Source: Elusimicrobia bacterium GWA2_51_34
GTDB lineage: Bacteria > Elusimicrobiota > Elusimicrobia > Elusimicrobiales > UBA9959
Direction: 5' to 3'
Assembly: GCA_001799565.1 (NCBI GenBank)
Contig: MGTS01000014.1
Span: forward strand, 62,001-126,000
DNA length: 64,000 nucleotides
Part shown: positions 1-64,000 of the stretch, one piece after another
Position numbering within the stretch: position 1 is the stretch's first letter
How the letters are laid out: each line of letters opens with the position of its first letter
The notes under the pieces: generated by a model
The model's input: the letters and a program-made list of their open reading frames with translations, nothing else
Databases searched by the model: none
What the model was told of the DNA's origin: nothing
Program-made: the position numbers and the translations under genes

Positions 1-83
1 GTGCAGCAATTTAGATGCTTGGCAATTCAAAGCTCTAGAATCCATGCCTCTATGCCTCCACGCATCTACGCCTCTATTCCATT
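1..83. repeat. Partial repeat array (family H), cut by window edge
   Basis: Degenerate GCCTCTA/GCATCTA words run up to the miaA stop codon. The word set matches the array at 26693-26806, which also contains AGCAATTTAGA-like and GGCAAAGCAATTT-like words. The other arm may lie left of the window. Confidence 0.6.
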
Positions 84-1052
84 CCCCCCCAGCCCTTCAA
101 GAATGATCGCCGCTATCTTCTCCGGTTCGTAGTCCGCGAAACTTTCAAGGTCAATGCGCCGCGCGTTTTTATACCTGGAAAACCAGGTGTTCTGGCGTTT
201 CGCGTAAGACATAGAGAGCGTGGTAATAGAGTGTATGGCCTCGGCGCGCGTAATTCGTCCCGCGCGGAAATCCAGAACCTGCGGATAACCGAGCGACTTA
301 AGCCCCGGAGAGTCTTCGGGGTAGCCGCGTTCAAGCAGGTCCCCGGTTTCCCGAAGCCACTCGTCAAAGCGGGTAATGGTCCGCTGTTTTATGCGTTCGT
401 TTAAAAGCTCTTTTTTCCAATGGAAAAAAATAAATGTTCCCAGATGCACCGGCAGGGCGTTAAAAAAACGCCCGGACCAGAGTTCGGAAACAGGGCGGCC
501 GGAGAGTTTGGTTATTTCTATGGCGCGCATAACGCGCTGAATGTTGCCTGCGGGAATAACGCCCGCCGCTTTCGGGTCAAGTTCCTGTAAGCGCGCGTGC
601 AGGGCTTCCTTGCCTTTCTCCCCGGCCTCGCGCGTGAGTTCCGCGCGCAACGCGGGGTTGGAAGCGGGCATTGGGTCCAGGCCGTTCCAAAGGGCTTGTA
701 TGTACATGCCGGTGCCGCCGGCAATTACGGGGGTTTTACCCCTGGCTTTTATTTCTTCAATTTTTTGGCGCGCCTGATTTGTAAAAGCGGCGGCGTCAAA
801 GCAGGAGCGCGGATCAATAATGTCCACCAGGTGGTAGGGTATGCCGTTGACCAGGTAAACGCTTTGGCCCCGCAACTCTTTCCAGACGCCGTGCGGTTTG
901 GCGGTGCCGGCTGAAAGGTGTTTATAAACCTGCTTTGAATCCGCCGAGATGATCTCCCCGTTTACGCTCGCGGCCAGAGCCAGCGCCACCTCGGTTTTAC
1001 CCGAGGCGTTGGCCCCCATCAGAGTTATAGGTTTAATGGATTGAAGGGACAT
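66..1052 (-). CDS. miaA: tRNA dimethylallyltransferase MiaA
   Basis: Transfers a dimethylallyl group to N6 of A37 in tRNAs reading UNN codons; MiaB then methylthiolates the product, and miaB lies just upstream. The 328-aa protein has the family P-loop near the N-terminus (GANASGKT, residues 13-20), the ISADSKQVY segment and the GGTGMYIQALWNGLD segment of the IPP-transferase fold. Length is slightly above the usual 300-320. It is the last gene of a leftward set miaB–PilZ–miaA. The start codon lies 5 bp from an 8-bp-unit repeat array (1058-1170) that fills the whole gap to the PilZ gene, and no Shine-Dalgarno sequence is visible in front of the ATG. Confidence 0.96.
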   Translation of the reverse strand: MSLQSIKPITLMGANASGKTEVALALAASVNGEIISADSKQVYKHLSAGTAKPHGVWKELRGQSVYLVNGIPYHLVDIIDPRSCFDAAAFTNQARQKIEEIKARGKTPVIAGGTGMYIQALWNGLDPMPASNPALRAELTREAGEKGKEALHARLQELDPKAAGVIPAGNIQRVMRAIEITKLSGRPVSELWSGRFFNALPVHLGTFIFFHWKKELLNERIKQRTITRFDEWLRETGDLLERGYPEDSPGLKSLGYPQVLDFRAGRITRAEAIHSITTLSMSYAKRQNTWFSRYKNARRIDLESFADYEPEKIAAIILEGLGGNGIEA

Positions 1053-1057
1053 GTTTT

Positions 1058-1170
1058 GCTGGTATGCTAGTAGGCTAGTAAGCTAGTAGGCTGGTAAGCT
1101 TGTAAGCTGGTATGCTTTTTAGGAGTTCCTTATAATGCCTACAAGCCTACTCGCATACCAGCCTACCAGC
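1058..1170. repeat. Inverted array of 8-bp units (family A)
   Basis: The left arm is seven consecutive 8-bp units of the form GCTRGTAR (1058-1113). The right arm (1137-1170) is four units of the reverse complement. The spacer between them carries TTTTTAGGAGTTCC. The same unit family recurs at 56603-56693 with a similar spacer. The array fills the PilZ–miaA gap. Confidence 0.9.
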
Positions 1171-1192
1171 GAAGTAAATTCGCCGCGCGAAT

Positions 1193-1669
1193 TTACTTCT
1201 TCTTGAAAAGCGATTCGTCTTTCTGCGGTTTGTTGCACAGGCCGTGGGCCCCGCAGGTTTCCACGCATACCTCGGGAAGCTTTAAAGCTAAGCGGGTGTC
1301 GCAGTCGGTGTAATTCTCGGCCATTTCGTTTATCCGTTTGCGGTCATCGGCGCTGATGCTTGAAAAAGAAATGCCGTTCATGAAAACTCCGCCCTTTTCT
1401 TTTACCCATGAAATTTTTCCGATTACCGGGATTTCTTTAATTCCCGCCAGTTTAAGAATTATGTTCAGTTCATTTGAGTGCGGGGGTTCAAGGAAGGTTA
1501 TAAGACGCATGCCGCCCGCGGAAAGATCGGAAAGGATGGCTGGCTGGGCCCTGTTTTTCCCACTTTCCGTTTTGGTTATAAATTCAACTTCCACCGGTTC
1601 AAGGATGCCGTGCAGCATAGGCAGCCGTACATGTTTGCGTCTTTCATCTGAAACTTTATTCTTTTTCAT
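1193..1669 (-). CDS. PilZ-domain protein
   Basis: A 158-aa protein with the PilZ hallmarks for cyclic-di-GMP binding: an arginine cluster ERRKHVRLP (residues 9-17) and the DLSAGGM signature (residues 48-54). After the PilZ barrel comes a short cysteine-containing tail (CVETCGAHGLC) that could bind metal or form disulfides; its role is unknown. The start overlaps the miaB stop by 4 bp, implying translational coupling. A PilZ protein between two tRNA-modification genes is a curious position but may only reflect co-transcription. Family assignment is firm; the output it controls cannot be inferred. Confidence 0.85.
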   Translation of the reverse strand: MKKNKVSDERRKHVRLPMLHGILEPVEVEFITKTESGKNRAQPAILSDLSAGGMRLITFLEPPHSNELNIILKLAGIKEIPVIGKISWVKEKGGVFMNGISFSSISADDRKRINEMAENYTDCDTRLALKLPEVCVETCGAHGLCNKPQKDESLFKKK

Positions 1670-3114
1670 CTTATCACCTTTCCGTTCAGGATGTTTTTGT
1701 CAGCGCCTGTTATTTTAACTTTTAGTATTTCTCCGGGTGAACCGGCCCTGTCAGTAAAACAGGTAAAATTGCTGGAAGTCCGGCCGGTTGTTGCTGTCTC
1801 AAGCAGCACTTCCTCCATTTTACCAATTCTTTCCCTTAAAATGTCACGCGAATTGTTCTTAACCGCGCAAAGCAGGCGTTCAAGGCGGGCTTTCATAAGG
1901 GGCACGCTTATTTGCGTTTTCATTTCCGGCCCGTCCTCCTTCGCCAAGGCTTCGGAGGGACGCGGTCCTGCGAAGCTATTGTTCCCGCCAAACAACCCGG
2001 CGGGTCCGCCTTCGGCGGAAAGCGAAGCAGACTCGTCCTCCTTCGCCAAGGCTTCGGAGGGACGCGGTCCTGCGAAGCTATTGTTAAGCGAAGCAGACTT
2101 GACCATGCGCTGGGAATATTTAAAACAGAACGCCAGCGAGAATCCCCCCTCCCGTGCCAGAGAGAGCGTTTGCAAAAAATCCCGCTCGGTCTCGCCGGGG
2201 TACCCCACTATAAAATCCGTTGACAGCGCCATAGAGCCGCCCGCGGCCTGGCGCAGGTTCGCGGCCAGCTCAAGGTATTGCGCCCTGGTATACCCCCGGC
2301 GCATAAGCTTCAGAATGCGGTCCGAGCCCGACTGTACCGGCAGGTGCGCATATCTGGAAATTTTCGGCTCGTTTTTCAGCAGCTCAAAAAAAGCTTTGTC
2401 AAAAAAAAGCGGGTGCGGGCTCATAAAGCGCACGCGTTTTACTTCTTTGATGGCGCAGATTTCCTTAAGCAATCCGGTGAAAGTGGTTTTGCCGTGCCTG
2501 TAGGCGTTTACCGTCTGGCCTAAAAGTATTATTTCGGGCATTCCCGCCGCGGCTTTTAAGCGGGCTTCGGCGAGTATAGCTTCAGGCTCAATACAAACGG
2601 CTTCCCCCCGTACCGAGGGCACCACGCAATAAGAGCATTTAAGCGAACAGCCGCGCATTATGGTTACGCAGGCCGAAAGCGGTGAAACAAAAAAGTTTTT
2701 GGTTTTGATAGTTGTAGGGGGAGTGTGAGTTGCGGCTACGGCGGCCCTGGTTGATTTTTTAAAATGCGCGTCCATCATACCTTCCAGGCGGCCAAGGTCC
2801 TTTGCCCCAAGCACGCCGTCTATGAAAGGAAACTGGGCCTTCAGGCGTTTCTCGCCCAGGCGCTGGGCCGCGCAACCCATAATGAACAGTTTTCCAGCCG
2901 GCCGCTCAAGTTTCCATTTTCTGAGGCGGCCAATCTGCGAGATGGCCTTGTCTTCGGCCCGCTGCCGTACCGTGCAGGTGTTAACCACCACGGCATCGGC
3001 GGACCTGAGGTCCGCCGATAGTTCAAAGCCTCTTTTGCGGAAAGCCGTAGCAATATCCGATGAGTCCGCCTCGTTCATCTGACATCCGAAAGTAATAATA
3101 TGGAGTTTCTTCAC
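1666..3114 (-). CDS. miaB: tRNA-2-methylthio-N6-dimethylallyladenosine synthase MiaB, with in-frame repeat insertion
   Basis: Radical-SAM methylthiotransferase acting on the MiaA product at A37. The N-terminal UPF0004 domain supplies cysteines 11, 47 and 81 for the auxiliary cluster; the radical-SAM motif CxxxCxxC is at residues 156-163, and a TRAM domain follows at the C-terminus. At 482 aa it is about 40-50 aa longer than usual. The excess lies at about residues 339-395, between the radical-SAM and TRAM domains, where two copies of a palindromic DNA element (1932-1983 and 2034-2085) are translated as near-identical SFAGPRPSEALAKED segments. The reading frame stays open throughout, so the gene is probably functional with an expanded linker. 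Could be RimO or MtaB, but adjacency to miaA favours MiaB. Confidence 0.92.
   Translation of the reverse strand: MKKLHIITFGCQMNEADSSDIATAFRKRGFELSADLRSADAVVVNTCTVRQRAEDKAISQIGRLRKWKLERPAGKLFIMGCAAQRLGEKRLKAQFPFIDGVLGAKDLGRLEGMMDAHFKKSTRAAVAATHTPPTTIKTKNFFVSPLSACVTIMRGCSLKCSYCVVPSVRGEAVCIEPEAILAEARLKAAAGMPEIILLGQTVNAYRHGKTTFTGLLKEICAIKEVKRVRFMSPHPLFFDKAFFELLKNEPKISRYAHLPVQSGSDRILKLMRRGYTRAQYLELAANLRQAAGGSMALSTDFIVGYPGETERDFLQTLSLAREGGFSLAFCFKYSQRMVKSASLNNSFAGPRPSEALAKEDESASLSAEGGPAGLFGGNNSFAGPRPSEALAKEDGPEMKTQISVPLMKARLERLLCAVKNNSRDILRERIGKMEEVLLETATTGRTSSNFTCFTDRAGSPGEILKVKITGADKNILNGKVIR
1932..2099. repeat. Two in-frame copies of a palindromic element inside miaB
   Basis: A perfect 52-bp direct repeat lies at 1932-1983 and 2034-2085. 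Each copy holds a hairpin with arms GCTTCG and CGAAGC around GGGAC-GCG-GTCCT, and each continues into AAGCGAAGCAGACT. In the first copy a 36-bp palindromic piece (1984-2019, including TCCGCC-TTC-GGCGGA) is nested before that tail. All lengths preserve the miaB frame. Related copies lie at 25609-25668 and 51064-51142. Confidence 0.92.
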
Positions 3115-3278
3115 AGGTATATTTTACCTTTTAACCCCGTGCTCAGGCTTGTAATAGCTGGCGGCAAGTGATGTTTAGATTTTTCTTGGGTTATGCGGCA
3201 CAGAGGTGCTGATGAGTAAATGAATAATTGCTGCCAACAGTTCGCCCGTTGTCTTTCTTGCCCCAACAAGTCAACAAA

Positions 3279-3425
3279 TCAACAACGTCCCTGATTGTTC
3301 CCGGTCACTTTTCCGGCGGTCACGGAAATCTTTTGGGTCTTGTCGTAAGATGCGGTAGTTAAGTTGGCACCTTTCGCAAGTTCTATTTCAGGGTTGTATA
3401 TGCCTGCTATTTTATTTTTCTCCAT
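3279..3425 (-). CDS. Possible 48-aa protein of unknown function
   Basis: A short open frame begins with an ATG 14 bp past the KAP NTPase stop and reads MEKNKIAGIYNPEIELAKGA at its N-terminus, with no frameshift or rare composition. No family is recognised. It could be a small last gene of the defence-like operon or chance reading. The rest of the gap to miaB (3115-3278) holds only short CAACAA(G/A)T-like repeats. Confidence 0.3.
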   Translation of the reverse strand: MEKNKIAGIYNPEIELAKGANLTTASYDKTQKISVTAGKVTGNNQGRC

Positions 3426-3441
3426 GAATGAATTCCCCAGC

Positions 3442-5607
3442 CTAAGTTTCTTTTTTAGGGCTTTTAATGTGATCATGAATCCAGAGAAATTGTGCAGTCC
3501 ACAGCTTATGGGAGTCGTTCCCGGAAAGCTTATAGGGAAATTCATTAGTGACGATTTCATTTGGAGGATATATCTTCCTAAGAGTTTCAGCCATCTTATT
3601 TATTGGGATGAGCTTGGCTATTTGGTCATATTGTTCTCTCCGGAATTCGGATTTGCTGGATAGTCCGGAGTCCATCCCCCAAGATGTCGGAATAAATATC
3701 TCAAGTAGTTTTTGCGCATCTTTGGGTTCTCGAGAAAACCGCTCTTCTAATACTTTTGCAACCTCTCCAGTAGGGCTATGCGCCTGCCAAAGGTAGTAAA
3801 ACGTTGGGGAATCCTCAGGGAAGGATTCGTAGAGGGCTTTTGCTTTATCTGTTTCCTTAATACGACCGCTGATTAACTTCCCCAATTCTTCTATAGCTGC
3901 CTCTGTAAATATCCGGTCTTCTGGTTTATCTTCTTTTGAATGGTGTAGCCAACGATAACATTCTGAAGCAAAAGTGAGTGGGGTTGGGTCTGATAAAATT
4001 TCCTTTGCGATTAAAATTCTATCTTTCTCTGATAGGCTCTTTATAAGAAAATGAACCAAAATGGCCGCTTGCCCAGCGGTGGAAAAACTAGAGGAAAAAA
4101 GGCCTCGCTCTCGTGGGAAATCCGCGCTGGTTTGTGCAAGGACTATCGCAATATTCTTTGCGGCATTTGGGGGAATCTGGGTTTCCTTTTCTCTGAGTTT
4201 CTGGATAAAAGTCTTCCACCCCTGTCCAGCAATTTTCTGCAGTTCGGTCTTTAATTCATTTGCGCTAATCGCTTTTTCTGCTTTTTCGATAATTTGTTCT
4301 ATTGCCTTATTTGAGATATCTCCGGGTGGAACTCCATAATGAAAGTAACGTTTACAATAATCTCTTGAACATAATCGAAGTTCCTTGGCCCACGTTATCT
4401 GCCATTCGCGACCATAACTGCTCCCCCCCAGGCCGGACTCTGTTTGCGGGAATAGATAGGTTAATCCTTCTTTTATGGAACGGGCATTCTCCGGACCGTA
4501 ACTATTTAATATGTTTTGAAGAAACTCGTCGCGTTCTTTCTGGAGTGACTCCGCAATGCGTGCTTCGGTGTGTGAGAGGAAAAAATCGGATTTGTCCCGT
4601 ATGGCTTTATATACGGTTGGATAGAAAATGCGAAAAGACTCTAACAAAAGATAATCAGGGATATTTACCTCGCCAGCCATTAAAGGAATGCCAAAAGAGA
4701 CAGCATTTGCAAAACGTTTAGCTGATCTAGGGCTAGTTAAACGTCCAAAGAAACTGCGTTCAAAATATATAACAAATTTGTCTATTTCTTGCTGCTTTAA
4801 CTCTATCCCTGCGGTGTCAAGAGCGTTGTCTATACCTTGGAAGGCAATTTTCTTTAGAGCTGCAATATCTGCAGGTGGAATCTGAAGTGCAACTTGGATT
4901 ATCTTCTCAAGAAATGCCTGCCCGCTTTCTGTCCCTCCGGGAAACTTTTTTTGAAGAGCTTCTGAGACTAAAACAGGATTGAACGCTAAAACATAAGTTG
5001 TGTATGGGAAGTCTGCGGTTAGTTTTATCAAGCGAATGACTGTATCTATTTCTTCATAATTCAGGCGATCTAAATCATCAATAAGAATTACTACGCGTTT
5101 TTTACATTTACGCAAAATCCCGTCGATTTCCTGTTTCAATACTTCAATATCTCTGGGCCCTCTTAAATTCCACCCAATAGCTCCCCCTAATGAAGTAAGT
5201 AGTTTGCCGAATATCGAAACACTCGGTTCAGGGATTGCCGAAAGGCATTTTCCATATTTTTCAAATAAATCTGCGACGTGTGTGCGGGTTGTTTTTTCAG
5301 ATATGGACTTTCCGAGAGCACTTGCGATGACACGAAAGAATTCCCTCAAGACCTGCTGCTCATCGCCGAGACGCCACGGGTTAAAACCAAGAATTGTTGT
5401 CCCCTTCGAGTCTTTGAGGGAATGAGCCATTAAGTTGAGTATTGAGGTTTTTCCTTCTCCCCATTCGCCATATAGGGCGATTACAAGACTAGCCGGGTCA
5501 TCCCAGTGCCGGATAATCTCTGCCATCCTCTTGGCAAAAGGCCATCTACCGAATAAGTCATCGCCTGGTTCCTGTATGGGTTTATCTGAATGGATGGAAG
5601 TCTTCAT
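3442..5607 (-). CDS. KAP-family P-loop NTPase
   Basis: A 721-aa predicted ATPase. The P-loop GEWGEGKTS is at residues 47-55 and the Walker B stretch VVILIDDLDRL at 172-182, both typical of the KAP subgroup of STAND-like NTPases. The FNPWRLGD motif (residues 75-82) between them is also characteristic. No clear transmembrane pair interrupts the NTPase domain, unlike classic KAP proteins such as ARMS/Kidins220. The roughly 400-residue C-terminal part matches nothing I recognise. It follows the HEPN-like gene by 4 bp and closes a five-gene leftward operon with restriction–methylation genes, so a defence role as energy-using sensor or effector is inferred, not shown. Confidence 0.85.
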   Translation of the reverse strand: MKTSIHSDKPIQEPGDDLFGRWPFAKRMAEIIRHWDDPASLVIALYGEWGEGKTSILNLMAHSLKDSKGTTILGFNPWRLGDEQQVLREFFRVIASALGKSISEKTTRTHVADLFEKYGKCLSAIPEPSVSIFGKLLTSLGGAIGWNLRGPRDIEVLKQEIDGILRKCKKRVVILIDDLDRLNYEEIDTVIRLIKLTADFPYTTYVLAFNPVLVSEALQKKFPGGTESGQAFLEKIIQVALQIPPADIAALKKIAFQGIDNALDTAGIELKQQEIDKFVIYFERSFFGRLTSPRSAKRFANAVSFGIPLMAGEVNIPDYLLLESFRIFYPTVYKAIRDKSDFFLSHTEARIAESLQKERDEFLQNILNSYGPENARSIKEGLTYLFPQTESGLGGSSYGREWQITWAKELRLCSRDYCKRYFHYGVPPGDISNKAIEQIIEKAEKAISANELKTELQKIAGQGWKTFIQKLREKETQIPPNAAKNIAIVLAQTSADFPRERGLFSSSFSTAGQAAILVHFLIKSLSEKDRILIAKEILSDPTPLTFASECYRWLHHSKEDKPEDRIFTEAAIEELGKLISGRIKETDKAKALYESFPEDSPTFYYLWQAHSPTGEVAKVLEERFSREPKDAQKLLEIFIPTSWGMDSGLSSKSEFRREQYDQIAKLIPINKMAETLRKIYPPNEIVTNEFPYKLSGNDSHKLWTAQFLWIHDHIKSPKKET

Positions 5608-5611
5608 CGGT

Positions 5612-6265
5612 TTATGATTTGATTATCTGATCCGCTAATACGGCGAGGATTGCGCCAAACATGCGGCAATCCGTGTCGCCTACTGAAACCCCTTGAGTGA
5701 GCTCTTTCTCGGGGTGAATGAAATTCCTGTAATCTCTTAGGACGACTCCAATGTCTCTTGAGGCTTTACCAATCCATCCTAAATCGTGAGCAACATCAAT
5801 GTAAGAGTTAAGTGTCCATTCTTGAAGCAGGCGCGTCTTGCCAGTGGTCTTATCCTTCGGTGCACATTTTGAGGTGAATGCGGGTGACTTGTCAGTCATT
5901 CTATTAATGCGTGCAAGTAGCAATGCTTCGAGCAATGCGCCCATCATTACTGTTGCGGCCAGGTAAGCTTTCGCGTCGATGCAGTCCCACGCCTCTGTCC
6001 ATCTGCGTTTTAGAATCGTCTGCATCGCAGCATCGGAAATTAAACGCGTAAAGTCAGGAGGGACGGTTTTTTCCGTAGCCGTCAGTCCTACAGATGTCGC
6101 TAAAATCAATGCCTGTGACCGCAACTTAACCAATGACGCCTTTAGCTGTTTCAATTCTAATATGTAGCGCGTGCGAAGTGTGGCCTTCTCGGAAGCTTCG
6201 AGCAGGTGTTGATACTGCGAGTCTATTAATTGCAGCAGGCCGTCTCCTGTGAATTGTGTTAGCAA
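5612..6265 (-). CDS. HEPN/DUF4145-like protein (C-terminal reading frame, probably frameshifted)
   Basis: A 217-aa frame beginning with TTG. The C-terminal segment VVLRDYRNFIHPEKE resembles the conserved helix of HEPN-like/DUF4145 proteins, many of which are RNases with an R-x(4-6)-H motif; here R-x6-H is present. A preceding stretch (YLAATVMMGALLEALLLARI) fits the helical bundle. The start is doubtful. The upstream frame at 6259-6423 ends inside this one, and joining the two frames near 6280-6290 by restoring one T in the TGGTTTATAAC run would give a continuous protein of about 270 aa. It may be a pseudogene, a base-call error or two coupled genes. The gene is followed after 4 bp by the KAP NTPase. 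Confidence 0.6.
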   Translation of the reverse strand: MLTQFTGDGLLQLIDSQYQHLLEASEKATLRTRYILELKQLKASLVKLRSQALILATSVGLTATEKTVPPDFTRLISDAAMQTILKRRWTEAWDCIDAKAYLAATVMMGALLEALLLARINRMTDKSPAFTSKCAPKDKTTGKTRLLQEWTLNSYIDVAHDLGWIGKASRDIGVVLRDYRNFIHPEKELTQGVSVGDTDCRMFGAILAVLADQIIKS

Positions 6266-6423
6266 AGGCCGACACCCGTTATAAACCAGGCCAAAGTTGT
6301 GGCCTTGATTACTGAGCGTTCATCGTGTGCCACTACCTGTTTTGTTTTAGTTTTGGATAGGATTTTCCGTAATCGCTCAGACGAAGATATTGCCTGATCC
6401 AGGGTATCACAGATTGTTGGCAT
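6259..6423 (-). CDS. 54-aa frame, probable N-terminus of the HEPN-like protein
   Basis: An ATG frame reading MPTICDTLDQAISSSERLRK at its start and ending KATTLAWFITGVGLC before TAA. The stop overlaps the TTG used by the 217-aa downstream frame. The other frame over the same DNA reads VYNGCRPLL just before LTQF, so a one-base change would give AWFYNGCRPLLTQF, a natural-looking junction. I read this as the true N-terminus of the downstream gene, separated by a frameshift; a coupled leader peptide is the alternative. Confidence 0.5.
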   Translation of the reverse strand: MPTICDTLDQAISSSERLRKILSKTKTKQVVAHDERSVIKATTLAWFITGVGLC

Positions 6424-6438
6424 CGGATGTTACGTAAA

Positions 6439-7050
6439 CTATTTAGCTTTCGAAGAGATTGAGCGGCCCTTAATTTTCTTGGTAACTCTTCGTGTTGCAC
6501 GTTTCCCTTTAGACTTCCGAGAAGATGTTGCGTCTGTTGTGATCTGCTCAGGAAGGACCATCGCAACCAAGTTTTCACCTACAGAGTTTAAACGGTATTG
6601 TCCTGCGCTCCCAGCCTTATCAAGTAAACCCGCATGATATGTGTTTACTAAGACCTGTTCCGGTCGTGGCGAGCGTTTTCTGTCTGCCTTCCGGCACGCG
6701 TCCATTAATTCTTCTTTTCCGATAGAGTCTTTGCGCTCTGCTGGTGGGGCTTCAAAATGATAGAAGTACGCTACGACAGCAGCCATTTGATTGTCTGACT
6801 TTGGTTTTTTTGTCATGACAAATGAACGGATATCCTTCGATACCGAGCCGGCTGCTGCAGGGAGTACAGCCGCTGGATGTTGTGGTGCTGCAAGGGTAGA
6901 CGCCGAAGCTGGTGCGAGTGTTGGAGATGAACTCATCCCCAGTTTCTCGGCAGCCCACCGGATTATTCGCTCTCGGTCCTTAGAATCGAAAGGCTCTAAA
7001 GCCTGAATTACTATACGGATGGCTTCAAGATCATCAGCTGGTTTCGTCAT
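6439..7050 (-). CDS. Small basic protein of the defence-like operon, possible winged-helix domain
   Basis: A protein of about 203 aa. I chose the ATG at 7050 because AAGGAG lies 8 bp upstream; an alternative TTG at 7080 lacks such a site. The N-terminal 40 residues (LEAIRIVIQALEPFDSKDRE...) form a helical segment of a type seen in uncharacterised proteins of defence islands (from memory, unverified). An Ala/Pro-rich linker follows. Residues from about 100 to 175 look like a small helical, winged-helix-type domain ending in a Gly–Gln–Tyr–Arg–Leu strand. The last 30 residues are rich in Lys and Arg, suggesting nucleic-acid binding. The gene sits between a DNA methylase and the HEPN-like gene. 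No function is assigned. Confidence 0.7.
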   Translation of the reverse strand: MTKPADDLEAIRIVIQALEPFDSKDRERIIRWAAEKLGMSSSPTLAPASASTLAAPQHPAAVLPAAAGSVSKDIRSFVMTKKPKSDNQMAAVVAYFYHFEAPPAERKDSIGKEELMDACRKADRKRSPRPEQVLVNTYHAGLLDKAGSAGQYRLNSVGENLVAMVLPEQITTDATSSRKSKGKRATRRVTKKIKGRSISSKAK

Positions 7051-7098
7051 TGTTTTTTCTCCTTCTTTCATATTGGCCAATGGGAAAATCTCCTGTTG

Positions 7099-9084
7099 CT
7101 ACCCCTTATCTGCACATATCAAACTGTGAATATTTGTTTTTAATCCGATTTTTATATAACGGATCTTTTTTGTGAGTGTTTTTGTCGGGTAAAGGTTAAG
7201 ATTAAATGCTTTTTGAAGTGTATCGTTTATAACGGCAGGATCTTTCGACTTTAGTAAAAGATCGCGCTGGTCCATCGTAAAGTCAGGAATAGAAAACTTT
7301 GCGATATAATTCTTTGCGAGTGACATGTATCCGCTTGAATAATGCTTGCTAGTGTTTTTTATGTAGTACCAGAACACATCAGAATTTAAAATCTTTTTTA
7401 TGATTTGCAGCTGTTCTTCATCATTAATGATTATTGCATATCCACAGTAGAACATTAGGTCTTCATCTTTGCAAATAATTGCATTGGGCTTGTCGGACAT
7501 GTAAGGGATAAAAATCTTTTTCCCTTTAATGCTAAATCCCTGGGTGCGGCCAAAAGCGTACCATGTGGGATATTCTTTTTTGCCTTTATCCCTTAATGAT
7601 AGACGGGTTTTAAACACTTTTAAAAAAGCATAACAGTTGGGGAACCGGTGCGCTAAGTCCTGTTCGCCGATAACCGTAAACTTGCTGCCAGTTTTTTTGT
7701 AGGGGAATATTGCTTTTTGCTTAAAGCGTAATATGTCACTTTCTGAGTGCAGGATATTCGGTTTAATTATATCCCGGCAAATAGCCTTTTCAATTTTATA
7801 GGTTTTCCCCTCAAATACTCTGAAATAGCAACTATTGTCTGAGCCTGTTGGTTTAAAGATATAGAGCTCATTGTTTAAAGTGGCAATCCCGTTTCGTATC
7901 GGACAAAGCGCCCCCAGGGTGGCTCCCACTGATTCAATCTTTTTTAAATTCATCCAAATATCAACTGGGGCAAGTGTCCACCCGGTTTTGTCATTTAATT
8001 CACTATAGGGTATTGTGTTCCATGTTGTGTTTGTGATGGTGGTAGCGTTTTTAGGTTCTGCGTACTCTACGCCGGTGGCTATATGTTTACGAATTATGGT
8101 AACACACGTGTAGCTTAAAACACCATCAAATATCTGTTGGCCTTCAAAATTCGCAATTTTCATCTGAAATCTATTTAGACTTAAGTAACCTCTTAACGCA
8201 CGACCATTCAAACTGTGGAGATAACTATTTATTGATATATAACCCAGTGCCCCCCCAGGACGAATAAGTGTTAATCCTAGTTCAAAAAAGGGGATATAGA
8301 GATCTGGATTTCCTGTGGCGGCAGTCTCCCATTTCTTCAAAGATTTCTTAACTTTTCTGCCAATATTCTTTGCTCTTACATAGGGCGGATTTCCTATGAT
8401 TGCGTCAAATCCTCCATATCGAAACGGGGATTTAAATGTTTCCTGCCAATTTAAACTAAGCGCATCCCCAGTGCTTAAATTGAAACTGAACTCCTCTCTG
8501 TCTTCTCCATGAAGTAGCGCAACGAGAGACATTAAAAGTGCCGCGCGCTGAATATTCTGTGGCATTAAGTCTACGCCGAATAAAATATTTGAGTATATAT
8601 GGCTAAAAGGTATTTTGTGCTTGGCGTGAAGTAAGATCGCCGCCGAGATAAGGAAAGAGCCTGAGCCACAAGAGGGATCGCAGATCGTAGGAGTTCCCGC
8701 GTCGATGTTTATCGGCGGAAGGACTTGCGAAAGAATGAATTCCTTTATGGGTTTAGGAGTAAAGACAGTCCCATTCTGCCTTTTTACACCTTTTGAAATA
8801 AATTGCTCGAGGACATCTGTAAGTAAACTTTCATTTATTTCTAAAGCTAACTGGATGCAAAGCTTGTGAATTGATGCCACGAGTGTTTTTGATGTCCCTT
8901 TGATAAACAAGGAAATGGTTTTGTTTTTTATGGAGTAAATCCCATTCTCTTGAAGACACAGCATTACAAGAGCTTTCTCTATCTCTTTATGGCTTTTGGA
9001 TAGTTTGTTTAGCCCTATGATTAATTGGCGAAGTTTACTGTAGTAACTAGTCAATCTCCCTCCGATCTGTCGCACGGCCTTCAC
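7099..9084 (-). CDS. N6-adenine DNA methyltransferase, TaqI/Eco57I-like
   Basis: A 661-aa protein with S-adenosylmethionine motif I DPSCGSGSF (residues 136-144), the upstream FTPKPIKEFIL motif X region, and catalytic motif IV NPPY (232-235), typical of gamma-class N6-adenine methylases. The C-terminal half should hold the target-recognition domain. Unlike the preceding gene it has no nuclease-like N-terminal domain. Its frame overlaps the end of the 1037-aa gene by 38 bp, with GTG as the first start; a TTG at 9054 overlaps the upstream stop more tightly. The tandem arrangement suggests each methylase modifies one strand of an asymmetric site. The DNA is visibly AT-richer than the flanking housekeeping genes. 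Confidence 0.88.
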   Translation of the reverse strand: MKAVRQIGGRLTSYYSKLRQLIIGLNKLSKSHKEIEKALVMLCLQENGIYSIKNKTISLFIKGTSKTLVASIHKLCIQLALEINESLLTDVLEQFISKGVKRQNGTVFTPKPIKEFILSQVLPPINIDAGTPTICDPSCGSGSFLISAAILLHAKHKIPFSHIYSNILFGVDLMPQNIQRAALLMSLVALLHGEDREEFSFNLSTGDALSLNWQETFKSPFRYGGFDAIIGNPPYVRAKNIGRKVKKSLKKWETAATGNPDLYIPFFELGLTLIRPGGALGYISINSYLHSLNGRALRGYLSLNRFQMKIANFEGQQIFDGVLSYTCVTIIRKHIATGVEYAEPKNATTITNTTWNTIPYSELNDKTGWTLAPVDIWMNLKKIESVGATLGALCPIRNGIATLNNELYIFKPTGSDNSCYFRVFEGKTYKIEKAICRDIIKPNILHSESDILRFKQKAIFPYKKTGSKFTVIGEQDLAHRFPNCYAFLKVFKTRLSLRDKGKKEYPTWYAFGRTQGFSIKGKKIFIPYMSDKPNAIICKDEDLMFYCGYAIIINDEEQLQIIKKILNSDVFWYYIKNTSKHYSSGYMSLAKNYIAKFSIPDFTMDQRDLLLKSKDPAVINDTLQKAFNLNLYPTKTLTKKIRYIKIGLKTNIHSLICADKG

Positions 9085-12000
9085 GCTGTATTAGTGTTCG
9101 TTCGTTTTTTGTTAATTTATAAAGGTCTTCAACTAAAGTATCCAATTGTTCCCAGTAATGATTCAATAACTGCTTAAGAGGTTCTTTTTTTGATGAATGG
9201 GCGGCGATTAAATGCCTTTGAGTTCTCTCAATATTATTGGTAAGAGACGCTAAGCCATCACGTGTCGAGGAATTACTAATAAAGTTCTTCGACGGAAAAG
9301 GGATAGGCCATAAGAATTGCTTATTGAATTTAAAATGCCCACCGCTTTGTGGGTTTGCTCCAAGGCGTGCAAGTACGGAAAATGTTGTTGAATTAATAAT
9401 TGCGGCTAATGCAAGATGGGTATTCGTATCGGCATCCTCGACCTTCAAAAAATTAACATTTGCATTGTCGCAATATAACTCGCCGGTTCTGTCACAGGTG
9501 GCAAAAGTGTCTTTGGCGGTCATTGGGACAAGAACCTGACTTCCTGGTTGTCTGACCAAATTCTGCTCTCGCGTATAAGTATGCCACAAATCTTTCCCTG
9601 ATGGGGTCTCAACACTTCCTGTGATCTTTTCTTTTAATTTGCTCAAATAGCCCCCTGCATGCGGGAAGCGCTTTCTAAAAATGGAGAATGGAATAGCTTT
9701 TGATTCACCGGATTCTATATCGTAAGGAAAGATTCCAAACACATCTGGTGTGTTAGGCTTGAAGGTGTAAAACTTTTCGTTGCACATTAACGGGCGACAA
9801 GCGCTAGTCTCAATCTTCAATATATCTCTAAAACCATTAGTAGCTTCCAATATTTTGCCTGTAACGCTGTTTTGCGTGGGGCGAAGATGATAAGCCTTTA
9901 CCCATAACATTTGTAGCCCAACTCCAATATTCAATCCTAGCAGTTGTTTTAAATTTCCGATCCTGTGAAGCAGGTTGTCGCGCATTTCTATCATTTTGGG
10001 GTCGCCAAAATCCCAAGGCGCTGCTCCAAGTCTTTTTGACGGGAATATATCGTAACTTTCTGGAGAAATACTCGGGAGAGGTAGAGCTGCAAGTTGTAGG
10101 GTTAGTTCTGGCGGATCATTGGTAAGCAGATGATAATATAGATTTTCAGTTTTATCCTTCCCTAGCACTATTATAGCCACATAGGTCATCCTTCCCATGA
10201 AAACTGAGCTTGATTGGAAATCTAAAACTTGCTCAATACTTTGCATGCTGGATATTAGTTTGCGTAAATTTGCCCCATATTCTGTTTTGAAAAGCCTCTT
10301 TTGTATGATGAACCCAAGCCGGCCTGTTTTATTCAATAACTCTAAAGAGCGTTCTATGAATGGGACCGCTAGATCGACTTTCCCATCTTCGCATGTTGCA
10401 TACTGGGATTTTAAATATTCATGTGTGCTTGGGCTCCACCCTTTAAGCCACTTCACTTCTACATAGGGTGGATTACCTACTATGGCATTGAAACCAGGAT
10501 CTTTGCGGGAGAATACTGTATGGAAGGCTTTCTTATATGAGAAAGGGCGTACTAGTGTAAGTTCTTCTAGGTCTTTTTTTAAAGTAGGGACAATTTCAAA
10601 AATATTCTGTTCTACTAAAGAATTCCCATGGCGGATATTCTCCCCTATACCTAAAAGGATCATGTTGCCGTGTAAACCGATCTTTCCGTGAAGATACGGG
10701 TATCGCTCAGCATTCTCTAATACTTTAAAAGCTAGAGACATTCTTGCTACTTCGACTGCCTCAGAAGATAAATCAACGCCATAAATGCAATTTCTTATAA
10801 GCTCCCGTTTCCCTAGAACAGTGAGCAGTGTTCCCGTCTCCGATTCTGTAAACCAGTCAGCATATTCAACACTTATTTTTCTTGCTTTTTGAAGACTTAA
10901 AATCTTTTCCTCGAGAATATCGAATATTACACCTATGAATGTCCCACTGCCGCATGCTGGATCAAGCAATTTAAGGTTTAAAATGGACTCAATGTTTTCG
11001 GTTTGAAGTGCCTGCGCCAAAGTTCGTTGGCAAATTGTCCGAACGATATATTCTGGGGTGCTAACAGCTCCGCCAGCTTTTTCATATTCTGGACGTAAAA
11101 TCTCTTTTACGCTTCCCCCCTGGACGACAATCTTTTTATCCAGAAAAGTCTCATAGGTGTCCGAAAGCAGCTTTACCGGCATAACATCAAAACGATAGGG
11201 AGAGGGATAGTATAGACTTTCGATGAAGGAATGAAAAAAACTATCATCTAAAACAATTTGATCAAAGATTGATTCACCATTAAACATGGGGCCGTCGTAA
11301 TGTTTAAGGAACTCAATCCCTGAGGCTTTCTGGAATTTAGACCAAAAACCATCGCCAATAAAGCTTTTAAGAAGCCCATCTTCTTCAACGCCTTTGGATT
11401 CAGCGACGCGTATAAAAATAATTCTGTCTAAGATTACCTGAGTTAAGTAGCCAAGCTGATCTGGATCCGTTTTTAATTTATCTTTATTGCTGTTCCATAT
11501 ATGGCGTGCCAATTGAAGTCTGAACTCCGATAGCTTTTCCGCAAAATCCTGGTCTAAACTCCGTGTCCCTTTTGGTTGGGTCTCTTTTGCGAAACGGAAT
11601 TCAAGGTTTCCATTCTGAACCTTTTCGCACAAGAGCAGATCTTCAAGGTGATCATAATTGGAGAGGTATTGGTCAAGGCTCCAAAAAAATGGTCTCGCAT
11701 TATCTGCGCTGTCTTTTCGCTTGGGTTTGAAGCGACAGTCATAAACGGCGAATTCTTTAAAATTGGTTAAAAAAGAGCAGGGAAGACCTTTTGACCATCC
11801 ATAAGAGCGAATTTGAAACGCAGAATCCTTATCGGCACTAATATCAAGTGCGATTCTTTTGGCATCAATAAATGCAAGAGTCTTTTTTCCACTCATAAGA
11901 GCGTAATCCGGAATATTATGCCCAGAATCAATCTCAGCGAGCTTCTTCTTCTCTCGACTTGATAACTTTTTCCCTTGATGTACTTGTGCAGGATCCATTG

Positions 12001-12160
12001 TGTCCCAGCCGAATATATTTAAAAGTTCATTAATCCAAGACCGGGCAGTATCCTCCGATGATTCATCGAGTTCATCTTTTTTAGAGAAGGCCTGATATTT
12101 TCCAATAAGCTTCTTAAGGTTATCTTTTCGTGTCTGTTTTTCTTGTTCTCTAGTGGCCAT
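9047..12160 (-). CDS. Type IIG-like restriction enzyme/methyltransferase fusion
   Basis: A 1037-aa protein combining nuclease, methylase and specificity regions. An N-terminal PD-(D/E)xK-like signature (PDYAL at residues 84-88, FIDAK at 97-101) precedes a helical linker, methylase motif I DPACGSGTF at 400-408, GVDLSSEAVEVAR at 461-473 and catalytic NPPY at 563-566. The remaining 450 residues form the target-recognition region with a helical C-terminus. Such single-chain enzymes cut at a distance from a site they methylate on one strand. It is the first gene of the five-gene leftward operon, with CAGGA 6 bp before the ATG. Sequence specificity cannot be read from the sequence. Confidence 0.88.
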   Translation of the reverse strand: MATREQEKQTRKDNLKKLIGKYQAFSKKDELDESSEDTARSWINELLNIFGWDTMDPAQVHQGKKLSSREKKKLAEIDSGHNIPDYALMSGKKTLAFIDAKRIALDISADKDSAFQIRSYGWSKGLPCSFLTNFKEFAVYDCRFKPKRKDSADNARPFFWSLDQYLSNYDHLEDLLLCEKVQNGNLEFRFAKETQPKGTRSLDQDFAEKLSEFRLQLARHIWNSNKDKLKTDPDQLGYLTQVILDRIIFIRVAESKGVEEDGLLKSFIGDGFWSKFQKASGIEFLKHYDGPMFNGESIFDQIVLDDSFFHSFIESLYYPSPYRFDVMPVKLLSDTYETFLDKKIVVQGGSVKEILRPEYEKAGGAVSTPEYIVRTICQRTLAQALQTENIESILNLKLLDPACGSGTFIGVIFDILEEKILSLQKARKISVEYADWFTESETGTLLTVLGKRELIRNCIYGVDLSSEAVEVARMSLAFKVLENAERYPYLHGKIGLHGNMILLGIGENIRHGNSLVEQNIFEIVPTLKKDLEELTLVRPFSYKKAFHTVFSRKDPGFNAIVGNPPYVEVKWLKGWSPSTHEYLKSQYATCEDGKVDLAVPFIERSLELLNKTGRLGFIIQKRLFKTEYGANLRKLISSMQSIEQVLDFQSSSVFMGRMTYVAIIVLGKDKTENLYYHLLTNDPPELTLQLAALPLPSISPESYDIFPSKRLGAAPWDFGDPKMIEMRDNLLHRIGNLKQLLGLNIGVGLQMLWVKAYHLRPTQNSVTGKILEATNGFRDILKIETSACRPLMCNEKFYTFKPNTPDVFGIFPYDIESGESKAIPFSIFRKRFPHAGGYLSKLKEKITGSVETPSGKDLWHTYTREQNLVRQPGSQVLVPMTAKDTFATCDRTGELYCDNANVNFLKVEDADTNTHLALAAIINSTTFSVLARLGANPQSGGHFKFNKQFLWPIPFPSKNFISNSSTRDGLASLTNNIERTQRHLIAAHSSKKEPLKQLLNHYWEQLDTLVEDLYKLTKNERTLIQREGRATDRREID

Positions 12161-12375
12161 GAATAATCCTGCCCCCTACAAAAGTGATCTTTAAAAGCGC
12201 CTAGGTAAATTAAAAAATACTGAGAAAATCTGCTTATTTCGTATATGATACTACTTTTACTGTTCAGCCGTCTTTTACCTGTTTTGCGAGCAAGAAATAT
12301 ATAAAGTTGCAAAATAAATCGACGCATAAACATTCACGGCTTATATCCGGATGCGCTCGGTTCGGTACAAATATC

Positions 12376-12426
12376 ATAGCAGACCAACGCGACAACGTCA
12401 TGTCGCGTTGGGAAAGAGTCTTTTTG
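12376..12426. repeat. Hairpin repeat, copy 1
   Basis: A perfect 10-bp stem (CAACGCGACA at 12385-12394 with TGTCGCGTTG at 12401-12410) and 6-nt loop, embedded in about 50 bp that recur at 62507-62557. It lies upstream of the restriction operon and directly abuts the 285-bp inverted-repeat element. The rest of the gap from 12161 to 12375 shows AT-rich promoter-like DNA but no clear -35/-10 pair. Confidence 0.8.
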
Positions 12427-12711
12427 CACAGCTGTCCGGGGAAAGTTTTAAACTGGGGTGGGGTGTAAACCGAGTCGGACCTCAGAATAGGCCAAATCCC
12501 CTATGAAAAGCGATTTTTTGACTGTTTTGATGTGCTGTCCGGAAAAGCAGTGAAAACGGGATTCTCAGAATCATGTCCAGATTGGAGGGTAGAGAGCGTA
12601 AATTGGTGTTTTAGATAGCAAAGACGCTGGTTTCCGACGGGGAATACGTCTTAATACAGTAGTCTAAACGCCGATTTTGTGATTGCGGCCAACTTTCCCC
12701 GGACAGCTGTG
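12427..12711. mobile_element. 285-bp MITE-like element with perfect 21-bp terminal inverted repeats
   Basis: The ends are exact inverted repeats: 12427-12447, beginning CACAGCTGTCCGGGG, and 12691-12711. A degenerate internal version (CTGTCCGGAAAAGCAG) lies at about 12533. There is no open frame of useful length inside. The size and perfect ends suggest a non-autonomous transposon-derived element. No target-site duplication is obvious because the flanks contain other repeats. Confidence 0.7.
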
Positions 12712-12780
12712 TGTTTTTGGGATTTTGAGTTAAAAAATGGGCGGATAAGACTCCGTCCGCCTTAAACAGGCGGACGGAGT
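12709..12780. repeat. 72-bp hairpin-bearing direct repeat, copy 1
   Basis: Contains an 11-bp perfect stem (CTCCGTCCGCC at 12751-12761, GGCGGACGGAG at 12769-12779) preceded by GATTTTGAGTT. A nearly identical 72-bp copy in the same orientation lies at 14845-14916, on the other side of the CPBP and hydrolase genes. It could also terminate transcription, but no T-run follows. Confidence 0.85.
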
Positions 12781-12804
12781 GGGAAAAGGTGCCTTTTTTC
12801 TATC

Positions 12805-13581
12805 TTAAATATATTTTATGGAAAGCCAGGATGCGATGGCATTTTTACATAAATGAGCGGAAATCGGGTTCCAAAGCGAATTCCCCCATTTTTTCAGTAA
12901 GCCGTATATTATTCCTGAAATAAACCTTTGCAGAGATGCTTTCGCCCCCCATACGTGGGTGAAGGAAAAAAGAAAAGCAGTTATGGGTATTGCGTATGTG
13001 GAAGAGAGCTTTTTTTCAAGGGCGGTCTGTAAAAAACCACGATAAAAAATTTCTTCTGTCGGGGAATTGACAACCACAGTAAACAGAAAGATGTATACGG
13101 AAGTGTTGCCAAGGTCGGCCCAGTTTTTGTTAAGGCGGATATCATAAAAATCGAGGTTCCCTGTTTTGTATAGTGAAATGATTATTCCCCATAAAAATAC
13201 GAATCCTGTAAGTATGGCTGCTGATCCTGCTATTTTTTTGAATTCAGGTTTTTTCCATCCTATTTCACTTAAACTTATTCCGTAAATTTTCATTCCTGTA
13301 ATAGTTAGTAAGAGGAGCACCGTGTCATAAATTAAAATCTGTGTGAGATGGGATAGAAAACTGGCATTGTGATTTTCCATTCCAATGGAAATAAGATAAT
13401 TAAAGCCAGTAAGGTGGATACAGGCGATACGGCGTGTGGAGATAAAAACAACCAAATATATTAAGCAAATCACCCCCCAATAACTGGCATTGGAAGAGTT
13501 CATTTTTTTTTCAAGGAGTTGCAGTTTTTTTAGCCAATATGTCACATCTTGACCCTTGTGGCCTATTTTTACTGTGAGCAC
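12805..13581 (-). CDS. CPBP-family intramembrane glutamic protease
   Basis: A multi-spanning membrane protein with the CPBP (Abi/Rce1-like) motifs: EEIFYRG carrying the catalytic Glu-Glu and Arg, FSFTHVWGA with the first histidine, and SAHLCKNA with the second conserved His/Asn. Such proteases process membrane peptides or prenylated substrates, sometimes in bacteriocin self-immunity; the substrate here is unknown. The first start is a GTG at 13581. An ATG at 13503, just before the first membrane segment, is at least as likely; neither has a strong ribosome-binding site. Together with the next gene it is bracketed by copies of a 72-bp repeat, and the DNA is AT-rich, which suggests acquisition. 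Confidence 0.8.
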   Translation of the reverse strand: MLTVKIGHKGQDVTYWLKKLQLLEKKMNSSNASYWGVICLIYLVVFISTRRIACIHLTGFNYLISIGMENHNASFLSHLTQILIYDTVLLLLTITGMKIYGISLSEIGWKKPEFKKIAGSAAILTGFVFLWGIIISLYKTGNLDFYDIRLNKNWADLGNTSVYIFLFTVVVNSPTEEIFYRGFLQTALEKKLSSTYAIPITAFLFSFTHVWGAKASLQRFISGIIYGLLKKWGNSLWNPISAHLCKNAIASWLSIKYI

Positions 13582-13689
13582 ACGCCTGTAGGATCACAAT
13601 GAGAGAAAAGGTGCCAGCTTTTAAAATCCACATCCCGGAAAATCATCCATGTTTTATAAATGGTTCTCTCTGTTTTCAAAAGCTTTTTC

Positions 13690-14769
13690 CTATTTCCAGA
13701 AGGAATCTAAGTCAGAAGCCATATCTGTGAGGGCCTGTGGGTCGGCTTGTCGGTAAACTATATCCTGAAAATCGGTTCGTTTGTCCAGCGCGTGGCCTAA
13801 CCCTTCGAAAAAATGGAAATGCAGATTGGGTTTTTTCCATACGAGGTTATTCATTATCTGGACCGCCTTGGCGTTATAAGCAGGGGCTTGATTATCCAGT
13901 TCCCCTTGGAAAAAAGCGATGTCAAACTTGGCGTCTTTTATTATGGCAACAGGTTTTTTATACAAAACTTCCTGCTTACGGTATTCTGGGAGCGATGGAG
14001 CGTCTAGTAGTATGTTAGTGAAATTCCCGGCCATAAATTCCGAGCGCTCAAGAAGGCCATTTTTATTAAGATCAAGGGATGGGAGTTGGCCGTTAAGGCT
14101 TTTTCCTAAGATAGCGTCTTTATTTAATTCATCCTGATCCAGCGCCCCGTTTTTATCCAGGTCCAACCCTTCGAATATGTAAAGGGGCCTGTAAACTGTC
14201 TGCTCGAACATGGAAATGTCCAGGCTTTGCGCTGTGAAGCCTATCAGGGCGGCACCGCTTACAGATGGGTTTTTGTCTGCGACCTGCAAAGCTATCTGAG
14301 CGCCTTCGCTATGCCCGATAAGATATACTTTGGCTTTTGGGAAGGTCGTTGAGGCGAATTTGGCGAAGGAGGCCGCGTCCTCTACGAAGTATTTTAAAGG
14401 ATTATCACTAAACTTCTTGAACCCGGCGGATTTAATAAAAGACGGATCTTTTTGTGCCGTCAGTTTCCATTGATAAGATCTTTTGTTATATCGGATGACC
14501 GCAAATCCTTTTTTTATAAGAGCGCTGGAGACGTCCACAAAGAAGAGATTTTTTGTTCCGGGTGCTGACACTCCGCTAAGGTCCTCATCCATATCATGCG
14601 GTCCGGAGCCATGGATTAAAACAACCGCCCTTGAAACATCCTTGGCCTCGAGGTAATCTATTGTATATTCCAGGCCGTAACCGTCAAAACTTTTCATGAC
14701 TGAGGCAGCTTGCGCATAACAGCAGGAAACGATAAAAGTTGAAAAAGAGAGAACAATTGTTTTCTTCAT
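13690..14769 (-). CDS. Secreted alpha/beta hydrolase with an inserted EF-hand pair
   Basis: A 359-aa protein with an N-terminal signal peptide ending near CCYAQA. The hydrolase fold shows VVLIHGSGPHD for the oxyanion region, the nucleophile elbow GHSEG (Ser154) and late Asp/His candidates in FFQGELDNQAP and GLGHALD. Between strands, at about the cap position, are two consecutive canonical calcium loops: DLDKNGALDQDE (residues 203-214) and DLNKNGLLERSE (233-244). Calcium-dependent activity or stability of a periplasmic esterase/peptidase is inferred. It is transcribed just ahead of the CPBP gene and may be co-transcribed with it. The family is clear, the substrate is not. Confidence 0.82.
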   Translation of the reverse strand: MKKTIVLSFSTFIVSCCYAQAASVMKSFDGYGLEYTIDYLEAKDVSRAVVLIHGSGPHDMDEDLSGVSAPGTKNLFFVDVSSALIKKGFAVIRYNKRSYQWKLTAQKDPSFIKSAGFKKFSDNPLKYFVEDAASFAKFASTTFPKAKVYLIGHSEGAQIALQVADKNPSVSGAALIGFTAQSLDISMFEQTVYRPLYIFEGLDLDKNGALDQDELNKDAILGKSLNGQLPSLDLNKNGLLERSEFMAGNFTNILLDAPSLPEYRKQEVLYKKPVAIIKDAKFDIAFFQGELDNQAPAYNAKAVQIMNNLVWKKPNLHFHFFEGLGHALDKRTDFQDIVYRQADPQALTDMASDLDSFWK

Positions 14770-14844
14770 TCGGTTGCCTCTTTGCTTGTGCGATTTGGGA
14801 TCATTTTATGTAGGCTTTGCATAAACTCGAGGTGTTTGTAAAAG

Positions 14845-14916
14845 GTTTGTTTTTGGAATTTTGAGTTGGAAAAATGGGTGGATAAGACTCCGTCCGCCTT
14901 AAGCAGGCGGACGGAG
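14845..14916. repeat. 72-bp hairpin-bearing direct repeat, copy 2
   Basis: Same orientation as copy 1 at 12709-12780, with only a few differences. The 11-bp stem is at 14888-14898 and 14906-14916. It lies between the hydrolase start and the stop of the next gene. Confidence 0.85.
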
Positions 14917-14940
14917 GGTTTGATTCCTAAGTTGCGGGGT

Positions 14941-15345
14941 TTACTTCTTTTTGGGGGCGGCTTCCGGTTTATTCATCATCCCGCCCTTCATCGGACAGTC
15001 GGCATGCATTATGGGCATATTGCCCATTTTATCCGGCTCCATCATCCCCGCGCCGGAGCAGCGGCAGTTTTTAGCCGACATCTTAGCGTGATTGGCTATA
15101 CCGCAGAGGACGCCCAGCAGGCCTATAACTATAAGCGCCCAAGCCAGCACCTGTCCGGTTTTTCTTACGTAGTTAATGGTTTCTTTGGCGGAGTGCTGCA
15201 GAACCCAGTAACCAAGGACCGCCAGCACGGCGTAAAGCCCCATAGCCAGATGAATTCCTGCGCCACCATGCATTCCACCGCGCATACCCATGGCCTGCGC
15301 GGCCGCCGGCGCCGCTACCAGCAACATTGCTATTAATATTTTCAT
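14941..15345 (-). CDS. Met/His-rich membrane protein of unknown function
   Basis: A 134-aa protein with a signal-like N-terminus (ILIAMLLVAAPAAAQA), a glycine–methionine–histidine stretch (MGMRGGMHGGAGIH), two membrane helices (residues ~34-50 and ~65-85) and a soluble tail rich in Met, Cys and His (NCRCSGAGMMEPDKMGNMP, then HADCPMKGGMM). The tail composition suggests binding of soft metals such as copper. No family is recognised. It stands alone, 79 bp from rsgA. Confidence 0.6.
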   Translation of the reverse strand: MKILIAMLLVAAPAAAQAMGMRGGMHGGAGIHLAMGLYAVLAVLGYWVLQHSAKETINYVRKTGQVLAWALIVIGLLGVLCGIANHAKMSAKNCRCSGAGMMEPDKMGNMPIMHADCPMKGGMMNKPEAAPKKK

Positions 15346-15423
15346 ATTAGTTTCTCCTTGTCTGATTTTAACTAGTTTACGATATTTCCGCCGCTTTCGG
15401 ACATATTAATTTTACAGCAGCAG

Positions 15424-16461
15424 TTATTCAACAGATTTCCTTTTAAAGCCGGTCTTACGCTTTATTTGTCCGGCCTGATCCGTTTTTGCTTTCCGGCACG
15501 CCGCTTCTTTTTTAATTTTAAGGAAATTTGAGCAGCGGGCGCGGTCCAGAGCGCCGGAGTCCATGGCTTTGTGCACCGCGCAACCGGGCTCAGTTTCATG
15601 GCCGCAGTTGGTAAACCGGCAGTTCAGGGACAATTCCTCAATGTCCTTAAATCCGTCCTTAACGCCGGCAGGCGCGTTCCAGGCCTCAAACCCCTTCATT
15701 CCGGGCGTGTCTATAAGGAGCGCGCCGCCGTCAAGGCGTATCAGGCGCCTGGTGGTGGTGGTGTGCGCGCCTTTGGAATCTTTTTCCCTGACGGCCGCGG
15801 TCTTTTGTTTCTTGTTCCCGGTCAAATTATTGATTATTGTGGATTTTCCCACGCCCGATGAACCGATGAAGGCGAGCGTGCGGCCCTTAGCCAGAAAAGG
15901 CGTAAGCAGTTCATAACCGCGGCGCGAAACGGAATCCAGCGCTATAACCGGCACGCCGGGGGCCAGCAGCGCGGTATCGGCGGCGCGTTCGGCGACGCAA
16001 TCGCAAATATCCGTTTTGTTCAGGATAACGGCGGGGGCCGCGCCGCTTTCCCGTACCGCGGTTAAAAAGCGCTCAAGGCGCCGCGGGTTATAATTTTTAT
16101 CCAGCCCCTGCACCACGAAGATAGTGTCGGCGTTGGCGGCTATGGTCTGTTCGGCTTTTTTTCCGTCCGACGCTTTGCGTGAAAGTTTGGATCTGCGTGT
16201 AAGAACGGACTGTATAGGCAGCCTTTGCGCCGCCGGTTTATTGGAAAGCAGCACCCAGTCGCCCACCACCGGCATTTCGCCTTCTGAAGCGGACGTATGC
16301 CTGAGCCTGCCGGAAATGGAAGCGAGCGCCGAACCTCCGGCAAAGCTTACTTCGTAGCAGCCGGCGTATTCGGCTGTCACCCTGGCCGCTATCAGGCCGG
16401 GGCCCGCGGCCTCAAACTGTTTCTGAAAAAAATCGTCCCAGCCGAGGTCTTCAAGTTTCAT
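15424..16461 (-). CDS. rsgA: Ribosome small-subunit-dependent GTPase RsgA
   Basis: A circularly permuted GTPase that helps 30S subunit maturation. An N-terminal OB-fold (residues ~20-90) precedes the permuted G domain: NKTD (G4) comes before GSSGVGKST (P-loop) and DTPGM (G3). A C-terminal zinc-binding motif with CRFTNCGHETEPGC completes the family architecture. At 345 aa it has normal length. The ATG overlaps the pyruvate-kinase stop by 4 bp, so the two are translationally coupled. Confidence 0.94.
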   Translation of the reverse strand: MKLEDLGWDDFFQKQFEAAGPGLIAARVTAEYAGCYEVSFAGGSALASISGRLRHTSASEGEMPVVGDWVLLSNKPAAQRLPIQSVLTRRSKLSRKASDGKKAEQTIAANADTIFVVQGLDKNYNPRRLERFLTAVRESGAAPAVILNKTDICDCVAERAADTALLAPGVPVIALDSVSRRGYELLTPFLAKGRTLAFIGSSGVGKSTIINNLTGNKKQKTAAVREKDSKGAHTTTTRRLIRLDGGALLIDTPGMKGFEAWNAPAGVKDGFKDIEELSLNCRFTNCGHETEPGCAVHKAMDSGALDRARCSNFLKIKKEAACRKAKTDQAGQIKRKTGFKRKSVE

Positions 16462-17498
16462 TTACGTTTGCTCCCGCGGCTGAATTCCCCCCCGTGCCGC
16501 TCCGTGTATTCTATTATCCGGTTCATCACGCGCACGGTTTCAACCGGGTATTTGCCGGCCGCGGTTTCTGCCGAAAGCATTACATAATCCGTGCCGTCAA
16601 GCACGGCGTTGGCCACATCGGACACTTCAGCCCGGGTGGGAATACAATGTTCTGTCATGGATTCAAGCATCTGTGTGGCGGTTATTACGGGTTTTCCCAT
16701 TAAATTACAGGTTTTAATTATGCGCTTTTGCAGGATAGGCACTTCCCAAAGCGGGAACATCACGCCCATGTCGCCCCGCGCCACCATAATTCCGTCCGCC
16801 GCTTCAATGATCTCATCCAGGTTCGCTATAGCTTCCCGCGCTTCTATTTTGGCTATTATTTTACATTCCGGGAGGGTAGGCTTAACCAGACTGCGCACAG
16901 CGGACACCTCCGCTTTGGACCGCACGAAAGACTGGGCTATAAAATCACAGCGCTCGCTTACGCAGAATTTGATGTCGGCGCGGTCCGAACTGGAAAGCAG
17001 CGGGAAATCCAGCCGGGCCATGGGGATATTTACGCCCTTACGTTCTTTAAGCGTTCCGCCCGCCGTTACCTCGCATTTAAGGCTGTCACGGCCTACGGTC
17101 CTTACCTCAAGCGCGATGTTGCCGTCGTCAATATAGATGAAATGACCTTTCTTGATCACTTTCAGTGAACCGCGGTAGTCAAAGGGGATTTCACCGTGCT
17201 TTGAGGTTGCAGCGGCCTGAACTAAAATAACCGCCTGTTTTCTTTTCAGTTCAACAGGCGCTTTAAGCCGCCCTATCCGTATGCGGTTGCCTTTGAGGTC
17301 CTGTAAAACGCGGATATGACGGCGGTATTTTTTATTCAGAGCGCGTACCAGGCGCACATTGGCCGCATGGCTCGCGCTTGTGCCGTGGGAAAAATTAAGG
17401 CGCACCATATCCAGCCCGCAAATCATCATCTGACGCAGTATGCCAGCTCCGGAGCTGGCGGGGCCAAGGGTGGCGATAATTTTTGTTTTTGGCGTCAT
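16458..17498 (-). CDS. pyk: Short-form pyruvate kinase
   Basis: Catalyses the last ATP-forming step of glycolysis. The N-terminal KIIATLGPAS, RLNFSHG, the metal-binding KIEAREAI segment, the MVARGDMG motif and ATQMLESM with PTRAEVSDVANAV are all in place, so the barrel and B domain are complete. The protein stops at 346 aa, right after the barrel helix VETVRVMNRII. The C-terminal allosteric domain of about 120-130 residues is absent. The stop is followed directly by rsgA, so this is a genuine short form rather than a truncation into noncoding DNA. Loss of effector regulation is inferred. Confidence 0.9.
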   Translation of the reverse strand: MTPKTKIIATLGPASSGAGILRQMMICGLDMVRLNFSHGTSASHAANVRLVRALNKKYRRHIRVLQDLKGNRIRIGRLKAPVELKRKQAVILVQAAATSKHGEIPFDYRGSLKVIKKGHFIYIDDGNIALEVRTVGRDSLKCEVTAGGTLKERKGVNIPMARLDFPLLSSSDRADIKFCVSERCDFIAQSFVRSKAEVSAVRSLVKPTLPECKIIAKIEAREAIANLDEIIEAADGIMVARGDMGVMFPLWEVPILQKRIIKTCNLMGKPVITATQMLESMTEHCIPTRAEVSDVANAVLDGTDYVMLSAETAAGKYPVETVRVMNRIIEYTERHGGEFSRGSKRK

Positions 17499-17566
17499 GT
17501 GGTTATTTTAGCTGTTTAGGCTGAAGGAAGAATAGACTGAAGGCTGTTCTAACAGACAATAAACAG

Positions 17567-17616
17567 AAAAAACCGCCTATGGAAAATTTAAAAACTTTCC
17601 TGAAAAAGCGGTTTTT
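17567..17616. terminator. Bidirectional intrinsic terminator
   Basis: AAAAACCGC (ending 17575) pairs with GCGGTTTTT (17608-17616), with a second inner pairing GGAAA/TTTCC. It has A- and T-tracts on both sides, between the tal–pgi stop (17644) and the pyk start (17498), and serves tal–pgi on the minus strand. Confidence 0.75.
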
Positions 17617-17643
17617 CCCTGCTTTGTTTGTAACTGCCTGACT

Positions 17644-17973
17644 CTACACAACTTTGCAGCGGCGTCTTTTGGAAATAAGGTATTCGCCGCTTTTTTTGTG
17701 CATTCTTGCCACAAGCTGGTGCATACCGGGCGTAAAATTATTCCAGTCAAACCACCAGTAGCCCGCGCTGTTCCTGCAGGCCTGCCAGGGCTGGTCGTCT
17801 ATGGACACGTCCATGCCGCTGCATTCTTGTGTGCTGATGCGCACAGAGTAGTGCCTTGAAGTTATAGTTTCAAGGGTCTTTGGGTAGTCTATGACCACAT
17901 ACTCGTTTGATTCGGTCAAGGTGTTCCCCCCGTTGGCTTTTACAGTAGTTCTCTTTGTCGCTGTCTTAAACAT
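17644..17973 (-). CDS. Possible internally initiated 109-aa Trp-rich domain protein
   Basis: In frame with, and nested in, the end of tal–pgi. ATG at 17973 with a strong Shine-Dalgarno GGGGAGGAG. The polypeptide has alternating hydrophobic strands and a Trp cluster (GYWWFDWNNF), suggesting a small beta-sandwich. It looks like an originally separate gene whose leader became coding. Independent translation is inferred only from the ribosome-binding site. Confidence 0.45.
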   Translation of the reverse strand: MFKTATKRTTVKANGGNTLTESNEYVVIDYPKTLETITSRHYSVRISTQECSGMDVSIDDQPWQACRNSAGYWWFDWNNFTPGMHQLVARMHKKSGEYLISKRRRCKVV

Positions 17974-20856
17974 ATCGCTCTCCTCCCCTTCGGATTTTTT
18001 GCTGCCGGGGTTTTTACCGGGCCTTCCTGTGTTTAACATTCCTTCGTTCAGATAGCGTAATGACCCGACGAGAGGATGTTTAAGGTGAAGCCTTAACACG
18101 CGCCTGCCCTTTGACTCAAGGGCCTCGAAATCCCCCAATGCCTGCGCCATTTCAAGTTGACAGAAGGTATATTTTTCCCCTGGTATACTTATATCTTTTT
18201 GCGCCTGGTTTGTCAAGATGACAAAGAGGGCGTTGTCGGGGCCGCCCTTGTGAAGCTGGCCGCTTGAGTGCAGGTATCTGGGGCCGTAGCTCATAAGGGT
18301 GGCTGAGGAGGCGCGGGTTTTAACGCTTTCCCGCAGCTTTTTAAGTTCCGCGTCCACCCCCGGGGTTTTGGGCAGATACGCCAGCAGGCCGAGATACTCA
18401 TTCTCCTTGAGGGCGGAAAACAGACACCGGAAGATATCGTCATATTCGGCGATATCGCCGCAGCCCGCGGAGGTTTTAAGCGCTTTTGAAACGAATACCG
18501 AGAGTTTGGCGCTTGAAAAGCAGGGTTTGGGCTCCGGTAATCTTTCCCCGGAAGAGATCCTGGCGAGTGTGTTAATGGTAAGGGTTTTAGCCGTCTGCAC
18601 ATCAGGCTGGTCAAAAGGGTTTATGCCAAGGACCGCGCCCGCGGCGGCTGTGGCTGTCTCCCAGCGGAAAAATTCCCCCCCCAGATCGTAGGGGTCGTTT
18701 ATGACAATTTCATAAACCGGGTGTCCCGCGGCTTTAAGCGCTTCAAGCTTTGCTTCCTTTTCCGGCTCGCTTGCGGAAACCAGGCGTACGCGCACGAAAA
18801 ACCGGTCGTTTTGATAATTACCGGGGTCTGAAAGTTCTTCCTGGCAGACCGGCACCACGCCTTTGCCTTCCTTGCCGGTGCTTTCGGCTACAAGCTGTTC
18901 CACCCATAAACTGAACGTTTCCAGCTTTTCCGGCATTACAAGCGTAAGTTTGTTTTTGCCTTCAAGGGCCAGTGTTCCCATCATGGCGCCCAAAAGCGCG
19001 CCCGGATTTTTTATTATTTCGTTCGTTTTGCAGAGGTCCGCCGTGTTTACGGCGCGCCGCAAAAGTTTGCGTATATCGGTTCCGCAAAGCGCCGCCGGCA
19101 CCAGGCCGAAATAGGACAGCGCCGAAAATCTGCCGCCGATATCGGAGGGATTGGTGAAAATTTTGCGGAATTTATTGTCTTTAGCCAGCTTTTCAAGGCC
19201 CGTGCCCTTATCGGTTATGGCTATAAATCGTGATCCGGGCTCAGGTGTTTTACTTTTTTTGAGCAGGTCCCAGAAATATTTAAACTGGCTGGACGGTTCT
19301 ATTGTGCCGCCGGACTTGCTGGCAAAGATAAACAGCGTTTTTTTAATATCTATTTCTTCGCGCACGAGCGCTATCCAACCGGGGTCCGTGGTGTCAAGCA
19401 CCAGCAGCTTAGGGTACTTCGGGTTCTGGAATACGCTGCGCAGCACCTCAGGCGCGAGGCTTGAGCCGCCCATGCCCATAAGCACCGCGTGGGTAAAGCC
19501 CTCCCGGCGTATCTCAAGGGCGAAGCTCTCTATTTCGCGGGTTTTCTCCAGCATTTTGAAAGGGATATCCATCCAGCCGAGGGCGCCGGCTATCTGTTTT
19601 TTATTTACGTCATCTTTTTTCCAGAGTTCGGGATCCTTCAGCCAGAGCCGGCCGGCGAAATTAGAATTTGAAAAGTTTTCCAGGGTTTCGGAAAGTTTCT
19701 CTCCGGGCAGTTTGTTCCCGGACGCGGGCGGAGCCTCGAAGGTGGAAACGGCTTTCCGTTTTTCCTCAATAATTGAGATAACCGAATTATAGGCTTGTTC
19801 AAATTGTTCAATCCCGTCCTTTTCAAGCTTATCAAAAACCTCTTCCAGGTTTATGCCCAACCCTTTCAGCGCGGTCAGGCGCCTTTTTGCCGCCGCCACA
19901 CGTTGGGACAGAGGCTCCGTGTTGGCGTGGCCGTGGTTGAGCCAGGCTTCAAGCGCGGCCTCAGGCAGAGTGTTTATAGAACCGTCCAGCGCCAGTTCGT
20001 CGGCATACAGGGTGTCTTTATAAGCCGGGTTTTTTACCCCGGTGGAGGCCCATAAAATACGCTGACGGCGCGCGCCGGCGGCTTCAAGCTCCCTGAAAAG
20101 CGGGCCTGAAAAAAGCAGGAGATAGGTTTCGTAGGCTGCGAGTGAATTGCTTACGGCTATTTTGCCTTTAAGGGCGGCGGCGGCCGATTTTCTGGCGGGT
20201 GCGGGTGTTTCGTCAAGGAGGCGGTCCATGGCGGTGTCTATGCGGCTTACAAAAAAACTGGCCACCGAGGTTATACCGGCAAGCGGAAGTCCGTTGTTCC
20301 TGCGCCAGACCATGGCTTCAAGGTAGGTTCTGGCGGTTTTTTCGTAGCGTCTGGCCGAAAAAATAAGAGTGAAATTAACGTTCACGCCTTTTTTAAGGAG
20401 CGCCAGCCCGGCAGTAAGGCCCTCGCGGGTAGCCGGCACCTTTATCATTACGTTTTTTCTGTCTATCCTTTCAAACAGGCGTTCGGCTTCAAATTCCGTG
20501 GCGGCGGCGTCGCCGGCGATAAGCGGCGAAACTTCCACGCTTGCAAAACCGTTGGCGCCGCCGGAGGCGCGGTAGGTTTCCATTAAGAGGTCGGCCGCGC
20601 GCTGTATATCCTCCACCGTCAGGGCTTCGTAAATTTCCGGCGCGGTGGCGTTGCCCGCCGCCAAAGCGTTCAGGGTTTCTTCGTAAGCGGAGGATTGCAG
20701 AATGGCCTTTTCAAAAATTGAAGGGTTTGAGGTCAGGCCTTTTATGCCGGAGCCGGCTATAAGTTTTGACAGCCCCCCCCCAAGCACCAGGTCCCGGCTG
20801 ATATTGTCCAGCCACAGGCTCTGGCCGGCTGTTTTTGTATTCGCGTTTGATTCCAT
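17644..20856 (-). CDS. tal-pgi: Bifunctional transaldolase/glucose-6-phosphate isomerase with extra C-terminal domain
   Basis: Residues 1-~370 are a transaldolase (LTSNPSIF near 41-48; Schiff-base Lys139 in VMIKVPAT). Residues ~400-930 are a phosphoglucose isomerase (FASKSGGTIEP; PRYLHSSGQLHKGGPD), a known fusion linking the pentose-phosphate and glycolytic pathways. The fusion family normally ends soon after GRRVLRLHL. Here a linker rich in Gly, Lys and Glu leads into a 109-aa Trp-rich domain from Met962. That methionine is preceded in the DNA by GGGGAGGAG 7 bp upstream, so the tail may also be made as a separate protein starting at 17973. The gene starts with GGGAG 6 bp ahead of the ATG and follows rpiB. 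Confidence 0.93.
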   Translation of the reverse strand: MESNANTKTAGQSLWLDNISRDLVLGGGLSKLIAGSGIKGLTSNPSIFEKAILQSSAYEETLNALAAGNATAPEIYEALTVEDIQRAADLLMETYRASGGANGFASVEVSPLIAGDAAATEFEAERLFERIDRKNVMIKVPATREGLTAGLALLKKGVNVNFTLIFSARRYEKTARTYLEAMVWRRNNGLPLAGITSVASFFVSRIDTAMDRLLDETPAPARKSAAAALKGKIAVSNSLAAYETYLLLFSGPLFRELEAAGARRQRILWASTGVKNPAYKDTLYADELALDGSINTLPEAALEAWLNHGHANTEPLSQRVAAAKRRLTALKGLGINLEEVFDKLEKDGIEQFEQAYNSVISIIEEKRKAVSTFEAPPASGNKLPGEKLSETLENFSNSNFAGRLWLKDPELWKKDDVNKKQIAGALGWMDIPFKMLEKTREIESFALEIRREGFTHAVLMGMGGSSLAPEVLRSVFQNPKYPKLLVLDTTDPGWIALVREEIDIKKTLFIFASKSGGTIEPSSQFKYFWDLLKKSKTPEPGSRFIAITDKGTGLEKLAKDNKFRKIFTNPSDIGGRFSALSYFGLVPAALCGTDIRKLLRRAVNTADLCKTNEIIKNPGALLGAMMGTLALEGKNKLTLVMPEKLETFSLWVEQLVAESTGKEGKGVVPVCQEELSDPGNYQNDRFFVRVRLVSASEPEKEAKLEALKAAGHPVYEIVINDPYDLGGEFFRWETATAAAGAVLGINPFDQPDVQTAKTLTINTLARISSGERLPEPKPCFSSAKLSVFVSKALKTSAGCGDIAEYDDIFRCLFSALKENEYLGLLAYLPKTPGVDAELKKLRESVKTRASSATLMSYGPRYLHSSGQLHKGGPDNALFVILTNQAQKDISIPGEKYTFCQLEMAQALGDFEALESKGRRVLRLHLKHPLVGSLRYLNEGMLNTGRPGKNPGSKKSEGEESDMFKTATKRTTVKANGGNTLTESNEYVVIDYPKTLETITSRHYSVRISTQECSGMDVSIDDQPWQACRNSAGYWWFDWNNFTPGMHQLVARMHKKSGEYLISKRRRCKVV

Positions 20857-20881
20857 ATTGCTCCCTGGTACTAACGTGATA

Positions 20882-21000
20882 GCGGCTGAAGGCTACTGAA
20901 AGCTACGGAAAGCAACTGAAAGTAAGAAAACCGTTTGATGCCGCCATCTTACTTTCTGTGGCCTTCAATTGCTGTATTTTGCTTTCCTTTGCTATCAACT
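20882..21000. repeat. Inverted array of 10-bp units (family B)
   Basis: Left arm of five 10-bp units (GCTACTGAAA, GCTACGGAAA, GCAACTGAAA and variants, 20882-20931). The right arm is the reverse complement in the same register (~20948-21000). The same unit set recurs at 58537-58650. It fills the rpiB–tal gap. Confidence 0.88.
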
Positions 21001-21029
21001 ACCATCATACCTGCCGCCTATTCACCGGA

Positions 21030-21485
21030 TCATAAACGAAAGTTCTTTTCTAAGGCGGTTATTTTTTCAAGCCGGCGTTTATGCCGTTCCTCGCCGGTGA
21101 ACTTCGCGGAAAGATAGGCCCGGGTCACATCGGCCGCGAGTTCCACGCCGATCACGCGCGAGCCCATGCACAAAATATTTATATCGTCGTGTTCCACACC
21201 CTGCCTGGCGCAGTAGGTGTCGTGGCAAAGCCCGGCGCGCACGCCGGGGAATTTATTGGCGGCAACGCAGGCGCCCACGCCGCTGCCGCATATTACAAGG
21301 GCGCGTTCGGCGCGCCCGGCCTTTATCTCCAGCGCCGCTTTAGCCGCGAAGTCGGGGTAATCCACGGATTTTGAGGCGGAATCCGTTCCCAGGTCCGCTA
21401 CTTCGTGGCCCAGGCTTTTTATCAAAACTTTTAATGTTTCTTTAAGTTCAAAACCGGCATGGTCGCAAGCTATGGCAATTTTCAC
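21030..21485 (-). CDS. rpiB: Ribose 5-phosphate isomerase B
   Basis: Interconverts ribose 5-phosphate and ribulose 5-phosphate, complementing the transaldolase downstream. A 151-aa protein of normal length with ACDHAGFELK at residues 6-15, the phosphate-binding GTDSASKSVDYPDF, the active-site Cys in VICGSGVGACVAANK and the family ARQGVEHDDIN segment. The start is GTG at 21485, with GGAGGT immediately upstream; that site doubles as the last two Gly codons of a small upstream frame. Confidence 0.95.
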   Translation of the reverse strand: MKIAIACDHAGFELKETLKVLIKSLGHEVADLGTDSASKSVDYPDFAAKAALEIKAGRAERALVICGSGVGACVAANKFPGVRAGLCHDTYCARQGVEHDDINILCMGSRVIGVELAADVTRAYLSAKFTGEERHKRRLEKITALEKNFRL

Positions 21486-21486
21486 T

Positions 21487-21660
21487 TTAACCTCCGCGTA
21501 CCGAATTTAAAAATTCTATCATTTTGGACGGCGCCAAATCCGCGGGATCCGCGCCGAAAGTAAGCTGTATGCCGGGACTAAAATCAGTTTTACTCTCTAA
21601 GTCAAAAGAGCCAGCGGGTTTCCTGGGCGCTCCAAGACCGGGTTTTTGGAGAAGAAGCAC
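21487..21660 (-). CDS. Possible 57-aa protein or gene remnant upstream of rpiB
   Basis: A GTG-initiated frame ending one base before the rpiB start. Its C-terminal part (GIQLTFGADPADLAPSKMIE, then FLNSVRGG) reads like real protein and its last two codons form the rpiB ribosome-binding site. No family recognised. The N-terminal part overlaps a hairpin-rich region, so it may be the surviving 3' end of a decayed gene. Confidence 0.35.
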   Translation of the reverse strand: MLLLQKPGLGAPRKPAGSFDLESKTDFSPGIQLTFGADPADLAPSKMIEFLNSVRGG

Positions 21661-21730
21661 GAGGTCTTACTCCGGCTCCGGAACTTGCCAACCCGACATA
21701 GCGGGTTGGCTCAAACATCCTCGCCGTCCC

Positions 21731-21782
21731 GGAGGCCGTCTGATGGCCATAGGCCCTGATACGGCACCTCCAGAGGATTGGG
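21731..21782 (-). repeat. REP-like palindrome (family Q), copy 1
   Basis: Minus-strand reading CCAATCCTCTGGAGGTGCC, then a hairpin with outer stem GCCGT/ACGGC and inner GGCC-TAT-GGCC. Copies at 21968, 40661, 50554 and 53943. Confidence 0.8.
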
Positions 21783-21967
21783 ATTCGCTCCAGACCCCAT
21801 GCTTAACCCTCAAAGGAGCGCTCAGGGAACCCGCCGGCGCTTTTTTTAATAGGTGTCCCCGCCCTGTTTTCGATACTTCCTATTTACCCACCCAGAGGTA
21901 GCCGCCAATCTTATTACGGTGTAACGCATACCTTTTTTCTGAATATCCTAGTTGGAGGGTAACCACG

Positions 21968-22020
21968 GGAGGCCGTCTGAAAGCCACAGGCCCTGATACG
22001 GCACCTACGCAGGCATTGGG
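21968..22020 (-). repeat. REP-like palindrome (family Q), copy 2
   Basis: Same orientation as copy 1, about 190 bp away. The hairpin outer stem is identical; the inner part reads GGGCCTGTGGCTTTC. Confidence 0.8.
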
Positions 22021-22071
22021 TTTCCTACGCGGCGTAAGGGCACCTCCTCGCTTGGCCTATATGCCTATACC

Positions 22072-22875
22072 TTAAATCTTTTGCAGGTCGGTTTTTTTTA
22101 CCCAGCCTTTTATTCCTTCTCCGGGCAGGCCGATTTCGTAAAACTCCTCATCCGCTTCATCCAGTATTTTTACAAGGCGGGCTTCCGGAAGAGTGGCGCA
22201 GGCTTTGAATTTTTCGCCGGGGCCGCTTAAAAGCGCGGCTGGCGCCGCGGCAACGGCGCCATGCGTGAACGGGGAACTGTAGCGTATCCCTATCCAGAAC
22301 AGGAAGAAAAGGCAGGCGGCGGACATTGTATAAGGCGCTGTTTTAAGTTTTTCTTTCAGCGCCGTTCCCGCCAGCGCGCGCAGCGCTCCGGCAAGACAGG
22401 CCAGCCAGAAAAAAAATATCGCCAGGGCTTTAAGCTCAAGGTCGGATAAAAAATAATACAGGTAATGAAGCGACTTCGGCACTCCGTCCGGAACGAGCGC
22501 CTGGCCGGTCTGCTTCAGGGCGTAATCAAGGTTAGAGCGGATATCGGGGTTACGGGGAAGCAGTTTAAAAGCTTTGGCGTAATAAAGCACGGCGAACCCC
22601 GGTTTACCTAATCTGAAATAGGCGTTGCCGGCGTTATAAAAAGCGTACGGGTTCGCGCTTTCCGCATCGGTCATCTTAAGGTAGCCGTCAAGCGCTTCCT
22701 GGTATTTGCCGTTTTTATACATGTCGTTGATCTCGGCCAGTTCATTCTTATCGTAAGCGGCGGCCGGGCAGGAAAAAGCGCAGAGACACAGAAGGCAGCA
22801 GGCGAGGACCTGTAAAATTTTGTAACCGGTAACCGGTAACCGGTAATCGGTAAATGATGGAACTGTCGCGATCAT
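22072..22875 (-). CDS. batE: BatE-like TPR and SH3 membrane protein
   Basis: Last gene of the Bat operon. A 267-aa protein with signal peptide/anchor, two TPR-like repeats (DMYKNGKYQEALDGYLKM; YAFYNAGNAYFRLGKPGFAV), two membrane helices (~145-215) and a C-terminal bacterial SH3 domain (LLSGPGEKFKACATLPEGA-type, ending GWVKKTDL). The ATG overlaps the BatD stop (ATGA). Residues ~9-19 (TDYRLPVTGYK) are encoded by a five-unit 7-bp repeat array (22823-22857), so the array forms the n-region of the signal peptide. BatE proteins work with BatA–D at the inner membrane; their biochemical role remains poorly defined. Confidence 0.85.
   Translation of the reverse strand: MIATVPSFTDYRLPVTGYKILQVLACCLLCLCAFSCPAAAYDKNELAEINDMYKNGKYQEALDGYLKMTDAESANPYAFYNAGNAYFRLGKPGFAVLYYAKAFKLLPRNPDIRSNLDYALKQTGQALVPDGVPKSLHYLYYFLSDLELKALAIFFFWLACLAGALRALAGTALKEKLKTAPYTMSAACLFFLFWIGIRYSSPFTHGAVAAAPAALLSGPGEKFKACATLPEARLVKILDEADEEFYEIGLPGEGIKGWVKKTDLQKI
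22823..22857. repeat. 7-bp tandem array (family G) inside the batE coding region
   Basis: Five units: TAACCGG three times, then TAATCGG and TAAATGA. The unit TAACCGG is itself self-complementary when tandem. Related array at 43318-43396. Confidence 0.9.
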
Positions 22876-24812
22876 TTCTTTTTAAACTCCTTTTCCAGCA
22901 TTTCAATTAAAACCGTGTATGTGGTTATAAGATCTTTGGCGTTCTGCGCGGTCAGTGAAGACGGGGAGAAATGGACCATCTCAAGCTGTTCCCAGAAAGA
23001 GCGTATTTCTTCCAGATAATACCCGTCAGTGTGCGGGAAGCGTTCCATTATAAGTTCTCCGGCCTGGCGGGTGGTAAGCGCGCTTACCTTTTTGCCGGTC
23101 TTGCCTGAGAGATATTCCATGAAGGAATCGTAAAGCACGGAAACGGCTTCTTTCAGCCGTCCCGCTTTAAGTTCGGCTTCGGCCCGGTTTATGTCTTTGT
23201 CCGCGGCCGCTCTGGCGCCCTTGAACCTGAAAAGCTGGGGATTGCGCAGGCGGAAAGCCTGAATATTTGAAAACCAGAGGCACAATAAAAGAGCCGCCGC
23301 GGGGAGTATGTGAACCTGCCAGGCTACGCCTCCAAGCGCCCGGGCCGCGTTCGCGTACAACGGCGCGCTGGCCTTATCGCTTACATATCTGATATCTGAA
23401 CCGGTGGCGGACACAGCCTGGGCGCCCGGCTGCGTAAAGTTGAAGTTTTTTGCGTCGGCGTCGCCTTTTTCCACTTTTAATTCCAAAGGAGCTGTTTCAA
23501 TTTCCCGATAGGCCTGCGCCTCCGGGTCAAAAAAAGAGAATTTCACCGGCGGGATACGGATGTGGCCCTCGGAACGGGGTACAATTACGGTGGTGAAAAC
23601 TTTTTTGCCGCTTATAATATCGTTGCTTTTGCTGATGCTAAGAGAGCTCAGGGTGTCAAAAACCTTGAAATTGGTCAAATTAGACAGCTTCGGGGCGGTT
23701 ATGGTTTTAAGGCTGCCGTTGCCGCTTACGGTTACCGAAAGATTTACCGCTTCCCCCTGCCTGGTCTGTTTGCGGTCAAGTTCGGAGGAGATAGTATATT
23801 TGCCTGTCGCTCCGGTAAAAGAAGCCGGCGCTCCTTCCGGCAGAGGCAGGATATTAAGCGTAAGATTGGAGGTTCTAAATTCTTTTGTCGCGCCCTGGGC
23901 TCCATTCATTGAGAAAAATTTTTGAAAGAAATTCGGGTCAAACGGATCTATCTGTTCGTCCGACTGCACCTGGGCTATAACCGAAGCGGGGCTTACCGAG
24001 GCCGGGCCGGGTGACAGGCCGAACAACGCTGTTTTTATCTCGCTGTAAGAGTACCGTATTCCCTTTATAGCGATCTCTCCGTTCCTTACCGGCGGTAAAT
24101 CCTCAAAAATAAGGTTCTTGTAAGCCGGCGGAAGATACTGCGGATTTGAGGTAAGAGGTATAGCCGTGTAAAACCTTACAATCAGGTTGATCTGCTGGCC
24201 CGGATAGGCGGTTTTTCTGTCGGTTTCGGCTTTAAGAAAAATAGGGATGTCGGCTTTAGCCGCCGTCTGCCTTGCCGCGCCGTCGGCGGCGTTTTGCCGG
24301 GCTGGCTGTTGCGGCCGGCTTTGCGCGGCGGGCGGCTTTACCGGGGCGGACTTGGTGACGTTTATCTCAATTTCAGGGGTCATGGCTTTTTCGCGGCCGT
24401 TATACACCGAAATAGCGGGTATTGTCTGGCGGCCTACAAAGCGGGGAGTAAGTATGTAGGTAAATGAGACCGAGGTGGTTATTTTTCCGTTAACTATGGA
24501 AATACTCTGGCTGCGGCCCGATGAATAGGCGTTGAAACTGGACATGGGAGGGATTGTCGGTTCCGGCGCGCTTCCCGAATTGGCGCTGACGGTGACGGTA
24601 AGGTAAAGGTTTTCGGTTATTGTAAGTTCGGTCCTGTCGGTTTGCGCCGAAATACTCAGGTAGGCAAACGCGCTTTGCGCGGACATGAAAGAGGCGGCAA
24701 GTATGAAGGCGGCCAAGGGGAGTGAATAGTGGCATAGTGGCGAGTGAATAGTGGCGAGAGTAGGGCAAAAGATAAACTTGAAAACATTTTTCAGACTATT
24801 CCGGAATTTCAT
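22872..24812 (-). CDS. batD: BatD-like oxygen-tolerance protein
   Basis: A membrane-anchored protein with a long periplasmic region. I place the start at the ATG at 24812 (MKFRNSLKNVFK); the longer frame to 24869 would translate intergenic repeat. After the signal peptide (to about SAFA) come beta-rich repeats beginning YLSISAQTDRTELTITENLY, a DUF11-like pattern typical of BatD, then a membrane helix (WQVHILPAAALLLCLWF) and a cytoplasmic helical tail. The signal peptide includes residues encoded by a repeat arm (PTLATIHSPLCHYSLPLAAF). The gene follows the BatB–C fusion and precedes batE with a 4-bp overlap. Confidence 0.88.
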   Translation of the reverse strand: MKFRNSLKNVFKFIFCPTLATIHSPLCHYSLPLAAFILAASFMSAQSAFAYLSISAQTDRTELTITENLYLTVTVSANSGSAPEPTIPPMSSFNAYSSGRSQSISIVNGKITTSVSFTYILTPRFVGRQTIPAISVYNGREKAMTPEIEINVTKSAPVKPPAAQSRPQQPARQNAADGAARQTAAKADIPIFLKAETDRKTAYPGQQINLIVRFYTAIPLTSNPQYLPPAYKNLIFEDLPPVRNGEIAIKGIRYSYSEIKTALFGLSPGPASVSPASVIAQVQSDEQIDPFDPNFFQKFFSMNGAQGATKEFRTSNLTLNILPLPEGAPASFTGATGKYTISSELDRKQTRQGEAVNLSVTVSGNGSLKTITAPKLSNLTNFKVFDTLSSLSISKSNDIISGKKVFTTVIVPRSEGHIRIPPVKFSFFDPEAQAYREIETAPLELKVEKGDADAKNFNFTQPGAQAVSATGSDIRYVSDKASAPLYANAARALGGVAWQVHILPAAALLLCLWFSNIQAFRLRNPQLFRFKGARAAADKDINRAEAELKAGRLKEAVSVLYDSFMEYLSGKTGKKVSALTTRQAGELIMERFPHTDGYYLEEIRSFWEQLEMVHFSPSSLTAQNAKDLITTYTVLIEMLEKEFKKK

Positions 24813-24888
24813 AACGTTTATTCTTCTCTCTTTTTTTAATCCGTTATCGCAACTCTCGCCACTAACCACTAGTCACTCGCCACTTTCT
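24723..24888. repeat. Inverted array (family I) enclosing the batD start codon
   Basis: The arm at 24723-24765 (AATAGTGGCGAGAGT-like words, inside batD codons) is complementary to the arm at 24853-24888 (CTCTCGCCACTAACCACTAG, upstream of batD). The batD ATG (24810-24812) and its ribosome-binding region lie in the loop. Confidence 0.85.
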
Positions 24889-24890
24889 TA

Positions 24891-26672
24891 CTACCAGTCT
24901 TCACCGGTTTTTTCATTTTCCCGCTTTGACTTATTTTGAAAACGGGTGTTTTGAATTTCCTTATTCGCCGAGGATTTTTCTTTTTCTTTCATCATCTCAA
25001 GCAGGCGGTCAGCCTGCTCTTTGGCTTCGTCTTTCCTCTTTTTTTCTTTATCCTGACCTTCCTTTTTTTTGTCGTTATTTTTAGGGTTCTGTTTTTGTTT
25101 ATCCTTCTGCTGCTGGTTCTTCTTGTTTTCCTGGAGCCGTTCCAGAGCCCTTTGAAGGTTGAATTTAGCGTTGTCGTCTTTCTGGTCTGAAAGCACGGCC
25201 ACGCGGTAAGTATCAGCGGCTTTGCGGTAGTCGCCCTGCATAAAATAGGCATTGCCTTCGTTGTAGCGCGCTTTGCGGGCGAGCGCCGGAGCCTTGGCGG
25301 CGGCGGCCGCGTTGAAGGCTTCAGCGGCATGGCTGTAGTCTTCAAGGCGGTACAACGCGTCGCCGGAATTGAAAAGTATCTTTGAATTTTCGGGTTCCAG
25401 CGCTAAGGCCCTGCTGTAGTATTCGTGCGCGTTCGGATAGTCCTTTTTATTGTAGGCGCTGTTGCCTTTCCCCGCCAGTGTTTTGGCTTCAGAGGCCCAG
25501 AGCGTTTGGGAAATAGCGATGGCGGCCAAAAAGACAGGTGCCGCTTTTTTTAAAAAATTGAACCATTTACTGAATCTCAAACTTAAAGCCGCGGCGCGGT
25601 CTGTCCATCTTCCCCAAGGCTTTGAAGGGACGCGGTCCTGCGAAGCTATTGGTAAGCGAAGCAGACCTGTCGCTTCGGGATTCTCCATAAGCAGTAATTC
25701 TAGCAAAAGAGCCAGCAGGGCTAAAGTTAGCGGCCATTGGTAGCGGTTTTTATAAGTAGAGCGGCCGAAGCCCTTGGTTTTGGAGAGCGACAGCCTTGAA
25801 ATGGCGGAGCGCAATTCTTCGCCCGCCGCGTCGGGGTCCGAGTAGCGAAGGTAGGCGCCGCCTGTCCGCGAGGCGATTTCCAGAAGTGTCCGTTCATCCA
25901 GTTTTGTCACCACGGTTTTGCCCGAAGGGTCTTTCTTGTACCCCAGAGTCGCGCCGCCGGCGTCGGTTTCCGCTATAAGCTCGCCTTCAGGCTTGCCTAT
26001 GCCTATGGTGAAAATTCTAAGGCCCATGGCCGCCGCGTCCTTAATTGTCTGGTCAAGGTTCTTTGAATGGTTTTCCCCGTCGGTTATAAGCACCATCACT
26101 TTTTGTCCGGTGTAGTTTTGAAGCATGCGGCCTGAAGTTTCAATGGCGTCCGAGAGATCCGTGCCTTTTGACGGGAGCATGTCGGGCGCGAGAGAGGAAA
26201 TAAAGTATTTGATGGCGTCAAGGTCGGTGGTGAGCGGACATTGCACATAGGCGCGGCCCGCGAACGCCACCACGCCCACGCGGTAATCGGGGAATTTATC
26301 AGCCAGAGCGCCAAGCATAAGTTTGGCGTTTTCAAGCCTTGAGGGCTTAAGATCTTTAGCCGACATGGACAGCGAAGTGTCCACCGTTACAACCAGGTTG
26401 CCGTTCAGGTCGGTTACCTGGGTAAGTTCCTTGCCCCATTGCGGACCGCTTGCCGCCGCGGCGGCAAAGAACAGGGCGGTCAGCATAAGGGTGTTCCGGG
26501 CCTTCTTGCGCGCCCAGCCTTTTTGCAGGCTCAAGCGCTGCAGGGTTTTTTTACCCAGCACTCTTTCAGCAATGGCAGATGCCGCTTTTTCGGCTTTAAC
26601 GCGCAAAAAAACCATGGCCGCGAAAGCGGCGGCAAACCATATCGCCATCACCGGGTATTTAAAAAGTTCCAT
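24891..26672 (-). CDS. batB: BatB–BatC fusion: VWA membrane protein joined to TPR protein
   Basis: A 593-aa protein. Residues 1-~335 are BatB: two N-terminal helices, a VWA domain with MIDAS DTSLS (98-102) and ITDGENH, then a membrane helix (WPLTLALLALLLELLL). A palindromic DNA element encodes residues ~335-355 (LRLPIASQDRVPSKPW). Residues ~375-510 are BatC: a new signal-like helix (APVFLAAIAISQTLWASEA) and three TPR repeats. The last 80 residues are a highly charged Lys/Gln/Glu tail. BatB and BatC are usually separate genes, so the element sits at the fusion junction. Cleavage at the internal signal-like helix could release the BatC part; this is inference. Confidence 0.88.
   Translation of the reverse strand: MELFKYPVMAIWFAAAFAAMVFLRVKAEKAASAIAERVLGKKTLQRLSLQKGWARKKARNTLMLTALFFAAAAASGPQWGKELTQVTDLNGNLVVTVDTSLSMSAKDLKPSRLENAKLMLGALADKFPDYRVGVVAFAGRAYVQCPLTTDLDAIKYFISSLAPDMLPSKGTDLSDAIETSGRMLQNYTGQKVMVLITDGENHSKNLDQTIKDAAAMGLRIFTIGIGKPEGELIAETDAGGATLGYKKDPSGKTVVTKLDERTLLEIASRTGGAYLRYSDPDAAGEELRSAISRLSLSKTKGFGRSTYKNRYQWPLTLALLALLLELLLMENPEATGLLRLPIASQDRVPSKPWGRWTDRAAALSLRFSKWFNFLKKAAPVFLAAIAISQTLWASEAKTLAGKGNSAYNKKDYPNAHEYYSRALALEPENSKILFNSGDALYRLEDYSHAAEAFNAAAAAKAPALARKARYNEGNAYFMQGDYRKAADTYRVAVLSDQKDDNAKFNLQRALERLQENKKNQQQKDKQKQNPKNNDKKKEGQDKEKKRKDEAKEQADRLLEMMKEKEKSSANKEIQNTRFQNKSKRENEKTGEDW
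25609..25668. repeat. In-frame palindromic element inside the BatB–BatC gene
   Basis: About 60 bp homologous to the miaB elements: CAAGGCTTTGAAGGGACGCG then GTCCTGCGAAGCTATTGGTA, then AGCGAAGCAGACC. The hairpin arm has GCTTTG in place of GCTTCG, still pairing by a G-T wobble. It is read in a different frame from the miaB copies. Confidence 0.88.
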
Positions 26673-26692
26673 AATAAATTAGCGGCGCAGCA

Positions 26693-26806
26693 ATCTAGAG
26701 GCAAAGCAATTTGGAGGCATGTTAGTTTTAAACGGATAGATCTTCAGGTTACTAAATTGCTTTACATCTGGACTCCTAAAAGTTGCCGTGCCTCTACAGT
26801 TCACGG
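26693..26806. repeat. Inverted array (family H)
   Basis: Words AGCAATCTAGAGGCA and AAGCAATTTGGAGGCA on the left; the right arm is AAATTGCTTT and GTGCCTCTA. The spacer read on the minus strand contains CTTTTAGGAGTCC, matching the family A core. Lies between BatA and BatB. Confidence 0.75.
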
Positions 26807-27778
26807 TATTGTCCTTAAATAAGTTTTTTCAAGAATGAAAGTCAACGCCAGCAGGGCGAGCGCCGCGGCAAGCAGCGGCTGGTGCTGGTCCGAATAATTA
26901 GCGGCTTTTACTTCAAATCTGGTTTTTTCAAGAGAATTGATCTTTGCGTAAATCTGCTGCAGTTCAGGATAATTCGTGGCGCGGTAGAATTCCCCCCCCG
27001 TGGTTTTTGCAATCTCCAGCAGGGTGCCCTCGTCCAGGTCTTCGCTTATGGTGAAATAAGGCTGGAAGGGGTTGCCGGTGGGCACCTTGGCGGGGCCCTT
27101 GCCGGCTGTTCCTATGGCGTAAATTTTTATCTCGTAAGCGGCCGCGGTTTTGGCTGCGATCACGGGGTCGCTTATCAGGCCGGTGTTTGAACGGCCGTCG
27201 GTAAGCAGGATAATAACCTTGCTTTTTGACTTGCCGTTTTTCAGGTGGTTGACCGCGGTAGCTATGGCGTCGCCTATGGCGGTGCCGTCGGTTCTGGTCA
27301 TGTGCAGATAAGCCGAGTCAATAAACTCCAGCGCCGAGGCGTAATCAAGAGTAAGCGGGCAGGCGAGCATAGCCGCTCCGCCGAAAACCACGGCGCCTAT
27401 GCGGTCGTGGACGCGCTGCTTTATAAAGTCGGAGGCGGCGCTCTTTGCCGCTTCAAGGCGGTTGGGGGGTAAATCTTCCGCCGCCATGCTGGGGGAAGTG
27501 TCAAGGGCCAGCATTATATCCACGCCTTCAGCCGGCGGGATCCGGCCCCGCTCGGTTTTTTGGGGCCTCGCGAGCGCGAGCGTTAAAAGAACAAGGGCCG
27601 CCGCTCTGGCAAAAAAAGGAAAGAAAGAATACAGCCTTGTTTTGAATGTCGGCACCGTGGGCAGCGGTCTCGGTGAGCCGGCCGAAATAAATTTGGAGCC
27701 CCAGCGCGAACCGGCGTAGAGCGCGGCCGCGAGAATTGGAAGAAGCAGCAGCAGTGCCCAGGGGTTTGCGAAGTTCAT
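26801..27778 (-). CDS. batA: BatA-like VWA membrane protein
   Basis: A 325-aa protein: N-terminal membrane helix (ALLLLLPILAAALYAG), second helix (AAALVLLTLALARP), a VWA domain with MIDAS DTSPS (93-97), TDGRSNTG, and a C-terminal helix (PLLAAALALLALTFIL). Start overlaps the preceding gene's stop by 4 bp. Partner of BatB in the periplasmic Bat complex that MoxR is thought to assemble or remodel. Confidence 0.9.
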   Translation of the reverse strand: MNFANPWALLLLLPILAAALYAGSRWGSKFISAGSPRPLPTVPTFKTRLYSFFPFFARAAALVLLTLALARPQKTERGRIPPAEGVDIMLALDTSPSMAAEDLPPNRLEAAKSAASDFIKQRVHDRIGAVVFGGAAMLACPLTLDYASALEFIDSAYLHMTRTDGTAIGDAIATAVNHLKNGKSKSKVIILLTDGRSNTGLISDPVIAAKTAAAYEIKIYAIGTAGKGPAKVPTGNPFQPYFTISEDLDEGTLLEIAKTTGGEFYRATNYPELQQIYAKINSLEKTRFEVKAANYSDQHQPLLAAALALLALTFILEKTYLRTIP

Positions 27779-28779
27779 GGACGAGCCTTTTCAACCTTAT
27801 CCGTTTTTGTTCCGTTTTTAGTCTGCTCTATGGTTCCGTCTCCTGAGGCGGAACTGTCCGGTGTAGCCGGCGTCCGGCCGGATGGCGGGGTAAGTTCGCC
27901 AAGTATTTCCCGGAGCGCGGCCAGGTCGGAGTCTTTCTGCTGCGGCCTGAATTTAGCGAATTTAACCAGGTCTGAGCGTTCCAGCAGTTCCCGTGATTTT
28001 ATAAGCGTTTGTACCGCGGCGCCGGTTTTTTTCAGTTCCTTTGAAAGGCCCGCCGTGGTCATTAAAAGGGCGTCCAGGGCGAACTGTTCTTTAAGGTAAA
28101 GCCGGAAGATGCCGGAGAATCCGATATAAAAATCTTTTATTTTCCCCTCCGCCCAAAGGTCCGACAAAGCCAGGGCTTCAAGGTTGTCCATGGCCCGCCT
28201 GTAAGGCGTGCGCGCGTCTTTTTGAGTTCCGGCTATTGAAGCCGCGGCGGGTTTTTTTCGCCTGGCATATAGAAAATAGCCAAGCGCGCATAAAGCGAGG
28301 AATGCCGCAATAAGCCATAACCAGGGTGTAAATTTAAGCGGCGGATGAATATCCCTGATATCGGCGGGTTCTCCGGTTTTGGCCTTTTCAAACAGAGGCT
28401 CTATTTCAAGCTGGAAGGACGGGCTTTTGGCTTCCAGCGCCACGCCGTTTCCTGAAAACTGAAAGGTTATTTCGGGGAAGGTGCTGACTCCGATAGAGAA
28501 TGCTTCGGCCTCAAATTCAAACTCCGCGGCGGAAGCGCCGCCGGATTCTTTGGAAGACAGTTGTTTGATTTTCAGTATTTCAAAAAACTTGTTATCTATG
28601 GACGCGGTGTCTATTTTGACGGCGTAATTGCCGGCGTAAGAGGCCTCAAGGCGCAATTTAAAAGGCTCGGCCAGCTTTGGTTTTTTTGAAGGCGGTGTTA
28701 TTTTAAATGAAACAGTCTGGGCGCCGGCTGTCCGGGCGGAGATTAAAAAGGCCAGAAAAAAAATATTCAGTAATTTCAT
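27775..28779 (-). CDS. Bat-operon membrane protein, DUF4381-like
   Basis: A 334-aa protein with signal peptide (LLNIFFLAFLISARTAGAQ), an Ig-like periplasmic domain (VSFKITPPSKKPKLAEPFKL...), a membrane helix (FTPWLWLIAAFLALCALGYFLYARR) and a cytoplasmic helical domain with PYRRAMDNLEAL and KDFYIGFSGIFRLYLKEQF, the pattern of DUF4381/BatX proteins in MoxR–Bat operons. Located between DUF58 and BatA as expected. The C-terminal 40 residues are low-complexity Ser/Thr/Gly. Confidence 0.8.
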   Translation of the reverse strand: MKLLNIFFLAFLISARTAGAQTVSFKITPPSKKPKLAEPFKLRLEASYAGNYAVKIDTASIDNKFFEILKIKQLSSKESGGASAAEFEFEAEAFSIGVSTFPEITFQFSGNGVALEAKSPSFQLEIEPLFEKAKTGEPADIRDIHPPLKFTPWLWLIAAFLALCALGYFLYARRKKPAAASIAGTQKDARTPYRRAMDNLEALALSDLWAEGKIKDFYIGFSGIFRLYLKEQFALDALLMTTAGLSKELKKTGAAVQTLIKSRELLERSDLVKFAKFRPQQKDSDLAALREILGELTPPSGRTPATPDSSASGDGTIEQTKNGTKTDKVEKARP

Positions 28780-28804
28780 GTCGGCTCTTCTTTCATAACT
28801 GCCT

Positions 28805-28901
28805 GGGTAGACAGGATTCAGAAGTCAGAATCGAGAATGGTGGAATCTTTCCTGTCACCGGTGTTTTAATTCTGACTACTGAATTCTGGCTTCTAACTTC
28901 C
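28805..28901. repeat. Inverted array (family C), copy 1
   Basis: Arms of CAGGATTCAGAAGTCAGAAT and TCTGACTACTGAATTCTGGC with central GTGGAATCTTTCCTG. Related arrays at 44923-45018 and 56194-56287. Confidence 0.85.
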
Positions 28902-28917
28902 TCCCCCGCCCCCGTTA

Positions 28918-29805
28918 CTATCTCCTTATTTTCTTCTGGCGCTGGCGAAAAAATTTAATTACCGGGTCGTAAATGTCGCGTTCCACGGGGATATCAATCC
29001 ATTGCACTCCGGCTGAAAGCATGATCTTTTCCAGGTTTTTTCTTTCCCTTTCGGCCTGCGCGCGGTGAGCGCTTAGAAAAGCGGGGCATGAAAGGTCCGC
29101 GGCGCAGGCGTCCGGGCCGCCTTCAAGCCAGCCGGCGGTAAGTATTGCGTTCAGGCGCGGGAGGCATTTTTCAAAAGGATCGCTGATGGCCACCGGTATA
29201 AGATCGTGGCGCCGTGCCGTCAGGCGCAGTTCGCGGCTGAAGTCCGGGGCGTGGAAATCGGAAAGCAGGAAAACTATGCCTTTGCGCTTCATTATCTTGT
29301 TTACCATGGAAAGAGCTTTGGCGATGTCGGTGCCTTTATTTGCCGGCTCGTACGCCAGCAGTTCGCGTATAATGCGCAAAATATGGTTTTTGCCTTTTCT
29401 GGGCGGTATGTATAATTCCGCGCGGTCGGTAAATAAAAGCAGGCCGGTTTTGTCGTTGTTTTTCAAAGCGGAGAAAGCGAACATGGCCGCCAGTTCCGCC
29501 GCCGCCTCATTTTTAGAGCGGTCCGCGGAGCCGAAGGCCTGCGAGGCTGAGATGTCGCAGACTATAAGCAAAGTCAATTCGCGTTCTTCAACATAACGCT
29601 TAATGAAGGGTTTGGAAGAGCGGGCGGTAACATTCCAGTCTATGGAGCGTATGTCGTCGCCCGGCACATATTCGCGCACCTCCGCGAATTCCATGCCCCG
29701 GCCTTTGAAAACGCTCTGGTATTCGCCCGCGAAGGTTTCGCTTACCAGGCGGCCGGTTCTTATCTCTATTTGGCGGACTTTCTTAAGGATTTCAGCGGTG
29801 TTCAT
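28918..29805 (-). CDS. DUF58 domain protein
   Basis: A 295-aa protein from the ATG at 29805 (MNTAEILKKVRQIEIRTGRL); the longer frame to 29844 would translate repeat DNA. The DUF58 signature YVPGDDIRSIDWNVTARS (~45-62) is followed by a VWA-like fold starting LLIVCDISAS. DUF58 proteins are constant partners of MoxR ATPases. Second to MoxR in the Bat operon. Confidence 0.9.
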   Translation of the reverse strand: MNTAEILKKVRQIEIRTGRLVSETFAGEYQSVFKGRGMEFAEVREYVPGDDIRSIDWNVTARSSKPFIKRYVEERELTLLIVCDISASQAFGSADRSKNEAAAELAAMFAFSALKNNDKTGLLLFTDRAELYIPPRKGKNHILRIIRELLAYEPANKGTDIAKALSMVNKIMKRKGIVFLLSDFHAPDFSRELRLTARRHDLIPVAISDPFEKCLPRLNAILTAGWLEGGPDACAADLSCPAFLSAHRAQAERERKNLEKIMLSAGVQWIDIPVERDIYDPVIKFFRQRQKKIRR

Positions 29806-29827
29806 GAGAATAATAGTCGGAGCGTCG

Positions 29828-29886
29828 CAGAGTCTTGGAGTCACGAGTCGTAGATTCTCAGACTCTTGACTCTCAGACCCTTAGAC
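29828..29886. repeat. Short array (family M)
   Basis: GAGTCTTGGAGTCACGAGTC words face GACTCTTGACTCTCAGACCC words in the MoxR–DUF58 gap, as a small inverted pair. Confidence 0.65.
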
Positions 29887-29891
29887 TAAGC

Positions 29892-30881
29892 CTAAGGTAC
29901 TTCTATCGCTTCAAAAACCGTTTTAAGAATGGTTTCGGAAGTAATGTTCTCGGCTTCCGCCTCGTAGGTGAGCAGTACCCGGTGGCGCATAACGTTAAAG
30001 CCGACGGCTTTTATGTCTTCCGGAGTCACATAACCGCGGCCTCCGAGGAAAGCGTAGGCTTTGGCCGCCTGAACCATAAAAATAGTGGCGCGGGGGCTTG
30101 CGCCGTAGAGTATCCAGGGTTTTATTTTTTCAAGCCCGTATTTTTCAGGGGTCCTGGTAGCAATTACCAGGTCCAGCACATAGTTTTTTATTTTTTCATC
30201 AACATAAACCTGGTCCGCGGTCCGTCTGGCCTTCAAAATTTGTTCCGCCGAAACTACCTGGCTGGCGGCGGGCACGTTTTGCCGGGCCATGAGGTCAAGC
30301 ACTCGGGCTTCCTCGGATTTTGAGGGGTAGTTAACGTTAAGTTTCAGCATGAACCGGTCAATTTGCGCTTCAGGCAGCGGGTAGGTGCCTTCCTGCTCTA
30401 TGGGGTTTTCTGTTGCCATTACAAGAAACAGTTCCGGCAGTTTATAGGTGGTATCTGAAATTGTTACCTGGCGCTCCTGCATGGCCTCAAGCAGAGCGCT
30501 CTGCACCTTCGCGGGAGCGCGGTTTATTTCGTCGGCAAGTATGATATTTGAAAATATCGGGCCTTTCCTTACGGCAAACGAACTTTCCTTGGGATTAAAT
30601 ACAAGCGTGCCCACAATATCTGCGGGCAGCAGGTCCGGAGTGAACTGTATGCGCTGGAAAGCCGCGGACACGGCCTGCGCCAGCGTTTTTACCGCCAGCG
30701 TTTTGGCAAGGCCCGGCACTCCCTCCACCAGCACATGCCCGTTGGCGAGAAGCCCCACCAGCAGGCCGTTAACCAGGTCCTCCTGGCCCACTAACACCTT
30801 GGCTATTTCTTTCCTGAGTTCCTGCACAAAAACAGAGTCTTCCTGTATTTGTCTGCTTAGCTGGGATATTTCCGAGTCCAT
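29892..30881 (-). CDS. moxR: MoxR-family AAA+ ATPase
   Basis: A 329-aa AAA+ chaperone-like ATPase: Walker A GVPGLAKT (54-61), Walker B ILADEINRAP (~110-119), sensor region LVMATENPIEQEGTYPLPEAQ and arginine-finger region RFMLKL. MoxR proteins are proposed to fold or activate VWA-domain proteins, and BatA and BatB follow in the same operon. Normal length. Confidence 0.94.
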   Translation of the reverse strand: MDSEISQLSRQIQEDSVFVQELRKEIAKVLVGQEDLVNGLLVGLLANGHVLVEGVPGLAKTLAVKTLAQAVSAAFQRIQFTPDLLPADIVGTLVFNPKESSFAVRKGPIFSNIILADEINRAPAKVQSALLEAMQERQVTISDTTYKLPELFLVMATENPIEQEGTYPLPEAQIDRFMLKLNVNYPSKSEEARVLDLMARQNVPAASQVVSAEQILKARRTADQVYVDEKIKNYVLDLVIATRTPEKYGLEKIKPWILYGASPRATIFMVQAAKAYAFLGGRGYVTPEDIKAVGFNVMRHRVLLTYEAEAENITSETILKTVFEAIEVP

Positions 30882-30933
30882 GGCGGACCTCCCTGTTTAA
30901 AAATTAAGCCCTGAAACGGTATGTTACTCCATT

Positions 30934-31557
30934 TTAAAAAGAGGATGATTTCGTTGTCGCCTCTATTTCCCGCATTCGCTTCTCTTTTTCGGCCTGTATA
31001 TCTTTACGGATGTTGTTAACGGCTTCAACGGTCTTAAGGCGTATTTCTTCGTCGTAATCGTTCATTACGGGGTTAAGCGCCGCGATGGCTTCCGGACTGG
31101 AAAAAGTGCCTATGGCTTCAACAGCTTTAAGGCGAGTTTCCTTATCGTAGTTGTTAATGGCGTAGGTAATGAGATTCAGACTGAGTTTGCTCTTGTCTTT
31201 AGCCAGCATGCTGATAATATTTTTTTTGACCTGGGATTCAGTTTCAGTTTCAAACATCTTTCGGATTATGCCCGGGACCCGTTCGTCCTGCACCTGCCAA
31301 AGCACATCCATGGAGGCATAACGCACCTTCTCGTCCGCGTCCTGCGTCAAAGCGCGCAGAGCTTCCAGGGTGGCGGGCGAAAATTTTGTCGGATAAATCC
31401 TTTCAGGATTGGGCGGCAGCACCGCCGTCTCCGCCTTTTTTATCTGTTCTTTTTTCAGCTCTTCTACCATCTCCTGGTGGCGCAGTTCGGCTTTATGCCG
31501 GTTGACCAGGTAATAGATGCCGCCGCCAAAAATGAGAAGCATTACTATCCATTTCAT
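30934..31557 (-). CDS. Membrane-anchored HEAT-repeat protein
   Basis: A 207-aa protein with a short N-terminal membrane helix (WIVMLLIFGGGIYYLV), a charged linker and about four HEAT-like helical repeats (for example ADEKVRYASMDVLWQVQD and YDKETRLKAVEAIGTFSS), ending in a Lys/Glu-rich tail. Heads the Bat operon 52 bp before moxR. Likely a scaffold; partner unknown. Confidence 0.75.
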   Translation of the reverse strand: MKWIVMLLIFGGGIYYLVNRHKAELRHQEMVEELKKEQIKKAETAVLPPNPERIYPTKFSPATLEALRALTQDADEKVRYASMDVLWQVQDERVPGIIRKMFETETESQVKKNIISMLAKDKSKLSLNLITYAINNYDKETRLKAVEAIGTFSSPEAIAALNPVMNDYDEEIRLKTVEAVNNIRKDIQAEKEKRMREIEATTKSSSF

Positions 31558-31669
31558 AGGGTTACCTTATAACTTTTTTTATTTCCAAATTCAGGCGTTG
31601 TTGCGCGCATGAACCGATTAAATAAATTTTACAATATATTAGTCAATATTATCCGTGATCCCGCGGTAT

Positions 31670-31698
31670 TTGCAAGCGAGCGCCGGGGTTGGTATAAT
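31670..31698 (+). promoter_or_regulatory. Sigma-70-type promoter for the RDD gene
   Basis: TTGCAA (31670-31675), 17-bp spacer, TATAAT (31693-31698), then about 40 bp to a GTG start with AAGGAGGG in front. Confidence 0.75.
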
Positions 31699-31742
31699 TG
31701 TCCGGGGTAAAGTTTCCGGCGCATTCAAGGAGGGCCGCTATT

Positions 31743-33146
31743 GTGGAAGATGAGAAATTAGTTTTTACTCCAGAAGAGCTTGGCGTCAATATGGCGCAAT
31801 CCGAATTCCGGGATTGGCCGGCCCGCTTAAAGTTATTCCGGGAACAATTAAATATTGAAAAAGACACGCGGTCACATGAGCGGGCTTTTGAAATAGAGGC
31901 CGCGATATATATTTCCCATGAAGGGGTCTTTTCATTACGGGCAAACCGGAAATTCGGGTTTGGTGAAACTGAATTGCAACAGTTCGTTCAAGGCTTTTAC
32001 GGGGCCATGGCGGAGCTTTTGGCCGGGCACGGATGGAAGGTAGAGGATCTGGGCAGCTGGGAACAAATCCGGGATGAGCGTTTCCGTGAATACCTTGATT
32101 TGACGGCTGATTTAACGGCAGGCGGCGATAAGTCCGCTCCGGGCGTTAAATTGGGGCGCGCTTTCATAACACACGCTCTTCCAACGTTAAAGCCGTCAGA
32201 TGCCGAAATGCTGATTTTAGGCGACGCCATAAATTTTCACGCGGCGTATCACATCGCCGAGTTTACAAAAGAAATGCAGGAAATAATGGCTGCCGGAAAG
32301 AAATTGTTATGGCAAAATAATGAGACCCCGGACGGGCCCGTAACCGCGGGGTTTAACGAACGTTTCCTCGCTTATGTAATAGACGCGCTTCCTTTCGTGG
32401 CGGTTTGTTACGCCTCTTTCAGTCTGCTGCTGAAAAAGGGGCTGCTCAGCTATTCCGTTCCGCTTGAATCCAAGTGGAAATTTTTGTGGATACTGGCGTA
32501 TCTGGTTTACGAAACCGTGCTGTCTTCCGGCGGGCGGGCCACCCTGGGGAAATTTATAATGGGCATCAGGGTTAAGGCCGCGGGCCGCGCCGGTTCAGGT
32601 CTGGAAGATCTTGGCTTTTTTAAGGCGTTATTGCGCTCACTCGCCTATTTCTTAAGCGCTTTCACGCTGAACCTGGGCTTTCTGCTGGCTTTGTTTACCC
32701 GCAATAAACGCGCCCTGCATGATTATATCGCCGGCAGCAGGGTGGTAAGCCTGCGCGAGCGGGGGGATGCGGCCAACGGTCTGATAATGGGCCTGTCCTG
32801 GGCGCTTATGGCGGTTTTTTGCTGGTCCTGGATAAACCAGTATGTGCTGAAAATGACGCCATTTGAGAAACGTCAGGTGATAACCGCCTACACAACTATT
32901 TCCAAGCTGGGCGTGCTTGAAAAAATTTATCTTAAGGAAAACGGGTACTATACGAACGACCTGAAGCGCCTGGCGGCTATTACCGGCAATGTTAAGGCCG
33001 TGCGCGCCGAACTGCTGAAAAATCTTGCGGATAATTCTCTTTCCATTGCAAGCGATGGCAGGGGCTATATTATTACCGCCAAGGCCCGGAACTGGCGCAA
33101 GACCGAAGTTCAAGTGACCTCTCCCCCCCCGCCGTCCGCGCCCTGA
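31743..33146 (+). CDS. RDD-domain membrane protein
   Basis: A 467-aa protein. Start chosen at GTG 31743 because AAGGAGGG lies 8 bp upstream and a perfect promoter lies at 31670-31698. The N-terminal 200 residues are soluble and unrecognised. Residues ~210-360 form an RDD domain: FNERFLAYVIDALP, then LGKFIMGIRV and RALHDYIAGSRVV, with three or four membrane helices. A further helix (LIMGLSWALMAVFCWSW) leads to a C-terminal region resembling pilin-type or periplasmic segments (AYTTISKLGVLEKIYLKENG, then YYTNDLKRLAAI). Function unknown; RDD proteins include ion antiporters. Ends before a strong terminator. Confidence 0.78.
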   Translation: MEDEKLVFTPEELGVNMAQSEFRDWPARLKLFREQLNIEKDTRSHERAFEIEAAIYISHEGVFSLRANRKFGFGETELQQFVQGFYGAMAELLAGHGWKVEDLGSWEQIRDERFREYLDLTADLTAGGDKSAPGVKLGRAFITHALPTLKPSDAEMLILGDAINFHAAYHIAEFTKEMQEIMAAGKKLLWQNNETPDGPVTAGFNERFLAYVIDALPFVAVCYASFSLLLKKGLLSYSVPLESKWKFLWILAYLVYETVLSSGGRATLGKFIMGIRVKAAGRAGSGLEDLGFFKALLRSLAYFLSAFTLNLGFLLALFTRNKRALHDYIAGSRVVSLRERGDAANGLIMGLSWALMAVFCWSWINQYVLKMTPFEKRQVITAYTTISKLGVLEKIYLKENGYYTNDLKRLAAITGNVKAVRAELLKNLADNSLSIASDGRGYIITAKARNWRKTEVQVTSPPPPSAP

Positions 33147-33165
33147 AACTTTCAACTGCACAGGC

Positions 33166-33195
33166 AAAAAACCCCGCCGGAAAGCGGGGTTTTTT
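33166..33195 (+). terminator. Intrinsic terminator after the RDD gene
   Basis: Stem AAAAAACCCCGC (33166-33177) and GCGGGGTTTTTT (33184-33195) with a 6-nt loop. Confidence 0.92.
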
Positions 33196-33282
33196 ATGGG
33201 TATCAACCCGAAAATTGCAGTTGAAGTCGGTTTTAATTGACAAGCTTGCTGATAAAAATATCCACAGCAATTTTCAGGTTAG

Positions 33283-33347
33283 GTGGCAGGCCGCAGGTGG
33301 CAGGTAACAGGAAAAGACTGCAACCTGAGACCTGATACCTGTAACCT
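33283..33347. repeat. Inverted array (family J)
   Basis: GGTGGCAGGCCGCAGGTGGC and GGTAACAGG words face CAACCTGAGACCTGATACCT words, immediately after the RDD gene and before the DksA-like stop. Confidence 0.7.
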
Positions 33348-33373
33348 CTCGAATTCCAGCTGAGGAATTCGAG

Positions 33374-33838
33374 TTAACGCGTGCGCTGTTTTTCCGAGCC
33401 GGTCTGGCAGACCAGACAATATCTGGCTGAGGGCAGGGCTTTTACGCGTTTTTTTTCTATCGGCTGCTTGCAATGCTCGCAGACGCCGTATGTGCCGTTT
33501 TCTATTTTGCGCAAGGCAGCTTCTATATCTCCCAGATCCGTCATTTCGCTGTCTGAAAGCTCAAAAAGTATTTCTTTTTCAAGGCTTTGGGACGCCTGGT
33601 CTATGGCGTCTCCCACTTCAGTTTCAGGCAGATCCAGTTTTTTCTTTTCCTCCATGGTCTTTGAAATGGAGTCTTTCATTTTCCCAAGCAGGAGAGCGGC
33701 GCTTCCCACCTCCGTTTTGGAAAGAAAAACCGGGCTTTTCCGGGCGATTTTAACGGCCGCCTTTTTAACCAGGCGGTTAGCGGTTTTTTTAGTTCGTTTA
33801 ACGGGCTTTTTAGCTGCTTTTTTTGCGGTCTTTTTCAT
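33374..33838 (-). CDS. DksA/TraR zinc-finger protein with histone-like N-terminus
   Basis: A 154-aa protein. The C-terminal half is a DksA/TraR domain: coiled-coil segment, then ENGTYGVCEHCKQPI and ARYCLVCQ forming the four-cysteine zinc site. The first 35 residues are a Lys/Ala-rich tail (KKTAKKAAKKPVKRTKKTAN) like bacterial histone H1-type or AlgP/Hc1 tails. DksA proteins bind RNA polymerase; the basic tail could tether this one to DNA, which is inference. Stands alone between repeat arrays. Confidence 0.85.
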   Translation of the reverse strand: MKKTAKKAAKKPVKRTKKTANRLVKKAAVKIARKSPVFLSKTEVGSAALLLGKMKDSISKTMEEKKKLDLPETEVGDAIDQASQSLEKEILFELSDSEMTDLGDIEAALRKIENGTYGVCEHCKQPIEKKRVKALPSARYCLVCQTGSEKQRTR

Positions 33839-33972
33839 ATTTATATTTATGCTCCTGGTGAACAGATACTTAGATGACGTACAAAAGCTTTCATCCTTTT
33901 AGCGGGCGCGGTTAGTTTTTAAGGTTATAGAATTTATAATATTCAGCTCTGGATGTCAAATACAAAAAAAGT

Positions 33973-34041
33973 TTTGAGAGTTATGGAGTTCAGGCGGCCG
34001 GGAACTCTTTAACTCTTCAGAACTTTCTAACTCTCAAACTC
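33973..34041. repeat. Inverted array (family K)
   Basis: GTTTTGAGAGTTATGGAGTT faces AACTCTTTAACTCTTCAGAA and CTAACTCTCAAACTC, between the DksA-like and PorV-like genes. Confidence 0.7.
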
Positions 34042-34044
34042 CGG

Positions 34045-35100
34045 TTATTTTAAAGATATCCCTTTCATCTTGGTGAAGATTGAACGGTCCCTGCGCTCGA
34101 ATATGGGGCTGCGGAAAGGGAAGTCAAAGGTAAGCGATATTCTATGCGTGCTGCCAAGCTCCCCCATGGGCACGAAGGCATAGTCAAGCGAGAAAAAATG
34201 CAGCGTGGCGCCCACGCCCGCGGAAAATCCGCTAAGGCCGTCCGTGATGCGCTGGGTGTTAAGTCCGGCGCGTACGCACAGGCGGGTCAGTTCGTTAGGC
34301 TGGGAGGCAAGTTCCGCGCCAAAAAGGAAATTAGGTTTATTCTGTTTTGGGAACAGCACATCGGTAGTAAAAAGCATATTGCGGAAGGGGTTTATCGCGG
34401 CGCCCAGTTTCGCCGTAAGAGGAAGCGGGTTTGATTCCTGATCGTAGCGCATTCCCTGGCCGAAATTCGTTACTGTAACCGCCAGACGGTAGGGGATGTT
34501 AGTGAAATTGTATGTCATCAATCCGAAATCTCCGGCGAAGCTTTTAGCGGAGTCCACTATTTTTGAGTTTATGTACTTGACCGAAACGCCCATGGAAACA
34601 TCCATGTCTCTGTCTGAAAACTCAAGTATGGCCTTGCTGTAAGAAAGCGTGAACACCTGGTCCTTCGGGGAGAAGGTGCCGAGCTTATTGCTGTCTATGT
34701 CGGTATGGTCAATGGTGCCTATATCGGTAAACAGCGCCGATACGCCGATCACCGAATCGTAAGAAAGACGCTGCGCGTAGGCCGCGTACTGGTAGTTGAT
34801 ATCGGCCACATACTGGGTACGCATGAAAACTGCTGAAAGCTTCGGTATCTGCACCAGTCCCGCCGGGTTCCAGTATATGGCGGACGCTTCTTCGCTGACG
34901 GCGGAATAAGCGCCTCCCATGGCCGAGGCTCTCGCCCCGACGGGAAGGTTAAGAAAATCGGCGCTGGAGGTTCCGGCCGCTTTTGAGGAGAAAGCGGCGT
35001 CTTCGGATTTAGACAAAACTTCCGGCGGGGAGATGAGGACGGCCATAGCGGCAATTATCAGCGCCGCTGTTTTTAATTTTTTGCCGGTTGAGCTTCTCAT
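34045..35100 (-). CDS. PorV/PorQ-family outer-membrane beta-barrel protein
   Basis: A 351-aa protein with signal peptide and the PorV/UPF0164 opening motif FLNLPVGARASAMGGAYSAV and IYWNPAGL, then alternating amphipathic strands typical of a 14-stranded FadL-like barrel. PorV is the shuttle of the type IX secretion system in Bacteroidetes; relatives in other phyla often neighbour large surface proteins. Here the next gene upstream encodes a 1825-aa protein with a type-IX-like C-terminus, 76 bp away, so a functional link is plausible but unproven. Confidence 0.82.
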   Translation of the reverse strand: MRSSTGKKLKTAALIIAAMAVLISPPEVLSKSEDAAFSSKAAGTSSADFLNLPVGARASAMGGAYSAVSEEASAIYWNPAGLVQIPKLSAVFMRTQYVADINYQYAAYAQRLSYDSVIGVSALFTDIGTIDHTDIDSNKLGTFSPKDQVFTLSYSKAILEFSDRDMDVSMGVSVKYINSKIVDSAKSFAGDFGLMTYNFTNIPYRLAVTVTNFGQGMRYDQESNPLPLTAKLGAAINPFRNMLFTTDVLFPKQNKPNFLFGAELASQPNELTRLCVRAGLNTQRITDGLSGFSAGVGATLHFFSLDYAFVPMGELGSTHRISLTFDFPFRSPIFERRDRSIFTKMKGISLK

Positions 35101-35136
35101 ATATAGATCCGTCCGCCGCTTTCTTTCCTGAATCCT

Positions 35137-35169
35137 GATACTCCTCTACCCTAAACCCTCTCCCCTCTA
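35137..35169. repeat. Short array (family L)
   Basis: CTCTACCCTAAACCCTCTCC and CTCTACCC words in the 76-bp gap between two genes. Similar words at 53924-53946. Confidence 0.5.
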
Positions 35170-35176
35170 CCCTTGT

Positions 35177-38100
35177 TTACCTTTCCACCGCTATTTTTAT
35201 AATTTTCTTTCCGGCGCTGGAATCTATCGCCGCGAGATAAATTCCGCTCGCGGAGCGCATGCCCGATTTGTTCGCGACAGGCCAGACCAGGTTGCCGTCG
35301 GCCCCGGCCGCGCCTTCCCAAATCTTGTCGCCGGAAAGGGTATAAATCCTGATTTTGGAAAAAGCCGGCATGTTTATTATGTGCACAACCGGCGGCTGTC
35401 TGTTGACATAGATGGGGTTCGGGTAAACACGTACATTGCCCAGGTTTGCGGCGGCGGTGCTTAACATCAGCTGGAAAGTGCTGAAGTGATCAAGTGTGGC
35501 GGTTATGGTCCTCGGGTTTGTGTTATTGCTGATGATGGTTTCCAGCGGCAGGCATTGCCCCGTACGCGCGTTATAGCGGCCCATTACGAGCCTTGCGCGG
35601 TTAGCGTCTATTCCGGCGTTGGATTCGGCGCTGCTGTAGGAGAAATTGATCGTGACAGGCGCCTGCGGCTGGGCGTTGCCTTGCGTAAATATTTCAAATT
35701 CAATAGGTTTTCCTCCCGCAAGCCAGTTGCATAAATTGGTTCCGCTGGACGAAAAAGAGGAAATAGCTATTTGGGTGGCTCCGGCAAAAGAGGCTGCCGG
35801 CACGCTCAGTGATATCTCCCGGCCGGAGGGCAGGACTCCATGAATAACCGTGTCTTTTGCGGGATCGCTGAGCCCGCCGATGGAGCCTGCCGGCGCGTTG
35901 CCGGGGCCCGATAAAGTCAGCACATTGGGAGTGCTCATGCTGTCGGCTGTTTCTATCAAACCGTCCAGGGTTATGTTCTGGGCGTCGCTGTTTTTGGGGT
36001 CGCCGTTGCGGGCCGTTACTTTAAAATCATATGTGGTCTGGGTCAGCAGGCCGGTTATCGCGTATGTATTGCCCGTGAAATGATACGGAATTGACGGGGA
36101 TATGTAACCGAATGAAATATAAGTTGACACTGAAACAAAAGAGTCGGTGGAGCCTACAAGTTCATATATGGTTTCCGGCGAATTATCCAGGGCGCTCCAG
36201 TTTATGGTGACGCCTGACATGGAAATTGAAGACGGATACGGCTGGTCCGGAGGCCGGGCCCTTGTGTATACTGAGCCCAGGTTCAGCGGAGCGGCCGCCT
36301 TAGTATCTCCATTATAGGCGGTTACCTTTGCGTAATACCTGTAGTTCGGCAGCAGGCCGGTGTAAAGCGCTGTGCTGCCGGTAACGTGCGTTACGGAAGA
36401 GCCGGTAAAATCGCTTTTCAACGAGAGCGCCACTTCGTAGACAGTCATGGATGAATTACCGTTGGTTACCCAGTTTGCGGTAAGTCTGTCCACGCCTATG
36501 GCGGTAAAAGCGTTGGCAGCGGGAAGGGGCGTGACAGCTTTGGTGTATACACTTCCTGAACAGGAGAAAGGGCCGCTGATCCAGTTGTCGATGGGACTAA
36601 GAATATGCTTTTCCGCTCTTACGCACACCGAGTGCGCGGTATTGGTGGAAAGATCCGCCTGCGTGTAAGAGTTGCCGTAAATGGAAGAGCTTATAAGCAC
36701 GCCGTCAGTTCCCGTTGCCAGAGTGGCGTCATAAAGCGAGTAGGCGGTGGCGCCCACGGAGGCGTCCCATGACCAGAATAGATCCGACATGGTACGGGCG
36801 CTGCCCTGCAGGTTTGAAATATTACCCACTGTTGTGGTGCTGGCCAGTGCGCTGAAACCGGTGGTCAGGCCGGCGCTGTTCATCGCCCTGACCCTGAAGG
36901 AATAATTTTTATTTGGAGTCAGGGTGGTAATGACGGCGGAAGTACTCAGGTGAATATTTGAGAACGGGATTGGCGTTGAGATATTGGCCGAGTAAGCGAA
37001 CGGGAGTTCCCCGTCCGATTCTGACTGCTCGTAAACTGAAAGTTCGTACGGGGTTTTGGGAGAGTTTCCCGCGGGGCTCCAGGTGAGGTCGGCGGTTTCA
37101 AAACTTGCTGTTGTAACCGTAAGGCCTGTAGGCACCGCGGCGTAAGTGTAGTAGGTGCCGCTGCGGCTGAGCGGTCCGTAACCGCCCAGATTATAAGCGC
37201 CGACGGCTATTGAGGCCGCGGTATTCGGAACAAGGCCGGTTTGAACGTAGGAGACCTGGGAAGCGGGTACGTAGGTAGCCGTGGCTATAAACAGATTGTT
37301 GCTTGACGAAAAAATAGCGTAGCCGTTAACCTCGCCCGCGATAGTGCCAGAATCCCAGGTCCAGGTAACGGAACTGTTAACCGCCGTGGCTAAAATATTT
37401 CCCGCAAGTCCTGTGGGCCTGGGAACTGTAACCTGTACCACGCGCCCGTTGGAATACTGTCCGTTCGCCGCGGTCCTGGCGTAATAATAGCCGTATGGTA
37501 TTGCCGCCGCGTTGGGCGGCAGCGTCACCGTTATGGAGGAAAGAGTATTTACCCAGGAAGGGTTGAGCTCAGTCGGGGTTGTAAAAGTTTTATAAATGCC
37601 GGTGGTCAGGTCTATAAGGAATCCGCTGGCGGCGTCCATGGCTTGTAAATAGACCCGCGGGTTGTGGAAAGATGAATTGGCGGATCCCGCTCCGCCGCCT
37701 GAAGCTTCGGTTATGCCGTGAAAATTAGTGGCGTCGCTAAGCAGGGTCATAGGCTGCCCTCTGCCCAGGTAGTCCACAAATCCCCATTTTCCGGTGGCCG
37801 AGTCCAGCGCGGCTGTTGAAACATGCGGATTTCTATTTTTAGGCTCCATGCCGTATATGTCGGGGCTGCTACCGGCAAAATAGACGGATTGTACGCTGTT
37901 TAAATATTGCGTTCCGTCCCAACCGCCTATTATGTACACATTGCCGTTAAGAGCCAGGACAGCGGTATGGTTTTGCCTGCTGACGGCGTTGCCGTATTCC
38001 CCCCATACGTCAAAATCCGTAGTGTACAGGTCGGCTTCCGAGCGGACGCTTCCCACCGTTTCGCCGCCGGTCAAAAGAATTTTCCCGTTGGTAAGCAATG

Positions 38101-40654
38101 TCGCCTTATGATTGGCGCGTTCATGTTCCATATCGCCGGATGTAACCCAGGCGCCGGTGTATGGCGGCTGCAGCAGTTCTGTTGATACCAGAGGGCCGCC
38201 GCCATTACTTCCGCCGGCGACTAGAACCCTGCCGTCCTTTAAAAGTATGGCGGTGTGGGAGTATCTCGCGGTGTTCATATCCGGGCTTGCGATAGCAGTC
38301 CAGTTCCGGGCGGCACTGTCGTATATCTCGGTGGTTTTTAGCGCCGGGCCGCTGATACCTCCGGTGACAAGCACATTGCCGTTGTTCAGCAGAGTGGCCG
38401 TGTGCTGCGAGCGGGTGGCGTTCATAGCGCCTACTGTCTGCCACGCGGCCGCGGTAGAGATAAATATCTCGGACGCGGTGTTGGAGGAGCCGCCGGCCAC
38501 AAGCACATTGCCGTCGGGCAGCAGGGTGGCGGTGTGATTCTGGCGAGTAACGGACATGCTTTGCGTAAGCCTGAATCTCTTTATATCCGGATAATAGATC
38601 TCGGCGGTCGCAACGGCGGCGTAGCCGGTAGTGCCGCCGGTAATCAGAACGGTTCCGTTGGGCAGCAGGGTGGCGGTGTGACGTGAGCGTTTTGAGGACA
38701 TGGAGCCGGTATAGTTCCATTCCGTAGACGTGGTTAAATAAAGTTCGCAGGAGTCGGACGTTCTTACTCCGTCCGAGCCGCCGCAGGTAAGAATGGAACC
38801 GTCCGGCAGAAGGGTGCTGGTGTGAGACACCCTGTTTTCCTGGAGCGGCTGCTCATCGGTCCAGCCGCCGTTTTGCGCCGGATCCGGCACCGGTATAACT
38901 ACATACCCGGTGGTGGAAGCGGTGAAGGTTTTTGCGCCGCAGTCCGTGCCTGGATCACTCTCGCAGTTCCTTCCGCCGATTATCAGTTCATCTCCGGCGG
39001 GAGTCACCATATACGTGTGGTTAAATAACGGCAACGCGGAATCGTAAGCGGGGTTTGTGGTATCCCAGGTGAAATTACTTGGGTTGAACCCGAGACTATT
39101 GGAGAAAATCATCTCTCTTATAACTATACTGGAGGTGGTAATATTGTAATCTGTTTCGTACTGCACGCTTACAGAGCTTACTGCGGTAGTTGAAAAGACA
39201 ACCGTGCCCACAGGGAGCAGCAGTTGAGTCTCACTTATAAAATCCCCCGCCGCGGCTCCGGGTATAAGAGTACCTACCGGCAGACCGTCCAGCGGCGCCG
39301 TACTGGCCGACATGTAAACTTCCACAGTTCCGTTGCTGCCAGGTGCGGCGGTATATGGAAAGGTGAAAGAGGGTATGATGGTGGGGAGAATGGTTTTAGA
39401 TAAGAAAGCGTCTCCGTCAACTACTCTGCCGTCAACCGGGCGGCTTAACTGCAAATTGAGCAGAAGATCTATGGTTGAAGTGGAAACCAGCGGGCATACC
39501 GTTTTATCATTGTAGTCCGGTCCCACGCACGAAGGAAGATCAACCCACAGAGTGCTGCCGGGTTCAACTTTTGCGGAACTGTCGAAGAATGTGGGGATTA
39601 TGTTCCCGTAGCCCCTGTCCACGGCCACTCTGCCGGAAGTCCCTAGAGCCGCTGCGTGAGAACTGGTGCGGTACGGCATTACAGAATATGAATTCCCGTT
39701 TATAGCAACTCTGACACCGCTGGAATCAAAAAACTCGGCGCCATCCAGATAGCCGTGGCTGCCGGCATTTTGAGCCGCTACGCCCGGAACATTGCGGTTG
39801 GCGTAATACCAGGCTTCTTCCGTGTTACTGTTAAAAAAGTTACCGGCATTGCGGCCGCCGGTTATCATTATTATACTTCCGCCGTTAAGCGTTGTTATTG
39901 CGTGATACGCCCTGCCCTGCAGAAGTCCGTCGTAGGCGCTATCCCAGCTGCCAGGGTCAGTGCCAGTGTTGTATATTTCGTTGCCGGCAAGATAGGTGAA
40001 GGTGGACTCCGCACTGTTCCACTGCATACCTCCGGAAATAAAGATGTTCCCTGAACTCAGGGAGGCGGCCGCGTGGTTCATCCTGGAGTTGGCCATGGAG
40101 GCGGCCGCCTTGAAGTACGGTGGAGCGACCGCTTTTACATTGAAAATTTCACAGGTGTTGGTTGTTACCGGGGGATAAGCGGCGGTGGTCTGGCCGCCGC
40201 AGATAAGGACACTGCCGGAGTTCGGGCCTTTGTTTATAAGAGTGGCTGTGTGCCCGCCGCGCGCCGACAGCATGTTGCTTCCCACGGCTGACCATGAATT
40301 GGTCCGGTTGTCAAAGAGGAACGCGGTGTCCAGCGGTGTTCCGCTATTAAATCCCCCCGCGATAAGTACCTGCCCGTCGCCAAAAACCGTGGCTGTGTGC
40401 GAGGAACGGCGTACTGTAGCGGCAACACCGGGCAGGGAAGCGGCCGACTCAAAAGCTGTTTTGGAGGTGATATATATTTCCGCGGTCTCAGTGGGTACGT
40501 TGCCGGAACCGGTGACGCCGCCTACCACCAGAAAATTTCCGTCCGGCAGAAGAGTGGTGGTGTGACTGTGCCTTCCTGTTGAAAGCGCCCGCGCCTGGGA
40601 TAAAGCGCCAAGCGACAGGATGGCCGCGATAAGTATGGTTTTTCCGAGATTCAT
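35177..40654 (-). CDS. Giant secreted Kelch/fibronectin-III protein with FlgD/type-IX-like C-terminus
   Basis: An 1825-aa protein from the ATG at 40654; the extension to 40687 begins with TTG and reads through a REP-like element. A signal peptide (GKTILIAAILSLGALSQARA) is followed by many galactose-oxidase/Kelch repeats (HTATLLPNGTVLITGG, NHTATLLPDGNVLVAGG, QHTATLLNNGNVLVTGG and others) over about residues 25-950, then four or more FN3 domains (~1100-1590), a beta-rich region and a C-terminal domain beginning VRVYPNPI and ending in SGIYLAAIDSSAGKKIIKIA, typical of FlgD-Ig/type IX sorting domains. Likely surface-attached or secreted, role in adhesion or polysaccharide binding unknown. Repeats make it prone to length variation. 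Confidence 0.85.
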   Translation of the reverse strand: MNLGKTILIAAILSLGALSQARALSTGRHSHTTTLLPDGNFLVVGGVTGSGNVPTETAEIYITSKTAFESAASLPGVAATVRRSSHTATVFGDGQVLIAGGFNSGTPLDTAFLFDNRTNSWSAVGSNMLSARGGHTATLINKGPNSGSVLICGGQTTAAYPPVTTNTCEIFNVKAVAPPYFKAAASMANSRMNHAAASLSSGNIFISGGMQWNSAESTFTYLAGNEIYNTGTDPGSWDSAYDGLLQGRAYHAITTLNGGSIIMITGGRNAGNFFNSNTEEAWYYANRNVPGVAAQNAGSHGYLDGAEFFDSSGVRVAINGNSYSVMPYRTSSHAAALGTSGRVAVDRGYGNIIPTFFDSSAKVEPGSTLWVDLPSCVGPDYNDKTVCPLVSTSTIDLLLNLQLSRPVDGRVVDGDAFLSKTILPTIIPSFTFPYTAAPGSNGTVEVYMSASTAPLDGLPVGTLIPGAAAGDFISETQLLLPVGTVVFSTTAVSSVSVQYETDYNITTSSIVIREMIFSNSLGFNPSNFTWDTTNPAYDSALPLFNHTYMVTPAGDELIIGGRNCESDPGTDCGAKTFTASTTGYVVIPVPDPAQNGGWTDEQPLQENRVSHTSTLLPDGSILTCGGSDGVRTSDSCELYLTTSTEWNYTGSMSSKRSRHTATLLPNGTVLITGGTTGYAAVATAEIYYPDIKRFRLTQSMSVTRQNHTATLLPDGNVLVAGGSSNTASEIFISTAAAWQTVGAMNATRSQHTATLLNNGNVLVTGGISGPALKTTEIYDSAARNWTAIASPDMNTARYSHTAILLKDGRVLVAGGSNGGGPLVSTELLQPPYTGAWVTSGDMEHERANHKATLLTNGKILLTGGETVGSVRSEADLYTTDFDVWGEYGNAVSRQNHTAVLALNGNVYIIGGWDGTQYLNSVQSVYFAGSSPDIYGMEPKNRNPHVSTAALDSATGKWGFVDYLGRGQPMTLLSDATNFHGITEASGGGAGSANSSFHNPRVYLQAMDAASGFLIDLTTGIYKTFTTPTELNPSWVNTLSSITVTLPPNAAAIPYGYYYARTAANGQYSNGRVVQVTVPRPTGLAGNILATAVNSSVTWTWDSGTIAGEVNGYAIFSSSNNLFIATATYVPASQVSYVQTGLVPNTAASIAVGAYNLGGYGPLSRSGTYYTYAAVPTGLTVTTASFETADLTWSPAGNSPKTPYELSVYEQSESDGELPFAYSANISTPIPFSNIHLSTSAVITTLTPNKNYSFRVRAMNSAGLTTGFSALASTTTVGNISNLQGSARTMSDLFWSWDASVGATAYSLYDATLATGTDGVLISSSIYGNSYTQADLSTNTAHSVCVRAEKHILSPIDNWISGPFSCSGSVYTKAVTPLPAANAFTAIGVDRLTANWVTNGNSSMTVYEVALSLKSDFTGSSVTHVTGSTALYTGLLPNYRYYAKVTAYNGDTKAAAPLNLGSVYTRARPPDQPYPSSISMSGVTINWSALDNSPETIYELVGSTDSFVSVSTYISFGYISPSIPYHFTGNTYAITGLLTQTTYDFKVTARNGDPKNSDAQNITLDGLIETADSMSTPNVLTLSGPGNAPAGSIGGLSDPAKDTVIHGVLPSGREISLSVPAASFAGATQIAISSFSSSGTNLCNWLAGGKPIEFEIFTQGNAQPQAPVTINFSYSSAESNAGIDANRARLVMGRYNARTGQCLPLETIISNNTNPRTITATLDHFSTFQLMLSTAAANLGNVRVYPNPIYVNRQPPVVHIINMPAFSKIRIYTLSGDKIWEGAAGADGNLVWPVANKSGMRSASGIYLAAIDSSAGKKIIKIAVER

Positions 40655-40660
40655 ATTAAA

Positions 40661-40711
40661 GCCAATCCTCTGGAGACGCCGTTTCAAAAGCCTATGGCCA
40701 TTAAACGGCCT
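40661..40711 (+). repeat. REP-like palindrome (family Q), copy 3
   Basis: GCCAATCCTCTGGAGACGCC, then stem GCCGTTT/AAACGGC with inner GCC-TAT-GGC. It lies in the 5' region of the giant gene, and the candidate ribosome-binding site AGAGGA falls inside it. Confidence 0.75.
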
Positions 40712-40896
40712 GAAATATTGTAAACTTTTGATGTTACAAGTTTGTTAAATCGGTTTTACAACTTTCCCCAACAGGCTGGATTTTGGGGTTTAAGATCCCA
40801 GATTTCAATACTCAAGAATTGAAGACTTAAAGCTTAGAAATTGATATTTTGGATTCTTTTCTCCGGTAGAGGCATCCGCTAATCCAGCGGACGTCC

Positions 40897-40952
40897 GTCC
40901 GCCACTACTGCGTTGGCGGACAAGTTGCCCGCCGGTGCTGTGTGGCGGGCAA
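40897..40952. repeat. Two adjacent hairpins
   Basis: GTCCGCC/GGCGGAC (40897-40903 and 40915-40921) and TTGCCCGCC/GGCGGGCAA (40925-40933 and 40944-40952), in the 287-bp gap before the giant gene. The first shares the TCCGCC–GGCGGA core found in other repeats of this window. No other feature is seen in the gap besides a REP copy. Confidence 0.65.
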
Positions 40953-40974
40953 TTCTCTTTTTATCTCCGACCGC

Positions 40975-41481
40975 TTACTTTACCTCAACTATGGACTCGC
41001 CTACCGCCGTTTTCGGCTTGCCGGGATCTAAGATCTTTTTGCCGTCCACAGTGAAATGGTAAATATAATTGCCGGGCAGGATATAAACCTCCGCCTTCCA
41101 TAACCCGTTTTTTCTGGCCATTTTCACCTCTTTCCAGCTGGTGAAACTGCCGGCTATGAAAACGGATCTGGCGGAGGCGTTCTTATACTCAAAATGAGTT
41201 TTGACAGCCTTAACTTTTTGCGGTTCTTCTTTAACCTGCGGCATGGCCCCGCCACCCGCTCGCTCCGCGTCGGCGGGCTCTTTTGGTTCCGAAGCAGGCG
41301 GCAGGGGGGCTTGCGCTTCAGTGACGATTTCAGGCGCTGGTAAGGGGACCGACCGCCCTATTTCAAGCGTATCTTTGGCGAAATGCAGTATGAGGTGGTT
41401 ATAGATAGTGTAGCCGCTAAAAGCGGCGGCGCAGAAGCTTACAAGCGCGGCAAAAGCCCAGAAAGTTTTGGATTTATTCAT
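40975..41481 (-). CDS. Membrane-anchored CBM48 (glycogen-binding) domain protein
   Basis: A 168-aa protein: N-terminal membrane helix (FWAFAALVSFCAAAFSGYTIY), a Pro/Glu/Ala linker and a C-terminal CBM48/AMPK-beta-type domain (FEYKNASARSVFIAGSFTSW, then YILPGNYIYHFTVDGKKI). The conserved Trp and GNYIYHF pattern fit alpha-glucan binding, but many such stand-alone domains have unknown ligands. Downstream of the tRNA-Gly gene in the same direction. Confidence 0.8.
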   Translation of the reverse strand: MNKSKTFWAFAALVSFCAAAFSGYTIYNHLILHFAKDTLEIGRSVPLPAPEIVTEAQAPLPPASEPKEPADAERAGGGAMPQVKEEPQKVKAVKTHFEYKNASARSVFIAGSFTSWKEVKMARKNGLWKAEVYILPGNYIYHFTVDGKKILDPGKPKTAVGESIVEVK

Positions 41482-41518
41482 AAAGTAAATTGCCTTCTAC
41501 TGCCATATCTGAAAACTG

Positions 41519-41589
41519 AGCGGGCGATGGGAATCGAACCCACGTCTAAAGCTTGGGAAGCTCTCGTTCTACCATTGAACTACGCCCGC
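41519..41589 (-). tRNA. tRNA-Gly (CCC)
   Basis: Full cloverleaf of 71 nt: acceptor GCGGGCG/CGCCCGC, D-arm GTTC..GAAC, anticodon stem AGAGC/GCTTT with loop TTCCCAA giving CCC, T-arm GTGGG-TTCGATT-CCCAT. CCA is not encoded, consistent with the CCA-adding enzyme gene at 43391. The 5' half closely resembles the E. coli glyU tRNA as I remember it. Confidence 0.95.
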
Positions 41590-41597
41590 ACAAAAAA

Positions 41598-41720
41598 CAA
41601 GTTACAAGTCACAAGTCACAGGTCACAAGTAAGAGGTCATAAGGTCACAAGCCTGAAGAAGTGGCCAGTGGCGAGGGTTGTGGGTCGGCATTTGATTTGC
41701 GACCTCTAACCCCTGACTTC
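41598..41720. repeat. Array (family F), copy 1
   Basis: GTTACAAGTCACAAGTCACA and GGTCACAAG words (7-bp unit GTCACAA). Downstream GACCTCTAAC and GTGGCCAGTGGCGAG words belong to a related set. Shorter copy at 50482-50516. Confidence 0.8.
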
Positions 41721-41757
41721 ACGCTTTTGGTAATTCTACCTAATACCCGGAGGCTTT

Positions 41758-42324
41758 TCAATTTGACTCAGGGTGTTTTATCAATTTAAGGAATTCTTCA
41801 CGCACCCGGTTGTCTGTCTGGAACACGCCAAGCATGGAACTGGTAACGGCGCGCGAGGTGGCGTTTTTAACACCCCGCATGGTCATGCAAAGGTGCTGCG
41901 CTTCCATCACTATTCCCACGCCTTTGGGCTTTAATTTATTCTGGAGGGTATCCGCTATCTGGGTGGTCAGACGTTCCTGCACCTGCAGACGCCTTGAAAA
42001 AGCTTCCACCAGGCGCGGTATTTTAGACAGGCCTATTATGCGGCCGTCAGGAATGTAGGCAAGGTGAACTTTGCCGAAAAAAGGCAGCATATGATGCTCG
42101 CACATTGAGTAGAAGGAGATGTCTTTTACCATCACCATTTCCTTATAGTTAACTTTAAAGAACGCGCCGTTAAAAACCTTGTCTATGTCGGCTGAGTAGC
42201 CGCAGGTTATTTCCCTCAGAGCTTTGGCCATCCTTCGGGGTGTTTTTTTCAGCCCTTCCCTTAGAGGGTCTTCCCCGAGTTGTTTTAAAAGTTCCCGCAC
42301 AGCGGTTTCAAGTTTATCTTCCAT
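41758..42324 (-). CDS. folE: GTP cyclohydrolase I
   Basis: First enzyme of folate/pterin synthesis, converting GTP to dihydroneopterin triphosphate. A 188-aa protein from the ATG at 42324 (MEDKLETAVRELLKQ). The zinc ligands are in SMCEHHMLPFFGK and in AQHLCMTMRGV, and the active-site QVQERLTTQIAD segment is present. Normal length. A family N array (ATGCAAAATGC words, 42358-42392) and a terminator lie upstream. Confidence 0.95.
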   Translation of the reverse strand: MEDKLETAVRELLKQLGEDPLREGLKKTPRRMAKALREITCGYSADIDKVFNGAFFKVNYKEMVMVKDISFYSMCEHHMLPFFGKVHLAYIPDGRIIGLSKIPRLVEAFSRRLQVQERLTTQIADTLQNKLKPKGVGIVMEAQHLCMTMRGVKNATSRAVTSSMLGVFQTDNRVREEFLKLIKHPESN

Positions 42325-42394
42325 GAATATGATTTTACTATATGAGAGGGGCGTAGGAAAATGCAAAATGCAAAGTGTAAAATGCGGAATATAG

Positions 42395-42426
42395 AAAAAC
42401 GGACCGCGTGAAGGCGGCCGTTTTTT
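42395..42426 (-). terminator. Intrinsic terminator for the 264-aa secreted protein
   Basis: Stem AAAAACGG(A)CCGC / GCGGCCGTTTTTT with loop GTGAAG; symmetrical, so it may work both ways. Confidence 0.75.
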
Positions 42427-42450
42427 ATAAGCGCTGAAAGGCTTTGAAAA

Positions 42451-43176
42451 TTATTTAGAAACTATGTAGAGCCATCTGCTTGTGGCTGTCAGCTGGTTCA
42501 AAGAGGACTTAAGATATTTAATGTCGGTTGAAAGTTGTTCCATGGCCCGTTGTTCTTCCAGCAGCTGGGCAATGTTTTTGCCTCTTGCTCCCCCGCCTTT
42601 TTTAGCGGAAACGGCGTCCCGCATCGCCGCTTTTTTGTTTTTCGCGGAAATGGATGAGGCGAGCAGCCTCACGCGGTTCACTTTTTTATTCATCTTGGAG
42701 CTGTAGCTCAGAATGGTTTTGGTATAGAGGGAAAGATTAGATTCGGGCTGAATTTCGGTTAACTGGATTTTATTGAGAGCGGTCACATGATCCAGGTTCC
42801 CTTTTATCATTTTCAGGCTCAGGCTTAAAGCAAAAATGTCCGCGGCCGCGGGTTTGGCGTTTGGAGTATCAAGAGTTTCAATCGCTTCGTCCAGATATTC
42901 ATCCTGGCGCACCAGCCGAAAAAGGATATCTTTCATCCGCTTTACTTTCGCTTCCTGCTCGGGTGAGACACTGGCCTGTCGCGGGCCACTGGCGCTGTCC
43001 GCGACTGAGACACTGTCCGCCTTAGGCGGACGCGGGCCACTGGCGTCGTCCGCGACCGTGACAGCCGTATTGGCAACGCCTTGAACCGGTTGTTTTGGGG
43101 TGACAACAGAGCCGAAAGAAAAGGACGCGCCTAAAACCGTAATTATTGCCGCATACGCCGCTGGTTTTAATATCAT
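42451..43176 (-). CDS. Secreted helical protein of unknown function with in-frame repeats
   Basis: A 241-aa protein from the ATG at 43176 (AAGGAAGG 2-3 bp upstream); the longer frame to 43245 lacks such a site. Signal peptide (MILKPAAYAAIITVLGASFS), then two translated copies of a short DNA repeat (VADDASGPR and VADSASGPR) flanking a TCCGCC–GGCGGA hairpin at ~43027, then a long helical region (residues ~80-241) suggesting coiled coil. No family recognised. Confidence 0.6.
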   Translation of the reverse strand: MILKPAAYAAIITVLGASFSFGSVVTPKQPVQGVANTAVTVADDASGPRPPKADSVSVADSASGPRQASVSPEQEAKVKRMKDILFRLVRQDEYLDEAIETLDTPNAKPAAADIFALSLSLKMIKGNLDHVTALNKIQLTEIQPESNLSLYTKTILSYSSKMNKKVNRVRLLASSISAKNKKAAMRDAVSAKKGGGARGKNIAQLLEEQRAMEQLSTDIKYLKSSLNQLTATSRWLYIVSK

Positions 43177-43317
43177 GCCTTCCTTAAAAATTAAGTTCCG
43201 CCTGGTTATAGTATAGCCGCGCAAAGCCTTTCGCGCGTAGGGCATAAGTGCAAGTTTGCGGCAACAAAAGGCCCATAATGTTTTGGGACTAAAGGCCCAT
43301 TAAAAAACATGGGCGAG

Positions 43318-43396
43318 GTAACCGGTATCCGGTAATCAGTAGGAGGATTATCGGTGGTTTAGTAAGCAGTTACCGGTCACTGGTTACCGATTACCT
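43318..43396. repeat. Inverted array (family G), copy 2
   Basis: GGTAACCGGTATCCGGTAAT faces CAGTTACCGGTCACTGGTTA and CCGATTACC; 7-bp unit TAACCGG as at 22823. Its last unit supplies the TAA stop of the CCA-enzyme gene. Confidence 0.85.
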
Positions 43397-44917
43397 CTGC
43401 ATGCTTCTGTCTACGGTCATTGTTTTTAGCGCGCGCAGGGCCTGGGAGCGGTTTTTTATTTTGCCTTCAAACTGCAGAAGCTGCGTTTTTTCAAGTATTT
43501 CCCCCACCCGCGGGCCTTCCTTTATCTTCAGCGTCCGTATCACATCATGGCCGTCTATCAGCCGCGTAGTGCGCAGTTTGATGTTCTTTTTTACATAAAC
43601 CCTGACAAGCAGGTTCAGCACCTGCAGAAAGCGCACGGTTTTTTTCAAGCCGTTATACGGCAGCCCGCCTTTTGGTATGGGCAGAGGACTTTCTTGTATT
43701 CTTTCTCTCACCTTTACAAGCGCAGGCTGTGAAATATAGCTTGCGTGATCCGCCCAGGAAAGTATAAGCAGGGGCACAGTGTATTCTCCCATTATCCGGA
43801 AAAACCTGAAAATAGCCCTGTCTGAAATTATGGCGTTTGAGGCAAGGTTTCCGGGCCGCAGGTGCCGCCCCACAATATTGGATACCAGGCGTATGTCTTC
43901 GCGTGAAAAGCGCAGGTCCGCCATAAGCCTCTCGCACATAAGCGCGCCGTGTTCCTCGTGGCCGAAGAACCTCAGGCGCCCTTTGAAAACGGCTGCTTTC
44001 GGGGGTTTGGCGACATCATGCAGAAGAGCCGCGAGCTTCATCACGGCGGGCTTCCTGAAAAACTCCGTTATTTTTTTGTATCCGGGAATGTTCGCGGGGA
44101 TGTTTGCAAAAAGATAATCCATCCTTTCCACCACCCGAAGGGTATGTTTCAACACGCCGCCATGACCGTAGTAAACGACAGCGCAGTGTTCCTGAGCGGA
44201 CAAATCGGGGAAAATGGCGCAAAGAAGGCCGGCCTTGTGCATGAGGCCGAGCCAGTAATGCGAGCGGGTGTTTTCCAGCAGCAGTAATAATTCATCATGT
44301 ACTCTTTCGGGGGCCGATTTGTTTATAAGGCGGGCGCAGCGTTTTAAGTCCCTGAGCGTGGCGGGATTTATTTTAAAGCCAAGCCGGGCCGCCAGACGGA
44401 AAGCCCGGAGGGTCCTTAAAGGGTCTTCACTGAAAACTTCGGGGCTTGCCGCCTTAAGCTCTTTTTTGGACGCGGACTTAAGCCCTCCCAGAGGGTCAAT
44501 TATTTTTTTTATGTCCACAAGCGGCAGGCGCAAGTCGCCGGATTTATTATCAATGGCGAACCTGAGCGAGCGCTCAAGCGGCAGTGCCATGGCATTTACG
44601 GTAAAATCCCTTCTTTGCAGGTCCTCCGCGAGATTAGCGCCCTGGTACGGCGCTATGTCAAGCTGCAGGAAAGGGGCTCTTCTGGTTTTAAGCCGATAAA
44701 CAAGGTTTTCCGCGTCCAGCGGAAAACAGGCGGCGTTTAATTTCCGGGCGAGTTTAAAGGTATTTGCCTTGAAGCGCGGCCCGCGTGGAACGGCCATATC
44801 TATATCTTTGAAACTCTTTTTAAGCGCGGCGTCCCTGAGCGCTCCGCCGACCAGGTAAGCCTCGTTAAAGATGTCAAGTATGTCGCCGCAAAGATTTTTC
44901 ATGATACTCTTTACCAC
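43391..44917 (-). CDS. cca: CCA-adding/poly(A) polymerase-family nucleotidyltransferase with HD domain
   Basis: A 508-aa protein. The head domain has AYLVGGALRDAAL (residues ~19-31) and the metal-binding DIDMAVP; then the RRDFTVNAMAL motif and an RNA-binding neck. An HD domain (HDVAKPPKA, ~315; HEEHG) gives phosphodiesterase/phosphatase potential as in long CCA enzymes. Start shown is a GTG; the ATG five codons in (44902) is equally likely. The stop codon is formed by the first unit of a repeat array. Confidence 0.9.
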   Translation of the reverse strand: MVKSIMKNLCGDILDIFNEAYLVGGALRDAALKKSFKDIDMAVPRGPRFKANTFKLARKLNAACFPLDAENLVYRLKTRRAPFLQLDIAPYQGANLAEDLQRRDFTVNAMALPLERSLRFAIDNKSGDLRLPLVDIKKIIDPLGGLKSASKKELKAASPEVFSEDPLRTLRAFRLAARLGFKINPATLRDLKRCARLINKSAPERVHDELLLLLENTRSHYWLGLMHKAGLLCAIFPDLSAQEHCAVVYYGHGGVLKHTLRVVERMDYLFANIPANIPGYKKITEFFRKPAVMKLAALLHDVAKPPKAAVFKGRLRFFGHEEHGALMCERLMADLRFSREDIRLVSNIVGRHLRPGNLASNAIISDRAIFRFFRIMGEYTVPLLILSWADHASYISQPALVKVRERIQESPLPIPKGGLPYNGLKKTVRFLQVLNLLVRVYVKKNIKLRTTRLIDGHDVIRTLKIKEGPRVGEILEKTQLLQFEGKIKNRSQALRALKTMTVDRSMQR

Positions 44918-44922
44918 GTAAA

Positions 44923-45018
44923 GTAGACAGAATCCAGTAGTCAGGATTCAGAACAGCGAAATCTTTCTCATTGGCTATGCTTATTCTGACTACTGAATTC
45001 CGACTTCTGGCTACTTGC
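44923..45018. repeat. Inverted array (family C), copy 2
   Basis: AGTAGACAGAATCCAGTAGT and CAGGATTCAGAA face TTCTGACTACTGAATTCCGA and CTTCTGGCTACTT, with central GCGAAATCTTTCTC. Confidence 0.85.
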
Positions 45019-45022
45019 ATAA

Positions 45023-46618
45023 TTATGACATTTTCACTCTTTTTTCAATTTCCTGTTTTATAAGCGCGTGTTTAAGCACTTTCTGCAGGGTGTTTTTAGG
45101 CAGACTTTCAACTACCTCAACTTCTTTAGGACGCTTGTATGGGTCCATATTGGCCTTTATGTGAGCCATAACTTCATGTTTGTCTATTTCTACTCCCTGC
45201 TTCGCCACCACAAAGCATTTCATGGTTTCGTTGCCGTCCTGGGCAGGCAGGCCGATAACCGCCGATTCCTGGATTTTTGGGTGGTGGTTTATAATCTGCT
45301 CAAGCTGGGCCGGAAACACCTTAAGGCCCTTTACTATTACCATGTCTTTCTTGCGGTCGCGGATGAATAAAAATCCCTCTTCATCAAGCACGCCGATGTC
45401 GCCGGTTTTCAGCCAGCCGTCGGCGCTGAAAAGTTCTCTGGTGGCCTCGTTATTGTTGTGGTAACCGCTGGTTATATTGGGGCCCCGCACCAGAATTTCG
45501 CCTTCTTCCCCCCCTTTGAGGTCGCGTCCGCCTTCATCCACTATTTTTACGGTTATACCGGGAAGCGGTTTTCCCACCGAGCCGTGCTTGCGGGAGTGCG
45601 GCAGGTTCACGCTTACCACGGGGCTGGTTTCGGTGAGGCCGTAACCCTCCAGAAGCGGTATTTTAAAGATCCTCTCAAAGGAGTTCCTCATCGCCGTGCT
45701 TAAAGGGGCCGCGCCGGAAAGGCAGAAGCGCACAGCGCGCAGGCTCCAGTATTTCAGGAAAAACTTTTTAAACCCTCTGGCTTCCTTCGCGAGTACGCCG
45801 TAAATCTGCGGCACGGAAATCATTATTGTAACACCTTCCCTGCCCATGGCCTGAAGCCATGGTTTGGGCGGGGTAATGCTTTTTACTATCACCGTTTTAG
45901 CGCCCAGCATTATGGGCAGTATAACATCCGTTGTCCAGGCGAAGGTGTGGAACATCGGCAGAAGACACATGAAGATGTCTTTGGGTGTGGGTTTAAAGCC
46001 GTCGATGGCCGCCCTGGCGTTTGAGATAATATTGGAATGCGTAAGAAGCACGCCTTTGGGGTGGCCGGTGGTGCCGGAGGTGTAGAGTATGGAGACCACA
46101 TCGCCGCCGCAGGCGCAGGTGTTCCGCGTTTGCGGGTGATAATGCGCGTGATTAAGATATGGCCAGAATTCCACTGTCCCTGTTTGGTCAGGGCAATCCG
46201 AGCAAATTGTAAATTTAAGGCCGGGCAGCCGTTTTTTCACGTTCGTGTAGGGTTTTAAAAATTCATTTTCCGTAACCACGCCTTTGGCGTTTGAATTTTC
46301 AATGATGTATTGTATTTCTTCTTCCTTTGATACCATGAAATTTATGGGTACGCTTACCGCGCCCAGTTTGCCGAGCGCGAAATAAGAAATTATAAATTCA
46401 GGGGAATTACGCAGCGCTATGGCCACGCGGTCGCTCTTCCTGATACCCAGCTGCCAGAACATGTCTGCCGAGCGGTCCACGGCGCGCTTAAGTTCCCCGT
46501 AGGTAAGCCGCCGGCCGCCCGCTACGGTCTTGGCTAGTGTCACGAAGGCAGTCTGCTCCGGCTTTTTGGCGGCCGAATGAGAGAGCATTGAATAAAGGTC
46601 TTTAGGTCTGTTCATCAT
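45023..46618 (-). CDS. Long-chain acyl-CoA ligase-like AMP-binding enzyme
   Basis: A 531-aa adenylate-forming ligase: P-loop-like SILYTSGTTGHPKGV (~185-200), GYGLTETSP and the C-terminal GWLKTGD and RKKDMVIVKGLKVFP hinge. Family activates carboxylic acids as acyl-AMP then acyl-CoA. Two repeats away from the MFS gene; co-transcription with MFS and ATP-grasp genes is possible. Substrate unknown. Confidence 0.9.
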   Translation of the reverse strand: MMNRPKDLYSMLSHSAAKKPEQTAFVTLAKTVAGGRRLTYGELKRAVDRSADMFWQLGIRKSDRVAIALRNSPEFIISYFALGKLGAVSVPINFMVSKEEEIQYIIENSNAKGVVTENEFLKPYTNVKKRLPGLKFTICSDCPDQTGTVEFWPYLNHAHYHPQTRNTCACGGDVVSILYTSGTTGHPKGVLLTHSNIISNARAAIDGFKPTPKDIFMCLLPMFHTFAWTTDVILPIMLGAKTVIVKSITPPKPWLQAMGREGVTIMISVPQIYGVLAKEARGFKKFFLKYWSLRAVRFCLSGAAPLSTAMRNSFERIFKIPLLEGYGLTETSPVVSVNLPHSRKHGSVGKPLPGITVKIVDEGGRDLKGGEEGEILVRGPNITSGYHNNNEATRELFSADGWLKTGDIGVLDEEGFLFIRDRKKDMVIVKGLKVFPAQLEQIINHHPKIQESAVIGLPAQDGNETMKCFVVAKQGVEIDKHEVMAHIKANMDPYKRPKEVEVVESLPKNTLQKVLKHALIKQEIEKRVKMS

Positions 46619-46634
46619 TAACTATTAAAAAACG

Positions 46635-46816
46635 TTATAAGCTTTAAGCCGTATGCCATAAGTTTTAGATACAGCTATTGCCATATGCTTTAGGCCATCC
46701 GCCATAGGCTTTATTTAGGAAGTTCCTTTACGACTTAAGATAAGATTTCTGCGTATGGCCTACAGCTTATAGCCTATGGCTTATGGCAATAGCCGTATCT
46801 AAAACTTATGGCGATA
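46635..46816. repeat. Long inverted array (family D), copy 1
   Basis: Left GCCATAAGTTTTAGATACAG and CTATTGCCATA; right, its reverse complement TGGCAATAGCCGTATCTAAA near 46785-46805. Spacer TTTAGGAAGTTCCTTTA. Copy at 54864-55031 shares the GCCATAAGTTTTAGATAC block. Confidence 0.88.
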
Positions 46817-46824
46817 AGTGTTAC

Positions 46825-48312
46825 TTACTCCCTTCCTGCCTCGTGGACCTGTATGTAGCGTCTGGCAAGTAGCAGGCCTATGGGCGACAGCAGCGCCATT
46901 GATCCGACTATCAGCCAGATCATCTGCGAGTTGCGGGGCCCCTCGGCCGGGCAGTAGCGTGCCAGCAGGAAGCCGGATATGGAGCCGACTATGAACTTTG
47001 CGAAAAAATATGGCAGCATGGAAAGGGCCATGTAGGAACCTTCTTGTCCCTTTGGCGCGATAGCCGCCGGGTATTCGTAGAGGCGCGGGGAATAGAACGA
47101 CTCGCCTACGGAGTAGATAACCACACATAGCACGATGGCCACATAAAGCGGGTTCACCGGGCCGGCGAGCCCAAGCCATGTGTGGCCGATAATGTTCCCC
47201 AGCCAGCCGTCGGCCAGATTCTGGAACATGGCCGGCGGTACGGCCATAAAGAACACCGACAACGCGGCAATGGTGGTGCCTATTACCACCGCCTTGTAGG
47301 CCGTGAAGCGCTGGGTGAGCGCCCCTATCACCGGCGCCAGTATAACTACTATAACGGCATTGAGCAGTCCGAAAATATGGCCTATGGGCGCTCCCTCCCC
47401 GAGTTCGCGTATGGCAAATTTAGGGAAGGTGTAGTACATGTGATAAAGGATAAGCTTTACAAACACCACGAAGCCGAAGAAGGCCAGAAAGCGGTAAAAG
47501 GTGGGCTGGGTCCAGAGGCTTGCGAAGATACGCTTCCAGTCTTTCAGCGCGTCGCGGCAGGAAAGGAAGAAAGCGCCCAGGAAGGATTGCCCTGAATATT
47601 TCGTCTGTTCCGGATTTATTTTAACCCCTTCGTCTGTGGCCTCTACTCCGCCGCGCAGGCCGAAGTAGATAATAAGCAGGTTTGGTATGGTAAACAGCAG
47701 GCTGAGCAGGATTATGGTCTGGTAGGTGCTGATCTGGAAACCGGCGTAGGGGATGGTATAATGGCCGTATTCGCCCAGGCCCGCGCGCACTTTATCAAAG
47801 GTCCAGGCGGCCACCGCAAAACCCACATTCATCATGGAATAGTAGATGGAGAAGGCTATGGAGCGCTGTTTTGTGGAGGAGAAACGCCTTACCGCCGCCA
47901 CCATCACCGGGGTCTGCAGGGCTTCGCCGAGGGCCAGGGGAAGCAGGCCCAGCGGCAGGGCTATCCACGGGGCGGAGAAAAAGGACATCACGAAGCGTGC
48001 CAGCACGCAGAGGCCGAAGCCGGCGAGCAGGGATTTGCGTATGCCTACCGCATCCACCAGCGAACCCACCATTACGGTAAAGATGGTCAACACTGAGGAC
48101 CAACTGGCGATTACGAAGCCGGCGCTCTTGTCGCTCATGCCAAGGTCCGAGGACAGCCAAAGTCCCAGCGTGGAAGTTCCAACGAGCCCGTAGGCGATAA
48201 TGGTAAGAATCTTGGTCCCGAAGATCAGCCACAGTTCGCGCACCGCGCCGCTTAGAACCATGAATTTCCCGATAAACGACTCTTCCGCGTTAACCACAGG
48301 ATTTTTTTCCAT
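46825..48312 (-). CDS. Major facilitator superfamily transporter
   Basis: A 495-aa polytopic protein with about 12 predicted helices, the MFS loop motif GSLVDAVGIRKSLLAG after helix 2, and a second-half equivalent GALTQRFTAYKAVVIG. 4 bp downstream of the ATP-grasp gene, so the two are surely co-transcribed. Substrate unknown; the pairing suggests export or import of the ATP-grasp product. Confidence 0.85.
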   Translation of the reverse strand: MEKNPVVNAEESFIGKFMVLSGAVRELWLIFGTKILTIIAYGLVGTSTLGLWLSSDLGMSDKSAGFVIASWSSVLTIFTVMVGSLVDAVGIRKSLLAGFGLCVLARFVMSFFSAPWIALPLGLLPLALGEALQTPVMVAAVRRFSSTKQRSIAFSIYYSMMNVGFAVAAWTFDKVRAGLGEYGHYTIPYAGFQISTYQTIILLSLLFTIPNLLIIYFGLRGGVEATDEGVKINPEQTKYSGQSFLGAFFLSCRDALKDWKRIFASLWTQPTFYRFLAFFGFVVFVKLILYHMYYTFPKFAIRELGEGAPIGHIFGLLNAVIVVILAPVIGALTQRFTAYKAVVIGTTIAALSVFFMAVPPAMFQNLADGWLGNIIGHTWLGLAGPVNPLYVAIVLCVVIYSVGESFYSPRLYEYPAAIAPKGQEGSYMALSMLPYFFAKFIVGSISGFLLARYCPAEGPRNSQMIWLIVGSMALLSPIGLLLARRYIQVHEAGRE

Positions 48313-48316
48313 TTAT

Positions 48317-49474
48317 TTAGCACTCCTGGATGAAGCTTACTGCCTCCAGTATCGCGTTTAACTTCTCCGCCCTTATAAGATAGACGCAGTCTCCCATGGC
48401 TCGCGCCAGCACTCCGGGCAGTTCCTCGTGACGGATGATCATTGAGCCGAACCTGCGCATTATTTCCTCATGGGAATATTTATAGTTAAACCGGTACTTG
48501 CGGCCTGCGTGGCAGCAGTGGTATTTCCTTTCGTAATCAAGTTTTACCGTTCCCTCGGCCATTACGCGCGCCCATACCGAGTACATATCTATGTCGCAGG
48601 CGTAGTTGAACATGTCCATGGTAAATCCGCCCGGCGGCCGGATATTCACTTCCAGCGCGCAAAGAGTTCCGTCTTTTTTCCGGAAAAACTCAAAATGGAA
48701 AAATCTCTCTCTGATCTTGAACGCTTCCACCAGTTTTACGCCCGCTTTTTCCAGGTCTTCGGGGATTTCACGGGCGGAATAATAATAAAGATGCGAATCA
48801 GCCAGCACTATTTCCATCACCCCCTGCCCGTAAGCGTGTGAGGTGCGGAAAATTATTTTCCCCTGCCGGTCCGCCAGGCCGTCAAAAGTTACTATATTCC
48901 CCTCTATGAATTCTTCCGCGATAAACTCACGGCCGGGCTTGCAGGCAAAAAATTCGTCCACCTGGCCGCCGCAATCAAGCTTGTAAGTGAATTCGGCGCC
49001 CATGCCGTTATCCGGTTTTACAACAACGGGAAAGTTTACTTCCGCCGCGAAGGCGCGAGCCTCGGCCGGACTGTTCACTATCCTGCCCCTGGCGCGGGGT
49101 ATGCCGGCTTTCTCAAAAATCATTTTCATCCTGGATTTTTTCCGGATGTCCGCTATAGAGTCGTTTTTTACTCCGAAAATGCCGAATTCCGTGCGGAGCC
49201 CGGCTTCGGTTTCCAGCCAGTATTCATTAAGGGAATCAATTCTGTCTATCGCGCCGAACCGCCCGGTGAAAAAACCGCAGGCGTCTGCCAGTTCGCCGTA
49301 ATTGTGCATATTGCCCACTTTGTAATACCACGCAAGCGATTCGCGCAGTTCGGGGCGCAGATCTCCGAAATCCGATTCGCCTATCCCAAGAACGGTAAAC
49401 CCCGCCTTTTTCAGACTTTGGCAGAAAAGGTAATAATTAGGCGGGAAAGCCGGAGATAAAAAAACAAAATTCAT
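48317..49474 (-). CDS. ATP-grasp ligase
   Basis: A 385-aa ATP-grasp enzyme: FPVVVKPDNGMGAEFTYKL as the nucleotide-binding loop, EFIAEEFIEGNIVTFDG, and catalytic metal ligands in ALEVNIRPPGGFTMDMF. Such ligases join a carboxylate to an amine or thiol through an acyl-phosphate. Divergent to the esterase and co-directional with the MFS gene. Substrate unknown. Confidence 0.85.
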   Translation of the reverse strand: MNFVFLSPAFPPNYYLFCQSLKKAGFTVLGIGESDFGDLRPELRESLAWYYKVGNMHNYGELADACGFFTGRFGAIDRIDSLNEYWLETEAGLRTEFGIFGVKNDSIADIRKKSRMKMIFEKAGIPRARGRIVNSPAEARAFAAEVNFPVVVKPDNGMGAEFTYKLDCGGQVDEFFACKPGREFIAEEFIEGNIVTFDGLADRQGKIIFRTSHAYGQGVMEIVLADSHLYYYSAREIPEDLEKAGVKLVEAFKIRERFFHFEFFRKKDGTLCALEVNIRPPGGFTMDMFNYACDIDMYSVWARVMAEGTVKLDYERKYHCCHAGRKYRFNYKYSHEEIMRRFGSMIIRHEELPGVLARAMGDCVYLIRAEKLNAILEAVSFIQEC

Positions 49475-49487
49475 TGTAACTGCCTCC

Positions 49488-49514
49488 TTGACACTAAAAA
49501 TTTTAGCATACTAT
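49488..49514 (+). promoter_or_regulatory. Candidate promoter toward the esterase
   Basis: TTGACA (49488-49493) with TACTAT (49509-49514), spacer 15 bp. Perfect -35, weaker -10. It would give a leader of about 170 nt containing the family E array. Confidence 0.4.
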
Positions 49515-49553
49515 GTAAGCCGTGCCGAAGTTTTATATTATTATCGTGGCTAT

Positions 49554-49687
49554 TGCAGGTTGCTATACAGGTTCAAGGTTCAGCGGTTCAACGGTTGGAA
49601 ATCAGAGAATATAAGAAAGTATTAAAAAATAACCTTGAACCGTGAACCGTTGAACTCTGCCAACCTGGGCTGTGCACCTGACAACCT
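49554..49687. repeat. Inverted array (family E), copy 1
   Basis: GGTTCAAGGTTCAGCGGTTC and AACGGTTGG face CCTTGAACCGTGAACCGTTG (7-8 bp units GGTTCAA), and an outer pair GCAGGTTG/CAACCTG. The right arm ends at the esterase start codon. Confidence 0.88.
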
Positions 49688-50482
49688 ATGCAAGTCAATT
49701 ATCATAAATTTTTCAGCGCGAATCTGGGGCAGGATTTTGAATTAAAGGCTTACGGAACCGCCGGTAAACCGGTTATGGTGTTCCCTACTTCCTGCGGGAG
49801 GTTTTTTGACTACGCGGAACGCGGCATGATAGAGGCGATGGCGGACTTTATTGACAGGGGCGATATAATGGTTTTTACCGTGGACGGGCGGGATTGGGAG
49901 TCCTGGTATAAACCTGTGAGAGATAAATGGATGGCTATAAGACACGCTCATTACGAAGCCTGCGTGACGGAGGAGGCGGTGCCTTTTATAGCGAAGACAT
50001 ACAATATCAATGAAAAGTTCCTGGCGACAGGCAACAGCATGGGGGCTTTTCATGCGGCCAATTTCTTTCTTAAATTCCCGCGCTGCTTTGATTCGGCCGT
50101 GTGCCTGAGCGGAATTTACACTTTGAAAACCGAGCTTAACGGGTACGCCGACGATGGCGTATTTTTCAATGAGCCTCTTAGCTATATGCCGGGGCTAATG
50201 GATAAAATAATACTTTCAAAACTAAGGGATGGTTACGCCGTAATAACGCACGGGCGCGGCGCGTGGGAGATCTTTAACGATCAGGCGCGGGAATTTGCCG
50301 CTGTTCTTAAGGATAAAAATATAACCTGCTGGTACGACCCCTGGGGGGAGCAGTGGCCTCATGACTGGCAGACATGGCAGGCCCAGATAAAAAAGTATCT
50401 GGCCCAGTTTAAAGCCGGGGTAATTTTCAGGGACGGGGTCTTGAAATTAACAGGCCCGGACAGGAGAATCTCAACACTGTAG
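49688..50482 (+). CDS. Esterase-family alpha/beta hydrolase
   Basis: A 264-aa protein of the putative esterase (D/YqjL-like esterase) family: PVMVFPTSCGRFFDY near the oxyanion loop, nucleophile elbow GNSMG (Ser ~118), and late catalytic Asp/His candidates (CWYDPWGEQWPHDW). No signal peptide. Divergently transcribed from the ATP-grasp–MFS pair. The preceding DNA is a repeat arm without a Shine-Dalgarno site. Confidence 0.8.
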   Translation: MQVNYHKFFSANLGQDFELKAYGTAGKPVMVFPTSCGRFFDYAERGMIEAMADFIDRGDIMVFTVDGRDWESWYKPVRDKWMAIRHAHYEACVTEEAVPFIAKTYNINEKFLATGNSMGAFHAANFFLKFPRCFDSAVCLSGIYTLKTELNGYADDGVFFNEPLSYMPGLMDKIILSKLRDGYAVITHGRGAWEIFNDQAREFAAVLKDKNITCWYDPWGEQWPHDWQTWQAQIKKYLAQFKAGVIFRDGVLKLTGPDRRISTL

Positions 50483-50516
50483 GTCACAAGAGCACAAGTC
50501 ACATGTCACAAGTAAG
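50482..50516. repeat. Array (family F), copy 2
   Basis: GGTCACAAGAGCACAAGTCA and CATGTCACAAGTAAGAG; same words as 41598-41655. Confidence 0.75.
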
Positions 50517-50553
50517 AGACGGATTGATAGGCGGACGATTTCAAGCCTATGGC

Positions 50554-50588
50554 AGTGCCGTATCAGGGCCTATGGCTTTCAGACGGCC
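50554..50588 (+). repeat. REP-like palindrome (family Q), copy 4
   Basis: GTGCCGTATCAGGGCCTATG then GCTTTCAGACGGCC: outer stem GCCGT/ACGGC conserved. Matches the minus-strand reading of the copies at 21731 and 21968. Confidence 0.8.
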
Positions 50589-50598
50589 AACCGCAATT

Positions 50599-51642
50599 TT
50601 AGGGTTTTACGGACTGAATAAGCGCTCCGGAAACTGTTAAATCATCCTCTGACAAATGCCGGAATCTGCCGGACAGCCGCGCGGTTTTAAGTCCGGCTCC
50701 GGACAGAACTTTTTTTACCGTTATTATTTTGAAGCCCGCTTCTTTTTGCAGGGCGATGTGCGCCGACAGCGGCTCCCGGTTTATTAAATACGGCTTTCTG
50801 CCTTTTATCAGCTTCCACATAAAATCGGAATATCCCCAATGGCCGTTCCAGTCCGCCGCGGTACCGTGGCTGCGGAAATCTATCTGGTGCGACATAAAAC
50901 CGCCCGGTTTAAGCCATTTCCACAGATTCTTATATACGGTGTCAAGCGGTTCGGCGTGTTCCAGCACGGCTTGTGAGTAAATCATGTCTACTGTTGACGA
51001 CCCTGCGATATCCGTATCATTCCAGGGCGCGAAGTAGTGTATCTGTCCGGCTAAGGCGGCCGGGTCTGCTTCGCTTAACAATAGCTTCGCAGGACCACGT
51101 CCCTCAGAAGCTCCGGGCAAAAGCGCCGGAGCGAAGGAGGATGGGTGTTCCTGGCTTAAGGCTATAAGCTCTTTGCGCAGTTGTGAAATGCGTTCCCGCT
51201 CCGGAGTTTTTTTAAAGAGTTCGCCCGAAAATATGTGTCCGGGAAAATCGTATGATCTTAAGGTTGGTTTTACGCTGGGGAATTCGTTTTCATCCGGTAT
51301 GGGCGTTCCGGCCTGAAACAGGGCTACAAGCGCGTCAAAAATTTCAAGGTTGTGCAGGTTGGAACAGTATTTGACTATATCCAGCCCGTAATAGCGCTGA
51401 GCTCCTGAAATAAGCCCGGCGAGGCCGGCGCCAAGTGAACTGCCGGGGCCCAATTCGGCTATGACCCGCGGAAAAGAGGGGATGAGCCCGCTTTCATATG
51501 CGGATACCAGATGCCTCAGCCATACGCTGTAGCAGTACCGCGCGTCCGCGTAATCTATGTATTTTTTTGACCTCCGATAGTGGATAAGCCTTGCTCCAGG
51601 CAGAAGACTTAGTATCCCGGTAATAAGGGGCCTGATGATCAT
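50599..51642 (-). CDS. SAM-dependent methyltransferase with in-frame repeat insertion
   Basis: A 347-aa class I methyltransferase: motif I IAELGPGSSLGAGLAG (61-76), and post-insertion motif region DMIYSQAVLEHAEPLDTVYK with the YKNLWKWLKPGGFMSHQIDF segment. Residues ~167-196 (beginning SSFAPALLPGASEGRGP and continuing AKLLLSEAD) are encoded by a palindromic element (51064-51142) of the family found in miaB, in the opposite orientation. Substrate unknown. Confidence 0.8.
   Translation of the reverse strand: MIIRPLITGILSLLPGARLIHYRRSKKYIDYADARYCYSVWLRHLVSAYESGLIPSFPRVIAELGPGSSLGAGLAGLISGAQRYYGLDIVKYCSNLHNLEIFDALVALFQAGTPIPDENEFPSVKPTLRSYDFPGHIFSGELFKKTPERERISQLRKELIALSQEHPSSFAPALLPGASEGRGPAKLLLSEADPAALAGQIHYFAPWNDTDIAGSSTVDMIYSQAVLEHAEPLDTVYKNLWKWLKPGGFMSHQIDFRSHGTAADWNGHWGYSDFMWKLIKGRKPYLINREPLSAHIALQKEAGFKIITVKKVLSGAGLKTARLSGRFRHLSEDDLTVSGALIQSVKP
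51064..51142. repeat. In-frame palindromic element inside the methyltransferase gene
   Basis: Reverse-orientation copy of the miaB element: GTCTGCTTCGCTTAACAATA, GCTTCGCAGGACCACGTCCC, then a variant containing nested stem CTCCGG/CCGGAG. Hairpin loop CAC in place of GCG keeps GGAC/GTCC pairing. Confidence 0.88.
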
Positions 51643-51935
51643 GGATATATATTTTTGATGGAGTCAAACTTGATTCCGTATAAATTGGAATTTGTCTTCT
51701 TGCGGCCCCAGACCACTTTGCCGGAAATTTCCATAACCCCTTTTGTCAGGATCCTTATGCGCGCGCGTATATGCGTTCCTGTGTCCAGAAGTTTAGTGGT
51801 TGAAAAAGAGGCGCCGCCCATAGAGAAATTGACCAGTTGCGCGGTCCAGGCGATAGACTTCCCGGACTCATCATAAATCTCCAGCACCGAATTATGCCGC
51901 TGACGTTCAAAACGCCGGTTGTTTTTTGAGGGCAT
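51639..51935 (-). CDS. Small PilZ-domain protein
   Basis: A 98-aa single-domain PilZ protein: arginine motif NRRFERQRH (residues ~5-13), NFSMGGASFS (~37-46) matching DxSxxG, then beta-strands. Start of the downstream methyltransferase overlaps its stop by 4 bp, so expression is coupled. c-di-GMP binding inferred from the motifs. Confidence 0.82.
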   Translation of the reverse strand: MPSKNNRRFERQRHNSVLEIYDESGKSIAWTAQLVNFSMGGASFSTTKLLDTGTHIRARIRILTKGVMEISGKVVWGRKKTNSNLYGIKFDSIKNIYP

Positions 51936-51974
51936 GAATATCTCCTTACGCGTATAGAGGTAAGCGTTTTTCTT

Positions 51975-52020
51975 CCAACCCCTGAACCGTGAACCGATGA
52001 ACCTTCTCCAGTGAACCTGT
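51975..52020. repeat. Array (family E), copy 2
   Basis: CCTGAACCGTGAACCGATGA then ACCTTCTCCAGTGAACCTG: 7-8-bp TGAACCG words as at 49554-49687. Confidence 0.75.
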
Positions 52021-52024
52021 GTAG

Positions 52025-53185
52025 TTACACTGGATCATTATTTTTTGTCAGTCTGCCTATTATTCCAAGCGTTAAGCGGGCGCAGCCGAAGAAATCCTTC
52101 AGGTCCAGATACTCATGCGTGGTGTGCACCTCGCGCATGCCGGTGCCAAGTATCGGCGCGCTTATGCCGTGACCGTACATAATGTTGGCGTCGGTTCCGC
52201 CGCCCGATGCCATGGCCTTCATTTTCAGGCCCTGGTCCTTCATGGCTTCCTCAATAATTTTCAGTACGGGGTCGCGGCTGTTTATTATCAGGTTCGGGAA
52301 TTTGTGTTCCAGCAGAAAATCATACCTGGGTGAAAATGTTTTGCCCCGCGAGCGTACCCGCATTTTTTTAACCGCTTTCTTAAGACAGTCTTCCATGTGA
52401 CGCGTCTGGCGGCGGAGTTTTTCAAGGTTGTGGCTGCGTGCCTCGCCGCTTAATTCCACCAGAGGCGGAACAATATTGACTGCGTTCCCCCCGTTTATAA
52501 AGCCGATATTGGCCGTAGTCTCGCTGTCTATGCGGCCCAGTTTCATGCCGGCTATCGCCGAAGATACAATTTTAATGGCCGAGATGCCCTTCTCCGGGGC
52601 AACGCCGGCGTGGGCGGCCAGGCCGTAAACTTTTATATCCATTTTGTCTGCGGCTGGCGCGCTTGTGATAACGCAGTCAAGTGGCTTTTCGTTGTCAAAA
52701 ATAAGGCCGCGGCGGGCTTTCAGCTTTGAATAGTCAAGAAATTTAGCCCCCATAAGCGCCATTTCCTCGCTTATGGTAAACACCAGCTCAAGCGGCGGGT
52801 GCGGAAGGCGCATCTCCTCAAGGACTTTTACGGTTTCAATGATGATGGCGATGCCCGCCTTGCAGTCCGCGCCAAGCACCGTAGTGCCGTCGGAGGTAAC
52901 GCGGTCCGAGTGGACTTGCGGTTTTATGTCAGCCGCCGGGCCAACTGTGTCCATGTGGGCGGATAATAAAAACGGCTCCCCGCCCCCCGTGCCCTTGATC
53001 TTAACCACCAGGTTGCCGCTGTCGCCCTGTATCTTTTCACCGGCGTTATCCATATAAACCGCGGCGCCCATAAGCTTGAAAATTCTTTCCAGGCGCGTGG
53101 CGACCCCGGCCTCTTTGCCTGAAAGAGAACTTATGCTCGCCAGTTCCGTGAAATTTCGGACCATGCGTTTTTCATTTATTGACAT
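52025..53185 (-). CDS. M20-family peptidase, PepT-like
   Basis: A 386-aa metallopeptidase: FLLSAHMDTVGPA (metal His/Asp), TVLGADCKAGIAI, general-base ISEEMALMGAK, and the late SGGGTDANIMYGHGI metal His. A dimerisation domain is embedded at ~185-300. Closest to the peptidase T-like group that includes tripeptide/dipeptide aminopeptidases. Single gene, 9 bp after the lipoprotein gene in the same direction. Confidence 0.88.
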   Translation of the reverse strand: MSINEKRMVRNFTELASISSLSGKEAGVATRLERIFKLMGAAVYMDNAGEKIQGDSGNLVVKIKGTGGGEPFLLSAHMDTVGPAADIKPQVHSDRVTSDGTTVLGADCKAGIAIIIETVKVLEEMRLPHPPLELVFTISEEMALMGAKFLDYSKLKARRGLIFDNEKPLDCVITSAPAADKMDIKVYGLAAHAGVAPEKGISAIKIVSSAIAGMKLGRIDSETTANIGFINGGNAVNIVPPLVELSGEARSHNLEKLRRQTRHMEDCLKKAVKKMRVRSRGKTFSPRYDFLLEHKFPNLIINSRDPVLKIIEEAMKDQGLKMKAMASGGGTDANIMYGHGISAPILGTGMREVHTTHEYLDLKDFFGCARLTLGIIGRLTKNNDPV

Positions 53186-53194
53186 AATAGCCTC

Positions 53195-53905
53195 TTACTC
53201 CACAAGGTTCTGGCCGTTAAATTTTATGTATTCATATTCGCAAAAAGCGTTGTCGGTCCCGCCTTCCATTTTGGCGCCGATGGCTATTTTCTGCGAGGGC
53301 GCGGCAAGGGTCCCGGGAACTTCGGCTTCAAAAATATCCGCAAAAGCTCTTCCATTGGCGGAGTAAAGGGCTTTGAAAATTTTGCCGGCTCTTTCAAACC
53401 TGAAAACGAGGGCGTCTTTCGGCAGCGCAAACATTTTTCCGTCCGGACCGTAGCTGACAAACAACAGCGGTTGTGACGCGCCGGCTTCAAAGCGCTGTTC
53501 CAGAAGTATTCTGAAAACCGTTTTACCGCCACTGGGTATGGGACGATGTGTTTCATTGCCGAACCAGATATAAGTGAAAAAGCTTTTTTTAGCCCCCGCC
53601 ACGGCGTTGGGAACCGCCTTGAATTCCAGACGCCAGCTTTGGCCCGTCAGTTCTTTCGCCGCTATCAACCCCGGGTGGGCGCCTCCGGAGGGATTTTCCA
53701 GCGAAGAATCCTGGTTGGGCTGCGGATAATAATAAAGGCGGCCATCCTTGATCTCGTGGCGGCCGTAGGAGTCGTTCCAGCCTATCCAGGTTTCCCAATC
53801 GTCAATGCTGAAAGCGCCTTTTTTGAACATGGCGGGGTTAATGCAGCCGGCCGCAAACAGAGCCGTCAGCATTAATCCCGTCAATTTTGCCGAGTAATTT
53901 TTCAT
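53195..53905 (-). CDS. Putative lipoprotein
   Basis: A 236-aa protein from the ATG at 53905 (MKNYSAKLTGLMLTALFAAG then Cys): a lipobox LFAAGC. The longer frame to 53947 translates array/REP-adjacent DNA. The mature part resembles the concanavalin-like beta-sandwich domains used for carbohydrate or laminin-G-type recognition (SWRLEFKAVPNAVAGAKKSF then FTYIWFGNE), not firmly assigned. Upstream of the M20 peptidase. Confidence 0.7.
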   Translation of the reverse strand: MKNYSAKLTGLMLTALFAAGCINPAMFKKGAFSIDDWETWIGWNDSYGRHEIKDGRLYYYPQPNQDSSLENPSGGAHPGLIAAKELTGQSWRLEFKAVPNAVAGAKKSFFTYIWFGNETHRPIPSGGKTVFRILLEQRFEAGASQPLLFVSYGPDGKMFALPKDALVFRFERAGKIFKALYSANGRAFADIFEAEVPGTLAAPSQKIAIGAKMEGGTDNAFCEYEYIKFNGQNLVE

Positions 53906-53923
53906 AGTTCTTTTATCGCCCTT

Positions 53924-53946
53924 CCCTATCCTCCACCCTAAACCCA
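53924..53946. repeat. Short array (family L), copy 2
   Basis: CCCTATCCTCCACCCTAAACCC words, as at 35137-35169. Followed directly by a REP-like copy. Confidence 0.5.
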
Positions 53947-53995
53947 ATCCTTTGGAGGTGTCGTCTCAAAAGGCCCCTGGCCCAAAAACGGCCTC
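53943..53995 (+). repeat. REP-like palindrome (family Q), copy 5
   Basis: CCCAATCCTTTGGAGGTGTC, stem GTCGT/ACGGC with G-T wobble, inner GGCC-CCT-GGCC. Lies between dtd and the lipoprotein gene. Confidence 0.75.
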
Positions 53996-53999
53996 TACC

Positions 54000-54449
54000 C
54001 TATACCCTGCTTTTGCTGTCCAGCCATATTGTTACGGGGCCGTCGTTTACCAGCGCCACTTCCATTTCAGCCGCAAAAACGCCGGTTTTTACCGCAATGC
54101 CGAGGCCTTTAAGACATAAGTGGAAATGCTCATAAAGCGGCATCGCCTTTTCTGGCCTTGCGGCCGAACCGAAATCGGGTCGGCGGCCTTTTGAAGCGTC
54201 GCCGTAAAGCGTGAACTGGGACACCACCAGCGCCTCTCCTTTTATGTCAAGCAGTGAGAGATCGAATTTTCCTTCGGTATTTGAAAATATCCTCAGATTG
54301 GCGGTTTTGTCGGCTAAAAGCCGTGCGTCGCTTTCATCGTCATCCTTCCCGACTCCCAAAAAAACTACCAGTCCCGCTCCTATAGCGCAGTGTTCCCTGC
54401 CTTTAACGCTGAGATTGCTCTTTTTGACCCTTTGTATCAAGGCGCGCAT
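54000..54449 (-). CDS. dtd: D-aminoacyl-tRNA deacylase
   Basis: Hydrolyses D-amino acids mischarged on tRNA. A 149-aa protein of normal length: [15 protein letters not shown] at the start, [17 protein letters not shown] (active-site Ser-Gln and Thr) and the cis-Gly-Pro motif [11 protein letters not shown] at the end. Divergent to the small RAM-domain gene. Confidence 0.95.
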
Positions 54450-54557
54450 AAAATCCGGAAAGGCTCAAATGCCCCGGGCTTAAGTTTTCCCCCGCACTTG
54501 TTCCCAAAAGGGCTAAAGTGCGGATTAATAACGCTAATTATACCTTAATTTTAATGG

Positions 54558-54563
54558 TATAAT
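54558..54563 (+). promoter_or_regulatory. Candidate -10 element for the RAM-domain gene
   Basis: TATAAT in AT-rich DNA about 57 bp before an ATG with GGAGG. No convincing -35 at 16-18 bp. Confidence 0.35.
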
Positions 54564-54619
54564 TTTGACGCCAAACGCCGGCTTTTTAGTCCGTGCGACA
54601 AGAAGGAGGAAGCTGTTTT

Positions 54620-54853
54620 ATGGTAACCGGACTTGTTCTATTAAAATTAATGCCCGGCAAGGAAAAGCAGACCCTTGCCAGACTAAAAGCTCTAAGCAGC
54701 GTGGTGCATATGTCTGCCGTGTTCGGGCGCTGGGATCTGGTGATTGATATGGAAACTGACGATCTGCCCATGCTTTCCAATATCGTGGTTCATGAAATCC
54801 GTTCAATCCCGGGAGTGCTTACCACCGAAACGCTGGTAACTACGTCGATATAG
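54620..54853 (+). CDS. Stand-alone Lrp/AsnC ligand-binding (RAM) domain protein
   Basis: A 77-aa protein, start chosen at the ATG 54620 because AGAAGGAGGAA lies upstream. Alternating strands and helices (VTGLVLLKLMPGKEKQTLAR ... GRWDLVIDMETDDLPMLSNIV then HEIRSIPGVLTTETLV) match the effector-binding half of Lrp/AsnC regulators without the DNA-binding domain. Such proteins sense amino acids or regulate by protein contact. Confidence 0.82.
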   Translation: MVTGLVLLKLMPGKEKQTLARLKALSSVVHMSAVFGRWDLVIDMETDDLPMLSNIVVHEIRSIPGVLTTETLVTTSI

Positions 54854-54863
54854 AGAAGTGCTG

Positions 54864-55031
54864 CCTTAAGCCATAAGTTTTAGATACGGCTATTGCCGTA
54901 AGCCATAGGCTTTAAGCTTTAATCCACAGGCATAACGATTGCCATACGCCTTAGGCCATCATTAAGGAAAACCCCTAAAAAGAAGTATATAGCGTATAAA
55001 GCTTATGGCTTACGGCTTAAAGCTTATGGCA
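54864..55031. repeat. Inverted array (family D), copy 2
   Basis: CTTAAGCCATAAGTTTTAGA and TACGGCTATTGCCGTAAGCC face AAGCTTATGGCTTACGGCTT and AAAGCTTATGGC. Spacer has AAGGAAAACCCCTAAA. Confidence 0.85.
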
Positions 55032-55045
55032 GACTCCCGGTAACT

Positions 55046-55567
55046 ATGCGCGCATTTACCGTTTTGCTTTTTCTGGCATTGTCCGGCAAGCCCGCCGCGG
55101 CTCAGGTCTTTTTGGGGGTTGAGGCGGGGCCGGATTCTTTTTTTAAAAACGACGGGGCAAAACTTGACGCTTTAAGCGACGACGCTTTTGCCTGGGCTTT
55201 AAGCGCCCAGATAAGTTCCACTACCCTTTACTCGGTTTTTGAATCCACCGCCGGCGAGAAAGAAATTTTAAAACATCTCCGTCACGGGCTTTATCGCCAG
55301 GAGCTGATAACGCTCATTCTTATTTCCGAAAAAACAGCTGTTCCTTTTTCAAAACTGGCGTTGGAACTGGATAGGGAAGGCAGTCTGCGGCTTTTAGCTA
55401 AAAAATATGGCGCTGATCTGCCGGCGCTGTTTCTGGAGGCCGCTGATATTAAAGCCGTGGCTGACGCGCAAACACCTCTGTTTCTTGAACCTCCCGTCGC
55501 CGAAATACGCGACTCATCCAGCGCGTTTACGGCGGAAATACCCGGTGCCGCCGGTAAAAAACCATGA
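55046..55567 (+). CDS. Secreted protein of unknown function
   Basis: A 173-aa protein with a signal peptide (MRAFTVLLFLALSGKPAAAQ), a helical middle (residues ~45-140, ISSTTLYSVFESTAGEKEIL ...) and a Pro/Ala-rich tail. Overlaps the DUF192 gene by 4 bp, so coupled. No family recognised. Confidence 0.55.
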   Translation: MRAFTVLLFLALSGKPAAAQVFLGVEAGPDSFFKNDGAKLDALSDDAFAWALSAQISSTTLYSVFESTAGEKEILKHLRHGLYRQELITLILISEKTAVPFSKLALELDREGSLRLLAKKYGADLPALFLEAADIKAVADAQTPLFLEPPVAEIRDSSSAFTAEIPGAAGKKP

Positions 55568-56172
55568 GAAAATTTTTTCTTGTGTCGTTGTATATTATAT
55601 TCTTCGGCGTTCTGGCCACCGTTGCTGTTTTGGCCGCGGACAGTTCACCTAAGGCCGGCATCATCCCGCCACCTGCTTCGGGACCGGCGGGGCCCAAAGC
55701 GGGTGATGGGGTCACAATTCCAACCGGAGCTTCAGAAGCGGAAATTACGCTGCCCGACGGCTTCAAGGTTAAAGCCCGGTTGGCGCTTACCCCCGGAGAG
55801 CAGAGCAAAGGCCTGATGTTTGTTACGGACCTGCCGCGCAATATGGGTATGTTGTTTGTTTTTGCCGAGGACGGAGTAAAATATTTCTGGATGAAGAACA
55901 CTTTTATAGATCTGGATATGGTATTCCTTTCCGGGGTAATGAAGGCGGGCAGGATTTTCCATCGTGTGCCCAGGTCTTTCGAAGGCCAGCCGGAGGCTGA
56001 AGTGGCAAGGGCAGGAGCTCCCGCGCGGTTCGTGCTGGAACTTGCCGGCGGCACGGCGCGCGCCCACGGCCTTAAACCAGGCTCAAAGCTTAAGTTATCT
56101 TTCAGTAAAGTAAAAACGGACGCCATTCATACAACGGTGAGTGATAAGTTGACGGTGGACAGCGGACAGTAG
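55564..56172 (+). CDS. DUF192 secreted protein
   Basis: A 202-aa protein: N-terminal membrane/signal segment (VSLYIIFFGVLATVAVLAAD), a low-complexity Pro/Gly/Ala stretch, then the DUF192 beta-barrel with RLALTPGEQSKGLMFVTDLP and MLFVFAEDGVKYFWMKNTFI then DLDMVFLS. DUF192 proteins are small periplasmic proteins of unknown biochemical role, found in many bacteria and archaea. Confidence 0.85.
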   Translation: MRKFFLVSLYIIFFGVLATVAVLAADSSPKAGIIPPPASGPAGPKAGDGVTIPTGASEAEITLPDGFKVKARLALTPGEQSKGLMFVTDLPRNMGMLFVFAEDGVKYFWMKNTFIDLDMVFLSGVMKAGRIFHRVPRSFEGQPEAEVARAGAPARFVLELAGGTARAHGLKPGSKLKLSFSKVKTDAIHTTVSDKLTVDSGQ

Positions 56173-56193
56173 TTTTTATGTAAAATGGTAACT

Positions 56194-56287
56194 ACTCAGG
56201 AAGCCAGAATTCAGTAGCCAGAATAAGAAAGCCGGCGAAGAGAAAAGTTCCACTATTCTGACTTCTGAATTCTGGCTGCCTGGGCAG
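56194..56287. repeat. Inverted array (family C), copy 3
   Basis: CAGGAAGCCAGAATTCAGTA and GCCAGAATAAG face ATTCTGACTTCTGAATTCTG and GCTGCCTG; reverse strand of the centre reads GTGGAACTTTTCTC, like copies 1 and 2. Confidence 0.85.
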
Positions 56288-56307
56288 TAACGTAAAATAA
56301 GATTGCC

Positions 56308-56601
56308 ATGAGTATATGGAATAACGCTTTTAAATTGCCCGCCCACCTGGCGGTAACTGATGAGGAAAAGGAAACTCTTGACCTTATCGCTGAAAAAATT
56401 AAAAAGCGCTCCCTTGGCGCAACAGCGGTGCTGGTTCTTGAAAGCACGCGTCCGGTGCACAATCTGGGTTCACAGGGCCTGGTATTTTTGGCGCCGCTGC
56501 TTAATATGGTGTTTAGCAAGGGTGATGTGGAAAAATTTACCAAACTGCTTGAAAATCCAAAAGCGGTTTCTTATCTGGTGGAAAAGATTAATGCAGAGTA
56601 G
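56308..56601 (+). CDS. Small conserved-looking cytoplasmic protein of unknown function
   Basis: A 97-aa helical protein (SIWNNAFKLPAHLAVTDEEK...) with a central hydrophobic helix (TAVLVLESTRPVHNLGSQGL then VFLAPLLNMVF). No signal, no family recognised. Between two repeat arrays, upstream of the MutL-like gene, in the same direction. Confidence 0.55.
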   Translation: MSIWNNAFKLPAHLAVTDEEKETLDLIAEKIKKRSLGATAVLVLESTRPVHNLGSQGLVFLAPLLNMVFSKGDVEKFTKLLENPKAVSYLVEKINAE

Positions 56602-56602
56602 A

Positions 56603-56693
56603 GCTGGTAGGCGAGTAAGCTTGTAGGCTAGTAGGCTTTCTGCGGAGTTCCTAAATTAGGTCCACAAGCATACACGCTTACCAGCCTACCAGC
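56603..56693. repeat. Inverted array of 8-bp units (family A), copy 2
   Basis: GCTGGTAG, GCGAGTAA, GCTTGTAG, GCTAGTAG on the left; the right arm reads the same units in reverse complement. Spacer TTTCTGCGGAGTTCCTAAA matches the A1 core. Confidence 0.9.
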
Positions 56694-56730
56694 GCAAATC
56701 ACCGTTAGGTGATTTGCCAGGAGCGTGATT

Positions 56731-58524
56731 ATGTCCGACAAAGATCTGGAAGTAATAGTAGCCACCGACTGCGGAAGCACCACTACGAAGGCTATACTGA
56801 TAGAAAAGAAAGGCGATACCTATCGCCAGACTTTCAGGGGCGAGGCCCCCACCACCGTGGAAGCCCCTTTTGAGGATGTCACAAAGGGCGTGCTTAATTC
56901 CATTACCGAAGTGGAAGAACTCTCCGGCCGCAGGCTTCTTGACGGGGAGAAAATAATTACCCCTAATGAAGGCAATACCGGAGCCGACATTTATGTGTCC
57001 ACCAGTTCCGCCGGCGGGGGCCTGCAAATGATGGTGGCGGGCGCGGTAAAGGCTATGACGGGCGAATCGGCCCAGCGCTGCGCTTTAGGTGCCGGCGCCA
57101 TAGTAATGGATGTGCTGGCTTCAAACGACGGCAGGGCCGACCACGAGAAAATAGAGCGCATCCGCCAGCTGCGGCCCGACATGATGCTGCTTTCCGGCGG
57201 CACCGACGGCGGCACTATAACGCATATTGTTGAACTGGCCCAGTTTTTAAAAGCCGCCGACCCGAAACCGCGCCTTGGAGCTTCCTATAAACTGCCGGTA
57301 ATTTTCGCCGGCAACAACAAGGCGCAGCAGCAGATAAAAGACATACTGGGCGATAGGACCGCTCTTATAATAACGGAAAACATCCGTCCCTCGCTTGAGC
57401 GGGAAAACCTGATGCCAGCCCGCCATAAAATTCACGACATTTTCCTTGAACATGTCATGCAGCAGGCTCCGGGATATCCGAGGCTGATGAAGATGGTAGG
57501 CGCCCCCATCATGCCCACTCCGGCCGCGGTAGGCATGATGACCGAGAAGTTCGCCAAGGCAAAAAACTTTAACGTGCTGGCCGTTGATATAGGCGGAGCC
57601 ACCACGGATGTGTTCTCGGTATTCTCGGGCGTTTTTAACCGCACCGTAAGCGCCAACCTGGGCATGAGCTATTCCATTTCAAATGTGATGGCCGAGACGG
57701 GCCTTGCCAATATTCTGCGCTGGCTGCCCTTTGACGTTGATGAACAGGACCTGCGCAACCGGCTGAAAAATAAGATGATAAGGCCCACCACCATTCCCCA
57801 GACCATTGAAGACCTGCAAATTGAGCACGCGGTCGCCCGCGAAGCCCTGCGCCTGGCCTTTGACCAGCACAAGTCGCTTGCTGTGGGCCTTAAAGGCGTT
57901 CAGCAGGAACGCTCGATCTCAGACGCGTTCGAGCAGACCGCTTCCGGCCAAAGCCTGATAAATCTTATGCGGCTGGACTATGTTATAGGTTCAGGCGGAA
58001 TACTCGCGCATTCCCCCCGCCGCACGCAATCCATGCTGATGATGATAGACGCCTATCAGCTTGAGGGCGTTACCCGCATGGCGGTGGATTCAATATTCAT
58101 GATGCCGCACCTGGGTGTGCTTGCCCAGATAAGCGAGAAAGCTGCGCTTGACGTGTTTTACAACGATTGTCTTGTGCGCATGGGAACCTGCCTTGCCCCC
58201 AGGGGGCTTGCCAAAGAAGGCCAGCTTATAATGGAATGGGAAGTTAAGGTTCCGGGAGAGAAAAATCTTTCAGGCGAACTGCGCTTCGGCGATATTATAC
58301 ACCTTCCGCTTGAGGCCGCCAGCGCGAAGCTTACGGCAAAACCTGTTAAGGGTTTTGACATGGGCGCCGGCTCCGGCAGCAGGGTGGAAGCGGATATTGA
58401 GGGCGGAGTGGCTGGCCTTGTGCTTGACGGCAGAGGCCGCCCCTTTGAACTTCCCAAGGCGCGCGCAAAACGGATGGATGTCTTGAACAAGTGGTACAAG
58501 GCGATGGAGATGTATCCGGGGTAG
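56731..58524 (+). CDS. MutL/GlmL-like ASKHA-fold protein
   Basis: A 597-aa protein from the ATG at 56731 (AGGAG 8 bp upstream; a GTG at 56725 is alternative). N-terminal phosphate-binding VATDCGSTTTKAIL and a second VLAVDIGGATTDVFSV identify the actin/Hsp70-like fold of the glutamate mutase MutL (GlmL) family, thought to be a reactivase or chaperone for B12-dependent carbon-skeleton mutases. No mutase subunit (MutS/MutE or lysine/ornithine mutase) lies in this window. Confidence 0.85.
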   Translation: MSDKDLEVIVATDCGSTTTKAILIEKKGDTYRQTFRGEAPTTVEAPFEDVTKGVLNSITEVEELSGRRLLDGEKIITPNEGNTGADIYVSTSSAGGGLQMMVAGAVKAMTGESAQRCALGAGAIVMDVLASNDGRADHEKIERIRQLRPDMMLLSGGTDGGTITHIVELAQFLKAADPKPRLGASYKLPVIFAGNNKAQQQIKDILGDRTALIITENIRPSLERENLMPARHKIHDIFLEHVMQQAPGYPRLMKMVGAPIMPTPAAVGMMTEKFAKAKNFNVLAVDIGGATTDVFSVFSGVFNRTVSANLGMSYSISNVMAETGLANILRWLPFDVDEQDLRNRLKNKMIRPTTIPQTIEDLQIEHAVAREALRLAFDQHKSLAVGLKGVQQERSISDAFEQTASGQSLINLMRLDYVIGSGGILAHSPRRTQSMLMMIDAYQLEGVTRMAVDSIFMMPHLGVLAQISEKAALDVFYNDCLVRMGTCLAPRGLAKEGQLIMEWEVKVPGEKNLSGELRFGDIIHLPLEAASAKLTAKPVKGFDMGAGSGSRVEADIEGGVAGLVLDGRGRPFELPKARAKRMDVLNKWYKAMEMYPG

Positions 58525-58536
58525 TAACAATTGATA

Positions 58537-58650
58537 GCAACGTAAAGCGACGGAAGGCAAAAGAACGCCAAAGAATGTAAGAGTAGAACATTTATATTTT
58601 TCTGAAACTTTCAGTTGCATTCCGTGGCTTTCTTTAGCTTTCAATAGCTA
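58537..58650. repeat. Inverted array of 10-bp units (family B), copy 2
   Basis: Units GCAACGTAAA, GCGACGGAAG, GCAAAAGAAC, GCCAAAGAAT face the reverse complement of GCTATTGAAA, GCTAAAGAAA, GCCACGGAAT, GCAACTGAAA. Confidence 0.88.
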
Positions 58651-58680
58651 TCGATAACATTTTTTTGGAGGATATTATTT

Positions 58681-59805
58681 ATGGCTCACGCTTATACTCC
58701 GGGACTTAAAGTTATTCCCTGCACGCTGCTTAAAAAAAAGAGGGTGCTGCCCATACCCGGCAAAGTGCTGGTTGACCTTGGCAGGGAAGTGGAAGCTTCC
58801 GATATTGTGGCCCAGACCGAACTGCCCGGCAAAGTTTACCCGGTAAATGTGGCAAACCGCCTTTCAGTTGCGCCGGATGAAATAAAAAATTTCATGGTAA
58901 AAGGCGAGGGAGACACGGTGACAAAAGGCGAGATTATAGCCGAGAATAAACCTTTTGTGAAATGGTTTAAAACCGCCATAGAGTCGCCGGTGGCCGGTAC
59001 CATAGAGTCCATTTCAACAATAACAGGACAGGTAATGCTCAGGGAACCGCCTAAAATTCTGCCGCTTCCTGCGTACATCAAGGGCAAGGTTGTGGAGGTT
59101 CATGAGGGCTTTGGCGTGACGGTGGAAACGGAAGGCACTTTTATACAGGGCATTTTCGGCGTAGGCGGAGAAACCAGCGGAGAAATAGAAGTGGCGGTTA
59201 AAACACCAGCCGAAGACCTGGCGCCGGAGGCGGTAAAAGACATTCACCGCGGCAAAATTCTGATAGGCGGCAGGCACGCAGGCCTTTCAACCATTAAAAA
59301 AGCCGTCGCAACGGGCGTAAAGGCTTTGGTGGTGGGCGGAATACACGACCGTGATCTGCGCGAACTTATGGGTTACGACATCGGCGTGGCTGTAACCGGC
59401 ACCGAGAAACTGGGTATTACGCTGATAATCACCGAGGGTTTCGGCTCAATTCCCATGGCGGAATATACTTTTAAGCTGCTCGCTTCAAGGAACGGCGAGA
59501 AGGCCTCGGTTTCAGGCGCCACGCAGATACGCGCGGGTGTTATGCGGCCGGAAATAATAGTGCCGGGCTACCCGCGTAATGTCACCGAGTGCAAGAAAGA
59601 GCAGGGGCGCGGCTGGATAGAGCCGGGCGACCCGGTGCGCATGATCCGAGAGCCGTATTTCGGAGTTATAGGCACGGTAAAAGCTCTGCCGCCGGAGCTG
59701 ACTGTTATCGGCAGCGAGTCCCACGCGCGCGTGCTGGAAGTTGAGCTGGCCGCCGGAGAAGTAATAATGGTCCCCCGGGCCAATATAGAAATGCTGGAAA
59801 AATAA
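58681..59805 (+). CDS. Conserved MutL-associated protein of unknown function
   Basis: A 374-aa protein with two segments resembling barrel-sandwich (lipoyl/biotinyl-like) halves: VLPIPGKVLVDLGREVEASD and SPVAGTIESISTITGQVMLR, then beta-rich region (AYIKGKVVEVHEGFGVTVET) and a Rossmann-like middle (GVKALVVGGIHDRDLRELMG). Follows the MutL-like gene by 156 bp including an array; a TTGGAGG site lies before the ATG. I know of no tested function; pairing with MutL suggests a shared role. Confidence 0.75.
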   Translation: MAHAYTPGLKVIPCTLLKKKRVLPIPGKVLVDLGREVEASDIVAQTELPGKVYPVNVANRLSVAPDEIKNFMVKGEGDTVTKGEIIAENKPFVKWFKTAIESPVAGTIESISTITGQVMLREPPKILPLPAYIKGKVVEVHEGFGVTVETEGTFIQGIFGVGGETSGEIEVAVKTPAEDLAPEAVKDIHRGKILIGGRHAGLSTIKKAVATGVKALVVGGIHDRDLRELMGYDIGVAVTGTEKLGITLIITEGFGSIPMAEYTFKLLASRNGEKASVSGATQIRAGVMRPEIIVPGYPRNVTECKKEQGRGWIEPGDPVRMIREPYFGVIGTVKALPPELTVIGSESHARVLEVELAAGEVIMVPRANIEMLEK

Positions 59806-59829
59806 AAAATCCCCAAAAGGGGATTTTTT
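59804..59829 (+). terminator. Intrinsic terminator after the MutL-associated gene
   Basis: AAAAAATCCCC (59804-59814), AAAA loop, GGGGATTTTTT (59819-59829); begins inside the stop codon. Confidence 0.93.
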
Positions 59830-59873
59830 AGCCGGAGATTTTATTCTTTAAGCTATTTCCATTTTGGAAATAG

Positions 59874-60719
59874 CTATTTTGCTTTAAGCCGTTTTTGGCT
59901 TTCAGGTTTTTGTAAATAATTTTCTTTGGAAATTATACTCCTGCCTATTTCTTTTTCTGTTTCTTTTCTGGCTGTGCCGGCAACGCTCCCGCCTCTTTTT
60001 GCCACCTTTTTGTTTTTTTGAAAGGTATCCGGCATTTCCTTCCGGGAAATTTCAGTTGTCACCCTTTCGCCTAACATTGTGAAAATAAGCTCAAAATCGT
60101 CCATATGGTCACGCAGATTTTCTCGTTTTAGACTTTTAAATTTCTTATACTCGCTGGGGGTTATGTTAAAGGCGGCTTTGGAAATTTCGGCGGTCAAAAT
60201 TTCATATTCTTTTTGCTGTTTTATGCCTCGCTTTTGCCATTCATCTGTTAGTTCTTCGCGAATAGCAATACCACGCATTCGCTTTTCTATCCAATCTTCT
60301 GAATACCCCTTGAGTTTATAAAGCATTCTCGTTCTTTTGGTAGCAAGTTCCGGATTTTCAATTTCTTGTACTCTTTCATAGCCAACTTTGGCTAACCAGC
60401 GTTTAAATGGCTCGGCTTTTGGCGAAGGGATTGATTGAATGAGACGAAATATACCCTCGGTATTCCAACAATACATTTTTTGCCAGCCGCCGGCAGTTTC
60501 CACTTCAAGCGTAAGGGGTGGTACAAATTGTACCCCCCCTTTATCTGTAAGTTTTGCAAGTTCTCTATCCCGCTGTTTTAATCTTTTGAAATATTGAGCT
60601 GGATCATTGGAATCTGTCAATGATTCAACAACATCATTGATCACAAACCACCATTCGTTATTATGAATAGTTTTTCGAATTCTTCTACCTTTGAATAAAA
60701 CGATTTTTGTGGATTCCAT
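59874..60719 (-). CDS. BRO-N/DinD-like antirepressor-type protein
   Basis: A 281-aa protein. Residues ~10-115 form a BRO-N domain (FKGRRIRKTIHNNEWWFVIN, DVVESLTDSNDPAQYFKRLK, YCWNTEGIFRLIQSIPS). The C-terminal part follows the DinD pattern (KQQKEYEILTAEISKAAFNI; GGSVAGTARKETEKEIGR, then SIISKENYL). DinD-type proteins are SOS/phage related. AT-rich patch; preceded by a truncated copy of the same family. Confidence 0.82.
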   Translation of the reverse strand: MESTKIVLFKGRRIRKTIHNNEWWFVINDVVESLTDSNDPAQYFKRLKQRDRELAKLTDKGGVQFVPPLTLEVETAGGWQKMYCWNTEGIFRLIQSIPSPKAEPFKRWLAKVGYERVQEIENPELATKRTRMLYKLKGYSEDWIEKRMRGIAIREELTDEWQKRGIKQQKEYEILTAEISKAAFNITPSEYKKFKSLKRENLRDHMDDFELIFTMLGERVTTEISRKEMPDTFQKNKKVAKRGGSVAGTARKETEKEIGRSIISKENYLQKPESQKRLKAK

Positions 60720-60721
60720 GT

Positions 60722-60808
60722 TTAATCACCTATGGTTGCGGAATGCGTCTTCTCATCATAATGGCGGCGTATCTTATACCCTTTAAAAATAGCCGGAGAT
60801 TTGTCCAT
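60722..60808 (-). pseudogene. Truncated N-terminus of a second BRO/DinD-like gene
   Basis: A 28-codon frame with its own GGGAGG site 4 bp before the ATG, reading DKSPAIFKGYKIRRHYDEKT, the usual N-terminus of BRO/DinD proteins (FK..KIRR.YDEKT..W). It ends after SATIGD, 3 bp before the intact paralogue's start. The WYFSVVD continuation expected next is gone. Confidence 0.6.
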
Positions 60809-60915
60809 ATTGCCTCCCGGAATTCAGAAAAGCTCCTGCTGACTTTTTTACCCTTATCCCCGGAAGGTCATCACAAAGCACGAATTAAACTCCCGCCCCA
60901 TATTTCCCTGCTCCC

Positions 60916-61950
60916 TTAGGCGCTTGCTCTCCACACTTCAATTCTTTTAAAGAGTTCTGGGGCAATATTAATGACCATTTGTTTATCACAGATTTTACAG
61001 GAAGTTTTAATGGTATCTATAAAAGCCACTTCTGGCTTAACAAAATTCACCTCCTTCTTTTTTGCATAAATGACCTCTGTCCCAGAATCGTTTACAAAGA
61101 CAGCAAAGTCCTTATATAATCTCCCCTTCCATATTTCCTGCATTGAGCTAAGTGCTGTTACTGTCTGGAACTCAACGAAATCCAAGTGCTCAGTAGGTTT
61201 CCCATTTTTAATTATTTTTACAACACTGTTCATTTGCTTAACCATTTCAGCGGATGGTTTCTGCATCGGTATGCGTAAAAACCGTTTACGCCTGTAGATG
61301 TTTTGAATGCCCATTGCAATTACAATCACCCCCCACAAGGCCATAATGGCTGGAACGTTATATTTACCAGTTCCTCCTATGGAGTGATTATAAAGGGCAG
61401 TTGCAATCGGAATGTATACAATCCATGCCCCTAAACTTGTAATAGCAACAGCGTTCGCCAATAATATTGATAGAGTCGGCCAAAAAACCATTCTCACCCC
61501 CACTATAAAAAGTAATACGCCAATGAGTCCAAGTCGTTCATTCCATGGGGGTATAAAGACTTTATCATACGACAGGGAGAATGAAATGACACCGAAGATA
61601 ATGCTTTTTATGCCTGCAGACAAAAGAGTCTTTTTAAAGGATCGGTAATTGTAGAAGGAAGATGCCTCTGCCCTGAAATAGTTAGAGTCAGTCTCGGAGT
61701 TGGTTTTTGAAGAAGACTTATGGGCAGGAGCATCTCTATGTTGGTCATAAGCTTGCCTTTTGTCCGGATTGGATAGGATTTCATAAGCCTCATTCAATTC
61801 TTTTGCTTTCTCAGAGTCGCCACCCAGGTCAGGATGGTTTTTTAGTTCATGCATCATTGTTCGATATGCAGCTTTAATAATAGCAGGATCTGCTTCCGGG
61901 TGTAGATTAAGAATTTTGTAATAATCTTTTGTTGTATATGTTTCTTTCAT
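60916..61950 (-). CDS. J-domain membrane protein
   Basis: A 344-aa protein: N-terminal J domain (YKILNLHPEADPAIIKAAYR..., HPD at the NHPDLGG turn, SNPDKRQAYDQHRD), four or more membrane helices (~105-215), then a soluble domain with a CKICDKQ zinc-type motif near the C-terminus. J domains stimulate DnaK. A membrane-bound, non-canonical co-chaperone of unknown client; AT-rich and possibly acquired. Confidence 0.8.
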   Translation of the reverse strand: MKETYTTKDYYKILNLHPEADPAIIKAAYRTMMHELKNHPDLGGDSEKAKELNEAYEILSNPDKRQAYDQHRDAPAHKSSSKTNSETDSNYFRAEASSFYNYRSFKKTLLSAGIKSIIFGVISFSLSYDKVFIPPWNERLGLIGVLLFIVGVRMVFWPTLSILLANAVAITSLGAWIVYIPIATALYNHSIGGTGKYNVPAIMALWGVIVIAMGIQNIYRRKRFLRIPMQKPSAEMVKQMNSVVKIIKNGKPTEHLDFVEFQTVTALSSMQEIWKGRLYKDFAVFVNDSGTEVIYAKKKEVNFVKPEVAFIDTIKTSCKICDKQMVINIAPELFKRIEVWRASA

Positions 61951-61997
61951 TTAAGTTTCCTTGACTTTGTGGCAAAATCATATATCCGCTTGGCAAT

Positions 61998-62213
61998 TTA
62001 AACCTCTACCGTACTCCCACCTTGAATTTGTTCCAACGCTTCGGTGCGCAAAAACTCGCTTGCTGGATTATTCTCTAGGTTCCATAAACTTTGTTTTGTA
62101 ATAGTATACTCCCCGCACTGTTCACAAATGATGCGAACGCCATCGAATTTTATAGTATCCCTATTTCGTGCAGCTTTCTTCCTACATATTGGGCAAACTT
62201 TGGGTTTTTCCAT
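61998..62213 (-). CDS. Small zinc-ribbon protein
   Basis: A 71-aa protein with two CxxC knuckles, CPIC (residues 7-10) and CEQC (30-33), spaced as in a zinc ribbon, then a helical tail. Unknown role. Upstream of the J-domain gene, 47 bp gap, likely same operon. Confidence 0.65.
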   Translation of the reverse strand: MEKPKVCPICRKKAARNRDTIKFDGVRIICEQCGEYTITKQSLWNLENNPASEFLRTEALEQIQGGSTVEV

Positions 62214-62506
62214 TTTTTAACTCCAGCAAACAAGATTATCTCATGTCCCCTCTACGCTTAATAAATTACCTCAGATCGCTGGGCTTTATTTTCCATTGCC
62301 AGATTTTTACAGCTTTGATTTCTTTTTTAGCAATTAAATCACTAAACTGAACCATTCCTCGATAATGCCAAGTTCCCGACAGTCGGATATTTAGCTATAT
62401 CATCCATAGACTAACTTCTGGTTTGGTATGTCCGCGCTAGTCCTTATTGTCCGCATTCTATTGCTCTACCAGTTTATGATCATGATTGGTCTATCTTATT
62501 GAAAGT

Positions 62507-62557
62507 ATAGCAGATGAACGCGACAACGGTCTGTCGCGTTGGGAAAGGCTGTTTTTA
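62507..62557. repeat. Hairpin repeat, copy 2
   Basis: Nine-bp stem AACGCGACA/TGTCGCGTT (62517-62525, 62532-62540) within about 50 bp matching 12376-12426. It marks the edge of the second AT-rich patch. The rest of the gap 62214-62632 shows no gene. Confidence 0.8.
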
Positions 62558-62632
62558 GCGTTTTTTTATTTTGTCACGGGCACTGATGCGATTTCCCCCG
62601 CCCTTTCGCAGAACGCCCCCGCGCCGCAAAAA

Positions 62633-64000
62633 CTATCTCCGCCTTCCCCTGCCACGGCCGGGACCGTGTTTCCTGTTGTCCCGGCGGGAGACCTGCCAGC
62701 GCGCTTCGGGCGGGATATTGGCCTGTTGCGCGGAGGAAGACAGGTCTATCTGCCCTTTGGCGGCGTCTACCGCGGTTATTGTCACGCTTATCTTCGCGCC
62801 GGGTTTCAGCCTTGCTCCGCGCAGCAACCCCTCGGCGCCCGTGTCGCCAAGGCGCACAAAAGCGCCGCTTTCGGTAACGGCTGTTACGGTGCCGTTCATC
62901 ACTGAGCCTATCCTGGATTTGAATAATTCCGCGCGCAGTATGTCCACGGCCTTATGTTCCGCCTCCGCCGCCGCGCGCTCGCGCTCAGAGCAATGCACGC
63001 CCGCTTTATCAAGCGTAAGACTGCCGTGGTTTTCCCTTTTGCCGAACAGCAGCGCTGTTACGGCGCGGTGAGTCATCAGATCCGGATACCTGCGGATGGG
63101 CGAGGTGAAATGGGAATAGGCCCTTGCGGCTATGCCGAAATGCCCGGAAGATTGCGGAGAGTAAACAGCCTGCCGCATACTGCGCACTATGAGGGAATTG
63201 ATTATATCTTCAAGCGGGTTACCCTGCGCCTGGCACAGCACTTCCTGCAAACCTTTGTGCGTATTTCCGCCCAGGATGTGTCCCGCCGACAAGCCCATGT
63301 CGCCCAGCGTCTCCGCCAGCGCTTTAAGTTTCTTCGGGTCCGGCGCGTCGTGGCGGCGGTGCAAAAACGGCATTTTCGCGGCCATAAGTTCGGTAGCAAC
63401 CGATTCGTTCGCGAGCAGCATGAATTCCTCTATAAGGCGGTGGCTCTGAAGCCTCGGGCGGAGCACTACGCGAAGCGGCCGGCCTTGCGCGTCCGTTTCA
63501 ATTTTATATTCGGGAAGATTAAAGTCCAGCGCCCCGCGCTTTACCCTGACCTTGTAGAGAACGGCGGCAAGCTCGCCCATGCGCGTAACGGCTTCTTCCG
63601 CGGCCCTGGGCACCGCGCCTACCTTTTGCCCGTCAAGCAGCGATTGCACTTCCTCGTAGGTGAAACGCCGGCAGGAACGGATGACGGTTTGCGCGAGGCG
63701 CCGCCGCGTAACCTTCCCGGCGGTGTTGATGTCCATAAAGGCGGACAGCGTAAGCCGGGGCTGCCCCGGCACGAGGCTGCATAAATTATTTGAAAGCGCG
63801 GGCGGCAGCATGGGCACAACCCTGTCGGGCAAATACACGCTGGTTCCGCGCAGGTACGCCTCTTTATCAAGGGCGGATCCCGTTTTTACGTAATGCCCCA
63901 CATCCGCGATATGCACGCCAAGGCGCACCATGTCCCCGCCTAAGCGCTCAAGCGATACCGCGTCGTCAAAATCCTTGGCATCGGCTCCGTCTATAGTCAC
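62633..64000 (-). CDS. rnr: Ribonuclease R (5' end outside window)
   Basis: C-terminal 455 residues of an RNase R/II-family 3'-5' exoribonuclease: catalytic DGADAKDFDDAVSL at residues ~4-17 of the visible part, the RNB core with YLPDRVVPMLPPALSNNLCS and SHFTSPIRRYPDLMTHRAV, an S1 domain (SVMNGTVTAVTESGAFVRLG) and a basic Arg/Gly tail ending GPGRGRGRRR. The cold-shock and N-terminal part lie beyond 64000. Confidence 0.93.
   Translation of the reverse strand: MTIDGADAKDFDDAVSLERLGGDMVRLGVHIADVGHYVKTGSALDKEAYLRGTSVYLPDRVVPMLPPALSNNLCSLVPGQPRLTLSAFMDINTAGKVTRRRLAQTVIRSCRRFTYEEVQSLLDGQKVGAVPRAAEEAVTRMGELAAVLYKVRVKRGALDFNLPEYKIETDAQGRPLRVVLRPRLQSHRLIEEFMLLANESVATELMAAKMPFLHRRHDAPDPKKLKALAETLGDMGLSAGHILGGNTHKGLQEVLCQAQGNPLEDIINSLIVRSMRQAVYSPQSSGHFGIAARAYSHFTSPIRRYPDLMTHRAVTALLFGKRENHGSLTLDKAGVHCSERERAAAEAEHKAVDILRAELFKSRIGSVMNGTVTAVTESGAFVRLGDTGAEGLLRGARLKPGAKISVTITAVDAAKGQIDLSSSAQQANIPPEARWQVSRRDNRKHGPGRGRGRRR

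Follow-up and report, generated by a model that had tools for sequence, protein, structure and literature searches.

The 285-bp element at positions 12427..12711 of the window, the stretch of 64,000 nucleotides analysed here, belongs to a family of non-autonomous transposons (MITEs) whose insertions lie, in nine of 14 known cases, at one fixed spacing from an exact palindromic box that is also found upstream of recA. We consider it probable (roughly 0.78) that these MITEs are moved by an IS4-family DDE transposase, and that in this bacterial family their insertion is directed by the CGACA-N6-TGTCG operator of a regulon with recA among its members. In the proposed mechanism, the transposase would dock on the operator DNA or on an operator-bound protein and make its near cut 13 bp outside the box; counted from the dyad centre, the cut would fall at 21 bp, or about two turns of the helix. 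The MITE would come to lie beyond the box as seen from the gene, its GTTTTAAAC end facing the box, in front of genes for repair, restriction, CRISPR and mobile elements.

The anatomy of the window copy, established by repeat scan, genome BLAST and copy alignment, is that of a MITE. An earlier note on this DNA described a MITE-like segment with perfect 21-bp inverted ends and no gene, and this description holds: the two arms (CACAGCTGTCCGGGGAAAGTT; 12427-12447 and 12691-12711) are 21 nt long, 100% complementary and separated by 243 nt, and the longest reading frame between stops has 49 codons. Comparison of the flanks reveals an 8-bp target duplication with one mismatch, TCTTTTTG on the left (12419..12426) and TGTTTTTG on the right (12712..12719). 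Because this duplication lies directly at both ends of the element, the MITE inserted alone, and the suggestion in the same note that it might be the scar by which a genomic island arrived must be abandoned. Taken with its multiple copies, its terminal inverted repeats and an IS4-family partner that shares its ends (see below), the duplication supports assignment of the element as a non-autonomous transposon.

Additional copies, which the earlier note had proposed to look for, came up in a BLAST search of the entire home genome (43 contigs totalling 2.63 Mb). Matches in nine places resolve, after each was read, into seven insertions, two of which were reconstructed from pairs of contig ends with a target duplication in common. 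Four copies are complete and internal (the window copy, C42, C21 at 25366, here called C21a, and C24); two are broken at contig ends, with halves that share a duplication (C37|C36, AAAATTTC; C27|C21, GGGGCATAA); and one (C21:211232, called C21b) consists of a left end alone, truncated at about 80 bp and without a right end. Apart from the window copy, the complete copies of the home genome measure 287 bp and are near-identical to one another, with 77% identity to the window copy. Across nine complete copies of the family, the length is 285-288 bp.

Seven further genomes of this bacterial family carry a single relative of the MITE each, which brings the known insertions to 14. Genomes G002, G004, G016 and G021 carry one each (five of 61 relatives have a match, the home genome counted), and a search of 340 genomes across the phylum added G153, G156 and G157 (nine of 340 with a match, the home genome again counted). 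The phylum-wide search scored two candidates per genome and could have missed extra copies, a gap partly covered by a search for the end pattern in 59 genomes of the family, which gave matches in nine. Four further end-pattern matches in G004 and the one in G024 proved to be coding DNA and were rejected as MITEs, and the sole match in G166 is a 35-base end that belongs to an insertion sequence (IS) rather than to a MITE. In the named GTDB collection, the matches include six Elusimicrobia contigs, several of them already known insertions; those in Leptolinea, Chitinophagales and Spirochaetales involve one end only. Searches of three collections, of plasmids, phages and viral contigs, were all negative.

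Target duplications in the family span 8-10 bp overall, and several are T-rich. They are perfect, at 8-9 bp, at eight insertions (C42, C21a, C24, C27/C21 and C37/C36 in the home genome; G002, G153 and G156), contain one mismatch in the window and in G021, contain two in G016, and are not scorable at G004, G157 and C21b. These duplications, together with the unrelated genomic neighbours of the copies, refute the main point of a different reading, in which the segment would be an immobile structured RNA or regulatory region. That reading draws on the fold z-score of the whole element (-5.9) and on a mean column identity of 86% over the nine aligned copies. The stability of the fold, however, comes largely from the inverted ends, with z-scores of +0.39 and -1.78 for the two interior halves; double changes occur in just three of 69 consensus pairs, and Rfam returns no match. 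The earlier note had reserved the RNA interpretation for an element that was unique and conserved with its flanking genes. Considering that the element is instead multicopy and lies beside different genes, we regard a structured RNA as most improbable.

The exact box next to the window copy, located by pattern search at 12390..12405, forms the core of a 28-bp perfect palindrome with 11-bp arms (12384-12411). It overlaps the -35 region of a sigma-70-type promoter on the minus strand (12373..12401; ATGACG, a spacing of 17, TATGAT, with TG before the -10), predicted by consensus match only, which reads into a restriction operon. By family match, the first large gene of this operon (9047..12160, minus strand) encodes a 1037-aa Eco57I-type restriction-modification protein, and the second (7099..9084, minus strand) a 661-aa Eco57I/N6-methylase-type protein. 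The MITE was correctly placed in the earlier note just upstream of the restriction operon promoter, and the two other repeats reported alongside are the palindromic operator and a GC-rich stem-loop at 12750-12780. Disruption of a promoter, which the note had also entertained, does not fit, since the predicted promoter is left whole between the MITE and the restriction genes. We rejected an interpretation of the palindrome as a hairpin or terminator: the terminator scan was empty there, and the conserved flank corresponds to the extended -10 of the opposite-strand promoter. The stem-loop to the right of the MITE has a 13-bp perfect stem (ACTCCGTCCGCCT) and a loop of 5, and the terminator scan makes no terminator call on it. 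In six of the seven home-genome insertions the MITE adjoins CGACA-N6-TGTCG followed by a TGCTATACTAT-like sequence on the opposite strand. We take the box to be a putative regulator-binding site.

The spacing between box and insertion is constant wherever the box is exact. An exact box accompanies nine of the 14 insertions (the window copy, C42, C24, C27/C21, C37/C36 and C21b in the home genome; G002, G021 and G156), and in all nine the spacer between box and target duplication is 13 bp (12406..12418 in the window), which puts the dyad centre 21 bp from the duplication's near edge. Box and element are 21, 22 or 23 bp apart where the duplication measures 8, 9 or 10 bp, respectively; the duplication of G021 can be read as 10 bp or as 9 plus one base. 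Copy C21b lacks its right end, yet its distance from the box is also 21 bp. In all nine the box separates the MITE from the gene, and it is always the GTTTTAAAC end that faces the box, an orientation with a two-sided p of 0.004 against random orientation. By simple arithmetic, the chance that six of the seven home-genome insertions would fall within 80 bp of any of the genome's 24 boxes is 6.8e-17; restricting the insertions to a tenth of the genome raises it to 6.7e-11. Because the box was first noticed at MITE sites, the more independent evidence is its conservation at recA and its recurrence in other genomes, and the ruler rests on a small sample of 14 insertions. The genes behind the MITE-linked boxes encode a restriction enzyme, two DUF1016/YhcG nucleases, a methylase operon, an exonuclease, a Y1 transposase, a Dam-like methylase and others; since these genes differ, the insertions are separate events. 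The remaining insertions depart from the rule: four of 14 (C21a, G004, G016 and G157) have no box within 80 bp, and that of G153 lies 7 bp from a degenerate box (one mismatch), with the opposite end facing it.

Does the fixed spacing reflect the choice of target, or the survival of insertions that happened to be tolerated? IS5 insertions upstream of glpFK or bgl alter expression in E. coli. An ordinary MITE with a loose preference might likewise be retained 50-60 bp upstream of the promoters concerned because insertion there is harmless or usefully changes the expression of defence and repair genes. All of the insertions do lie on the side that spares the promoter, and an insertion 13 bp beyond the opposite edge of the box would fall within the -10 region. 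The available part of one report (PMC4117983) offers a parallel in IS5 at glpFK of E. coli: the insertions share a single position and a single orientation ahead of a promoter under repressor control, and GlpR bound to its operators lowers the rate of hopping. The parallel is incomplete, in that the IS5 case concerns one operon, a CTAA target and selected mutants, and repressor binding there affects transposition by inhibiting it. Selection would not obviously be expected to hold the near cut to a single base pair across nine different promoters from four genomes, or to make the element's distance grow by one as the duplication grows by one, and among the 14 insertions there is no comparable cluster at promoters that lack a box. 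We therefore think selection an unlikely source of the ruler, though the loss of promoter-destroying insertions could account for its one-sidedness. Target choice appears to set the 13-bp spacing, and the pattern fits insertion machinery that measures from the operator.

The reading of the box as an operator draws on its distribution. A wider box pattern finds 24 sites in the home genome, compared with one for a reversed control pattern. The genes behind these boxes include recA, radC, three of DUF1016 type, Cas3, an Eco57I-type restriction enzyme and a cytosine methylase operon, as well as genes for an MTES_1575/DUF559-type nuclease, a DnaQ-like exonuclease, three Y1 transposases, an IS91-type transposase, four ORF6N proteins, an NYN protein and a DnaJ protein; some of the genes behind boxes have no family match. 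Among the recA matches listed, 30 loci were fetched and 25 scored, the motif not being found in the five left unscored; an exact box lies 5' of recA in 20 of the 25, across many genera, and a stricter motif filter showed 10 of 30. Because the box is conserved at recA and repair-type genes are among those behind its other copies, we read it as the probable operator of a DNA-damage-type regulon to which recA belongs. The distribution suggests that a recA-type operator with a TGCTATACTAT-like -10 may control repair, defence and mobile genes alike.

The box resembles LexA/SOS boxes in that both are palindromic operators at the promoters of recA and other DNA-damage-type genes (here radC in the home genome) and are kept across genera. 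The difference is that profile searches of the home genome detect neither LexA_DNA_bind (PF01726) nor Peptidase_S24 (PF00717), each of which was positive in 10 of 14 named control genomes, and for that reason the name LexA box would be too strong. No LexA motif for Elusimicrobia was found in the open-access literature searched. Within the window, a second box without a MITE (62521..62536) precedes a 71-aa reading frame and a DnaJ-domain gene. A third exact CGACA-N6-TGTCG, at 63287-63302, lacks the ATAGCAG flank and may be a chance occurrence.

The ends of the MITE point to a candidate motor. The same ends occur on an IS of the Olavius Gamma 3 endosymbiont (loci include L052, L054, L060, L066-L068 and L072) whose transposase matches NF033592 (IS4 family), DDE_Tnp_1 and DUF4372, and relatives of this transposase are encoded in 28 of the 340 genomes of the phylum. 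The best of them is in G166, a genome from a different family in the phylum. It is carried by an IS of 1287 bp, the left end of which is identical to the MITE end at 21 of 21 bases; the IS ends of G016 and G153 agree at 17-19 of 21. The transposases of all three score 260-265 bits against NF033592, for which the cut-off is 115. A transposase with the same ends, which the earlier note had proposed to look for, exists in the IS of G166; in the home genome, searches detect neither relatives of the Olavius-type transposase nor PF01609. The shared ends make an IS4-family DDE transposase the candidate motor. The MITE resembles IS4-family elements (NCBIfam NF033592; Pfam DUF4372 plus DDE_Tnp_1) in its terminal sequence and its 8-10 bp duplications, and differs in that the window copy carries no transposase and its interior is untraceable to the IS compared. 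Derivation of the interior from an IS by deletion was considered and rejected: local alignments of six interiors with six IS gave nothing distinct from shuffled sequence, and in only two of the 36 comparisons did the score pass the best of 60 shuffles, by margins of 1 and 3 points.

If the transposase measures from the operator, it could recognize either the DNA or a protein bound to it. The palindrome or its A/T-rich neighbourhood might be read as bare DNA, with no role for a repressor, in the manner of IS that target REP palindromes. Such IS are known: the accessible part of Tobes and Pareja (2006, PMC1525189) describes ISRm22, ISPpu9 and ISPa11, and has all copies of the IS4-family ISRm22 in REP elements. 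The Olavius Gamma 3 IS with MITE-like ends is itself found inside a REP-like palindrome, GATCCCCGC-TTGC-GCGGGGAT, at 14 of 18 left-end flanks counted by eye, and the T-rich duplications noted above point the same way. As in the REP systems (PMC1525189, as far as its available text goes), a repeated palindrome marks the landing site; here, however, the palindrome is a promoter operator shared with recA, and the MITEs lie not inside it but at a fixed distance outside, in one orientation and on one side only of a symmetric box. By our own reasoning, moreover, the spacing of the box half-sites is mismatched to the position of TGTCC in the MITE ends. Recognition of bare DNA is quite possible, though we would stop short of betting on it. 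Since the box is symmetric whereas the insertions are one-sided and outside it, we lean slightly towards a contribution from a bound protein. The more specific proposal, that the docking factor would be the operator-bound repressor of a DNA-damage-type regulon and the MITE would place itself two helical turns from the dyad, is tentative, and we hold it to be somewhat doubtful.

The full-length IS of the phylum with similar ends whose flanks were read show no sign of this targeting. No box was seen by eye in either flank of the IS of G166, G016 and G153, or in the left flank of those of G238 and G007, whose right flank is cut by a contig end. The specificity may therefore belong to one particular transposase outside those examined, or may be chance in a handful of sites.

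Should the proposed mechanism be correct, the target choice of a DDE transposon would be tied to a regulatory operator with base-pair precision, providing a simple system for how a transposase reads a bound repressor or a palindrome. In the open-access literature searched, no transposon guided by a LexA/SOS-type operator was found; targeting of palindromes by IS is already known (PMC1525189, in the part available), and the literature searched yielded no case of a regulatory operator serving as a ruler. The mechanism would also bring to light a conserved operator shared by recA, defence and mobile genes, in a genome where no LexA is detected and in a phylum whose DNA-damage regulon is apparently undescribed in that literature; MITE positions may serve as markers of this box regulon. 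The yeast elements Ty1 and Ty3 occupy 'safe' sites at fixed distances upstream of Pol III genes, these retroelements being guided by transcription factors. If the docking factor were the bound repressor, the family described here would parallel, in a bacterium, the guidance of Ty elements by proteins at promoters, alike in its fixed position upstream of a class of promoters and different in being a bacterial DDE MITE rather than a retroelement. The window MITE takes the place of the sequence that begins some 60 bp ahead of the presumed start, and an effect on expression is possible by analogy with IS5 at glpFK (PMC4117983, available part).

Several individual copies have features of their own. 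The first 58 bases of the window copy (12427-12484) are 98% identical to the C42 copy and later blocks 62-84%; the window MITE is perhaps a mosaic, with a left end shaped by gene conversion or constraint. The copy at C21:25366-25652 (L003), which has no box, interrupts a short reading frame and has a 9-bp perfect duplication; judged by eye, the interrupted product resembles what we take to be DnaA domain IV. Finally, the truncated copy on C21 is adjoined, to the right of 211311 (L007), by a palindrome, GGTGACACACAACTTAATT...AATTAAGTTGTGTGTCACC, which has a similar counterpart close to a Y1-transposase gene (near L087). These palindromes are perhaps REP elements of that Y1 transposase.
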